Positions 1-42,387 of a DNA stretch of 42,387 nt are shown here, one piece after another. The position numbers and the translations under genes are program-made. Numbering within the stretch: the first letter of the stretch is position 1; the number at the start of each line of letters is the position of its first letter. The DNA lies in NCBI RefSeq assembly GCF_002114215.1, contig NZ_NCTE01001505.1, positions 1 to 42,387 of the forward strand, read 5' to 3'. The stretch is from Streptomyces sp. 13-12-16. GTDB lineage: Bacteria; Actinomycetota; Actinomycetes; Streptomycetales; Streptomycetaceae. The notes under the pieces were generated by a model. It worked only from the letters and a program-made list of their open reading frames with translations, was not told where the DNA came from and searched no databases.

Positions 1-810
1 GGCGATCCGGGCGGGGCCGCCGAGCCGTCCCCACGGCTCCCGGCTCCCGCGGGCCTCGCGCGCGGGAGGTCCCGCGGCCCCGGCCTCCGCCTGCGCGCGA
101 CGTCCGGCCCGGGACAGGTACCAGAACCGGTCCTCCACCCGGACGCGGACGCCGTCGCCCCGCAGCACACCACCTGCGCCCAGGTGGACCGACCCCGTGT
201 CCGCGTCGGCCCGCAGTACGACGCCCGAGGCGTCCGCGGAGTCGAAGACGGCCTCCGTCACCCGGTCGACGTCGACGGACATCGTCACCGAGTACCTCTC
301 CGCCGAGCCATCCGCGACCGCGTAGGCCCTCGGTACGGCCAGTTCCAGCGAGGCCGTCAGCCGCCGTTCCCCCCGCACCTCGACCCGCAGCCGCCGTACC
401 TCGGCACGCGGCAGCAGGTAGTCGAGGGCCAGTTGCCCGGCGACGTCCGCGGTGAGCCGCCGCGTTCCCGGCCGCACCCGGCCGTCGAGGTCCCGGTCCG
501 GGCCCTCCGGCTCGGCCGGCGGCGGTACGAGCCGCTCGCCGTCCGGGCCCAGCAGTCCCACCATCCACTCCCGGCGCGAGGGCCCCAGCTCGGACATCCA
601 GCGCAGTCCCGTCCGCGCCCGCCGCTCACGCCCCCGGGCAGTTCTCGCCCGGGCCGCCCGGAACAACGGGAACGTGTTGTTGTCCCACACGTCCGCCGCC
701 CGGTACACCGCCGCCCGGTCGAAGCTCCGCGCATCCCGCGACGCCTCACGGATCAGCGCCAACGAGCCGTCCAGCAAGGCTCCGTACGCTTCAATGGCAT
801 CCCCACCCAT
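1..810 (-). CDS. Hypothetical protein, partial (3' end outside the window)
   Basis: An open frame runs on the minus strand from an ATG at 808-810 to the left edge with no stop, about 270 codons. The N-terminal third is helical and charged (AYGALLDGSLALIREASR, then an arginine-rich stretch with DNNTFPLFRAARAR), the middle contains VGLLGPDGERLVPP, and the rest is rich in short beta-like stretches (ERYSVTMSVDVDRVTEAVF). No signal peptide or membrane segment is visible. The third codon position is almost always G or C and the frame is uninterrupted, which supports real coding. I do not recognise the family. No strong ribosome site precedes the ATG. Confidence 0.7.
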   Translation of the reverse strand, partial: MGGDAIEAYGALLDGSLALIREASRDARSFDRAAVYRAADVWDNNTFPLFRAARARTARGRERRARTGLRWMSELGPSRREWMVGLLGPDGERLVPPPAEPEGPDRDLDGRVRPGTRRLTADVAGQLALDYLLPRAEVRRLRVEVRGERRLTASLELAVPRAYAVADGSAERYSVTMSVDVDRVTEAVFDSADASGVVLRADADTGSVHLGAGGVLRGDGVRVRVEDRFWYLSRAGRRAQAEAGAAGPPAREARGSREPWGRLGGPARIA

Positions 811-1363
811 GCGCGCAGTCTTCCAGCCGCCCGCCGCCCCCGCGACGGACGGAGGCGCTACCGGGCGCCGTGCCCGGAACCGGCGAAGATCACCGGTGCG
901 TCTTCGGCCTCGAGCCGTGAGAGGGCGAGGCCGGAAGGCTGGTGTACCGACCGCAGCAGATGTCACCGAAGGCATGGGCATGGGCCTGGGACGCCCAAGG
1001 GGACGTCCTGGCAGTGCTGCTGATCGGCCCCATGGCGAGCATCGAGCGGGGGGACTCAGAGCCGATGGGCGGCGGGCCTGTCGGCGTTTCCGTCTCGCCT
1101 TCCCTTCGCGGGCCGGATCCGGCGCCCGGACTCCTCGGTCGCCCATGTTCGGTGCCAGGCCGGGCCACGCCCGTAAGGACCGCCCGGCGCTCACCGGTAC
1201 GGGGAGGCCACACCGCGGACGTGTACGTACCTGCTCCCGGCATCCGAGGGACTGGATGCGCCTTCCTGCGCTGCTCCGTCATCCGAGTGCACCCTCCCCT
1301 GCCGCAGCGGTTTCGGGGCGGCTTTCGGCTAGGCAATGAACTGGCCGATGACAAGGAGGCGGT
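811..1363. other. Intergenic stretch, no supported gene
   Basis: Frames on both strands are open here only because of high GC content. None shows a recognisable domain, good ribosome site and sensible codon bias together. The divergent promoters of the partial gene at 1-810 and of the NHL gene should lie here, but I see no clear -35/-10 pair. Confidence 0.4.
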
Positions 1364-1459
1364 ATGCGTGAGAATGGCCGACGAAGGGCGCGCGCGGCGT
1401 CGCAGGCCCCCGAAACCGGGTGGCATGTGGGGGTGAAGGCATGGCGCGGGCTCGTGTGA
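1364..1459 (+). CDS. Possible upstream short ORF (31 aa) overlapping the NHL gene start
   Basis: A strong Shine-Dalgarno AAGGAGG at 1353-1359 lies four bases before an ATG at 1364. That frame encodes 31 residues, very rich in Arg and Trp near its ends, and stops at 1457-1459, 16 bases beyond the ATG at 1441 of the NHL gene. The NHL start itself has a poor, too-close ribosome site, so the short frame may load ribosomes by translational coupling. A second overlapping mini-ORF starts at GTG 1368. Coding is unproven. Confidence 0.3.
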   Translation: MRENGRRRARAASQAPETGWHVGVKAWRGLV

Positions 1460-2520
1460 CGTCACCGCCCAAGGCGGCGAAGGGCCTGCCGACGGTGGCA
1501 GGTTGCGGGGATGCCGGCTTCGCCGGCGACGGTGGGTCGGCAGTGGAGGCGCGCCTTGCGTTTCCTTCCGGCGTTGCGGTCGACGCCGACGGAAACGTGT
1601 TCGTTTCCGATCACGCCAACCATCGGGTCCGCCGTGTCGACCCATCGGGTGTCGTCGTCACGGTCGCCGGCGATGGGGTGCGTGGTGACGGCGGTGATGG
1701 CGGCGAGGCCCAGCGGGCGCGGCTGGGTTTTCCGGTCGCGGTGGCCCTGGACGGGCAGGGGAACGTGTTCATCGCCGATGAGATGACGCACCGTGTGCGG
1801 CGGGTGGACGCCTCAGGGGCCATCGGTACCGTGGCCGGGGACGGCTCGCGCGGCGGTGGCGGGGACGGCGGGCCCGCGGTGAGGGCGCGGCTGGACGTGC
1901 CCTGTGCCGTCGTGGCTGCGGCGGGTGGTGAGCTGTTCGTCGCCGAGGGCGGGGGCCGGGCGGTGCGCAGGATCGACGGTGAGGGCACGATCAGCACGGT
2001 GGTGGCCGAGTCCCCGTTGGGCCGGGATGTCGCGGTCGCCGGGGCGCCGTTCGTCCCGGCGGGTCTGGCGATCGATGCGTCCGGGCGTCTGTACATCGCG
2101 GATGCCGAGGGGCGCCGCCTTCTGCGCTGGGACGCCTCGGCCGGGCTGACGGTGCTGGCCGGTGCCGGTGCCGGTGACGAAGAGGGAGCCGGCGTGCGGG
2201 TGCCGTGGGCGGCGCCCTGTGGCGTGGCGGTCGATGCGGGGGGAGTCGTCTACGTCGCCGATCAGAACGCGCACAGCGTGTGGCGGCTGGAGGGCGGTGC
2301 GGCCACCGTGCTGACCGGCCCGGGGGAGCCGACCGGGCCGGGCGAGGACGGCGGACCCCGGTCGGAACTGGCCTATCCGAGCGGACTGGCCCTGGATGCC
2401 GCAGCGAAACGGCTGCTGGTTGCCGACAACTTCCACCACCGCATCGCCGAGGTTGCCCTGCCGTCACGCAAGGCGGGCACGCGGCGCCGCCCTGCACGGC
2501 GCGGGCCCGCCAAGTCCTGA
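1441..2520 (+). CDS. NHL-repeat beta-propeller protein
   Basis: A roughly 359-residue protein built almost wholly of NHL repeats. Six units can be read, each with the pattern P-x-G-[VL]-A-[VL]-D...G...[VI]-[AS]-D...[HR]-x-[VI]-x-R-[VI] (for example PSGVAVDADGNVFVSD, PVAVALDGQGNVFIAD, PAGLAIDASGRLYIAD), separated by loops with TVAGDG and DGG motifs. This predicts a closed six-bladed propeller whose last strand is given by the N-terminal PTVAGCGDAGF segment. Such proteins usually mediate ligand or protein binding; no catalytic residues are evident. There is no signal peptide, so a cytoplasmic location is likely. ATG 1441 is chosen; an in-frame GTG at 1420 is possible. The short ORF at 1364-1459 may couple to it. 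Confidence 0.85.
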   Translation: MARARVTSPPKAAKGLPTVAGCGDAGFAGDGGSAVEARLAFPSGVAVDADGNVFVSDHANHRVRRVDPSGVVVTVAGDGVRGDGGDGGEAQRARLGFPVAVALDGQGNVFIADEMTHRVRRVDASGAIGTVAGDGSRGGGGDGGPAVRARLDVPCAVVAAAGGELFVAEGGGRAVRRIDGEGTISTVVAESPLGRDVAVAGAPFVPAGLAIDASGRLYIADAEGRRLLRWDASAGLTVLAGAGAGDEEGAGVRVPWAAPCGVAVDAGGVVYVADQNAHSVWRLEGGAATVLTGPGEPTGPGEDGGPRSELAYPSGLALDAAAKRLLVADNFHHRIAEVALPSRKAGTRRRPARRGPAKS

Positions 2521-2565
2521 AGATCGGGCACGATCCGGGCGGTACCACCGATCGTCGAGTCGGCC

Positions 2566-2600
2566 GGGAGCCGGGAGCCGGGAGCCGGGAGCCGGGAGCC
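2566..2600. repeat. Heptamer tandem repeat, GGGAGCC x5
   Basis: Five exact head-to-tail copies of GGGAGCC lie in the intergenic region after the NHL gene, followed by degenerate GGTGCC/GGTCC units to about 2640. The rest of 2521-2790 shows no supported gene. Confidence 0.9.
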
Positions 2601-2789
2601 GGTGCCGGTCCGGTCCTGGTGCCGGTCCGGTCCCGGCCGGCGAGAGACGAGAAGAGAGCCGCCGACGCGGCGCGCGAACCGGGGCACTGCTCCTCTGCTC
2701 CTGGTCGAGTCGACGGCACGGCCTGTGGGGGCGCGACGGCGGCTGAGGCATCCGTTGCCGTCGCTCGCCTGCCCCGGTGACTCGCTCAT

Positions 2790-2885
2790 CTGTTTTTTAG
2801 TCCGTTTCGCTCGCTTTTGGGTATGTTTGGCGCGAGCAAACGTTACGTCGCGTTATGGTGCAATCCGTTTGCGTTAGCTTTTGCG
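2790..2885 (+). promoter_or_regulatory. AT-rich upstream region with repeated and inverted elements
   Basis: This is one of the few AT-rich patches of the window and sits just before the five-gene operon. TCCGTTT-N5-GCTTTTG at 2801-2819 is echoed by TCCGTTT-N6-GCTTTTG at 2864-2883. CGTTTCGCTCGC at 2803-2814 is also an inverted match, with one bulged base, to GCGAGCAAACG at 2832-2842. The pattern looks like paired operators. TATGTT at 2822-2827 could be a -10 hexamer, but no convincing -35 is seen. Function is inferred only from position and symmetry. Confidence 0.4.
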
Positions 2886-3976
2886 ATGTGCAGACGTCCT
2901 CTTTGCCGACCGTTCGGCTGGGCCCGCCAGGGCCGTTCCCGCATGCCCCCCTCATGCATCACCTGGACCGGAAGTGGCTGCACTACGCGTTCCTGTCACG
3001 CTGCGGCCGGCAGGCTCTGATCGCCAACCTGTCCGTCCTCGGCCCCTCGTCAGGGAAGGTGGTCGCCGATCCAGGAGCCCCCGCCACGGGAAGGCGCAGC
3101 GGTACCGGTACCGTCGAAGGCCAGCACATGGCGATCCTCCTGACCTTCGAGGAGGACCGCGGTTGGAGCGCGACGCAGTTCAACGCCGAGCAGCCGGAGC
3201 TGCCGTGGTCGGCGTTCCGGCTGCCGCACCCGCACGGCAGTCCCGGGGCGTTCCGAGTGGCCGCCCGCGGCTCCGGTCCGGCGCTGGACGTACGGCTGCG
3301 GCGCACGAGCAGGCCGTGCACGTCGCAGTGCGCGCCGTTCGGCACGGATGAGTATCTGCGATGGCAGTCCGAGCCCGGTGTCCTGGGCTTCGGCACGATC
3401 AAGCACGGCGACGGCACGGTCTCGACGACCGACATGCTGGGCTACCACGAACGGGTCCGCGGCCGCTGGTCCTGGCCGGCGCTGGGCGGCTGGGTCTTCG
3501 GGTTCGTCAACGACCCCGCCGGCCCGGTGGGCGAGGCACCGCCCGCCGCGCTCGTGTTCACCCTGATCCAGCCCCGGCATCCGGCCGGCGCCGCCAGCGG
3601 CTCGGTCATGCTGTGGCGCAACGGGCGCATGATCCGCCACTTCCCGCGCCGGAACCTGCAGATCGCCGTCAGCGGCGTCCTCTCCCGCGACCAGGTGGCC
3701 CTGGTCCCGCCGCTGGCCGGCACCCTCGGCACGCCTCCGGCGGCAGCCGTCCCGTCCCGTCTGCTGATCACCGCCCGGCTCGGGGACGACCGCCTGGTGT
3801 TCGACTTCCACTGCCGTACGGCGGGACGGATCGCCAACCCCTCGGAGACGAGCCTGCACCCCTTCAGCGTCCACGAGACGCTCGGCCCCTGCACGGTCGA
3901 GGGTGTGATCGGCGGCAGGAGCCTGTCCTTCCGGACCCAGGGGATCGTGGAGTTCGCCGGAGGCGCACATGACTGA
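2855..3976 (+). CDS. CrtC/AttH-like lipocalin-fold protein, possible isoprenoid hydratase or cyclase
   Basis: First gene of the five-gene operon; up to 373 residues. The middle and C-terminal parts resemble the carotenoid 1,2-hydratase (CrtC) / AttH / tocopherol-cyclase lipocalin-like group: a G-Y-H-E...W...GGWVFGF block (around residues 195-215), then a beta hairpin with LWRNGRMIRHFPRRNL, and a terminal LGPCTVEGVIGG...GIVEFAGG strand pair like the usual family ending. These families add water to, or cyclise, isoprenoid chains, which fits the prenyl synthase next door. The start is uncertain: ATG 2855 has no ribosome site, GTG 2888 and ATG 2954 (MHHLDRKWLHY) are alternatives. Its stop overlaps the next start by 8 bases, so translation is probably coupled. 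Family placement is by pattern and moderate in certainty. Confidence 0.6.
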   Translation: MVQSVCVSFCDVQTSSLPTVRLGPPGPFPHAPLMHHLDRKWLHYAFLSRCGRQALIANLSVLGPSSGKVVADPGAPATGRRSGTGTVEGQHMAILLTFEEDRGWSATQFNAEQPELPWSAFRLPHPHGSPGAFRVAARGSGPALDVRLRRTSRPCTSQCAPFGTDEYLRWQSEPGVLGFGTIKHGDGTVSTTDMLGYHERVRGRWSWPALGGWVFGFVNDPAGPVGEAPPAALVFTLIQPRHPAGAASGSVMLWRNGRMIRHFPRRNLQIAVSGVLSRDQVALVPPLAGTLGTPPAAAVPSRLLITARLGDDRLVFDFHCRTAGRIANPSETSLHPFSVHETLGPCTVEGVIGGRSLSFRTQGIVEFAGGAHD

Positions 3977-5621
3977 GACCACCCTCGCCCTCACCGGCGC
4001 CCGCCTGCTGGCGGACACGGTCGCCGCCCTGACCGAGCGCGCACCCGCCGTCCTTGCCGCAGCCGCCGACCAACTGCGCACCATCAGGCTGGGGTTGCAC
4101 TTCAACGACGACAGTCACGCCACCCTCACCGCCCGGCACAGCCGCCTGCTCGTCGAGCAGACCCGCTGCACCGCTCCGGACGTCGAGGTCGTCTTCGACA
4201 ACCGTGCGATGAACCTCCTCTTCGACCTGCAACGGTCCGCGATCGACCAGGTGCTGCCCGACAGCCTCGACGTGCGCGGCTCCCGCGAGGACACCCTCGC
4301 GGTGTGGCGGGCCTTCACCCTGCTGTCCCAGCGGGCGGCCGGCCTGCGCATGCTGCAGGAGCTGTGGGCCGAATACCGCGAGCAGGCACCCCAGTTGTGG
4401 GGCACCGCATCGCCGGCCGCCGTCGAGCCGGCCACCGCCCCGGTGGACTGGACGGCGCTGGACTACCTGACCCGGCGCGCCCCGGAGGACGCCCCCGAGC
4501 CGCCCGCGCTGATCAACGGGACCACCGTCACCGCGCCCCGCCCGCTGTGGGACGGACGGGTCAGCAGTGGCTGGTGGCAGGAACCCGCGGTGCACGACGC
4601 GGACCTGCTGGAGACCATGCGCGTCTGCCGGGCGCGTACCCACGAGGAGATCCAACGGCTGCTGCCGGACCGCGAACCGCGCGCCGAACTGTACGACCTC
4701 ATGCGCTCCTACCCGGCCCGGCAGGGCAAGGGCCTGCGCCCCACACTCACGATCGCGGCCTGCGCCGCCTTCGGCGGCCGCCCCGAGGACGCGGTCCGCG
4801 CCGCTGCCGCGCTGGAGCTGTTCCACAACGGCTTCCTCGTCCACGACGACATCGCCGACGAATCCACCCACCGCCGCGGCCTGCCCACCATGCACGAGGA
4901 ACACGGGCTGGGCCTGGCCGTCAACGTCGGCGACGGCCTGAACCTCCTCGCGGTCGACGCAGTCCTGTCCAACCTGGAAACCCTCGGCCTGGCCCGCACC
5001 CTCGGCCTGATCCACGAGTCGATCCACATGTGCCGCGAGTCCATCGAGGGCCAGGCCATGGAGCTGGGCTGGATCCGCCACGACGTCGTACCCGAGACGG
5101 ACGACGCCTACTTCACCATGAGCACGAAGAAGACCGGCTGGTACACCTGCATCAGCCCCTGCCGCATCGGAGCGGTGTGCGCCGGTGTCACCGACCCGGC
5201 GGTCCTGGGCCGCTTCGACGAGGCGTTCCGCCTGATCGGGATCGCTTTCCAGATCCAGGACGACATCCTCAACCTCGTCGGTGAGGAAGCCCTCTACGGC
5301 AAGGAACCCCTCGGGGACCTCCTCGAAGGCAAACGCACCGTCATGCTCATCCACCTCTTCCGCACCATGCACGCCTTCGAGCGGCCCCGCCTCTTCGACG
5401 TCCTGCGCCGGCGCCGGACCGACAAGACCCAGCAGCACGCCGAGGAACTCCTGTCCGCGATGCAGCGCCACGAGTCCATCGAGTACGCCACCGACCTGGC
5501 CGACCGGCTCGCCGCCGAGGGCATCTCCCGCTTCGAAGAAGACCTCCAGATCATCCCCGAAAACGAGGGCAAGGCCGTCCTGCGGCAGATCGCCCACTAC
5601 GTCACCTCGAGGCCACTGTGA
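3969..5621 (+). CDS. Polyprenyl diphosphate synthase with SCP2-like N-terminal extension
   Basis: A 550-residue protein, about 200 longer than a usual trans-prenyl synthase (300-360). Residues about 215-550 form the synthase: GKGLRP at 253-258, the first aspartate motif in HDDIADE (D293, D294, D297), the HRRG segment following it, and the second aspartate motif QDDILN (D431, D432) followed by GDLLEGKRT. These bind Mg2+ and the diphosphates during condensation of isopentenyl diphosphate with an allylic primer. Residues about 35-130 (LGLHFNDDSHATLTARH, VEVVFDNRAMNLLFD) resemble an SCP2 sterol-carrier-like fold, suggesting lipid binding. A linker of about 80 residues joins the two. Chain length of the product cannot be told. 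Overlaps at both ends (8 and 4 bases) place it firmly in the operon. Confidence 0.88.
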   Translation: MTETTLALTGARLLADTVAALTERAPAVLAAAADQLRTIRLGLHFNDDSHATLTARHSRLLVEQTRCTAPDVEVVFDNRAMNLLFDLQRSAIDQVLPDSLDVRGSREDTLAVWRAFTLLSQRAAGLRMLQELWAEYREQAPQLWGTASPAAVEPATAPVDWTALDYLTRRAPEDAPEPPALINGTTVTAPRPLWDGRVSSGWWQEPAVHDADLLETMRVCRARTHEEIQRLLPDREPRAELYDLMRSYPARQGKGLRPTLTIAACAAFGGRPEDAVRAAAALELFHNGFLVHDDIADESTHRRGLPTMHEEHGLGLAVNVGDGLNLLAVDAVLSNLETLGLARTLGLIHESIHMCRESIEGQAMELGWIRHDVVPETDDAYFTMSTKKTGWYTCISPCRIGAVCAGVTDPAVLGRFDEAFRLIGIAFQIQDDILNLVGEEALYGKEPLGDLLEGKRTVMLIHLFRTMHAFERPRLFDVLRRRRTDKTQQHAEELLSAMQRHESIEYATDLADRLAAEGISRFEEDLQIIPENEGKAVLRQIAHYVTSRPL

Positions 5622-6313
5622 CCACCACCACGACCTCCTCGCCCCCCACGCCCGGCACCGACCCGGGTCCACCGACCACCACCGACGAGAAGGCGTTCGC
5701 CTTCCTCGGGCAGGTCAACACCTGCTTGCGCGCCTGCCTGTGCACCCTGGCCCGCCACGGCGTCGCCCTTCGCGAACGCGAACCACAGCGTGCCCAGGCC
5801 CTCCTGGCCCAGGTCGAGTGCTGGCCCCTCTACAAGGGCGGCCAGTTCCTCTTCGACCTGATGGAGTGGGAGGACCTCATGCTCGACGGCGACCCGCCGC
5901 CCCTGATGTCCACCGAGCACATCCGGGCCTCCTGCGCTTTGCCCGTCCAGTGGATCGCCGCGGGCTCGGCCCCGGGCCCCGGGCCCGCACAGCTGATCCC
6001 CGGCCGGCGCGTCGCCACGGCTCTCGGACTGCCCCTGCGCATGCTGACCACCGTCACCCGTGCAGCCCTCACCGGGGCCGCGCAGGACCTGACCGACCTG
6101 CTCGCCACGCCGTTCGCCCAGCCCGCAGGAGACCACTCGTCCGAGGCCGACGGCGAACCCCGGTCCGACACCGGCCAAGAGGACCTGCCGACGCTGGAAG
6201 CCGGGTTCTACCTCTACCGGGACGTCGTCCTGGGCGCCCTCACCGTCCTGGGCCCCTTGCTGGCCGAACACGCACCCGACAACGGCCCGCCACCGCCTCC
6301 CGAGCCCCGCTGA
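5618..6313 (+). CDS. Unrecognised helical protein of the isoprenoid-lectin operon
   Basis: 231 residues from a GTG whose bases overlap the previous stop (GTGA), so translational coupling is expected. After a Thr/Pro-rich N-terminus of about 20 residues it is predicted mainly helical, with LGQVNTCLRACLCTLARHG (three cysteines within about ten residues), a WPLYKGGQFLFDLMEWEDLM block, and a C-terminal LEAGFYLYRDVVLGALTVLG helix before a Pro-rich tail. There is no DDxxD or NSE/DTE metal motif of terpene cyclases and no clear membrane segment. I do not recognise a family. Its fixed position suggests a partner or accessory role for the prenyl synthase, which is inference. Confidence 0.75.
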   Translation: MTTTTTSSPPTPGTDPGPPTTTDEKAFAFLGQVNTCLRACLCTLARHGVALREREPQRAQALLAQVECWPLYKGGQFLFDLMEWEDLMLDGDPPPLMSTEHIRASCALPVQWIAAGSAPGPGPAQLIPGRRVATALGLPLRMLTTVTRAALTGAAQDLTDLLATPFAQPAGDHSSEADGEPRSDTGQEDLPTLEAGFYLYRDVVLGALTVLGPLLAEHAPDNGPPPPPEPR

Positions 6314-6377
6314 CCACGGCCGAGCCCACCCCGACCCGGCCGCGTCCCCCGTCCCCCCGTCAACGAAGGGAAAGCAC

Positions 6378-7958
6378 ATGGTCACTCAGGCCACACCGGA
6401 AGCCGGGACCGGCAGCTCCGTCTTCCCCATCACCGAATCGTTCAGCAACAGCAGCACGGACAACAGCCAGTGGCGCATCCTCGGAAGCGCCGTCCTCAAC
6501 GGAAGCCTTCAGCTCACTCCGAACGCGAAGCAGACCTCCGGCACCGCCCTGCTGGACGAGGCCTTCCCCTCGTCCTACGGCGTCGCGATCGACTTCGACT
6601 ACGAGGTCGAGCCGGGCTCCACCCCGGGAGACGGCTTCTCCGTGTACCTCATCGACGGCAGCGCCACCACCGACCCCGGCGCCACCGGAGCCGGCCTCGG
6701 CTACTCCCGCGCGGAGAAGAAGCGGGGCGTCACCAAGGGCTACATCGGCATCGGCTTCGACCACTACGGCAACTACGCCAGCGACCTCGCCGGCCCTCGA
6801 GGCCCTGGCCGCACCCCCGACATGGTGGGCATCCGCGGCTCGGGCAACCACCTCGACGGCTTTGCCTGGCTCACAGGCATGTCCTTGAAGAACAGCCTGC
6901 GCACCCGCTGGGAGGAAGGCGCCCGCGTCCAGGTCACCGTCGCGGACGGCAGGATCACGGTCCGCATGTCCAGCAAGACCGACCCCAACGGCACCACCGT
7001 CATCGACGGCTTCCCCCTCCAGTCCGACGGTCAGGCACCCATGCCGGACACCTTCAAGATCGGACTGTCCGCCTCGACCGGCGACGCCACAGCGGCCCAC
7101 CGCATCCGGAACCTGAAGATCACCATGCCGGCGGACATGCCGCTGGAGATCACCGGCCCTGCCGAGGCCGAGGCAGGGACGAAGGTGTGCTACCCCATCG
7201 TCGTCCGCAACGACGGCCCCAACGACGCGCCTGACGCCGTCGTCGAAGCACAGCTCCCCGCCGAACTGTCGAACGTCGCCTTCCGGGCGACGACCGGCAA
7301 CGGGGCCGTGGAAGGCAAGGGGACCGTCGCGAACGGCGTCCTGCGCCAGCCGCTCGGGTTGCCCAAGGGCGCTACCGCCACGGTCACCGTCTGCGGCACC
7401 ATCAACCGCACCTTCACGGGAACCCTGACCCTTCCCGCCACGATCACCAGCACCAGCCGGTCCAACATCTCGTCCCGGCCGCATGGTGAAACCTCCACGC
7501 AGGTCACGCGTGCGGCCGAACCGACGACGGACCTGGTGGTCTCCCAGGACAGCGGTGTCCGGGACGCACCAGGTGGCCTGGGTGCCATCATGGTCGTCAA
7601 GGCGACAAGCCGCGAGACCGGACACCCGGTCGCCGCCGGCCCCGTCGAGCACGTGTTCACCGCCCCCACCGGCTTCCGGTGGAACGGCCATGTCAGCGCT
7701 TCCTACCGGCGCATCGACAAGACCACCCTCGGCGGGCTGCCTCCCGTCGAGGCGAAGACCGGTGAGGACGGGCGGATCCTGACCTTCACCTACGACGTCC
7801 ACGTGTACACGGGCGACGACGACCGCGACTACCTGGTCTACACGTGCGGCATCGAAGCCGTCGACGGCGTACGGCCCCACCGCTACACCGACGGCATCGC
7901 CCAGATCGGTGCCGCGCCCCCGGCCCAGCTCAAAGCCACCCTCCTGCCCAGCCCGTAA
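6378..7958 (+). CDS. L-type-lectin-like / DUF11 protein without signal peptide
   Basis: 526 residues, with ribosome site AGGGAAAG ahead of the ATG. Residues about 15-250 look like an L-type (legume-like) lectin sandwich: DGFSVYLIDG at 85-94 and GYIGIGFDHYGNY at 121-133 match the conserved strand and metal-binding Asp/Asn loop of that fold. Residues about 255-357 form a DUF11-type Ig-like domain (VCYPIVVRNDGPNDAPDAVV). Residues about 383-526 form a third domain that recurs in the next gene. Lectin/DUF11 proteins are normally secreted or wall-anchored, yet I see no signal peptide, LPXTG or membrane helix, so it acts in the cytoplasm or leaves by another route. A sugar, or a hydrophobic product of the operon, may be the ligand. 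Confidence 0.8.
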   Translation: MVTQATPEAGTGSSVFPITESFSNSSTDNSQWRILGSAVLNGSLQLTPNAKQTSGTALLDEAFPSSYGVAIDFDYEVEPGSTPGDGFSVYLIDGSATTDPGATGAGLGYSRAEKKRGVTKGYIGIGFDHYGNYASDLAGPRGPGRTPDMVGIRGSGNHLDGFAWLTGMSLKNSLRTRWEEGARVQVTVADGRITVRMSSKTDPNGTTVIDGFPLQSDGQAPMPDTFKIGLSASTGDATAAHRIRNLKITMPADMPLEITGPAEAEAGTKVCYPIVVRNDGPNDAPDAVVEAQLPAELSNVAFRATTGNGAVEGKGTVANGVLRQPLGLPKGATATVTVCGTINRTFTGTLTLPATITSTSRSNISSRPHGETSTQVTRAAEPTTDLVVSQDSGVRDAPGGLGAIMVVKATSRETGHPVAAGPVEHVFTAPTGFRWNGHVSASYRRIDKTTLGGLPPVEAKTGEDGRILTFTYDVHVYTGDDDRDYLVYTCGIEAVDGVRPHRYTDGIAQIGAAPPAQLKATLLPSP

Positions 7959-8027
7959 GACCGCATAGCCGCAACTCGCGGACACTTCACCGGCCTTTCC
8001 GCGCACCCTCCGAAGGGACACGAAGCC

Positions 8028-8498
8028 ATGGCAACGGAAACCCAAGCCCCCGTCAGGCAGGGCGACGACAAGAAGCTCTTCCTCCTCCAGGTGGGCCATC
8101 CCGAGGCCCGTCCGGGCGGGGAGCCCACCCGGCTCAACTTCGCCGTCCTCAGCACCGTCAAGGAGCCCGTGAACCCCGGGGACGTCACCTACACCCTCAA
8201 GGCTCCCACCGGATTCCTCTTCAGCGGCTGGATCGGCTGGGCCTACCACGATGCCAACACGATGCAGCCCACGAGCAACGCGGAAGCCATCGAGCCCGCC
8301 GTCAGCGACGGTGGCCGCACCCTGACCTTCACCCACAAACCCTGCCTACGCAGCAACGCGGAGTGCCTGGGCTACGGGGTCGACACCACCGCCGTCGACG
8401 GCACGGACCCCGACACCTACCAAGACGGCCGGCTGGAGATCGGAGACGCCAACCCCATCAACCTCACCGGCACCGTCCTCGGCCCCGACGAGGACTGA
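8028..8498 (+). CDS. Small protein sharing the C-terminal domain of the lectin-like protein
   Basis: 156 residues, preceded by GAAGGGA and lying 69 bases after the previous stop. From residue 17 onward it aligns by eye with residues 383-520 of the upstream protein: LKAPTGF versus FTAPTGF, the following WIGWAYH versus HVSASYR, GGRTLTFTH versus DGRILTFTY, a late cysteine, AVDG, and Y-x-DG-x-x-x-IG. The domain is beta-rich and uncharacterised as far as I can tell. No signal peptide. It may be a free-standing copy of the effector or binding module of its neighbour, arisen by duplication within the operon. A hairpin at 8543-8565 probably ends the transcript. Confidence 0.75.
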   Translation: MATETQAPVRQGDDKKLFLLQVGHPEARPGGEPTRLNFAVLSTVKEPVNPGDVTYTLKAPTGFLFSGWIGWAYHDANTMQPTSNAEAIEPAVSDGGRTLTFTHKPCLRSNAECLGYGVDTTAVDGTDPDTYQDGRLEIGDANPINLTGTVLGPDED

Positions 8499-8542
8499 CT
8501 TCACATCAGGCCCCCACGTCATGATCACACACGCTGAACGGC

Positions 8543-8565
8543 CGCCCGGAACTACGCGCCGGGCG
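8543..8565 (+). terminator. Hairpin downstream of the five-gene operon
   Basis: CGCCCGG at 8543-8549 pairs with CCGGGCG at 8559-8565 across a nine-base loop, 45 bases after the last operon stop, and is followed by an A-rich stretch rather than T. This is typical of actinobacterial intrinsic-like terminators. Confidence 0.45.
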
Positions 8566-8609
8566 AAAGATCACACCGCTCGGCTGCGGTCACCCCACAG
8601 TGGTGACCG

Positions 8610-8841
8610 TGCTGAACCGATCGACATCCTCGTCGTCCTGAAGGACGGCGATTCCCGCTTACCGCGCCGTTGAGGGCTGCGGTGTCGGGTGGGTGCCTGC
8701 CTCGCCGCGCGGTACGGACACGGGTGCCCGTCTCACCTGCGCTCGACAGGCTGTCACGGCCAGTCCGGCCGCCTTGGCGACGTTGACCGCCGCGTTGATG
8801 GCCCGGTCCTTGACGCCGCACTGCGAGCACACCTGAGACAT
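8610..8841 (-). pseudogene. tnpB: IS200/IS605-type TnpB (OrfB) C-terminal relic with right end
   Basis: The minus-strand frame at 8659-8841 reads MSQVCSQCGVKD directly followed by RAINAAVNVAKAAGLAVTAC. The first part is the first half of the TnpB zinc ribbon; the second half (usually CPxC) and the RuvC-III Asp region are lost by deletion and the remaining tail is the usual OrfB end. Beyond the stop, the short stem CGTCCT-GA-AGGACG at 8634-8647 in the context of GAATCGCCGTCCTTC... is the typical right-end hairpin from which the omega guide RNA derives. It is a non-functional remnant; no TnpA is present. Confidence 0.7.
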
Positions 8842-8887
8842 GGCCCTCGCCTCGTGCCGCAGGCACCCGGTTCGTACGCCGGCTCCC

Positions 8888-8947
8888 GACGATGCGCATG
8901 CCGCCCCTGGGCGCCGGAGGACCCGTAGGGGCGGCATGCGCATCGTC
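8888..8947. repeat. Long perfect inverted repeat
   Basis: Bases 8888-8908 and 8927-8947 are exact reverse complements (21-bp arms, centred on GCATGC-containing blocks), separated by 18 bases. It lies between two transposase relics and outside any gene. It could be a strong terminator or a leftover IS end; I cannot tell which. Confidence 0.75.
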
Positions 8948-9052
8948 TCGCCCGGCCCTCCTGCCTCTACCTCGTGTGACCTGTGGAAACAGCGTGAAAG
9001 GCGTGTATGGAACAGTAGTTGGGAAAAATCCTGTTGCCGGGCATCCGGATCC

Positions 9053-9290
9053 GGCCCCTCTGCGGCAGCGCGGCATCCGGACCGCGATCGCGGAGCGGGG
9101 ACGACCGCACGGCACCGGCCCGGGCACCTCCCGCTGGGTCGTCGAACGGACGATCTCCTGGCTGCGCGGCTTCCGCCGCCTGTGGATCCGCCGGGAACGA
9201 CGCGGCGACATCCACGAGGCCCTTCCTCGGCCTCGCCGTCCGCCTGATCCCCCACCGGCACGTCCAGAGGCTTTGTCAGGGCCAGGGAGC
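9053..9290 (+). pseudogene. IS5-family transposase C-terminal relic
   Basis: The plus strand reads LRQRGIRTAIAERG, then RWVVERTISWLRGFRRL and RRERRGDIHEA, the conserved C-terminal E-region of IS5-family DDE transposases (Y/W-x-V-E-R-x-x-S-W-L...R-R-L). After about 9222 the sense continues one frame over as FLGLAVRLIPHRHVQRLC, so there is a frameshift too. The N-terminal two thirds, with the first two catalytic Asp residues, is absent. Confidence 0.7.
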
Positions 9291-9435
9291 GGCACGTCGT
9301 CCGCCCGGCCGTCGGCCCGATGTTTCTCCCGTCACGGTGCGTGGTGCAAGGGCTTGACGCGTTGTGGTTGCGAAGCGGCAGGGCGGGCGAGCGCCGGATT
9401 ACCGATGCGGTGCCTGTCTTCGGCAGGATGGGCGC

Positions 9436-9969
9436 ATGAACGAGATCCGCACACCCCGCCTCCTCCTCCGTAGCTGGCACGACGACGACCTCGCGCCGAT
9501 GGCGGACATCAACGCTGACCCACGGGTCATGCGCTGGGTCGACGACGGCTCGGTGCGCGACCTGGACCACACGGCCGAGGACATCGAACGGTGGGAGGAG
9601 GAGTGGGACGAGGAGGGCTTCGGACTCTTCGCCGTCGAACTGCTGGCCTCAGGCGAACTGATCGGCTTCACGGGACTGTCCGTGCCCGAGTTCCTGCCGG
9701 AGGTGATGCCCGCCGTGGCGATCAGCTGGCGGCTCGGCTCACCGTTCTGGGGCCAGGGATACGCGTCCGAAGCCGCGCACGCCACCCTGGAGTTCGCACT
9801 CCAGGACCGCGGCCTGGATCGTGTCATCAGCATCAGTCGGGTGGGGGACAACGCCTCCGAGAACGTCATCCGCAAGCTCGGCATGGCGCCCGAACGGGAG
9901 ACGGCCCACCCGGTGTACGGCTACCCACTGCGCGTTCACGCCATCGACCTCACCGAGTTCCAGGCATGA
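9436..9969 (+). CDS. GNAT acetyltransferase, RimJ/RimL type
   Basis: 177 residues starting at ATG 9436 (MNEIRTPRLLLRSW), the canonical opening of Acetyltransf_3-type GNAT enzymes; an upstream in-frame extension to 9364 has no ribosome site and no homology-like features. The acetyl-CoA binding region is seen as WGQGYASEAAHA, followed by ASENVIRKLGM, the usual C-terminal motif. Members acetylate N-terminal amines or small molecules; the substrate here is unknown. It stands alone between an IS relic and a convergent epoxide hydrolase gene. Confidence 0.85.
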   Translation: MNEIRTPRLLLRSWHDDDLAPMADINADPRVMRWVDDGSVRDLDHTAEDIERWEEEWDEEGFGLFAVELLASGELIGFTGLSVPEFLPEVMPAVAISWRLGSPFWGQGYASEAAHATLEFALQDRGLDRVISISRVGDNASENVIRKLGMAPERETAHPVYGYPLRVHAIDLTEFQA

Positions 9970-9987
9970 ACCGGCCCGACCGCCGGT
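9970..9987 (+). terminator. Possible short terminator after the GNAT gene
   Basis: ACCGGC at 9970-9975 and GCCGGT at 9982-9987 form a six-bp stem with six-base loop immediately after the stop codon. Weak evidence; no T tract. The remainder to 10211 shows no gene. Confidence 0.3.
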
Positions 9988-10211
9988 CATCACAAGACAG
10001 CCGGCCACTGTCCCCACGTCCCTGAACGCATTGATCGCGGCGGCACGGACACCCGGGAAGGGACGGCCCCTCCCTGTCACTGACCTGTGCCTTCACGGAA
10101 CCGGGGACAGAGCCCTTGAAAACCCCCGGCCCCTACTCCTGTTCCCACTTGGTTGCATGCTCGATGGGCGGGACCGCTACGCCCTGCCGTCGAGATTCGG
10201 GGCGCTTCCTG

Positions 10212-11441
10212 TCAGCGCACCTTGCCGAAGAACTCACGGACGTCGCCGACGAGCAGTTCCGGGGCCTCCATCGCGAGGAAGTGGCCGCCACGGTCGAGTT
10301 CGGTCCACCGCACGATGTCGTGGTCGCGTTCGGCCCAGCGGCGGATGGTCACGTCATGGGCGGAGAGCAGCACGGCGGTGGGCACGGACCTCTGTGAACC
10401 GGCTGCCCAGTCGCCCTGACCGTCGCTCCACCCGGTGTCGTGCGCCGCGCCGGGGGCAGCCCGGTCGTCGGCTGCGGCTTCGCTCCAGGTGCTCGCGGAC
10501 ATCTCCTCGTAGTAGACCTGGGCTGCTGAGGCGGCGGTGGCGGTCAGCCAGTACAGCGAGACCTCGGTCAGGATGCGGTCCCGGTGGATGCTGCTCTCGG
10601 GCAGTGCGTCTTCCGGGTCGGTGAGCTCCTTGAATTTCTCCACGGTCCAAGCCAGCTGGCCGACAGGGGAGTCGGTGAGGGCGTAAGCCACGGTCTGCGG
10701 TCGTTTGGAGTTGCACTGCAGGTAACCGTCGTTGAAGTTCTGCATCCGATGCCATCGTCGCTGCTCGGCCTCCGTCAGGCCGTCCATCTCGCCCTCTGCC
10801 CCGGAGGGAAATGTGATCATGGCGTTGACGTGGACGCCGATCACGTGGTCCGGTGCCTGCTTGCCCATCTCCGGGGCGACCCATGAGCCGGTGTCGTAGC
10901 CCTGAACGCCGTAGCGCGTGTAGCCGAGGCGGGCCATCAGCTGGGTGAACGCCCCGGCCATCCGAGCCGTGTCCATGCCCGGTCCGGCCAGTGGGGTGGA
11001 GAAGGCGAATCCCGGCAGCGAGGGGATGACCAGGTGGAACGCATCGGCCGGATCGCCTCCGTAGGTGCCGGGGTCGGACAGCGGCCCGATGACGTCGAGG
11101 AAGTCCACCACCGAGCCCGGCCAGCCGTGCAGCAGCATCAGCGGTGTGGCATCGGCCCTGGGGGAGCGCACGTGCAGGAAGTGGATGTTCTGCCCGTCGA
11201 TGGTGGTCATGTACTGAGGAAACGCGTTGAGTTCCGCCTCGTGTGCCCGCCAGTCGTAGGCAGTGCGCCAGTACTCGGCCAGATCCTTCAGGTAGTCCAC
11301 CGGAACGCCGCGGCTCCAGCCGACACCGGGCAGTCCATCCGGCCAGCGGGTGGCGGCCAGGCGGGCTCGCAGATCATCGAGCCGGGCCTGCGGTATGTCG
11401 ATGTGGAAGGAGCGGATACTGCTGGGTGTCGTGTTCGTCAT
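10212..11441 (-). CDS. Epoxide hydrolase (EHN-type alpha/beta hydrolase)
   Basis: 409 residues. The N-terminal part ([20 protein letters not shown]...WPDG, then [23 protein letters not shown]) is the epoxide hydrolase N-terminal (EHN) domain, followed by an alpha/beta hydrolase core: HGWPGS forms the oxyanion region, the nucleophile is the Asp in [10 protein letters not shown], and the catalytic His is in [10 protein letters not shown]. Such enzymes open epoxides to diols through an Asp ester. Length matches the family. It is transcribed divergently from a WYL-family regulator 62 bases away, a common arrangement in which the regulator controls its neighbour. A linker rich in Ala/Asp (about residues 315-350) is longer than I would expect. 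Confidence 0.9.
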
Positions 11442-11503
11442 GGCTGCGACGCTAGGACTCGCTTAGGTCAGTTTCGGTCCTCGCCTTCCGGCAGTCTTAC
11501 GGC
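11442..11503. promoter_or_regulatory. Divergent promoter region between epoxide hydrolase and WYL regulator
   Basis: The 62-base gap must hold both promoters. AGGAC at 11454-11458 and GTCCT at 11477-11481 form an inverted repeat around TTAGGTCAG, a candidate operator for the WYL regulator. TAGGAC and TAGGTC on the plus strand resemble Streptomyces -10 hexamers. Assignment is positional. Confidence 0.35.
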
Positions 11504-12466
11504 ATGTTGGAGACCTCCGGGCGGCTGTTGAAGCTGCTCTCCCTGTTGCAGACCCACCGCGACTGGTCCGGGGCCGAACTCGCCGAACGCCTCGGTGTCA
11601 GCCGGCGCACCCTGCGCCGTGATGTGGAGCGGCTGCGTGTGCTCGGCTACCCGGTGCACGCCACCCAGGGCACGGCGGGCTACCGGCTCGGGGCCGGGGC
11701 CACGCTGCCGCCACTGCTGCTCGACGACGACGAGGCCGTCGCCGTCGTCATCGGCCTGCGCACGGCGGCCGGTGGCTCGGTCGCCGGCATCGAAGGGTCC
11801 TCGATGCGCGCGCTCGCCAAGCTCGAGCAGATGCTCCCACCCCGGCTGCGGTACCGAGTGAGCACCCTGCACACCGCTACTGTCCGGGCCGGCGCAGCCC
11901 CGGCTCCCAAGGTCTCCGCGGACACCCTCATGGCCATCGCAGAGGCGTGCCGCCGACGCGAGCGGCTGCGCTTCGACTACGTCAGCCCGCGCCGCAGCCG
12001 CAGCACGCGCTCGGTCGAGCCGCACAGCCTCGTCAGCTTCGACCGCCACTGGTACCTGGTCGCCTGGGACACCGACCGCACCGACTGGCGCACCTTCCGC
12101 GTCGACAGACTCACTCCGCGCACGCCGACTGGGCCGCGGTTCACCCCCCGCGAACTCCCCGACACCGACGTGGCCACCTATCTGGCCCACCAGCTGTCAT
12201 CGCGGGCCTGGCCGTTCCAGGCCACCGTCACCCTGCATGAGCCCGCCGCAGCGGTCACCGACCGCATCTGGCCCGGCATGGGCGTCATCGAACCCGTCGA
12301 CGACGACAGCTGCCTACTGCACCTGGGCGCCGACACCCCCCGCGACCTCGCCTGGATGATCACCTCGGTCGACGCCGATTTCACCCTCACCAACGCACCC
12401 CCCGAACTCACCGACGCCCTGCACGCCCACGTCACCCGCTGCCTGAACGCCGTACGCAAGGCGTAG
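11504..12466 (+). CDS. DeoR-type HTH / WYL-domain transcriptional regulator
   Basis: 320 residues. The N-terminal winged helix is typical: LLKLLSLLQTHRDWSGAELAERLGVSRRTLRRDVERLRVLGYPV (about residues 7-52). The WYL domain follows, seen as RLRFDYVSPRR (about 150-160) and the HWYLVAWD signature with downstream RTFRVDRL. The C-terminal WCX-like region has FQATVTLHEPAAAV. WYL domains sense small ligands or nucleic acid ends and these regulators usually control the adjacent enzyme; here the divergent epoxide hydrolase is the obvious target. Full length, no defects. Confidence 0.9.
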   Translation: MLETSGRLLKLLSLLQTHRDWSGAELAERLGVSRRTLRRDVERLRVLGYPVHATQGTAGYRLGAGATLPPLLLDDDEAVAVVIGLRTAAGGSVAGIEGSSMRALAKLEQMLPPRLRYRVSTLHTATVRAGAAPAPKVSADTLMAIAEACRRRERLRFDYVSPRRSRSTRSVEPHSLVSFDRHWYLVAWDTDRTDWRTFRVDRLTPRTPTGPRFTPRELPDTDVATYLAHQLSSRAWPFQATVTLHEPAAAVTDRIWPGMGVIEPVDDDSCLLHLGADTPRDLAWMITSVDADFTLTNAPPELTDALHAHVTRCLNAVRKA

Positions 12467-12547
12467 ACATCCCTGCCGCGCAGGCGTCCGGAAATCTCCC
12501 GACGACCGGGCTCCCTCACTGCTCAGAGGTCGTTCTCGGTTGATGTT

Positions 12548-12718
12548 TCATCCCGGAATCATCTGTTTGGTCCATGGTGTCGGGTCGCGCCAGGAGAGGG
12601 TGTCCTCGCCGGTGAGGCGGCGGGCCATGATGCCGGACAGGTCGATCCCGCTCAGGACGTCGTCCGCGGTGCTCCGGGCGCCGAAACCCGATCCGATGCT
12701 GTGCTGAGGTGTCGTCAT
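12548..12718 (-). pseudogene. Truncated short-chain dehydrogenase N-terminus
   Basis: A 56-codon minus-strand frame begins MTTPQHSIGSGFGARSTADD VLSGIDLSG-like, the usual first 29 residues of Streptomyces SDR oxidoreductases of the retinol-dehydrogenase-like group, which should continue into a TGGxSGIG NAD(P)-binding motif. Instead the frame switches at about residue 30 to unrelated sequence and stops. The Rossmann core, Tyr-x-x-x-Lys and everything after are gone. An otherwise good start suggests a deletion in a formerly functional gene. Confidence 0.55.
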
Positions 12719-12901
12719 GGCGGAGGCGCCAGATGCTGGACCGCACTCCAGGGCAAGGCCATCACGCCGCCCACTGAAGGTCCCGGCGGCATCGCACCCG
12801 TGCTACGACCGCACCCGGCCGTCCCTCGCCCCTTGGAAGCTGGTTTGCCGGAGCGGCAACACGAGTGGCATGGCCGGGCTTCGATGGGCGACGGTGGGCC
12901 C

Positions 12902-13582
12902 ATGAGCGACGACATCACGGCGGGACCGCCCGTGTCCGACACCCCCTTGCCCGGCGACGGATACCTCGGAGACCCTGCGGTACGGACGGAGTGGGACAAC
13001 CGGTATGCCGACCGACAACAGCTGTGGAGCGGCCGGCCCAACGGCGCGCTCGTGGCCGAGGTCGCCGGTCTCACCCCCGGGCGGGTACTCGACGTCGGCT
13101 GCGGCGAGGGCGCGGACGCCGTCTGGCTCGCGCGCGGCGGCTGGGACGTGACTGCGCTCGAGGTTTCGGGCGTGGCGCTGGAGCGGGCGACCGGGCACGC
13201 CCGGGACGCGGGCGTCACCATTCGCTGGGTGCACGCCGCACTGACGGAAGCGGCGCTCCCGCCGGCCTCCTTCGACCTGGTCTCCGCGCAGTACCCGGCC
13301 CTGCTGCGCACCCCCGACGCCGCAGCCGAGCGAGCGCTGCTCGCGGCCGTCGCACCCGGCGGCGTGCTGTTGCTCGTACACCACGCGGGGATGGATACCC
13401 AGCAGGCACACGACAGTGGCTTCGACCCGGCTGACTACGTCTGGCCCTCGATGGTCGCCGCCCTGCTCGACGACGACTGGAAGGTCGAGGTGAACGAACA
13501 GCGGCCACGCGTGGCACCCGACGGTGGCGCCGGCGCGCACCATACCGACGACCTCGTGCTGCGTGCGCGACGGCTGCGCTGA
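12902..13582 (+). CDS. SAM-dependent class I methyltransferase
   Basis: 226 residues from ATG 12902; an in-frame ATG at 12884 would add six residues. Motif I is VLDVGCGEGADA (residues 63-74), with an acidic residue after the second strand in WDVTALEVSG, and FDLVSAQYPALL as motif IV region, followed by PGGVLLLVHH. This is the Methyltransf_25/TehB-like fold. The substrate is unknown; TehB-like proteins methylate small compounds such as tellurite or thiols. The C-terminal HHTDDLVLRARR strand is complete. It appears monocistronic. Confidence 0.88.
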   Translation: MSDDITAGPPVSDTPLPGDGYLGDPAVRTEWDNRYADRQQLWSGRPNGALVAEVAGLTPGRVLDVGCGEGADAVWLARGGWDVTALEVSGVALERATGHARDAGVTIRWVHAALTEAALPPASFDLVSAQYPALLRTPDAAAERALLAAVAPGGVLLLVHHAGMDTQQAHDSGFDPADYVWPSMVAALLDDDWKVEVNEQRPRVAPDGGAGAHHTDDLVLRARRLR

Positions 13583-13623
13583 ACCCTCCGTTCGTGAAGC
13601 GGGGCTGTGCCTCCGTGCGCCGG

Positions 13624-13941
13624 TGACGTTCCGTCATGGGTAGCGGCGTCGAACGAGGCCCCGGTCCCGCCGGCCCCGGGGATGCCGGCAGCGTCCTGCG
13701 TGTAGGCGTAGGCGCCGGTTCCGAGGGAGCCGGTCCGGCGGCCGGGGACGACCGTCACCTGCACGACGTCGGTCTCGCCCATGTCCTCCAGCGGCGAGCC
13801 GACCACGATGTCCGCCGGCCCGTCCCGGTTCAGGTCGGCCACGGCGAGGGTGGCACCGAAGTCGTCACCCTTCTCGCTCGCTCCGGGGACACCGGGGGCG
13901 TTCTGCGCCGGCGAGCGGGAAAGCGAGGTGTACCAGGAGGT
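13624..13941 (-). pseudogene. FG-GAP / integrin-alpha-like repeat protein fragment
   Basis: The minus strand encodes two repeat units of a secreted FG-GAP protein: NAPGVPGASEKGDDFGATLAV followed by ADLNRDGPADIVVGSP, and AAGIPGAGGTGASFDAAT. The D-x-N-x-D-G calcium loop is evident. No start, signal peptide or remaining repeats exist in this frame (a full protein has five or more units), and the 5' side runs into an opposite-strand aminotransferase fragment. It is an internal remnant. Confidence 0.65.
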
Positions 13942-14009
13942 CTCGACCGGATCGTCGACGGGCCGGCCCGCCGTTTCCCCCACCCGTCGGCGTCCGGGGC
14001 GAGCCGGAA

Positions 14010-14259
14010 CAGTCCCGAGGGCGGTTTCTTCGCCGTCGTCGACGTACCGTTCGGCGTCACCGATGAGGCACTGGAGCGTTCGGCCCGCGCCCACCGTGTG
14101 CTGTGGACGCCGCTGCACCACTTCTACGACGCGGTGGCGTCGGGGACCGGAACCGGTATCGAACCACTGCGGTGTCTGCGCCTGTCGTGCAACGCCCTCG
14201 GACCGGAGGACATCGATGAGGCGCTCGACCGGTTCGCCGCCTTCGTACGCTCGGCCTGA
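14010..14259 (+). pseudogene. PLP-dependent aminotransferase C-terminal fragment
   Basis: The frame ending at 14259 reads PEGGFFAVVDVPFGVTDEAL, then RVLWTPLHHFYD, then LRLSCNALGPEDIDEALDRFAAFV. This is the small-domain C-terminus of class I/II aminotransferases, including the Arg (R-L-S) that binds the substrate carboxylate. The PLP-lysine domain is absent; upstream is the FG-GAP remnant on the other strand. Broken gene. Confidence 0.6.
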
Positions 14260-14319
14260 GCACGGCGCCTGTGGCGGGCGGACCCGTCACAGGCGCTCTT
14301 CACGGCCCGGCCGGAGGCG

Positions 14320-14538
14320 TCAGCGGTTCATGGCCGCCCAGAACTCGTCGAAGGACATCCGGCGGTCACCGTCGGTGTCGAGTGAGTCGATCAGGGCCCG
14401 GGCCTCCGACTCGGTGATCTCGGCGCCCTCCAGCTCCGTCACGACCTGCCGGTACTCCTCCGCGGTGACCAGGCCGTCACCGTCCAGGTCATAGCGCTCG
14501 AAGACACTCCGCGCCGCCTTCTCCACCATGTCCGCCAT
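14320..14538 (-). CDS. Two-EF-hand calcium-binding protein
   Basis: 72 residues with two canonical EF-hands: DLDGDGLVTAEE (about 18-29) and DTDGDRRMSFDE (about 53-64), each with Asp at positions 1, 3 and 5 and Glu at 12. The size and layout match small cytoplasmic calcium sensors or buffers of Streptomyces (CabB/CabC-type group). A GGAAGGAAG ribosome site lies upstream of the ATG. A larger EF-hand protein lies at 17716. Confidence 0.92.
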   Translation of the reverse strand: MADMVEKAARSVFERYDLDGDGLVTAEEYRQVVTELEGAEITESEARALIDSLDTDGDRRMSFDEFWAAMNR

Positions 14539-15152
14539 GTACGTCTTCCTTCCGCGATCTTCGCTGACGGCGCCAGCCTATCCGTGGGCCCTCGAACGGC
14601 CGAGTGAGTGGGCTTGCCCTTTCCGTCCGGTGTCCCCGCCCCGCCATTCCGTGTGGGCAGTGATCACGACGTAGCCGAGGTGCCGGAGCGCATCAGGGTT
14701 CTGATCACGCTCAGGAGACAGCGACCCCGGGCTGCCGACCGGCCGAACGCCGTCCGGGTTCACCCGTGGGGAGGAGGCAGTACAGGTCACCTTCTCGGGC
14801 TTGCGGCAGGGAGGCGCCACGCCCGTCGACAAGCCGGGGCATCACTCTCGTCGTCCGGACAAGGACCCTGCCCCGGCTGAAACGGGGAAGGCCCTGGTAC
14901 GAGATCAGCATCGACGATCTTCTACCAGGGCCGCGTGCTGTCAGAAGCCGGTCGGACGTGAGGTCCTGGACCGCCGAGGGCGTCCCGGTGCAGGCCCTTT
15001 CACATGGCGCCCTGCCCGGGGCCGGAACGGAACCGCCGCGGGGGTGGAGGGATCCGAGGTGCCCGGCGACCTGGAGCCTTGGACCTGGCAGGCGCGAGCG
15101 TGACCGGCCGAAACCCGTTCTGCCGTGGTCGGAGTGGTCGTAGCGTCGTGCC
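14539..15152. other. Gene-poor stretch with an inverted repeat
   Basis: No frame has convincing features. The main structure is an imperfect inverted repeat at 14890-14932: GGCCCTGGTA pairs with TACCAGGGCC and, after two mismatches, AGATC with GATCT, around a nine-base loop. Sequence around it has the look of an old IS end but I could not identify it. Confidence 0.4.
14890..14932. repeat. Imperfect inverted repeat (17-bp arms, two mismatches)
   Basis: Arms 14890-14906 and 14916-14932 with loop 14907-14915. It could act as a hairpin in RNA, or mark an IS terminus; no adjacent gene explains it. Confidence 0.6.
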
Positions 15153-15710
15153 ATGACCACTGTGGGCGGCACGGCTTACCGGTACCGCATCGCCACCGCC
15201 GGGGACGCCGAGGCCATCAGGGCCTTGGACGACTCCTTCACCACCGGCACCGTCTTCCAGGTGACCGTCACCGGGGAGGGGTTCGCGCTGCGGGAGGTCC
15301 CGGTGGAGCCGCCCCTGACCAAGGTGTTCCCCGAGGACGAGCCGGGCGGCGACGACGGGGACGACGCGGACTCCCGCGCTTTCGTCGCCCACGGCGCCGC
15401 CGGTGACCTGGCTGGGTTCGCCGCCGTCTCGTACTCCGGCTGGAACCGCCGGCTGACCATCGAGGACATCGCAGTCGCCCCACAGCACCGGGGCCAGGGA
15501 GTGGGCCGCGCGCTGATGGGACACGCGAAGGAGTTCGCCCGCGAGCGGGGCGCCGGCCACCTCTGGCTGGAGGTCACCAACATCAACGCGCCCGCGATCC
15601 ACGCATACCGGCGCATGGGCTTCGCCTTCTGCGGACTCGACACCACCCTCTACGACAACACCCCCGCAAGAGGTGAGCAGGCGCTCTACATGAGCATGCC
15701 CTGCCACTGA
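15153..15710 (+). CDS. nat: Streptothricin (nourseothricin) N-acetyltransferase
   Basis: 185 residues, GNAT fold, very close by eye to the nourseothricin acetyltransferase of Streptomyces noursei: start MTTxxxTAYRYR, then GDAEAI, SFTTGTVFQVT, EVPVEPPLTKVFPEDE with an acidic loop, SYSGWNRRLTIEDI, the acetyl-CoA site QHRGQGVGRALMG (111-123), RGAGHLWLEVTN, NAPAIHAYRRMGF and the ending GEQALYMSMPC. The enzyme acetylates the beta-lysine amino group of streptothricins and so gives resistance. No streptothricin biosynthesis genes are visible in the window, so it is a solitary resistance gene, common in Streptomyces. Start ATG 15153 agrees with the family. Confidence 0.93.
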   Translation: MTTVGGTAYRYRIATAGDAEAIRALDDSFTTGTVFQVTVTGEGFALREVPVEPPLTKVFPEDEPGGDDGDDADSRAFVAHGAAGDLAGFAAVSYSGWNRRLTIEDIAVAPQHRGQGVGRALMGHAKEFARERGAGHLWLEVTNINAPAIHAYRRMGFAFCGLDTTLYDNTPARGEQALYMSMPCH

Positions 15711-15966
15711 GCCGACTCCAGGCGGCACACGCCAGAACGGGGCCCTCCGCTCGGCGCGGCCGCGACGGCCAGCGGCCGGGCCGGAGCCTCCGCTCGAGGC
15801 CGTGGCCCGCTTGCACCGCTGCACGTACGCGTCCGGCAGGCAGCGGTGGTGCGGGGAACTGTTACCCACTTCCGGATGACGGTCCACGCCACCTGGGGCG
15901 GCGCGCCACGGCGTCCGCGGGCCCCACAGCCAAGCCCTGAAGGGTCCTTGGCCCACAGGGGAACCT

Positions 15967-16107
15967 GTGTCGAAGTCCGTCACCGCCCGCCGCCTGACCG
16001 CCGCCGTCCTGGGCACGGTCCTGACCGTGCCCACGTCGGCGGCCGAGCACCGCCCGCACCACCACGGTGCACCACCCCTTCGACGCGGCGGCACGCCGCC
16101 GGTATGA
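15967..16107 (+). CDS. Possible truncated secreted-protein N-terminus (46 aa)
   Basis: From GTG 15967 the frame reads MSKSVTARRLTAAVLGTVLT then VPTSAAEHRPHHH and stops at 16107. The first 26 residues have the charge, hydrophobic core and Ala-x-Ala end of a Sec signal peptide; what follows is short and His-rich. It may be a tiny secreted peptide or, more likely, a signal peptide cut off from its former gene. The rest of 15711-16252 shows no supported gene. Confidence 0.3.
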   Translation: MSKSVTARRLTAAVLGTVLTVPTSAAEHRPHHHGAPPLRRGGTPPV

Positions 16108-16252
16108 GGAAGCGACGTGCAGCGCGGCGGGGAACGCGATGGGCGGTGGCTGCCGTGCAACCGCCCAAGACCCTGCCGATGAGGGGAAGGTCAGAGGTCG
16201 GCGCAGATTCCGCAGGCCTTGGCCGGCTCCCTCTTCAAGCCGAGCGAGTGGG

Positions 16253-16837
16253 TCAGGCGGGGTGTTCCACCGTGGCCGGCCAGACTCCCCGTTCAGCGAG
16301 GTGAAGCACGAGGGCCGCGATGTTCCAGGCGTCGTCCTCACCCCGGTGGTGACGGCCTTCGAGCCGCAGTCCGGCGATCTCCAGGGCCTGTGCCATGCCG
16401 GGGCGTTTGCGCAGACTGTGTGCCTCGGTGAAGACAGCCTTGGCATTGGTGTGACGGCGACCGAAAGGGTAGGGCGTCCGTGTGGCCTGACACTGCCGTG
16501 TGAACTGGTGGCGGTCGTAGTCGCCCCAACTGACCCACGGCCGGGCGCCCGCGCGGTGTTCGGCCGCCAGCAGCCGGCACGCCTCGGCGAAGGCGAGCCC
16601 CTGATCGACCTCGTGCTGAGTGAGGCCGGTCAGCTCCGTGCAGAACTTGCTGACCGTGGACCGGACGGGCCTCACCAGGATCCGGTGCCGGGCGAGGCGC
16701 TCGCCTGCGTCCAGGTCGATGACAGTCAGCCCGATCTCGATGATCTCGCTGACCTCGCCAGGCGGCCGGGAACCAGCCCAACACGTCGCTTCGACGTCCA
16801 CGACGTTGACGAGGTTCTCGGTCCGGGTGCTGTCCAT
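16253..16837 (-). CDS. DEDDh 3'-5' exonuclease
   Basis: 194 residues from ATG 16837 (MDSTRTENLVNVVDVEATCW); a 12-residue extension to 16873 is possible but lacks support. Exonuclease motif I is VVDVEATC (Asp-x-Glu), motif II lies in SWGDYDRHQF, and motif III is HHRGEDDAWN with the catalytic His and Asp, giving the DEDDh arrangement of RNase T / DNA polymerase III epsilon exonucleases (KapD-like subgroup). It degrades single-stranded nucleic acid ends using two Mg2+; the physiological substrate is unknown. It is complete and apparently monocistronic. Confidence 0.88.
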   Translation of the reverse strand: MDSTRTENLVNVVDVEATCWAGSRPPGEVSEIIEIGLTVIDLDAGERLARHRILVRPVRSTVSKFCTELTGLTQHEVDQGLAFAEACRLLAAEHRAGARPWVSWGDYDRHQFTRQCQATRTPYPFGRRHTNAKAVFTEAHSLRKRPGMAQALEIAGLRLEGRHHRGEDDAWNIAALVLHLAERGVWPATVEHPA

Positions 16838-16875
16838 GGCAGGGAGCGTAGGGAGACACAACGGCTGGAGCACGT

Positions 16876-17178
16876 GGTTTTCGAGGCTGCCCCGGCGCCG
16901 GCCTCAAGGGCACCACGGTCAACTGCGTCGAGGCCTGGGGGAAGGAGCCCGGCGAAGACCCGACACCGCTGATCAGTCCGCTGTGCCTGCTTCAGGGCCT
17001 GCGCTCGGCCGGAGTCGCGCACCCTCGCGGGAAGGACCGGCAAGCCACCCTCGTCCGGGCGGGATCGGACGAACCGCAACCGGACGAGCAATTCGTCAAG
17101 GCAGTCGAACTCACTGCCGACGCGTTCGACGCCCTCGCCGAGCTCGCGGACAGGCACAAGGCGGATACACAGAGCTGA
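16876..17178 (+). pseudogene. C-terminal fragment of an unknown protein
   Basis: About 100 codons read in frame to the stop at 17176-17178, including GTTVNCVEAWGKEPGED and DEQFVKAVELTADAFDALAE with a charged end. No start codon or ribosome site exists and the frame begins at the intergenic region of the exonuclease gene. The helical end could belong to a DUF6907-like or similar plasmid/accessory family; this is a guess. Confidence 0.35.
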
Positions 17179-17228
17179 ACGGACTGGGGCAGCGTCCCGG
17201 TGCCGTACGCCGTAGTCGCCCCCCCCGG

Positions 17229-17279
17229 TGCGTCGTCTCGGGCCCGGCCGTCATGTGCTGCCGAGCCCGAGACGACGCA
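17229..17279. repeat. 15-bp perfect inverted repeat, terminator-like
   Basis: TGCGTCGTCTCGGGC at 17229-17243 is the exact reverse complement of 17265-17279, with a 21-base loop, 50 bases after the end of the fragment above. Plausibly the original terminator of that gene. Confidence 0.6.
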
Positions 17280-17425
17280 GTGACAGGGATGCTCGGTTCA
17301 CCGTACGACCCACCTCTCGGCCCGCTTCGCCGCCACCGGCGCCCCCCGACCGCCATGCTCGGCTCGCTGTACGAGCCGGCTGGGGGGAGGATGACGGGCG
17401 TGACCAGCGTGCCGATCGTCGTGCA

Positions 17426-17614
17426 TCGACCCTCACGTACGAACCGGCCGGAACGTCACGCAGGCACCACCCACACGGACGCGACAAGAGCCTCGGCACC
17501 GCCTACAGCGACCACGACCTGGACGTGCTCCTCGAAGCCGCCGACCCCGACACCACCCCGGACGCAGTAGGGGAGCGGCACGGCGGCCACGTCCACGAGT
17601 TCACCGACGCCTGA
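17426..17614 (+). pseudogene. C-terminal fragment of an uncharacterised Streptomyces protein
   Basis: The frame reads TLTYEPAGT, KSLGTAYSDHDLDVLLEAAD and GGHVHEFTDA before the stop at 17614. The G-T-x-Y-S-D-x-D-L-x-x-x-L-E-A-A pattern with a terminal Trp/Gly-Gly-x-x-H-x-(Y/F) recurs in small Streptomyces accessory proteins. The upstream part is missing. GTACGA-centred imperfect repeats at 17303, 17369 and 17437 precede it. Confidence 0.35.
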
Positions 17615-17715
17615 GTACGTACCCGGGTATGCCGGGTATGGTCCGGTGCTCCTTCGGGATGCTGTGCCCCCGTGCCGAGGAAGTCGCGACACCAGATCAC
17701 GGAAGGACCCGGCCC

Positions 17716-18267
17716 ATGACCACGACGGCACAGGACATCCTCACCCTCAAGCTCGAGCGCACCTTCGACCAGATGGACGCCAACCACGACGGCTACATGG
17801 ACTGGACGGACTACCAAAAGCTCGCCGACCGCTACATCCAGGCCTACCGGCTCGACAAGGACGACCTCCGGGCCCGGGCACTGCAGACCTTCTGCCAGAT
17901 CTACTGGCTGGAGCTGCTGCGCCACGCGGGCGTGGACAGCGACCGGCTCACCAAGGACCAGTTCGTCACGGCCAGCCGCCTGGCGGTCATCGACACCAGC
18001 CGCCTGAACGTGACCGAAGGCGGCGGACACGCGATCTTCGACATCGTCGACGTCGACGGCGACAACGAGATCACCAAGGACGAGTTCGCCCGCTTCCTGA
18101 GAGACGTCTGGAAGAACGACGCACCCGACGCGATGGACATGTTCACCAGGCTCGACACCGACGGGGACGGCGCGATCTCGCGCTACGAGTTCATCCGCGC
18201 GATCCGCGAGTACTACCTCTCCAACGATCCGAACGCACCGGGCAGCCTGTTCTTCGGACACGTCTGA
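17716..18267 (+). CDS. Calerythrin-like EF-hand calcium-binding protein
   Basis: 183 residues from ATG 17716, preceded by GGAAGG. EF-hands are seen at DANHDGYMDWTD (about 20-31), DVDGDNEITKDE (about 112-123) and DTDGDGAISRYE (about 146-157); a degenerate second hand in between (DSDRLTKDQF) completes the four-hand sarcoplasmic-calcium-binding-protein layout known from calerythrin. Length matches that family. It is a cytoplasmic calcium buffer or sensor. A two-hand protein lies about 3 kb upstream on the other strand. Confidence 0.92.
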   Translation: MTTTAQDILTLKLERTFDQMDANHDGYMDWTDYQKLADRYIQAYRLDKDDLRARALQTFCQIYWLELLRHAGVDSDRLTKDQFVTASRLAVIDTSRLNVTEGGGHAIFDIVDVDGDNEITKDEFARFLRDVWKNDAPDAMDMFTRLDTDGDGAISRYEFIRAIREYYLSNDPNAPGSLFFGHV

Positions 18268-18910
18268 CACCCCGGCCGCGCCGCGAACACCGGTCGGGAG
18301 GTTCGCCACCGGCTCCCGTCCGGTGAACAGTCCTCACGTTCGGCTGGCCGACCAACCGGTGCAGCCAGCCGACAGGGCGATCAGGAGGGGGCATGAAACC
18401 AACCACGACGGAGTCGGGTGAGGCTGAGTCACAGGCCCGTGAGGAAGTACTGACGAGCTCGTCAACCGCGTACGTCCTGGTCCTCGACGGCGAGATGTCG
18501 TGTGGCCGGGCAGCCAGGCTTTTCTCGAGGCGTCCGGCGTCGCGCTTCCTCCGGTCGGCCGCGAGCGTGCCCGAGATCGCGCCGGCCGCTCCCGCACAAG
18601 CCCGTGAGCGCTGCGCCGGTTCCACTGTCAGGCGTTCTCCATCGTGGCGGTCATGCACTCTCGACCGCGATGGAGATCATGGCGCCCGACCACATCGAGT
18701 CCGGCACCCACAACGACCGCACGGCGGCCATCGCCATGTGAGAACGGAGGAGGGCGGCGGTGTCCGGGACCCCGACGGCCTCCAGGCATTCCTGAAAGGC
18801 ATGGGCCGTGGCGGAGCACCCATGAGGACACTTCAGCCCTGGATGGGGCCCTCGTCCCCATGCCCGACTGTGGTGGCGGTCTCCGTTCCGGCGGGTATGC
18901 CTGGGCGACC
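18268..18910 (+). other. Mostly gene fragments; ORF start with strong ribosome site at 18393
   Basis: AGGAGGGGGC precedes an ATG at 18393 that opens MKPTTTESGEAESQAREEVL, a sensible N-terminus, but after about 40 codons (…LVLDGEMSCG) composition becomes Arg/Ser-rich and the frame merely reads through into the IS630 relic. A separate scrap ending at 18741 reads STAMEIMAPDHIESGTH and looks like the C-terminus of another gene. I read this stretch as deletion-scarred remnants. Confidence 0.35.
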
Positions 18911-19087
18911 TCAGGCGGTGGCGTGTCCGATGCGTGTGGCGATGCCGTCGAGGATCAGTTCGAGCCCGACCGAGAAGCCGGCGTCGGAGACCGCGGCGTC
19001 GGGCGGCTTCCCCGACTGTTCCCCGATCAGCGCGGAGGAGAGCAACCGGGCTGTCTCCGGCAAGGGTTCGGGATTGCGGCGCCGTTC
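18911..19087 (-). pseudogene. TetR-family regulator C-terminal fragment
   Basis: The minus-strand frame ending at 18911 reads ETARLLSSALIGEQSGK, then DAGFSVGLELILDGIATRI. The F-x-x-G-L-x-L-(I/L)-L-D-G-(I/L) pattern closes the ligand-binding domain of many TetR regulators. The HTH is absent: an IS630 relic on the opposite strand begins exactly where homology ends, suggesting insertion into tetR followed by deletion. Confidence 0.55.
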
Positions 19088-19603
19088 CACGCCGCAGGCG
19101 TGGGCCCTGCGGTGCCGGATCATCCTGGCCTGCGCGAGTGGCGCGTCGAACAAGGACGTGACCGCGCAGTTGGGTTCGGCACCGCACGCGGTGGGCCGGT
19201 GGCGGAAGCGGTTCGTCGAGCACTGGATCGCCGGCCTGGGCGACATGCCGTGGTCCGGCGGGACGAGGACGGTGACCGACGAGCAGGTCGCCGCGGTGGT
19301 GAAGCGGACGCTGGAGTCGGCGCCGAAGAACGCCACGCACTGGTCGACGCGTGCCGTGGCGAAGGAGATGGGCCTGTCGCAGTCGACCGTGTCACGGATG
19401 TCGAGCGGTGGTTCGCCGAGCTGGCCGACAAGCAGATACGACGCGGGGTCCACAAGAGCGTCCAGGCACTGGAGAAGGACATCCGCACCTGGATCGCCAC
19501 GTGGAACACCGACCCCAAGCCCTACGTCCGGACCAAGACCGCGGACGAGATCCTCGAGCGCCTCGCCAACTATCTGAACGAAATTCCTGACTCGGAAGAC
19601 TAG
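19077..19603 (+). pseudogene. IS630-family transposase with catalytic core deleted
   Basis: The N-terminal helix-turn-helix part (ALRCRIILACASGASNKDVT, GRWRKRFVEHWIAGLGD, THWSTRAVAKEMGLSQSTVS) is present to about 19398. The sequence then jumps, in another frame, to DVERWFAELADKQIRRGVH and KTADEILERLANYL, the C-terminal part. The roughly 150 residues between, holding two of the three DDE acidic residues, are missing. The stop at 19601-19603 overlaps the stop of the convergent DUF4303 gene in a shared CTAG. Confidence 0.8.
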
Positions 19604-20205
19604 ATCTCCCCGGCCGCCAGCTGCCAGGCCATGAACTCCTCGACTGCCCCGGGCGGATTGGCGGCCTCGGTGGCATGCACCTCCCAGCCGGGGCGGGCCA
19701 TGTCGAAGACGACCACCGGCAGCGGCCGGCCGAGGACGCGTTCGATCACCCCGTCGGCGTGCAGATGCCGGGCCAGGTCGATCACTGCGTCGCAGAAGTG
19801 CGCGCGCAGCAGTTCGGCACGGGTGGCGACGTCCTCGTCGTCCAGCAGCCTGTCGAGGTCGAACTCGCCGTCGTACCAGGCGCCGAGACGCCGCACCTCC
19901 TCGACGTACACCTGGCTGCCGACCGGGTCCTCGGGGACGTTGCCGAGCGTCTCGAAGCCCTCGAGGAGCCAGTAGGCGTAGTTCCAGCGCACCTCGCCGT
20001 CGTCGTCCGGGTAGCGCTCCCGCTCGTACTGGCTCTCGGTGTTGTAACCGATGGCCACGTACGGGCGACGGTCGTCGTCGTCCACCCGCCAGATACGGAA
20101 GGACAGGGCGTAGATCTCGGGCCTCAGCTCGGCGGGAAAGCGTTTGAGGACGCCGACGGCCGCGGTCCGCAGATGGGCGAGGAAAGTCTCCGGTCGATCC
20201 GTCAT
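19600..20205 (-). CDS. DUF4303-like protein
   Basis: 201 residues with uniform coding bias. FPAELRPEIYALSFRIWR, YVAIGYNTESQYERER and EVRWNYAYWLLEGFETLG match the DUF4303 pattern as I remember it (a small alpha/beta protein seen in polymorphic toxin immunity neighbourhoods). Function is unknown; no toxin partner is visible here. It converges on and overlaps the end of the IS630 relic by four bases, so its last codons may have been set by that insertion. ATG 20205 is the natural start. Confidence 0.75.
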   Translation of the reverse strand: MTDRPETFLAHLRTAAVGVLKRFPAELRPEIYALSFRIWRVDDDDRRPYVAIGYNTESQYERERYPDDDGEVRWNYAYWLLEGFETLGNVPEDPVGSQVYVEEVRRLGAWYDGEFDLDRLLDDEDVATRAELLRAHFCDAVIDLARHLHADGVIERVLGRPLPVVVFDMARPGWEVHATEAANPPGAVEEFMAWQLAAGEI

Positions 20206-20364
20206 CCGAAGAGCATCCCACCCGCTACGACCGGCGCCGCCACCCGGGCAGCCGCCCCCTGCCCCGACCGCCGGCGACCACGACCAGCAGGTGGAGAGGC
20301 TGTCTCATCGACCGCGGTGGGGGAGACGGACCGTGCCGCCTGCACCCGGGTGGCCCGCATCTGC

Positions 20365-20985
20365 TCAGCAGGCGATGCCGGCCTCGGCGAGCGCCTCGAT
20401 GATGCGGTGTTCGCGCGCGGCCCGGACGTCGTGGACGGCGCCGGCCAAGGCTGGTGAAGGCCGCGGCGGACGGCGGTGATCAGGTCGTCGGGGTCGGCGA
20501 AGGCCCGGTCGGCTGTGGTGGTGCGTCGCAGCACGGGCCAGATGCCCTCGGCCGGGTTGAGGTCGGTTGCGTAGGACGGCAGTTGGAAGACGGTGAGCCA
20601 GTCGCGGTCGGTGGTGCAACGGCGCGTGTCGGCGGTGAGGTGGGTGTCTTAGGTTGTCCCGGACCAGCACGATCGGTCCGCCGAGTTGCTGGTGGGCGGT
20701 CTGGACGAGGTCGTGATAGTCCTTCCAGGAGAAGCTTCTGCGTCCGTCGGGCCGGGCATCGGGGCAGGGCCGGTAGTTCAGCCGGGAGGGTTCGCCGGCC
20801 TTGTGGCAGGCCAGGGCGGCGACGTCTTGCACGGTGCAGCTTTTGTGGAACCGGCGCCCGATGAGGGTCTTGATCCGTGACAGGGTCCAGGTCCGGTCCG
20901 GTCGGCCGTGTGCCACCGGACCCTTGAGCAGCTCACGCTCCAGCACGGCGAACAGGTCGTCGCTGAGCAGCGGCCATGATGCCGG
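20365..20985 (-). pseudogene. IS630-family transposase relic, frameshifted and deleted
   Basis: Minus-strand pieces in order: LKGPVAHGRPDRTWTLSRIK and IGRRFHKSCTVQ (HTH end), a jump to DVAALACHKAGEPSRLNYRP, SFSWKDYHDLVQTAHQQLGG and PIVLVRDNL (the second catalytic Asp), then, after a shift near 20655, CTTDRDWLTVFQLPSYATDL and NPAEGIWPVLRR with the catalytic Glu of the DDE set. A block after the HTH and part of the N-terminus are missing. Inactive. Confidence 0.75.
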
Positions 20986-21032
20986 CCCCTCGGGACCGGC
21001 CCGTTCACGGGTTCACTGTGCCCGTTGGGGCA

Positions 21033-21160
21033 TCAGGGCTGGTCGACGCCGATCCAGTTGATGAAGAAGCCGTACTGCTGGGCGGCCTCGGGGGTGAGCT
21101 GCTTGCCGCCGCGCTTGGCGTCGTCGACCCAGCGCAGGTAGACGCGGAAGCTCTGGGCGG
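21033..21160 (-). pseudogene. C-terminal fragment of an unidentified protein
   Basis: The frame ending at 21033 reads SFRVYLRWVDDAKRGGKQLT then QQYGFFINWIGVDQP, clearly protein-like, but no start or upstream domain exists; homology-like sequence ends near 21160 where a HAD fragment on the plus strand begins. Family not recognised. Confidence 0.35.
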
Positions 21161-21231
21161 TGGGCTGTGGACGGAGCTGCCGCCCACCGCCCACAGCTGG
21201 CTGCCGCCCGTGGAGCTCGGTGACGTCGTGA

Positions 21232-21648
21232 GGGCTTGGACGAGGGCGACCTGTACGACGACATCCGCCCGGCACTGGCCGCGCTGCGTTTGCTGGGCGT
21301 GCGCGTGGTCATCCCGGGAACCGGAACCCGCGCACGGGGCGGCTGCTGCGTGGCCTGGACCTCCCGTGGGCCTGATCGTCACCTCGGGGGAGCGGGGGCG
21401 TCGCGAAGCCGCGGTCGGCCTTTCTCGGCCGGGTCATCGAGGCCGCGCAGGCGGCCGCGGACGCGACCCTGTACGTCGGCGACCACCCGGCCGACGACGT
21501 GTTCCCCGCGAAGGCGGCGGGGCTGCGTACGGCGCACCTTCGCCGCGGCCCGCGGGTGTATGTGTGGGCGGACGACCCGGAAGCCGTGATGGCTGCGGGT
21601 CGGTGGACCGGCAGCCTTACCCAGCTCACCGGCATCGTCGGCGCCTGA
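21232..21648 (+). pseudogene. HAD-family hydrolase fragment with frameshifts
   Basis: Reading across three frames gives EGDLYDDIRPALAALRLLGV RVVI, LLRGLDLP, GLIVTSGE, then AKPRSAFLGRVIEAAQAA, ATLYVGDHPADDVFPAKAAG and a tail to the stop at 21646. VTSGE and the K-P...GDHPADD block are HAD motifs II, III and IV. Motif I (DxDxT) at the N-terminus is lost and at least two or three single-base shifts interrupt the frame, some beside G runs. Confidence 0.7.
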
Positions 21649-21768
21649 CCGGCGTGAAACAGTCGAGTGCGGCCGGGGCCGGCGGGCGGGCGTCCTGTGC
21701 GGTCAGTGCGCGGGACTGTGTTCCCGCACCGCGGCGGCGCCGCGCTGTGTGTCCCCTTGGGTGTTCCT

Positions 21769-22140
21769 TCAGGAGAAGGCGACGGAGCGCAGGAGCAGAC
21801 GGTCGGATGCGCTGGTACCCGGGGAAGGGTGTAGTAGGTGTCGCCTTCGCAGTCGGCGTTGAGGAAGACGGTGGTGGTGGCGTCCGTGAAGTTCTGCGGT
21901 GCCCTCGAGGCCGTACCGGGGGCGGAGCCAGGTGCGGGAGGGTTGATGCATTCGCCGCTGGCGGGGTCGTTCAGGAAGCCGACGGCTTCGTATCCCTCGG
22001 CGGTGGTGTAGGTGTAGCGGAACTGGCCGGTTGCCGCCGATGCTGAACCGGGCACGGCCAGGAGCAGGGCGAAGGCGCTGCAGGCAGCGCCGACGGCTGC
22101 CGTGAGGGAATGGCGGGCGGGCCGTTCAGGTGGCCTGCCG
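21769..22140 (-). pseudogene. Secreted beta/gamma-crystallin-like protein, frameshifted
   Basis: The minus strand reads a signal peptide (HSLTAAVGAACSAFALLLAV PGSASAA) followed by GQFRYTYTTAEGYEAVGFLN, CINPP and TTTVFLNADCEGDTYYTL, where the frame breaks in CCTTCCCC; one base over, PGTSASDRLLLRSVAFS finishes the protein at 21769. The two-cysteine pattern and DxxYYTL strand are typical of small secreted Streptomyces proteins of this group. No start codon is found in the signal-peptide frame either, so two lesions (or sequencing errors) are present. Confidence 0.6.
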
Positions 22141-22202
22141 CCATGACGGGTGCGCAGCCGCAGGCGCCGGGGGCGGCGCTTGCGGCCATGACCGGCTCCG
22201 TG

Positions 22203-23741
22203 TCAGGGGCAGGCCCCGTCCGCGACGGTGTAGTAACCGGCAGGCGACTCCTTCAGGGTGTGGGTGATGAAGGTGTTGTACAGCCCCATGTTCTGGCGCG
22301 AACCCACCGCGTAGGTGTAGCCGCCGCTGGCCGTGGCCCGACCCGCCTGCACGTGGGCGTAGTTGCTGGCGGTCCAGCAGACGGCCGTGGCGCCGGTGGT
22401 CCTGGCCGTGACCGTGCCGGAGAGCTGCCCGGTCCTGCCGTCGGCGTCACGGGCGGCCACCGTGTAGGCGTGGGTGGATCCCGCGGTGAGCCCGGTGTCG
22501 GTGTATGACGTCGTATCGGATGTGGTGATCCGGGTGCCGTCGCGGTAGACGGCGTAGTCGGTAGCGCCGTCGACCGGGCTCCAGCGCAGGCTGACAGTGG
22601 TGTCGGTGGTGCCAGTGGTGGCCAGCCCGGTCGGAGCGGGCAGCGTGCCGGGCTGGGGCTCGGAGTCCTCCAGGCCGAAGAACCGCGTGATCCAGTAGCT
22701 TGAGCAGATCGAATCCAGGAAGTAGGCGGCGCTGGTGCTTCCGCACTGCTGGGCGCTGCCGCCCGGATCGACCGGGGTGCCGTGCCCGATGTCCGGGACG
22801 CGGTTCACCTCGACGGCCACCGAGCCGTTCCCGGACAGGTACTCCTCATGCCGTGTGGAGTTCGGGCCGATGACCGAGGTGCGGCTCGGGCTCTGGGAAA
22901 GGCTGTGCAGCGCGGTCCACTGGTCGCGCAGTTCGTCGGCGTTGCGGGACACGACGGTGGTGTCGCGGTCGCCGTGCCAGACGGCCACGCGCGGCCACGG
23001 ACCGGACCACGAAGGGTGGGCCGCGCGGACCCGCTCGGCCCACTGGCCCGGAGTGAGGTCGGTTCCGGGGCTCATGCACGAGTAGGCGCTGCCGACGTCG
23101 TTGGCACAGCCGTAGGGCAGGCCGGCGACGACGGCGCCGGCCTGGAAGACGTCCGGGTAGGCCGCGAGCATCACCGAGGTCATGGCGCCGCCGGCGGACA
23201 GGCCGGTGACGTAGGTGCGCCGGGCGTCCGCGTCGTAGGCGGTGACGGTGTGTGCGGCCATCTGGCGGATGGAGGCCGCCTCCCCCCTGGCCTCTGCGGT
23301 TGTCGCTTGTCTGGAACCAGTTGAAGCACTTGTTGAGGTTGTTCGAGGAGGTGGTCTCCGCGAACACCACCAGGAACTTGTGCCGGTCGGCGAGTTCGGG
23401 CAGCCCGGAGTTGTCCGCGTAGCCCTGGGCGTTCTGCGTGCAGCCGTGCAGCGCGAACACCACCGCCGGGTTCACGGGCAGGGAAGCGGGCCGGTAGACG
23501 TACATGTTCAACTGGCCCGGATTGGTGCCGAAACCGGTGACCCGGGTCAGGCCGACCGCAGCCTGGGCGCTCGGCGCCGGGCCGCTCAGGGCCGCTGTGA
23601 GCACAAGGGCCACGACGGCCACCAGACGGGACAGCACAGCACGCCACACGCGGCCCACCGGCCGTGGCAACGGATCGGCGAGCAACGCGGAAGAGATGTG
23701 GGTCGGCGGGGCGACGGCTCCCCGCGACGGCGGCGACTGCA
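22203..23741 (-). pseudogene. Secreted PHB-depolymerase-like esterase with FN3 domain, single-base frameshift
   Basis: Start ATG 23741 has GAAGGAG upstream. The first frame gives a signal peptide (VALVLTAALSGPAPSAQA), GQLNMYVYRPASLP, the oxyanion HGCTQ and NKCFNWFQTSDNRRGQG. Here a run of six G (around 23285-23290) shifts the frame; with five G it would continue EAASIRQMAAHTV into the second frame, which holds the nucleophile GLSAGGAM, the catalytic Asp in WHGDRDTTV and His in PDIGHGTPV. A fibronectin III domain (PTGLATTGTTDTTVSLRWSP) and a C-terminal NYAHVQAGRA...NMGLYN binding-type domain follow. Intact members (CE1/PHB depolymerase family) degrade extracellular polyester or acyl-sugar substrates. 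One base restores the whole roughly 512-residue enzyme. Confidence 0.85.
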
Positions 23742-24304
23742 TGGCGGCTCCTTCGGTGCTTGGGGGGAGAGACACTGGGCCGCTCCGCCGGCGTGGGGCG
23801 GCGAAGCGGTCCGGTGACCGGCACCGTAGGGGTGGTTCAACGCGCAACGGTATGGCGCGGGGCACCACCAACCTGCCCGGCATGGTGTTCGCACGGACGG
23901 GTTGTGCCGCCACGTCCCGTCTGCTAATCAGACGGGATGTGCCGCTGGCCGGGCGGGAGCGCCGGTGGCGGCACGGACGTCGTCGACACTCACCCGGGGC
24001 GAGTCCGGTCAGCCGCAGTGGAGCATGCGGGGTGTTGCCGTTAAAAATTGTGAAGAGCAAAGGTTCCTGAGCGGGCATCAGCCGCTCCATGGTCACCTCT
24101 CCCCAGTCGCGGGCCATGCTCCACCTGGAGAAGCGGAAAGCGGAGGGCCTGGAGGCCGACCAGTTCTTCCCCGCGATCCAGGCGGGTCAGCGCGCCCTTC
24201 GGCTTCGGATGATGCGGTCAATGCCCAGCCGTCGGCGGATAGGGAATTCTTGGGCGTGTGGCACCGAGGTCCCAGTGGTGGAACCTCGGCTCCGGGGCGC
24301 AAGC
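23742..24304. other. Intergenic stretch upstream of the esterase, no supported gene
   Basis: It contains one AT-rich patch near 24035-24065 (GTTAAAAATTGTG) that may belong to a promoter. Long GC-driven frames cross it on both strands without recognisable domains. A scrap at 24118-24220 (plus, LEKRKAEGLEADQFFPAI) looks protein-like but lacks any anchor. Confidence 0.35.
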
Positions 24305-24445
24305 TCAGGTCAGGAGCAGGCCGACGCCGATCAGCAGGGCGGTACCGGCCAGGGCGGCGACGACCAGGACGGTGCGCTTGTTTGCACCGCGAAGACGCAG
24401 GGCGAGGGCCAGCTGGCCGATCGGAGCGGTCCTGTTGTTGTTCAT
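24305..24445 (-). CDS. Small single-pass membrane protein (46 aa)
   Basis: ATG 24445 is preceded by GGGAG. The peptide starts MNNNRTAPIGQLALALRLRG, then ANKRTVLVVAALAGTALLIG VG-type hydrophobic helix of about 20 residues to the C-terminus. It lies 51 bases after the membrane protein of the sigma-factor operon on the same strand and is probably its third member. The positively charged loop before the helix suggests N-in orientation. Function unknown; small membrane peptides sometimes tune sigma/anti-sigma pairs. Confidence 0.6.
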   Translation of the reverse strand: MNNNRTAPIGQLALALRLRGANKRTVLVVAALAGTALLIGVGLLLT

Positions 24446-24496
24446 GTCCGTCTCCCTGATGATCCGGGTAATCTGGGATTGGGTGAATTCGGTTGT

Positions 24497-24994
24497 TCAG
24501 GAGGCGTCCTGTCGCAGGGCATCCCGCAGTCGCAGTAGTTCGCGGCGGTGGTGCCGCGCCCGTACCAGGGTGAGCATCGCGGCGGCGGTGAAGACGACCC
24601 CGCCCGTGGCGGTGGCCACCAGGTCGGCGGTGCTGCCTCGGACGGCGGCCAGCGCCACCCCGGCCAGGGCGGTCACCACGGTCGCCGCCAGCGCGATCCG
24701 GGCGGACAGCACCCGGTCCCGGGCGAACAGCGGCCGACGTCTGCTCAGCACCCAGCCGGCGAAGACGGCCCAGGCCAGCCCGATGGCGATCAGTCCGGCG
24801 AAGACGGCCTGAGTATGCGGCGGCGGCGCATGTGGCTCGGTGGCCCACAGCACCGCGATCATGGCCGCGCCGCATCCTCCGGCCAGGCCCACTGCCACGT
24901 GGCGCAGCCGGGACCGCAGTGACACCTCCGTGGCCAGCACGCGCTCCAGTTGCTCGGGCACCGCCCGCTGCGCTGCGCGGTTCTGCTCGCTCAT
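24497..24994 (-). CDS. Membrane protein, putative anti-sigma partner
   Basis: 165 residues. The N-terminal 30 residues are soluble (RAVPEQLERVLATEVSLRSR), followed by four predicted membrane helices (VAVGLAGGCGAAMIAVLW, AVFAGLIAIGLAWAVFAGWV, IALAATVVTALAGVALAAV, LVATATGGVVFTAAAMLTLV) and a charged tail HHRRELLRLRDAL. Its ATG overlaps the stop of the ECF sigma gene by four bases (ATGA), the standard arrangement for an anti-sigma factor. It lacks the zinc-binding HxxxCxxC of ZAS proteins, so if it restrains the sigma factor it is of another kind. The role is inferred from position. Confidence 0.8.
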   Translation of the reverse strand: MSEQNRAAQRAVPEQLERVLATEVSLRSRLRHVAVGLAGGCGAAMIAVLWATEPHAPPPHTQAVFAGLIAIGLAWAVFAGWVLSRRRPLFARDRVLSARIALAATVVTALAGVALAAVRGSTADLVATATGGVVFTAAAMLTLVRARHHRRELLRLRDALRQDAS

Positions 24995-25524
24995 GCCTCG
25001 TATCCCTTCTCGGCAAGGTGGTTGCGCAGCATGCGCCGGGCGCGGTGCAGCCTGCTCTTGACCGTGCCGGCCGGTACGCCGAGCACCTCCGCGCAGGAAG
25101 CCAGCGGCAGATCCTGAAGGTGGAAGAGGATCAGCACCTCGCGCTCCAAGGGCGGCAGCACGGCAAGACCTGCCTCGATCTGCATCGTGGTGAGCACGCC
25201 GTTGAGCTCATCGTCGGCGACGACAGCCGTGGCTTCCTCCACGGCCGTCTCCGGCGCCTTGTACGTCTGCCGCAGATGGTCAGTGACCGTGCGCCGGGCG
25301 ATGGTGAACAGCCAGGGGGCGAACCGCTCCGGCTGCCGCAGCCGCGGCAGGCCGCGCACCACGGCGACCCACGCCTCCTGAGCAAGATCGTCCGTGAGGT
25401 GCGAAGAGCCGACCATGCCCCGGACGTAACGCCACAGCGGGGGGTGCCACACGGCCACCAGCTCGCGGAACGCCTCCCGCTCCCCAAGCTGGCAGCGCAC
25501 CACCAGCAACTCATCGTTGCCCAC
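24991..25524 (-). CDS. ECF RNA polymerase sigma factor
   Basis: Region 2 is seen in FRELVAVWHPPLWRYVRGMV and DDLAQEAWVAVVRGLPRLR, with FAPWLFTIARRTVTDHLRQ as 2.3-2.4; region 4 is LPPLEREVLILFHLQDLP followed by the helix-turn-helix EVLGVPAGTVKSRLHRARRM. No extra domain. GTG 25524 is chosen as start because AGGGAGG lies directly upstream; the frame extends to a GTG at 25554 without such a site. About 177 residues, normal for the family. It is followed by an overlapping four-helix membrane protein and a small membrane peptide, probably controlling its activity. Confidence 0.9.
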   Translation of the reverse strand: MGNDELLVVRCQLGEREAFRELVAVWHPPLWRYVRGMVGSSHLTDDLAQEAWVAVVRGLPRLRQPERFAPWLFTIARRTVTDHLRQTYKAPETAVEEATAVVADDELNGVLTTMQIEAGLAVLPPLEREVLILFHLQDLPLASCAEVLGVPAGTVKSRLHRARRMLRNHLAEKGYEA

Positions 25525-25639
25525 CACACCTCCCTGCCCTGCGCCGTCCGCCACACAGACAGTCGGCGTTCCGGGCGGAAAGGTTCACAGAATCCTGCGC
25601 ATCCGGTCGAAAGAGGAATCTCACCTCTTGATCACGACT

Positions 25640-26140
25640 TCAGACAGGCCCCAGAGATCGTCTTCAAAGGTCGGATCCGGAGCAGGATTGAGGTGATGGT
25701 GACGGTGGCCCGGCAGGACTCGCGGGTCTTGTCGTCGCGGGTGGCCAGGCCACGCCAGTGCTTGAGGCGGTTGAAGCAGGGCTCGACGACGTTGCGGCGG
25801 CGGTGGACGGACCGGTCGGAGCCGGGTGGCCGGCCGCCGCGTGTGCCGCGGTTCAGCCGGCCGAGTCCGTCGCAGGCGAGGCGGACTTTCGTGCTCAGTC
25901 CACCGCGGGATCGGCCGAGGGCGTGATCACCCGCTTCGTCCCGGTCGACCGCTCCTTTTTACCGTCGGCGACGTGCTGATGGGCTCGCACGACGGTGGAG
26001 TCGACCGACACCAGCCACTGGATGTCCCCGGCCGCGTCCTTCTCGGCCTGGGCGGCCCGCAGCATGCGCGAGAAGGTGCCGTCCAGGGCCCGCTTGCGGA
26101 AACGCGTGCACAAGATCTGTCAGGAGCCGTACCGTTCCGG
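25640..26140 (-). pseudogene. IS5-family transposase relic
   Basis: Minus-strand pieces: FRKRALDGTFSRMLRAAQAE, DIQWLVSVDSTVVRAHQH (first catalytic Asp) and ITPSADPAVD, as in orfA of the intact element at 34497; then, in a second frame, SRGGLSTKVRLACDGLGR, a deletion, RGTRGGRPPGSDRSV, and RNVVEPCFNRLKHWRGLATR (Glu region). The N-terminus, the second Asp region and the left end are missing. CTTTGAAGACGAT near 25660 is a worn copy of the terminal repeat of the 34497 element. Confidence 0.75.
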
Positions 26141-26285
26141 CGCATCGCGCCAGGACGAGATCAGGTCCGCAGCTCCCACACGATCCCGTTCAGCGGCGCG
26201 AGCATCCAGACCGGCACAGAGTCCTACCGCCTCGCCCGCACCAAAGCCCTGGCCGAGCAGGCCGCCGGTCGAGAGGGACTGCCGG

Positions 26286-26318
26286 GTGCTGGCGCGGTCC
26301 TTTCGACCGCGCCAGCAC
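26286..26318 (-). terminator. Strong hairpin after the DinB-family gene
   Basis: A perfect 14-bp stem (26286-26299 with 26305-26318) and five-base loop lies three bases beyond the stop of the minus-strand DinB gene. No T tract, as usual in Streptomyces. Confidence 0.7.
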
Positions 26319-26321
26319 GTC

Positions 26322-26849
26322 TCACGCGCCGGTGACTCCGTCGACCTGCTCGCGGATGAGATCAGCGTGACCGTTGTGACGTGCGTATTCCTCGATCATG
26401 TGCACCAATATCCAGCGCAGGGAGACTCCCTGGTCGCCGACGTGACCCGCTTCCTGCTCGGACAGCTGGCCGGAGTCATCCAGCGATGCTTCAGCGATCA
26501 GCTCACGACCTCGGGCGACCTCCCCTTGCCAGGCAGCCATCGCCTCGTCGAGTCCTCGTTCCAGCTGAAGGGCGAAGCCGTCGAGGTTGCCCTCCCCGAA
26601 GACCGGCGACACGGTCAGACCTGCGAACACGCGCTGGAACCAGTTGCGCTCCACCTCGGCCATGTGCTGAACGAGACCGAGCAGCGTCATCGACGACGGT
26701 GACGCCGCAGGAAACCGTAATTGATCATCTTTCAGGCCCGAACACTTCAGGACGAGAGTCGCACGGTGAAAGTCCAGCCATGCTTCCAGCATGGTGCGCT
26801 CGTCGGCATGCGCGGGCGGGACCGGTCGTCCATCCGGTGTTGTATTCAT
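26322..26849 (-). CDS. DinB / DUF664 family protein
   Basis: 175 residues from ATG 26849 ([20 protein letters not shown]), chosen over an upstream extension to 26927. It has the four-helix DinB/DUF664 pattern: [48 protein letters not shown], and a C-terminal [20 protein letters not shown]. The three metal-binding His residues correspond to H in LVQHM, H in LVHMI and H in RHNGH. These enzymes often are mycothiol- or bacillithiol-dependent transferases; the substrate is unknown. An ISL3-type element inserted about 100 bases upstream of its start may have separated it from its promoter. Confidence 0.85.
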
Positions 26850-27127
26850 GAGTACACCCTGGCAACGGCGGCCATGGACCACGACCGTCTTCGCTGGGGA
26901 CGAACACGTGTCTCGCCCGTCTTCCACGGCGGGTCGGTGACATCAAAACTCGGCTCCGTCACAGATCTTGGGGAGCGGTCGCGGAGCGTGACCGGGGTGT
27001 TCGATTGCGAAGACTCGGGTCGAGGTGAGACGGCGTACGCCTCTCCATCTGGCAGACGAGCATGACGCTCCGTCAGGTATGTCTTGGTTCTGGCTGGAGC
27101 TGGTAGTGGCCGGGGACGGTGCTGGTT

Positions 27128-28818
27128 ATGCAGGCCGACACAATGTTCTGGGACTCGCTGGTGTTCGACGGGATCGACGGCGTGGACGTCGATGCAGTGA
27201 CCGTCGCCTTCGGCAGGGTCGACATCGTGGCGCGAGGCCGGGCGACCGGCGGGGTGTGTCCTGACTGCGGCCGTTCATCGAACCGGGTGCACGGCTCCTA
27301 CCAGGGCAGACTGAAGGACCTGCCGCTCGCTGGGCAGAGCGTTGTGATCTGTCTGACCGTCCGGCGTTTCATCTGCGACGCGGCAGACTGTCCACGTCGC
27401 ACATTCGCCGAACCGTTCGCGCGGCTGACCACCCCGCACGCACGCCTCACTTCGCGACTCGGCCATGCCCTGGAACGCGTTGGGCTTGCCCTCGCTGGAC
27501 GGGCCGGTGCCAGGCTGACCGCCCGACTCGGTTTTCGCGCAGGAAGGATGACCTTGCTGCGCAAGGTCATGGCGCTGCCCGACCCGCAGCCCGGCACACC
27601 CCGCGTGCTGGGCGTGGACGACTTCGCGATCCGCCGTGGACGGACCTACTCCACCGCCTTGACCTGCGGCGAAACCCATCGAGTGGTCGACGTGCTCCCG
27701 ACCCGCGACTCCGCTCCGCTGGCCGTGTGGCTGGCCAATCACCCAGGCGTGGAGATCATTTGTCGAGACCGAGCGGGCGCCTGCGCGGAGGGCGCTCGAA
27801 TCGGCGCCCCCACCGCAGGCCGGGTGGCCGACCGATTTCATCTGTGGCAGGGCACCGGCCGGGCCGTGGAGACCTGCGTCGCGGCCCACCGTGAATGCCT
27901 GAATGCTTCAACACCACTGACAAAAATGGCCGTTGAGGCACCCAGCGACACCAAGGTACCCGCCGGCCCGGACCTGACGGCCGTCGGGCTCAGCGCAAGA
28001 AGGCCGCGCACGCCTTGGTCCACAACCTGCTCGCCCAGGGCCATTCCCGCCGGGGAATCGCCCGGCACCTGGGCTGGAGCCTCAACACCGTCCTGCGCTA
28101 CGCACGTGCCGTCGACTGGCAGGACACCCTCCGCGAGAACCGGCCCCGGCCCACCAGGCTGGATCCTTGCAAGCCTTACTCGGAACGGCGGTTCGCCGCG
28201 GGATGTACGAGCGTCACCCGTCTGCACCACGAACTCCTCGCTGAGAACGCCCCAGTCACCTACCAGATGGTCCGCGCCCACATCACCACCCTGCGCGCCG
28301 CACCGGCAACAGCACCTCCTCCACCGCCGACGGTCCGGCAGGCCACCGGCTGGCTCACCCGCCACCCCGCGACCCTGAGCGAGGACGACCGCACCTATCT
28401 GAAGAACGTCCTGGCTCGTTGCCCGGAACTGGACGCCGCCGCCCGCCATGTCCGGGATTTCGGCGAGATCCTCACCGGCCGTCTCGGAACCAGGCTCCCC
28501 ACCTGGATCGAGGCCGTCGAGGCCAGCCAACTGCCCGGCCTCACCGGCTTCGCACTTCACATGCTGGGAGACCTCGACGCCGTGACAGCCGGACTCACCC
28601 TGGAGTGGAGTTCCGGCAGTGTCGAAGGTGCTGTGAACCGCATCAAGAAGATCAAAAGGCGGCTCTACGGTCGAGCCGGATTCGAACTGCTCCGAAAGCC
28701 GATCCTGCTGCAATGGCTTCTACGGCCACCAGGCAGCATGAAACTGGCGTCTCGTCACGCCATACGCATGGCCCGGAACACACCAGCCCTGCAGGGCCGG
28801 CGAGCGATACCGAAGTGA
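27128..28818 (+). pseudogene. ISL3-family transposase, frameshifted
   Basis: The N-terminal zinc-finger region (GGVCPDCGRSSNRVHGSYQG, RRFICDAADCPRRTFAEPFA) is followed by RVLGVDDFAIRRGRTYST with the first catalytic Asp, EIICRDRAGACAEGARIGAP with the second, and VADRFHLWQG. Near 27985 the sense moves one frame and resumes as KKAAHALVHNLLAQGHSRRG, continuing to LEWSSGSVEGAVNRIKKIKR RLYGRAGFELL with the catalytic Glu and stopping at 28818. Some residues seem deleted at the break. Otherwise the protein is nearly full length, so loss of activity may be recent. Confidence 0.85.
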
Positions 28819-28834
28819 ACGACGGAGGCAAGTC

Positions 28835-29473
28835 ATGAAGACAGAAGCAGGCATGGATTCGCTCCGCTGGGCGGTGGCCTGGATGTGTGTCACCTTTACC
28901 CGCGGCCTGAGCCCCAAGGAGGTCTTCACCCGCTACGGGGCCGACCCGGACCAGGCGCGACTGCTCGACTGGGACGCGGCCTTGGACCTGGTCTCGGGCG
29001 ACTCCGACGATGGGATGGTCTCGCTGCTGCGGTCCGGGAGGATCGGTGACTGGGTCTTCTGTGTCGAGGAGGAGGGTGGCATCGGCTTCGGGGAGGAATC
29101 GCTCGCGGAGTTGTCCCGGGGCACTGAGACGTACAGCCTGTCGACGACCGATGGAATGGACGTCTTCCAGTACTGGCGTGACGGCGAGTGCGTCGAGTAC
29201 TTCGAGCCTGGCGTGGAGCACACCCGGTCCGAACCACTCGGCCGCTGGTGGGACCGGGTGGAGGCGGCACTCGCCGTGCACGAGGGTGAGGGTGCCGGGA
29301 TGGCGCCGGTAGTGGCCCTCGTACTCGACCACCTCGGCATCACTCTGGACGATGATGTCCTCGCCGGGCCCTGGCTCAGCCTGGCGCTCGCCGAGAACGC
29401 GCCGTCGACGCCACCGGGCGACACCTACGCGGGCGAGGGACCGGTCCCGCCAGGGGCTGTCGAGATCTTGTAA
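28835..29473 (+). CDS. DUF6461-like passenger protein inside the ISL3 element
   Basis: 212 residues; GGAGG six bases before ATG 28835, only 17 bases after the transposase stop. WAVAWMCVTFTRGLSPKEVF TRYGADPD at the start, GDWVFCVEEEGGIGF, ELSRGTETYSLS, DVFQYWRDGECVEYFEP and a C-terminal helical ALVLDHLGITLDD...GPWLSLAL match the DUF6461 pattern as I remember it, an actinobacterial family of unknown function. The right inverted repeat of the element lies 34 bases beyond its stop, so the gene is carried by the element. The coding frame is intact while the transposase is not, suggesting selection on the passenger or a recent lesion in the transposase. Confidence 0.8.
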   Translation: MKTEAGMDSLRWAVAWMCVTFTRGLSPKEVFTRYGADPDQARLLDWDAALDLVSGDSDDGMVSLLRSGRIGDWVFCVEEEGGIGFGEESLAELSRGTETYSLSTTDGMDVFQYWRDGECVEYFEPGVEHTRSEPLGRWWDRVEAALAVHEGEGAGMAPVVALVLDHLGITLDDDVLAGPWLSLALAENAPSTPPGDTYAGEGPVPPGAVEIL

Positions 29474-29572
29474 GGCCCTACGGCAGTCACCCTCCGCGTT
29501 CGCCCACCAAGATCTGTGACAGAGCCCGCTTCTCACCGACATCTCTCAGCCGTCTGATCGCCAAGTGCGTAC

Positions 29573-29785
29573 CTGGTGGGCACCCGCCACCGCGCCAAGG
29601 GCACGACCTCCGAGGCGTCCTCCCGCCCGGACGCCGACACCTATGCGGCCCACGGCGGCTCCTTCTCCATCAGGGGGGAAGGCGCGGGTGTCATCGGTGC
29701 GGTGACGGCCTCGGACCTGCAACTCCAGTACCACCAGCGGATGGTGGAGGCCCCGGAGCACTTCCTGACCCGCCCGTGGGCACTG
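29573..29785 (+). pseudogene. UPF0303 / heme-degrading-domain protein C-terminal fragment
   Basis: The plus strand reads LVGTRHRAKGTTSEASSR, DTYAAHGGSFSIRGEGAGVI and GAVTASDLQLQYHQRMVEA, the C-terminal half of UPF0303 (HbpS-like) proteins, in which the usual text is A-H-G-G-S-F-P-(I/V)...G-V-(I/V)-G-x-V-T-V-S-G. No start is present; the sequence begins right of the ISL3 end at 29526, so the insertion probably destroyed the gene. Confidence 0.6.
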
Positions 29786-30009
29786 TCGGGCCGCCTCTTG
29801 GACCCTCACGGATCAACAGCCGTGCCGGGGCCAGCGCTCCGTGCCACCGAGCCGCCCCGGTAACGCGGAGCGGTCCTCGGCAGGCCACTCGGCTCTCGTC
29901 GGTACAGCGGGACGGGCTCCTCTGCCCGACCGTTGCCCCGCCTGCGGCGCTGCTCCGGCCGGGTGACTCCCGGAATGCGGTCCGATGCCCAGGCGGTGAC
30001 GCTGACGTC

Positions 30010-32694
30010 ATGGCATCTCCTCTGACAAGGCGACTCGCGGCCGCGTTACTCGTCTGGCTCACCGCCGTGCCCGGAACGGCCGCAGCCGCCCCGGCCGGCG
30101 GGGACACCGGGGCTGCGGACGGGTCACTCACGACCGTCGGCGACGCACTGCCGGCCCTCGAAAAGGCAGCCCGTCCGTTGCGCACCACCGAGCCCTCGGG
30201 GGGTTTCGAGGACCTGCGCCCCTTCGGGAAGGCGGTCGGTGACGCCGTGGTGGTCGGTATCGGCGAGGCCGCCCACGGCTCCCACGACTTCGTCACCTTC
30301 AGAGACCGGGCGTTCCGGTACCTGGTCGAGGAGAAGGGCTTCCGCTCCTTCGTCCTGGAGGCCAACTGGGGCGCCGGTGCGCGCCTCGACCACTACCTGC
30401 TCACCGGGCGCGGTGATCCCGTCCGGATCATGTCCGAGGAGTTCCAGAACGCTCACCTGCTGCTGCACAGCCAGGAGTACCTGGACATGATCCGCTGGAT
30501 GCGCGCGTACAACGTCGCCCACCCCGACGACCCGGTCAGGTTCGCCGGCGACGACAGCAGTTACGCCGGCCCGGAGCTCTACGACCGGGTCGTCGACCAC
30601 GTCCGGCGCGCCCACCCCGACCTGCTGCCCGAGGTCACCGGCCTGTACGAGGGGCTGCGCCCCACCCTGCCCGTCGACGCGTGGATGCGCGCCGCCGTGA
30701 CCGCTCCCCTGGACGAGCGCCGTGCGAAGGCCGAACGCACCGGACGCGTCCTGGAACTGCTCGGCGCCCGTAAGCCCGCCGGGACAGACGAGGACCATGC
30801 CTGGGCGGTCCAGCACGCCACCGTGATCGACCAGGTGGCACGCCTGTACGCCTTCGATCTCGCGGATCCCCGAATCGCGCCGGAGGCCATGGCCTACCGT
30901 GACACCGTCATGGCGGAGAACACCCTGTGGTGGCACCGCCACACCGGCCACCGACTCGTGCTCGGCGGGCACAACAGCCACCTGTACACCAGGAGTTCCA
31001 CCCCCACCCTGCCCGTCCCCCAGGGAGCGGTGCTCCGGCGGCGGCTGGGCGACGGGTACCTGACGGTGGGACTCTCCTTCGACCGGGGCGCCGTGCACGC
31101 CACCGCACAGGGCCTGCAGAACCCGGCCGACCGGGACGTCAGGCGGTTCGACGTGGAGCCCTCCGTGCCCGGCTCGGCCGAGCACGTCCTGGACCAGGTG
31201 AGCCACCGTGACTGGTACGCCGACCTGCGCACGGCACCGCCCGCCGCCCGCGCCCTGCTGGACGTCACCCGGCCCAAACGGGAGATCGGCACGGACTTCC
31301 CTCCCTCCGTCGACCAGGTCAACCTGCTGAGGTCGGCGGACCTGGTGGTGCACCTGCACGAGATCCGGCCGAGCCGGAGACTCGCCCGTGAAGCGGCCGG
31401 ACAGCGGCCCCCCACATCGGCGACGTCCACCGACCTGCTGCCCGCCCTGGAGAAGGCAGCCCATCCGCTGCGCACCGTACAGCCCACCGGCCCCTTCGAC
31501 GACCTGCACCCCCTGGGCGAGGCGGTGAGCGACGCCCGACTGGTCGGCGTCGGGCAGGCCGTCCACGGCTCCCACGACTTCCTCGCCCTCCAGCACCGGG
31601 TGTTCCGGTACCTGGTCGAGGAGAAGGGCTTCCGGGCCCTCATCCTCGAAGCCCCCTTCAGCGCGGGCCTCCGTCTGGACGACTACCTGCTCACCGGCCG
31701 CGGCGACCCCGCCCGGATCATGTCCGAGGAGTTCCAGAACGCCTACCTCTTCATGCGAACCCGCGAGGTTCTCGGCCTGATCCACTGGATGCGCGCGTAC
31801 AACATCGCCCACCCTCACGACCCGGTCAGGTTCGCCGGCAACGACAGCAGTTACGCGGGCCCGGAGCTGTACGACCGGGTCGTCGACCACGTCCGGCGCG
31901 CCCACCCCGACCTGCTGCCCGCCGTCACCGAGCTGTACGAGGGGCTGCGCCCCACCCTGCCCGCCGGCGAGCACATGACGGCCTCCTTCGAGGCACCCCT
32001 GGCCGTGCGGCGGGAGAAGGCCGAACGCACCGGCCGCGTCCTGGAACTGCTGCGCGCCCGGAGCTTCGCCGGGCGCACCGTGGCTGGGGACGACCACGTC
32101 CGGGCGGTGCGGAACGCGGAGATCATCCACCAGGTCGCACGCCAGGACGCCTTCGACTACGACGACCCGGCCGACGAACGCGAGGGCTTGGCCTACCGCG
32201 ACACCGTGATGGCGGACAACACCCTCTGGTGGCTCCGGCAGACCGGCGCCCGGGCGGTGCTGGCCGCCCACAACGGCCACGTATACCTACAGGGCTACGA
32301 CCCGGACTACCCGGTCATCCAGGGCGGCCTGCTCCGCCGCGCGCTCGGGGACGCCTACCGGGCCGTGGGCCTGGCCTTCGACCACGGCTCCTTCCACGCC
32401 ACCGACGCCGGCGTCTCCAACCCCCGTGACGAGGACGTGAAGGTGTTCCGCTCGGGGCCCTCCGTGGCCGATTCGGTCGAGCACACCCTGGACCGGGTGA
32501 GCCACCGGGACTGGTACCTCGACCTGCGCACCGCGCCGTCCGTGGTCCGCGCCTGGCTGGACGTCACCCGGCCCAAACGGGAGATCGGCACGCACTGGCC
32601 CCGGGACCCGGACCCGGTCAACCTGCTGAGGTCCGCGGACGTGGTGGTGCACCTGCATGAGATCCGGCCGTTCCGTCCGCTCCCGCAGAGCTGA
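30010..32694 (+). CDS. Secreted tandem erythromycin-esterase-like protein
   Basis: 894 residues from ATG 30010 (an upstream extension is unsupported). A Sec signal peptide (LAAALLVWLTAVPGTAAAAP) is followed by two complete erythromycin-esterase domains, about residues 45-460 and 475-894; known enzymes have one. Domain 1 has the expected VGIGEAAHGSHDF (Glu86, His89) and GGHNSHLY; in EreB-type enzymes these Glu and His positions are needed for macrolactone hydrolysis. In domain 2 the motif is VGVGQAVHGSHDF: the Glu is Gln516, while His519 and AAHNGHVY remain. Long stretches are nearly identical in DNA (for example 30545-30640 and 31835-31930), so the domains come from a tandem duplication. Macrolide hydrolysis is possible but the substrate is unproven; many relatives act on unknown esters. 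Confidence 0.9.
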   Translation: MASPLTRRLAAALLVWLTAVPGTAAAAPAGGDTGAADGSLTTVGDALPALEKAARPLRTTEPSGGFEDLRPFGKAVGDAVVVGIGEAAHGSHDFVTFRDRAFRYLVEEKGFRSFVLEANWGAGARLDHYLLTGRGDPVRIMSEEFQNAHLLLHSQEYLDMIRWMRAYNVAHPDDPVRFAGDDSSYAGPELYDRVVDHVRRAHPDLLPEVTGLYEGLRPTLPVDAWMRAAVTAPLDERRAKAERTGRVLELLGARKPAGTDEDHAWAVQHATVIDQVARLYAFDLADPRIAPEAMAYRDTVMAENTLWWHRHTGHRLVLGGHNSHLYTRSSTPTLPVPQGAVLRRRLGDGYLTVGLSFDRGAVHATAQGLQNPADRDVRRFDVEPSVPGSAEHVLDQVSHRDWYADLRTAPPAARALLDVTRPKREIGTDFPPSVDQVNLLRSADLVVHLHEIRPSRRLAREAAGQRPPTSATSTDLLPALEKAAHPLRTVQPTGPFDDLHPLGEAVSDARLVGVGQAVHGSHDFLALQHRVFRYLVEEKGFRALILEAPFSAGLRLDDYLLTGRGDPARIMSEEFQNAYLFMRTREVLGLIHWMRAYNIAHPHDPVRFAGNDSSYAGPELYDRVVDHVRRAHPDLLPAVTELYEGLRPTLPAGEHMTASFEAPLAVRREKAERTGRVLELLRARSFAGRTVAGDDHVRAVRNAEIIHQVARQDAFDYDDPADEREGLAYRDTVMADNTLWWLRQTGARAVLAAHNGHVYLQGYDPDYPVIQGGLLRRALGDAYRAVGLAFDHGSFHATDAGVSNPRDEDVKVFRSGPSVADSVEHTLDRVSHRDWYLDLRTAPSVVRAWLDVTRPKREIGTHWPRDPDPVNLLRSADVVVHLHEIRPFRPLPQS

Positions 32695-32838
32695 GCTCCG
32701 CAGGCCGGGCGGACGGGACCGGACCGGCGGCTCCGCGCGCCCTGGACGCGGCCGCTGGACGCGTTCTCCGGCGCGGCACCGTACCGGTCGTCCAGTCGTT
32801 CCCGTGCCGGACGATCCCGGGCTGTCCGGACGAGAAGT

Positions 32839-32873
32839 GCCGCAGGCCGCAGGCCGCAGGCCGCAGGCCGCAG
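32839..32873. repeat. Heptamer tandem repeat, GCCGCAG x5
   Basis: Five exact copies of GCCGCAG lie in the intergenic region between two convergent genes. Same unit length and copy number as the array at 2566-2600. Confidence 0.9.
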
Positions 32874-32914
32874 GGTGGCGAGTACTCCTCATCACCGCGC
32901 GTGTCGCGACCGGC

Positions 32915-32943
32915 CGGCCGGCCCGGACGGACCGGGCCGGCCG
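32915..32943. terminator. Bidirectional terminator hairpin
   Basis: A perfect 12-bp stem (32915-32926 with 32932-32943) and five-base loop ACGGA lies between the convergent esterase and small secreted protein genes, eight bases from the stop of the latter. It can serve both. Confidence 0.75.
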
Positions 32944-32950
32944 TCAGTGG

Positions 32951-33304
32951 TTACCTGACGTGGAAACCGTAGACATGGTAGGTGTCGGCGCCGGTGAAGG
33001 GGGCTAACGTGTGGGGCGGGAGCACTTCGACGTCCCATCCCAAGTTCGTCCTCCAGAAGACGACCACGTCGTGGGCGCCCGAGTAGAAGGAAGTGACACC
33101 GTCCTGTCCGAGCGGGACGTCGCCGGGACCGGTCCAGCACCGGGCGTGCTCCGTGCCGTTCTCCAGGTACGTCACCCTCACGGAATCCGTGCCGGTGCCG
33201 CAGTCGATCTCCTCGGTGGCGAAAGCGGGGGCTGCCGGGAGCGCGACGCTCACCGCGACGGCCGCTATTGCACCCAGCGCCAGTTTCTTGGATCGGCTCT
33301 TCAT
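32951..33304 (-). CDS. Small secreted beta/gamma-crystallin-like protein
   Basis: 117 residues from ATG 33304, with GGAAGGA upstream. A signal peptide (KKLALGAIAAVAVSVALPAA PAFA) leaves a mature domain of about 88 residues with two cysteines (EEIDCGTGTDSVRVTYLENG, HARCWTGPGD), followed by DGVTSFYSGAHDVVVFW and a C-terminal TYHVYGFHVR strand. This two-cysteine pattern is common in small exported Streptomyces proteins with a crystallin-like or lectin-like fold. Function unknown. A frameshifted relative with the same style lies at 21769. Confidence 0.8.
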   Translation of the reverse strand: MKSRSKKLALGAIAAVAVSVALPAAPAFATEEIDCGTGTDSVRVTYLENGTEHARCWTGPGDVPLGQDGVTSFYSGAHDVVVFWRTNLGWDVEVLPPHTLAPFTGADTYHVYGFHVR

Positions 33305-33616
33305 GGAGTCGTGGTTCCTTCCGGTCAGAGCTCCGGTGGGATGGAGCTTTACATGAACCATCAACCATTAACCGGCTTTGTTTCAACGCCTCGGTGGAAT
33401 CTCCTCGCGAACCGGCCGACGGCGTTGTCCACGCGCGCCCCGGCCCGAGACACCGGGCGTCCTGGAGGAACGGGGCGCTCCGGACGAGTCGGGGAGGGGT
33501 GCACAGGCTCCGTGGGAAAGGCGCGCGTGGAGGAGGAAAGCCCTGCGGTTCCGGGGCGGACCACCGCTGTTGGGCCTCGTTCGGGACGAGGGTGGTTGGC
33601 TATGCAGGCGAGAACC
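33305..33616 (-). promoter_or_regulatory. Upstream region of the small secreted protein gene
   Basis: The AT-rich stretch 33345-33385 carries AACCAT-type direct repeats (AACCATCAACCATTAACC around 33356-33373) upstream of the minus-strand gene, plausibly its promoter or operator. The rest, to the ISL3 end at 33617, shows no supported gene. Confidence 0.3.
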
Positions 33617-34496
33617 GGCTCTGGTCCACTTCTTGTGGTCACGTACGCGGCGTGACGGCTGGTCGTCGTTCGGTGGTGGTTGACATCGCCCGAAAATCGA
33701 CCTGCCAGAGAGGGGACAACGTCGACAGTTCCGCGCCGTGAACAACGTGCGGCCGCAGCTGGAAGAGCTGCTGTTCGGGTCGGTGGAGAACATGGCGGTG
33801 GAGTCGGTCGACGTGGCTGATGCTGTCGTAAGAGTGGAGGCCCCCGGTCCACGGCCAGGCGGGCGGCCTGTCCGGGGTGTGGGTGCTGGTCAGGGCGAGT
33901 ACACGGCTCTTACCTGCGGTTTCCCCGAGATCTGCCCACGTCGGGCAAGCTCGTCGTGATGTCGTCGCGGGTGCGCCGGTTCGTCTGTGCGGAACGTTCC
34001 TGCCCGCGCAGGACGTTTGCCGAGCAGGCACCCGGCCTCACCCGTCGATCCGGTCGCCGGACAGGGCAGCTGCGATCGACGCTCGTCTCGATCGGTCTCG
34101 CGCTTGCGGGGCGGGCCGGCGCTCGAATGTCGGACGCCTGCGGGGTCCGAGTCAGCCGGAACATCCTGCTGAGGCTGGTCACCTCGCTGCCAGACCCGCC
34201 CACCACCGTTCCCCGCATGCTCGGCGTCGACGAGTCCGCCCAGCGCAAGGGCCGGATCTACGGAACCGTACCTGTCGACGTCGAGACACGGCGCCCTGTG
34301 GACCTCCTGTCGGACCGGGAAGCGAACACCCTCGCGACCTGGCTGTCCGAGCGGCCCGGGATCGAGATCATCTGCCGGGACCGCGCTCTCTTCTACACCG
34401 AGGGGCCACCCGCGGCGCCCCGCAAGCACTCCAGGTCGCCGACCGATGGCATCTCTGGCACAACCTCGGCGAAGTCGTCGGGAAGTGCGTCTACTA

Positions 34497-35411
34497 GGGT
34501 CCGTCTTCAAAGATCATCAGATCGTGGATCATGGTGGGGTGGTACGTCGTCATGAACTCACTGACCAGGAGTGGGAGTTGCTCGCTCCGCTGATACCGAG
34601 GGCCGCGACGGGCCGGCCGCGGGTGTCGGACCGGCAGGTCATCAACGGGATGGTCTACAAGATCCGCACCGGGATCTCGTGGCGTGACCTGCCCGAACGC
34701 TACGGGCCTTGGCAGACGGTCTACCCCCGCTTCCGCCGCTACGCGATCGACGGGGTGTTCACCCGGGCCCTGCAGCAGATCCAGGCCCGGGCCGACGCCG
34801 CCGGTGACATCGACTGGCTGGTCCAGATCGACTCCACCATCGTCCGCGCCCACCAGCACGCCGCCGCCACCGGCCGAAAAGGGGGAATCAGCGGCCGGAC
34901 GAACCGGACGATCACGCCCTCGGCCGATCCCGGGGCGGACTGACCACGAAGGTCCACCTCGCCTGCGACGGCAAGGGCCGTCCTCTGGCTCTCCTCGTCA
35001 CGCCGGGCCAGCGCCATGACAGTGTCTGCGCACGCATCCTGCTCGAACGCATCCGCGTTCCCCGCAGCAGCCTCGGCCGGCCACGCTGCCGACCCGACCA
35101 GGTCATCGCGGACAAGGCCTACAGCTCCCGCGGTTTCCGCGCCTACCTGCGGCGACGCGGCATCGCGCACACCATTCCCGAGAAGGCCGACCAGCGGCGG
35201 CACCGACTGCGGCGCGGGAGCCGCGGCGGTCGACCGCCAGGGTTCGACCGGGAGACTTACCGCCGGCGCAACCTCGTCGAGCGCTGCTTCAACCGGCTCA
35301 AGGGCTTCCGCGGCATCGCGACCAGATACGACAAGACCGCCACCTCATACGAGGCAGCGGTCAGTCTCGCGTCGCTCCTGCTCTGGGCAAGATCCGTTTG
35401 AAGACGGACCC
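34497..35411 (+). mobile_element. Intact IS5-family insertion sequence
   Basis: 915 bp bounded by perfect 15-bp inverted repeats GGGTCCGTCTTCAAA (34497-34511) and TTTGAAGACGGACCC (35397-35411). CTA lies immediately left (34494-34496) and CTA again at 35411-35413, consistent with a short TNA-type target duplication overlapping the end. It contains both halves of the transposase and is the only IS here with all parts in place. It split the transposase gene of ISL3 element 2. Confidence 0.88.
34539..35401 (+). CDS. IS5-family transposase, two overlapping frames (programmed frameshift likely)
   Basis: The first frame (from about GTG 34539 to 34943) holds RRHELTDQEWELLAPLIP, KIRTGISWRDLPERYGPW and DWLVQIDSTIVRAHQHAA with the first catalytic Asp. 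The second frame, one base back, continues SRGGLTTKVHLACDGKGRPL, PDQVIADKAYSSRGFRAYL (second Asp) and RRNLVERCFNRLKGFRGIAT (Glu) to 35401. The overlap contains AAAAGGGGG at 34877-34885, the kind of slippery run used for -1 frameshifting in this group, so the fused DDE transposase is probably made from both frames. All catalytic residues are present. Confidence 0.85.
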
Positions 35412-36259
35412 TAACACCGCGCCTGCCTGCGGCCCGCATCTGAGTCATCGGAAGAGCCAGACCAGACGCCGGAGTCACCCACGTCCTCGCCCTGGCCAAC
35501 GGGCCACCGGTTCGCCGAACGCACCCGTGCCAAGCACACCACCGTCCACGCCCTGCTGGTCGCCGGTCGCAGCAAGCGAGCCATCGCCCAGCAGCTCGGC
35601 ATGGGCCTCAACACCGTCCTCCGATTCTCCCGCGCCACCGAACCGGAGCAACTGTTCACCGGCCAGTGGCAAAGCTGCCCCACCAAGCTCGACGCCTACA
35701 AGCCCTACCTCGACCAGCGATGGCAGGAAGGCTGCACCAACGCCTGGAAACTACGGGAGGAGATCAAGGCACAGGGCTCCCCGGACGGCTACGGCAACGT
35801 CCGCGCCTACGTCAGCCGGAACCTACGCGGCAAGCCCAAACCGGTCGGCCCCCGACCGTCATCCGCCCACGCCGTCACCCGCTGGATCCTCACCCACCCC
35901 GATGCCCTGGCCGAGAGCGACCGGCTCCAGCTCGAGGCCGTGTCGGCCAACTGCCCCGAACTGGACGCACTCGCCGAGCACGTGCGCTTCTTCGCCTGCA
36001 TGCCCACCCAGCTGCAAGGCCACCAACTGCCGACATGGATCGAAGCGGCAACCGCCGCCGACCTGCCCAGCCTCCAGCGCTTCGCCGGCACCTGGAGCGC
36101 GGCCTCGACGCCGTCACTGCCGGACTCTCGCAGCCGTGGAACTCCAGGGTCGTCGAAGGCCATGTCAACCGGATCAAGATGCTCAAGCGCCAGATGCCCG
36201 GCCGCGCAGGCTTCGAACTCCTCCGCAAGCGCGTCCTGCTCCACTCCTGAGTTTGCCGT

Positions 36260-36607
36260 TCAGTCTTCGGCGCCAGGCGAAGACAGTTCGTCATCGGCGG
36301 CGAGGGTGACTTGGGCGGTCCATGACCAAGGCTCCCGGGGCGGATCCCAGCTCACCTCGACGTCGGTGTCATGGAAGGCGCGCACGAGTTCCGTCACCAT
36401 CACCGCCGCCGCGGCCCGCGCGTCTTGCGGGTCGGTGTTGATCGGCACGCCCAGCCGCCCGCAGAGCATTCCGCTTTCGGTGAGGAAGCTGGTGCGCCAG
36501 CCCTCCGGCGTCGCCAACAGAACGATCCCCTTCGGGATGCCCCAGGCAGGCCGCTGCTTCTCCTTCTTGCGTCCCACCACGCCGCTATTCAACATCGTCG
36601 AGTCCAT
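36260..36607 (-). CDS. Passenger protein A of ISL3 element 2 (115 aa)
   Basis: Start ATG 36607 (MDSTMLNSGVVGRKKEKQRP) or the second ATG at 36595; neither has a strong ribosome site. The body reads WGIPKGIVLLATPEGWRTSF LTESGMLCGRLG, NTDPQDARAAAAVMVTELVR and a C-terminal acidic DELSSPGAED. The layout is a small alpha/beta protein without signal peptide. I do not recognise it. It converges with the broken transposase (10 bases between stops) and is followed upstream by a second passenger on the same strand. Confidence 0.65.
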   Translation of the reverse strand: MDSTMLNSGVVGRKKEKQRPAWGIPKGIVLLATPEGWRTSFLTESGMLCGRLGVPINTDPQDARAAAAVMVTELVRAFHDTDVEVSWDPPREPWSWTAQVTLAADDELSSPGAED

Positions 36608-36681
36608 TGGTGATGAGCGTGGGTGGAGGATCAACCGCCGCGACGCGGTTCGGTGCCTGCCTCGCACGGCAAGCTGAACCT

Positions 36682-36960
36682 TCAGGACGGATCGTCGATG
36701 AGCCCAAAGCCCTCCGGGAACCCCTCCAGGAACTCACGTCGAGCGGGGTCGGCCTCGGCAGCTGTCATCTCCCCGAGCAGGGCGATCAGCTCCTGTTGCT
36801 GATCACCAGGCAGCGTGCTGACCACGTGGGCGACCCCCTCCGTCACCTTGACCGCGTCGTCCTGATCCATCTGCTCGTTTTCGCTGCCGTCGATGAACCA
36901 CAGGACATCGACCAAAACCTCGACCAAGACACGAGTCAGGGACGGATACGAAGACGTCAC
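36682..36960 (-). CDS. Passenger protein B of ISL3 element 2 (92 aa)
   Basis: GTG 36960 is preceded by GGGAG. The peptide reads PSLTRVLVEVLVDVLWFIDG, then DAVKVTEGVAHVVSTLPGDQ QQELIALLGEMTAAEADPARREFLEGFPEGFGL, an acidic all-helical small protein. A longer in-frame extension upstream runs through the inverted repeats and is not real. It lies 74 bases upstream of passenger A on the same strand, so the two may be co-transcribed. The family is not recognised; size and acidity would suit an adaptor or immunity-type protein, which is only a suggestion. Confidence 0.65.
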   Translation of the reverse strand: MTSSYPSLTRVLVEVLVDVLWFIDGSENEQMDQDDAVKVTEGVAHVVSTLPGDQQQELIALLGEMTAAEADPARREFLEGFPEGFGLIDDPS

Positions 36961-37063
36961 GGCGGTCTCCCAGCAGATCAACGGCAGAGTCCGGTCATCC
37001 CACCACGCACCACTGACATCACGATCCGCGAACCTCCACGGAAAGTGGACCAGAGCCTTGTTC

Positions 37064-38000
37064 GGCTCTGATCCACTTCTTGTGAGGCGGCGACACGGCG
37101 TCACAACCGGCTGGAAGGAAGCCCGTTGGTGTGATTGCAGCGTGTTCTCGACGTTCTCCACGGTCTTCGCCCATCTGTCCTCCGTGGTGGTCGACGAGAT
37201 CAGAGCAGATGGCGGTGGGATAGCCCTCACGGCACGGACGGTGACGCGCGAGGCGGCCTGCCCGGGCTGCGGCGCCGTGTCCGTCCGTGTCCATGGTGGC
37301 CACCGACGGCGCCTTGCCGACCTCTCGGCGGCCGGGCGGCAGGTCCTGATCGACCTGCTGGTGCGACGGTTCCTTTGCCCGGCGGCTGCGTGCGGTCGCC
37401 GCACGTTCGTCGAGCAAGTGGACGGGCTCACCGAGCGATTCGCGCGGCGCACGCCGCTCCTGCGTCGCTCGCTGGAAAAGATCGCGCCGGCGCTCGCTGG
37501 ACGTCCTGGCGCCCGGCTGGCCGCGCATCTGTCCATCCCGACGAGTGCGAACTCCCTGCTCAGACTGGTGCGCAGGCTTCCGGACAAGCATGTCGGCGTC
37601 GCGCCCCGTGTGCTGGGCGTCGATGATTTCGCCCTGAAGAAGGGGCACGTCCATGGAACGATCACCTTGGACATGGAGACCGGGGAGCGCGTCGACGTCC
37701 TGCCTGACCGCACCGCGGAGACCCTCACCGCGTGGCTGCGCGCACACCCCGGAGCGGAGATCGCCTGCCGGGACCGGGCCAGTGCCTACGCCGAGGCCGT
37801 ACGCACCGCCCGCCCCGACGCGATCCAGGTCGCGGACCGCTTCCATTTGTGGAAGAACCGGTGCGAAGCCGTCGAGAAATACGTTGTCACGCACCGCAGT
37901 TGCCTCGCCGAGCCTACCGAGGACGCGCCCGCTGACACCACTGCCGAGCAGGAGGTGTCGGGGCGGCCGGAGGGGATGCGCGTGACCCGGCGCCGCGAGC
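37064..38000 (+). mobile_element. ISL3-family element 3, left part only
   Basis: The left end GGCTCTGATCCACTTCTTGTG starts at 37064, six bases after the right end of element 2, with which it shares the terminal sequence. The transposase N-terminal two thirds follow, and an IS110 relic on the opposite strand begins at about 38000; no right end is seen. Confidence 0.65.
37142..38000 (+). pseudogene. ISL3-family transposase, truncated at its 3' side
   Basis: From about GTG 37142: VFSTFSTVFAHLSSVVVDEI, CPGCGAVSVRVHGGHRRRLA and RRFLCPAAACGRRTFVEQVD (zinc ribbons), GVAPRVLGVDDFALKKGHVH (first catalytic Asp), GAEIACRDRASAYAEAVRT (second) and VADRFHLWKNRCEAVEKYV. At about residue 285 the ISL3 sequence stops; the frame only continues as antisense of IS110. 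The C-terminal third with the catalytic Glu is lost. No frameshift is seen up to that point. Confidence 0.85.
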
Positions 38001-38737
38001 CGGCCAGGCTCGGGACGATCAGCGCGGCCGCCCCCGTGCCCGGAACGATGACGGTCTCCTCGTCCAGCGCAGCGAAGATGTCCTCGACCAGCCGCTCGGC
38101 CATCCGCGGGGCCTTCGGCCGTAACAGGGTGACCAGCCGCCGCCGTCCGGCCTTGCGGATCCGGGCCGGGGACCCGAACCGTTCCAGCAGGGTGAGGACG
38201 GCCGGGTGCTGCAACCGCGGCCCCAACACCCGCTCCAGCGACGGATGGATCTGCGTCAGCAGGCCATGGAGCCGGTGGCAACGCGGGGCGCTTCCCCGGC
38301 CAGGTCGTCGTCGAAGCCGACGATCATCTCCAGCTCGGCGATCGTCTCGTCCTCGCCGTCGATCCCCCGCAGCGTGTGGGGCATCGCGCGGGCGGCGTCG
38401 GCGATGATGAACGCGTCCTTCGCGTCGGTCTTGGCCTCACCCGGACAGAGGTCGGCGATCCGCCGCATCGCCAGGCCGGCAGATAGGCGACCGGGCAGCC
38501 CATGTCGCGGGCGACCGCCAGTGGCAGAGCTCCGATCGAGGGCGGCTGGTCGACCACGACCAGTACCGTCCCGTGCTTGGCCTGCAACTTGGCGAACAGC
38601 TCACGGAGCTTGGACTCGGTGTTGGGCAGGCGCTTGTCGAACGCCTTCTTCCCAGCCGGTGTGACGGCGGTGGCGTGGTGTTCGCCTTTGCCGACGTCCA
38701 GGCCGGGGAAGACGTCGATGTCGCCGGTGTCGATCAC
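37995..38737 (-). pseudogene. IS110-family transposase relic
   Basis: From GTG 38737 on the minus strand: DVFPGLDVGKGEHHATAV (first Asp of the RuvC-like DEDD domain), LVVVDQPPSIGALPLAVA, then a one-base shift near 38480, MRRIADLCPGEAKTDAKDAF IIADAAR (Asp-x-x-Asp region), another shift near 38280, and HPAVLTLLERFGSPARIRKA and VPGTGAAALIVPSLAG. The C-terminal domain with the catalytic Ser is missing, cut at the junction with ISL3 element 3. Bridge-RNA-type flanks cannot be judged. Confidence 0.8.
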
Positions 38738-39230
38738 GTTCAGGCCCCTCCGTCACGCTTTCATCCGGCCTTGCCTCGGCACCGAGCTGCCACATCCAGG
38801 TTACGGAGAGCTCTTCCGGGTGCGCTGGCCTGTGTGGTTGGGGTTGTGGGCGGTTCGTGGCCGGGCGCGGCTGCTCTTACGGCGGGGCAGTGGTGTGTGA
38901 CCTCTCCAGGTCTTGTCCGCCACCGCCCGCCCCGATGGGGTCGGCGGCTGCCTCGTCGGCACCGGCCTGTCCCTCGCCGTGCACTCGTCAGAAGACTCCG
39001 AAGAAGCGGTGCCACCAGGTGGGTCACCGAACATGCCGAGGCAGCTGGCTCGGCCCGGTGCGGTCGCACTCCAGTAGCTCCTCGGGCACGATCACGTACG
39101 GGACACCCCCACGTATCGGCCGTCACGGGGCAGTCCTGCTCCCCGCACCCACGGGGGATGGTCCCTTGACCGAGGACGGCATGCCGATGTCGGTTTCGGG
39201 CAGTGAGGCCTCACTGCTGGTTGAGCCTTC
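38738..39230. other. Intergenic stretch, no supported gene
   Basis: Open frames exist on both strands but lack ribosome sites, domains and consistent bias. The left part may include the former IS110 flank. Confidence 0.4.
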
Positions 39231-39800
39231 TCACGGGATGAGCGGAGCCTTGGAGCGGGCGTGCTCCCACATGCCGTGGAGCTGTTCCAAGGGCCGCTGC
39301 TGTTCGCCGTGGAGGGCGTTGAGGACGAGGAGGCATCCGGTGAAGGCCGGCACCGCCCACTGTGCGCAGGCGAGCTGGCGCTGTGCCTTCTCCATGTCGA
39401 TGGGGTGCTGGTCCGCCTTCTGGCTGTCCTCGGGATCGGAGGAGGAGGCCAGCTCGACCTTCTTGCCGAGGACGCGGGCGTAGGCGGTGGCGGCCAGGGC
39501 AGCCGCCGTGACGACCGTCTTGGCGGTGGTGGAGGCGCCCACGCCGTGCTGGGTTCTGACCCGGTGGGCGTTCACGGCGAGCAGGCCGCCACCGCCGAAC
39601 AGGTGCGCGCCGATGGCGGCGGCGTTGACCGGTACCCACTTCGCCCAGCCGACCGAAGCGATCCGGGCCCTGGCGGCGACCGTGGGGCCCTCGTGCTCCG
39701 CCGCTCCGTTCAGCCCGACCGCACCCATCAGGGAGCCGCCGAACCAGGCGGCCAGTCCCACGTCGTGCAGGCTGCGGATGAGGGTGTTGCGTCCGGACAT
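39231..39800 (-). CDS. Four-helix membrane protein, unknown family
   Basis: 189 residues from ATG 39800 with GGAGGAG upstream. MSGRNTLIRSLHDVGLAAWF GGSLMGAVGLNGAA is a first hydrophobic segment; further ones are WVPVNAAAIGAHLFGGGGLL, TTAKTVVTAAALAATAYARV and WAVPAFTGCLLVLNALHG. The loop KKVELASSSDPEDSQKADQH and the tail GMWEHARSKAPLIP are polar. It resembles Streptomyces membrane proteins annotated only as hypothetical. It stands alone; no operon partner is obvious. Confidence 0.82.
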   Translation of the reverse strand: MSGRNTLIRSLHDVGLAAWFGGSLMGAVGLNGAAEHEGPTVAARARIASVGWAKWVPVNAAAIGAHLFGGGGLLAVNAHRVRTQHGVGASTTAKTVVTAAALAATAYARVLGKKVELASSSDPEDSQKADQHPIDMEKAQRQLACAQWAVPAFTGCLLVLNALHGEQQRPLEQLHGMWEHARSKAPLIP

Positions 39801-40537
39801 GAATGTGCTCCTCCAGGTAGGCGGGCGGCGGGGGCCGACGACGAGGTGTCGCGCGCTTCTCCACCCTCGCCGAGCCGCGCCGTCACCGCCATCACAGCTG
39901 ACCCGGATGATTTCCTCTGACAGGTAGCGGCAATCCGCGAGGCTCGTTGTCTTGAGCAACCGGCAACGGGTCGTTCCGGGTGATACCACTGATGGCCCGC
40001 CGCGGCGAGTGCGGGCACCTGGTGGTGCTGCCGGATTCGGACTCACGCCTCCCGCACCGGCGACCAGTACCACCGGCAGCCCGGAGCCGTGGACCGCGTA
40101 CGTCGTCGCGTCGCTCATCGGACCATCCTCTGCAGCGCGTCTCCGTCCACGCCGAGCGGCCGGTGTCCAGGCCGCGCAGCGCCACATGGGCACAGAAGAA
40201 GGACGCCCGGGACAGGATGTGCCACCGCATGCCGGTGGGCACCTCGCCATCCGCCGCCCGGCCACCGTGGTCTGCTCAGCGCCCCTGAGGGCGGCGCGTA
40301 CCTGTGGTGCGTACGTGCTGCCCCCGCACGCGTCGTGACGCTGAGATGGCCCGGACGGGCGGCCGTAGGAGGATCGCTTCGGCGGCGTGCCGTGTCAGCA
40401 ACGGAGACGCTCCCTGCCGACGGGCCGCACGATGACCTCGTGAACCGACGGATTGCCCGGCGCCGCAAGCGGCCGGAGCGCCCAGGCCGTTCCCTCTCCT
40501 GGGTGGTGTCGCACGGGTGGAAGGATAAGACCGTGTC
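39801..40537 (-). other. Gene-poor stretch with an alpha/beta hydrolase N-terminal scrap
   Basis: ATG 40117 on the minus strand, with AGAGGA upstream, opens MSDATTYAVHGSGLPVVLVAGAGGV, resembling the first strand and oxyanion turn of an alpha/beta hydrolase, but after about 25 residues the sense is lost. I see nothing else supportable here. Confidence 0.35.
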
Positions 40538-41191
40538 CTACGTGGTGAGGCGGATGAGTCGCTTGTAGCGGCACAGGGCGGCGGCGAGTCCGAGAAAGGC
40601 CAGGTAGTTGCGGGGATCGCGTTCGTAGCGAGGGCTCAAGCGGCGGTAGCCGGACAGCCACGACATCGCCCGCTCGATGACCCAGTGGCGCCGCCCTAAT
40701 CGCTCGCTGGACTCGATGCCTTTACGGGCGATGTGTACGCCGATCCGCTTCCCGCGCAGCCATCTGCGCAGGTCAGCCCGGTCGTAGGCTTTGTCCGCAT
40801 GCAGGCGTTGCGGCTTGAAGTACCGGCCGTTGTGGGGGTCGTGTCTCGTTTGGTGACCCTCCACCATCGGCTTCAGCCCTTCGCTGTCGTGGGTGTTACC
40901 CGCGGAGACGCCGACGAGAAGGGGCAGTCCGTTCGCGTCCGACAGGACGTGCATCTTGGAACCCGGCCTGCCCCGGTCCACGGGGCTCGGACCTGTGTGT
41001 TCGCCCCTTTTTTTAGCCCTCACGTGGGCGGTGTCGAGCGCGACGCGGGTGACGTCGATGAGGCCGGCGTCGTCGAGTCGGTGCAGCACCGCCTCGTGAA
41101 GCCGACCCCAGAGGCCAGCTCTGGACCAGATGAGGAAGCGGCGGTGGGCGGTCGACTTCGAGACCGCCTTCGAGGTGCCTCCCGCGCTCAT
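40538..41191 (-). pseudogene. IS5-family transposase, N-terminally truncated
   Basis: 217 codons: TAHRRFLIWSRAGLWGRLHE, VTRVALDTAHVRAKKRGEHT (first catalytic Asp), GRPGSKMHVLSDANGLPLLV, RLHADKAYDRADLRRWLRG (second Asp) and RRHWVIERAMSWLSGYRRLS (Glu), then NYLAFLGLAAALCRYKRL to the stop. The catalytic set is complete but the first 60 or so residues of the family, the N-terminal DNA-binding part, are missing: sequence changes at about 41195 to a plus-strand regulator fragment. This group differs from the element at 34497. Confidence 0.8.
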
Positions 41192-41215
41192 CGACGAACG
41201 AGTCCCGTTCTCGTA

Positions 41216-41368
41216 GGCAAAGCCATCTCAGCGATGCGCGAACATCCCGCCGAGCACGAGGCGCTGATCACCAGGCTCCGCGCCAACGATGTCCGGGGCT
41301 TCTCCGACATCCTCCGTTCCCGCGTCGGCGACATGTACGGATCCGACGTGCGCCACCTCCACTTCTGA
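41216..41368 (+). pseudogene. C-terminal fragment, probably of a GntR-type regulator
   Basis: The plus-strand frame ends AISAMREHPAEHEALITRLR ANDVRGFSDILRSRVGDMYG SDVRHLHF at 41368. The E-H-x-x-(L/I)-(I/L)-x-x-(L/I)-R-x-x-D pattern is that of the last FCD-domain helices. The upstream gene is missing where the IS5-family relic begins. Identification is tentative. Confidence 0.4.
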
Positions 41369-41395
41369 AGCCGACACCCGCTCGACGGCCGACCT

Positions 41396-42387
41396 TCAGG
41401 AGGTGCCCTGCGGAGAGCGGACGGAGGGGGCGCCCTTGCCGAAGGCGCGCATGGCGAAGGCGCCGGCCAGGGGGCCGGGGGCGAGGAGGAGGAAGGCGTA
41501 CTCCCAGCCGACGGCCCCGGCCAGGAGGGGGGTGAGCTGGATGCTGACGACGGTGAGGGCGAAGCCGATCGCGGTCTGGCCGGTGAGCGCCGTCCCGATG
41601 TAGCGGTGGTCGGCGACCTCGCTCAGTGAGGTGGAGAACACCCCCGAGTCGGCGATCACGGCGGCGCCCCACAGCGCGCAGAAGGCGAACAGCAGCGGCG
41701 GCGGAGCGTGGAAGAGGAGCGGGGAGAGCAGGCAGCACAGGCCGCTGAGGAGGAGTGCCGTCAGGGCGGCGGGCGGGCGGCCGAAGCGGTCCGCGCCCCA
41801 GCCACCGAGCAGGCAGCCGGCCGCGCCGCCGAGTCCCATGGCGAGGAACACCGTGGTCTCCACCGAGCCCGGGAGTCCTCCCGCGGCGGGGGCCGCCAGC
41901 AGGAAGGACGGGATCCAGGTCCACAGGGCGTAGAGCTCCCACATGTGCCCGAAGTAACCGAGGTTGGCCAGGCGCGGCCCGCGTTCGGTGAACATGGACA
42001 GCGCGTATCGGGGGTTGCGGGCGGGTGCGGCCGACGCCGCGTAGGGGCCGGGCCGGACCAGGACCAGGGCGATGACGGAGCCGGCGAGTCCGGCCGCCGC
42101 TGCGGCGAGCAGGACACCGCGCCAGGGCAGCGACCCCAGCCCGGCGATGAGGTGGGGAAGCGTGGAGCCGAGGGTGAGGGCGGCGATGAGGACGCCCATG
42201 GTCCTGCCCCGTCCGGCGCTGCCGGCCCAGGAGGCCATGAGCTTCATGCCGGTGGGGTAGACCCCGGCCAGGAACACCCCGGTCATGAAGCGCAGCGGGA
42301 CGGCGACGGCCGGCCCGTCGGCGACCAGGGCCAGCGCCGCGGTGCAGGCGGCGGCCGCCGCGGCACCGGCGGCGAGCAGGCGCTGGG
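41396..42387 (-). CDS. MFS transporter, partial (5' end outside the window)
   Basis: The frame is open from the right edge to a stop at 41396, 330 codons. Hydrophobic helices alternate with short loops: VPLRFMTGVFLAGVYPTGMK, MGVLIAALTLGSTLPHLIAG, VLLAAAAAGLAGSVIALVLV, then after a central loop, ELYALWTWIPSFLLAAP, VFLAMGLGGAAGCLLGGWGA DRFGR (the MFS A-like G-x-x-x-D-R-x-G-R motif of the second half), and four more. GMKLMASWAGSAGRGRTMG also resembles the family's loop motif. About ten helices are visible, so the first two lie outside. The closest general group is cyanate/nitrite-type (CynX) transporters; the substrate is unknown. Confidence 0.85.
   Translation of the reverse strand, partial: QRLLAAGAAAAAACTAALALVADGPAVAVPLRFMTGVFLAGVYPTGMKLMASWAGSAGRGRTMGVLIAALTLGSTLPHLIAGLGSLPWRGVLLAAAAAGLAGSVIALVLVRPGPYAASAAPARNPRYALSMFTERGPRLANLGYFGHMWELYALWTWIPSFLLAAPAAGGLPGSVETTVFLAMGLGGAAGCLLGGWGADRFGRPPAALTALLLSGLCCLLSPLLFHAPPPLLFAFCALWGAAVIADSGVFSTSLSEVADHRYIGTALTGQTAIGFALTVVSIQLTPLLAGAVGWEYAFLLLAPGPLAGAFAMRAFGKGAPSVRSPQGTS

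Follow-up and report, generated by a model that had tools for sequence, protein, structure and literature searches.

The macrolide esterases EreC/EreA and EreB/EreD are single-domain enzymes, and in the mechanism described for EreC His50 acts as the base, stabilised by Glu47, while Glu78 and His289 help to position the water and Arg261 stabilises the transition state (PMC7979712). According to the same source, which cites Morar et al., E78A was the only mutation that abolished the activity of EreC and E47A lowered its rate; the position-47 mutant reported there is E47A, not E47Q (PMC7979712). With the exception of position 261, the catalytic residues are given there as common to EreA, EreB, EreC, and EreD (PMC7979712). 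Also single-domain proteins are BcR136 and BcR135, two Bacillus cereus "succinoglycan biosynthesis proteins" (2QGM, 2RAD/3B55) that cleave p-nitrophenyl butyrate, macrolides not being cleaved by BcR136 according to a review (PMC6109786). The two-domain protein described here has these B. cereus proteins as the top sequence match among solved structures for both of its halves. The fold and the family are thus known, and what is new with respect to the open-licence literature is that one half of a tandem form carries a Glu-to-Gln replacement fixed in the lineage; no internal pair of an enzyme and a semi-enzyme was found described for the erythromycin-esterase family in the open-licence literature searched.

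The gene is located in Streptomyces sp. 13-12-16 (assembly GCF_002114215.1, contig NZ_NCTE01001505.1), in a stretch of 42,387 nt hereafter called the window, and runs on the forward strand from the ATG at 30010 to the last base of the stop codon at 32694, with a start backed by 11 aligned relatives. It encodes a protein of 894 aa (P0001) in which Pfam recognises two PF05139 stretches, each half alone scoring approximately 240 bits (gathering cut-off 26.4). Read by eye, the N terminus (30010..30093, forward strand) resembles a signal peptide, with RR, a hydrophobic core, and AAAA, and the aligned relatives carry a similar leader. Domain 1 (approximately 30145..31398) is followed by a weakly conserved linker (approximately 31399..31437) and by domain 2 (31438..32685), all on the forward strand, and the two domains share 266 of 405 residues (66%). 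Direct repeats spaced by 1290 or 1299 bases connect the DNA of the two halves, as blocks of 84-300 nt with 71-79% identity and shorter blocks of 20-34 nt with 85-100%. Domain 1 contains Glu86 (GAG) within the motif GEAAHG and domain 2 contains Gln516 (CAG, 31555..31557) within GQAVHG, the His three positions further along being present in both, so that the ORF, Pfam, and the alignment agree with the first-pass annotation as to a tandem Ere-type ORF at 30010-32694, the Glu/Gln pair, and the retained His.

A profile scan of genome contigs returned 17 loci, comprising six further double-domain genes (L036-L041), five close single-domain genes (L042-L046), and six more distant ones (L047-L052). 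The doubles are 70-86% identical and, together with the gene in the window, make up seven two-domain genes, all from Streptomyces, L037 belonging to S. caelestis NRRL B-24567. The five close singles, also from Streptomyces, are orthologues of domain 1 (74-86% identical) that retain the Glu and begin with a leader like that of P0001, from which they differ by having no intact second domain. Among 392 sampled genomes of the genus, 77 matched a domain-2 profile at E 1e-120 and only two had an adjacent domain pair, namely the gene in the window and G316, whose coordinates agree with L036; a survey at E 1e-20 that covered 396 genomes from across the phylum gave 55 matches and no further adjacent pair of full-length domains. 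Spread of the double form by plasmids was considered and rejected, as the 10 plasmid records that matched (E 1e-40) were all below 60% identity and their best stretches, of about 1.2 kb, have the length of one domain.

Catalytic positions were transferred from EreC by a HMMER alignment to the chain 6xcq, an H289N mutant by its title, whose numbering runs 20 ahead of that used in the paper. In this alignment, EreC E47, H50, E78, R261, and H289 correspond to E86, H89, E117, R297, and H324 in domain 1, which is canonical, and to Q516, H519, E547, R730, and H757 in domain 2; domain 1 therefore has the same catalytic residues as the macrolide esterases and domain 2 has four of the five. The suggestion that domain 2 has lost the catalytic glutamate is correct insofar as a Glu is gone, but the residue lost is the orienting one (EreC E47), while the equivalent of EreC E78, Glu547, is present. 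The accompanying statement that Ere enzymes need this Glu goes too far, since E47A has been reported as rate-reducing (PMC7979712).

The replacement is a stable property of the lineage. Gln occupies the position in domain 2 of all seven doubles, and Glu is found in domain 1 of the same seven (GAG or GAA codons) and in all five close singles (GAG), which excludes a mutation private to this strain or a sequencing error; no double with Glu in its second domain was found, and conservation of Gln across double-domain homologues, one of the outcomes proposed for checking, is confirmed. An earlier alignment of 77 distinct domains, 76 of which had column 47, contained 69 Glu and seven Gln, and a larger set of 108 non-redundant PF05139 domains contained 92 Glu, seven Gln, three Gly, one Thr, and five unresolved residues, both sets having been collected by means of profiles built on this clade and on loci picked for their scores, and thus not being a random sample of the family. 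The seven Gln are exactly the seven second domains, and Glu is present in 92 of the 96 other resolved domains. The remaining four (4/103 resolved domains, none from doubles) are without the Glu and have the other catalytic residues, and because of them the position-47 Glu was not used as a criterion of PF05139 membership. These four (L134, L136, L137, and L138) form a divergent PF05139 group from the phylum sample, in which Gly or Thr stands in place of the orienting Glu and the other four catalytic residues are present.

Such a consistent pattern, with Gln in every domain 2 and Glu in every domain 1, is what would be expected if domain 2 were a true pseudoenzyme, silenced by Gln516 and now serving as a substrate holder, as a stabiliser of domain 1, or as a protein anchor, a reading that we consider possible but unlikely. 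In the laboratory, substrate traps are commonly made by exchanging a Glu next to a catalytic residue for Gln. The equivalents of the base His50, of the indispensable Glu78, of Arg261, and of His289 are nevertheless present in domain 2 of all seven doubles, as in domain 1, so that the loss of indispensable residues by which a pseudoenzyme is recognised is not seen, and both domains of all seven pass as family members when judged on His50, Glu78, Arg/Lys261, and His289 (EreC numbering), position 47 being Glu in domain 1 and Gln in domain 2. In the set of 108, the His50 and Glu78 equivalents were found in 103 of 103 domains with those columns and the Arg261 and His289 equivalents in 107 of 107 with theirs. 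The slowing of EreC by E47A (PMC7979712) and the four domains that dispense with the Glu while retaining the rest also speak against a silenced domain 2.

Beyond the catalytic residues, a scan of all columns singled out position 47 as the only one at which a residue shared by at least 85% of the other domains is found in at most one domain 2. Twenty columns are at least 95% invariant in 89 outgroup domains; all 20 are retained by domain 1 and the single-domain orthologues (12 rows) and 17 by all seven domain 2s. The three exceptions are Gln516, a Phe replaced by Leu in three of seven, and the His that opens the HNxH motif, replaced by Ser or Ala in L039 and L040. Domain 2 thus shows some erosion at columns invariant in the family, and the eroded His in two of the seven is a further point in favour of a pseudoenzyme. 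Fifteen positions, including position 47, are fixed differently between the two domains, and four of the 14 others are no more than five residues away from a catalytic position (binomial p = 0.046), which weakly suggests divergence of the active site. A Trp common elsewhere (74 of 89 PF05139 domains) is absent from both halves, at a column that corresponds to Leu152 and Met582 (residues 151-154 and 581-584), and this hints at a change of the pocket that may predate the duplication.

Differently fixed positions adjoining catalytic residues are also what a fully competent second esterase might display, one in which Gln is tolerated and the two halves cleave different esters. The retained catalytic residues and the Gly or Thr accepted at position 47 in four of the 103 resolved domains are compatible with this, but the prevalence of Glu among the other resolved domains implies that it matters, and the loss of rate reported for E47A (PMC7979712) points in the same direction, for which reasons we regard a fully competent domain 2 as rather improbable.

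An AlphaFold2 model of domain 2, built with 25 related sequences, reached a pLDDT of 90.6 and a pTM of 0.90. Its top structure matches are the same two B. cereus proteins, BcR136 (Z 49.5, with 381 residues superposed at 2.2 A) and BcR135 (Z 48.2), both of which carry the Glu that is replaced in domain 2, and the fold is shared with EreC (Z 35.3 and 34.9, 3.2 A) at 19% identity; Foldseek is in agreement with these matches. The predicted domain has the major lobe and the helical minor lobe of the Ere fold, as compared with 2qgm, 3b55, 2rad, 6xcs, and 6xcq over 381-394 residues. Domain 1 is assigned the Ere fold by its sequence, and the model of full-length P0001 was of low confidence (pLDDT 56.6) and was left out of the structural comparison.

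A tree of 68 PF05139 domains places the seven domain 2s in one clade (bootstrap 99-100, SH-aLRT 99) and the seven domain 1s with the five singles in a second one (100/99), the two clades being joined at 100/100. Because of these clades, the tree implies a single duplication older than the split of the seven strains and places the Glu-to-Gln change on the stem that leads to domain 2. The proposed origin by tandem duplication is accordingly borne out by the tree, but the recent divergence proposed with it does not fit, as the duplication is older than the strains and only patches look homogenised. The singles fall among the domain 1s, so that at least two separate changes are needed, and three in the best tree, which would fit repeated loss of domain 2. 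One of them, L046, retains a domain-2 stump of about 60 residues, and over 42 ungapped residues compared with each of the seven doubles the stump is closer to domain 2 (20-29 identities) than to domain 1 (16-22). Since the five close relatives have a domain 1 and no intact domain 2, domain 1 does not strictly depend on domain 2, which argues against an obligate stabilising role of the kind that a pseudoenzyme might have.

Gene conversion between the halves, also put forward by the first-pass annotation, receives moderate evidence. The two halves of the same genome share patches that are more alike than in mismatched pairs (Mann-Whitney p = 0.006 at third positions and 0.002 at all positions, with pairs that are not independent), as would be left by patchy homogenisation within genomes, but L041 had no excess of matched-half similarity, and the top value at third positions is the same for mismatched pairs (0.276) as for matched ones (0.27). 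No patch above the mismatched mean spans the Glu/Gln codon. We preferred the comparison of matched and mismatched halves to run-length shuffles because the latter lack a control for local conservation.

Purifying selection on domain 2 is about equal to that on domain 1. Under a GY+F3X4 codon model, with kappa taken from a four-value grid, omega was 0.112 for domain 1 and 0.128 for both domain 2 and the singles, and omega = 1 was rejected in the three cases (2dlnL of 645, 577, and 254, respectively). Pairwise Nei-Gojobori estimates of dN/dS averaged 0.458 in domain 1 and 0.512 in domain 2, the latter being higher in 15 of 21 pairs; the omega of the codon model is preferred because the Nei-Gojobori method ignores the skewed third positions. 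It is highly improbable, in our judgement, that domain 2 is decaying baggage of the duplication without a function, as the five close relatives that have no intact copy, among them L046 with its truncated stump, might otherwise lead one to think: the low omega, a reading frame open in all seven doubles, the confident predicted fold, and the retained catalytic residues are all opposed to it. A predicted folded domain under purifying selection is equally to be expected of a useful pseudoenzyme, and these two observations count in favour of that alternative as well. What had been concluded in the first place, that domain 2 is a pseudoenzyme because the Glu is lost, does not hold as worded in view of the four catalytic residues present in all seven strains, the omega of 0.128, and the four other domains without the Glu; the evidence offered then is insufficient.

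The explanation that we prefer, with moderate confidence, is that P0001 is a putative secreted hydrolase with one canonical half and one attenuated or re-tuned half, a macrolide substrate not being indicated. A single tandem duplication in a small lineage of Streptomyces, as supported by the tree, would have given rise to a hydrolase of two Ere-fold domains in which domain 1, with the full catalytic set, probably acts as the main esterase. Domain 2 keeps the water-coordinating His519, Glu547, and His757 and the transition-state Arg730, with its orienting residue fixed as a Gln that is nearly isosteric with Glu and may still hydrogen-bond the base His, without the charge. Most likely it would bind an ester or lactone of the kind bound by domain 1, and hydrolyse it more slowly or with altered specificity, as a second active site that has been attenuated or re-tuned, and not as a dead scaffold. 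This is likelier than a dead domain 2 because the Gln is kept in seven strains under strong selection. Against this explanation stand the erosion of domain 2, at the HNxH His in two of seven and at the Phe in three of seven, and the fact that domain 2 is dispensable in L042-L046, given that no intact copy exists there. A reading that we put forward tentatively, and think rather unlikely, is a secreted "catcher plus cutter" arrangement, in which the detuned domain 2 would capture the ester or lactone without cutting it quickly, and hand it to domain 1 or regulate domain 1. In any case, fused Glu and Gln copies, both under selection in seven strains and with single-domain relatives as controls, offer a clean natural experiment on the orienting Glu. 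Should domain 2 prove active, the "catalytic" Glu would be a tuning residue; should it prove silent, domain 2 would be a pseudoenzyme within this esterase family, in which we know of no other.

As for macrolides, P0001 missed the NCBIfam cut-offs for EreA, EreB, and EreD, with a best score of 96 bits (EreB model) compared with a cut-off of 750, and the ORFs scanned, which are a part of those in the window, included no pointer to a macrolide or biosynthetic cluster. A plain macrolide-resistance gene is therefore unsupported, and to annotate such Streptomyces genes as macrolide resistance would be equally so. Of 10 neighbouring ORFs submitted to Pfam, six had no match and four were matched, as two ISL3-type transposases, a DUF6461 protein, and a PHB-depolymerase-like protein. 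The ISL3-family transposase ORFs flank the esterase gene on the forward strand, 1.6 kb before it (27119-28378) and 4.2 kb after it (36893-38407), and are diverged from each other (45% identical over 288 columns); by eye, both appear disrupted in their C-terminal parts. A conserved operon partner was also sought and rejected, as none of 24 ORFs of the window matched any of the 17 loci (L036-L052) at a threshold of E 1e-10.

When the DNA of the window was compared with that of L036-L046 (pieces longer than 150 nt, E 1e-20), homology beyond the gene extended upstream just to 29570 and was common to L036, L037, and partly L041. The approximately 440 bp shared with L036 include the 3' part of an ORF lying upstream, which is open in L036, where it ends at 5724, and is a remnant in the window (29570-29863, forward strand). 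This ORF may resemble the HbpS/GlcG (DUF336) proteins, but the remnant in the window had no Pfam match. On the other side of the esterase gene, and convergent with it, lies a small secreted-looking ORF of 137 aa on the reverse strand (32951-33364), with no Pfam match. Directly downstream of the esterase gene, at about 32841-32875, a short tandem repeat of the ccgcagg type can be seen by eye.
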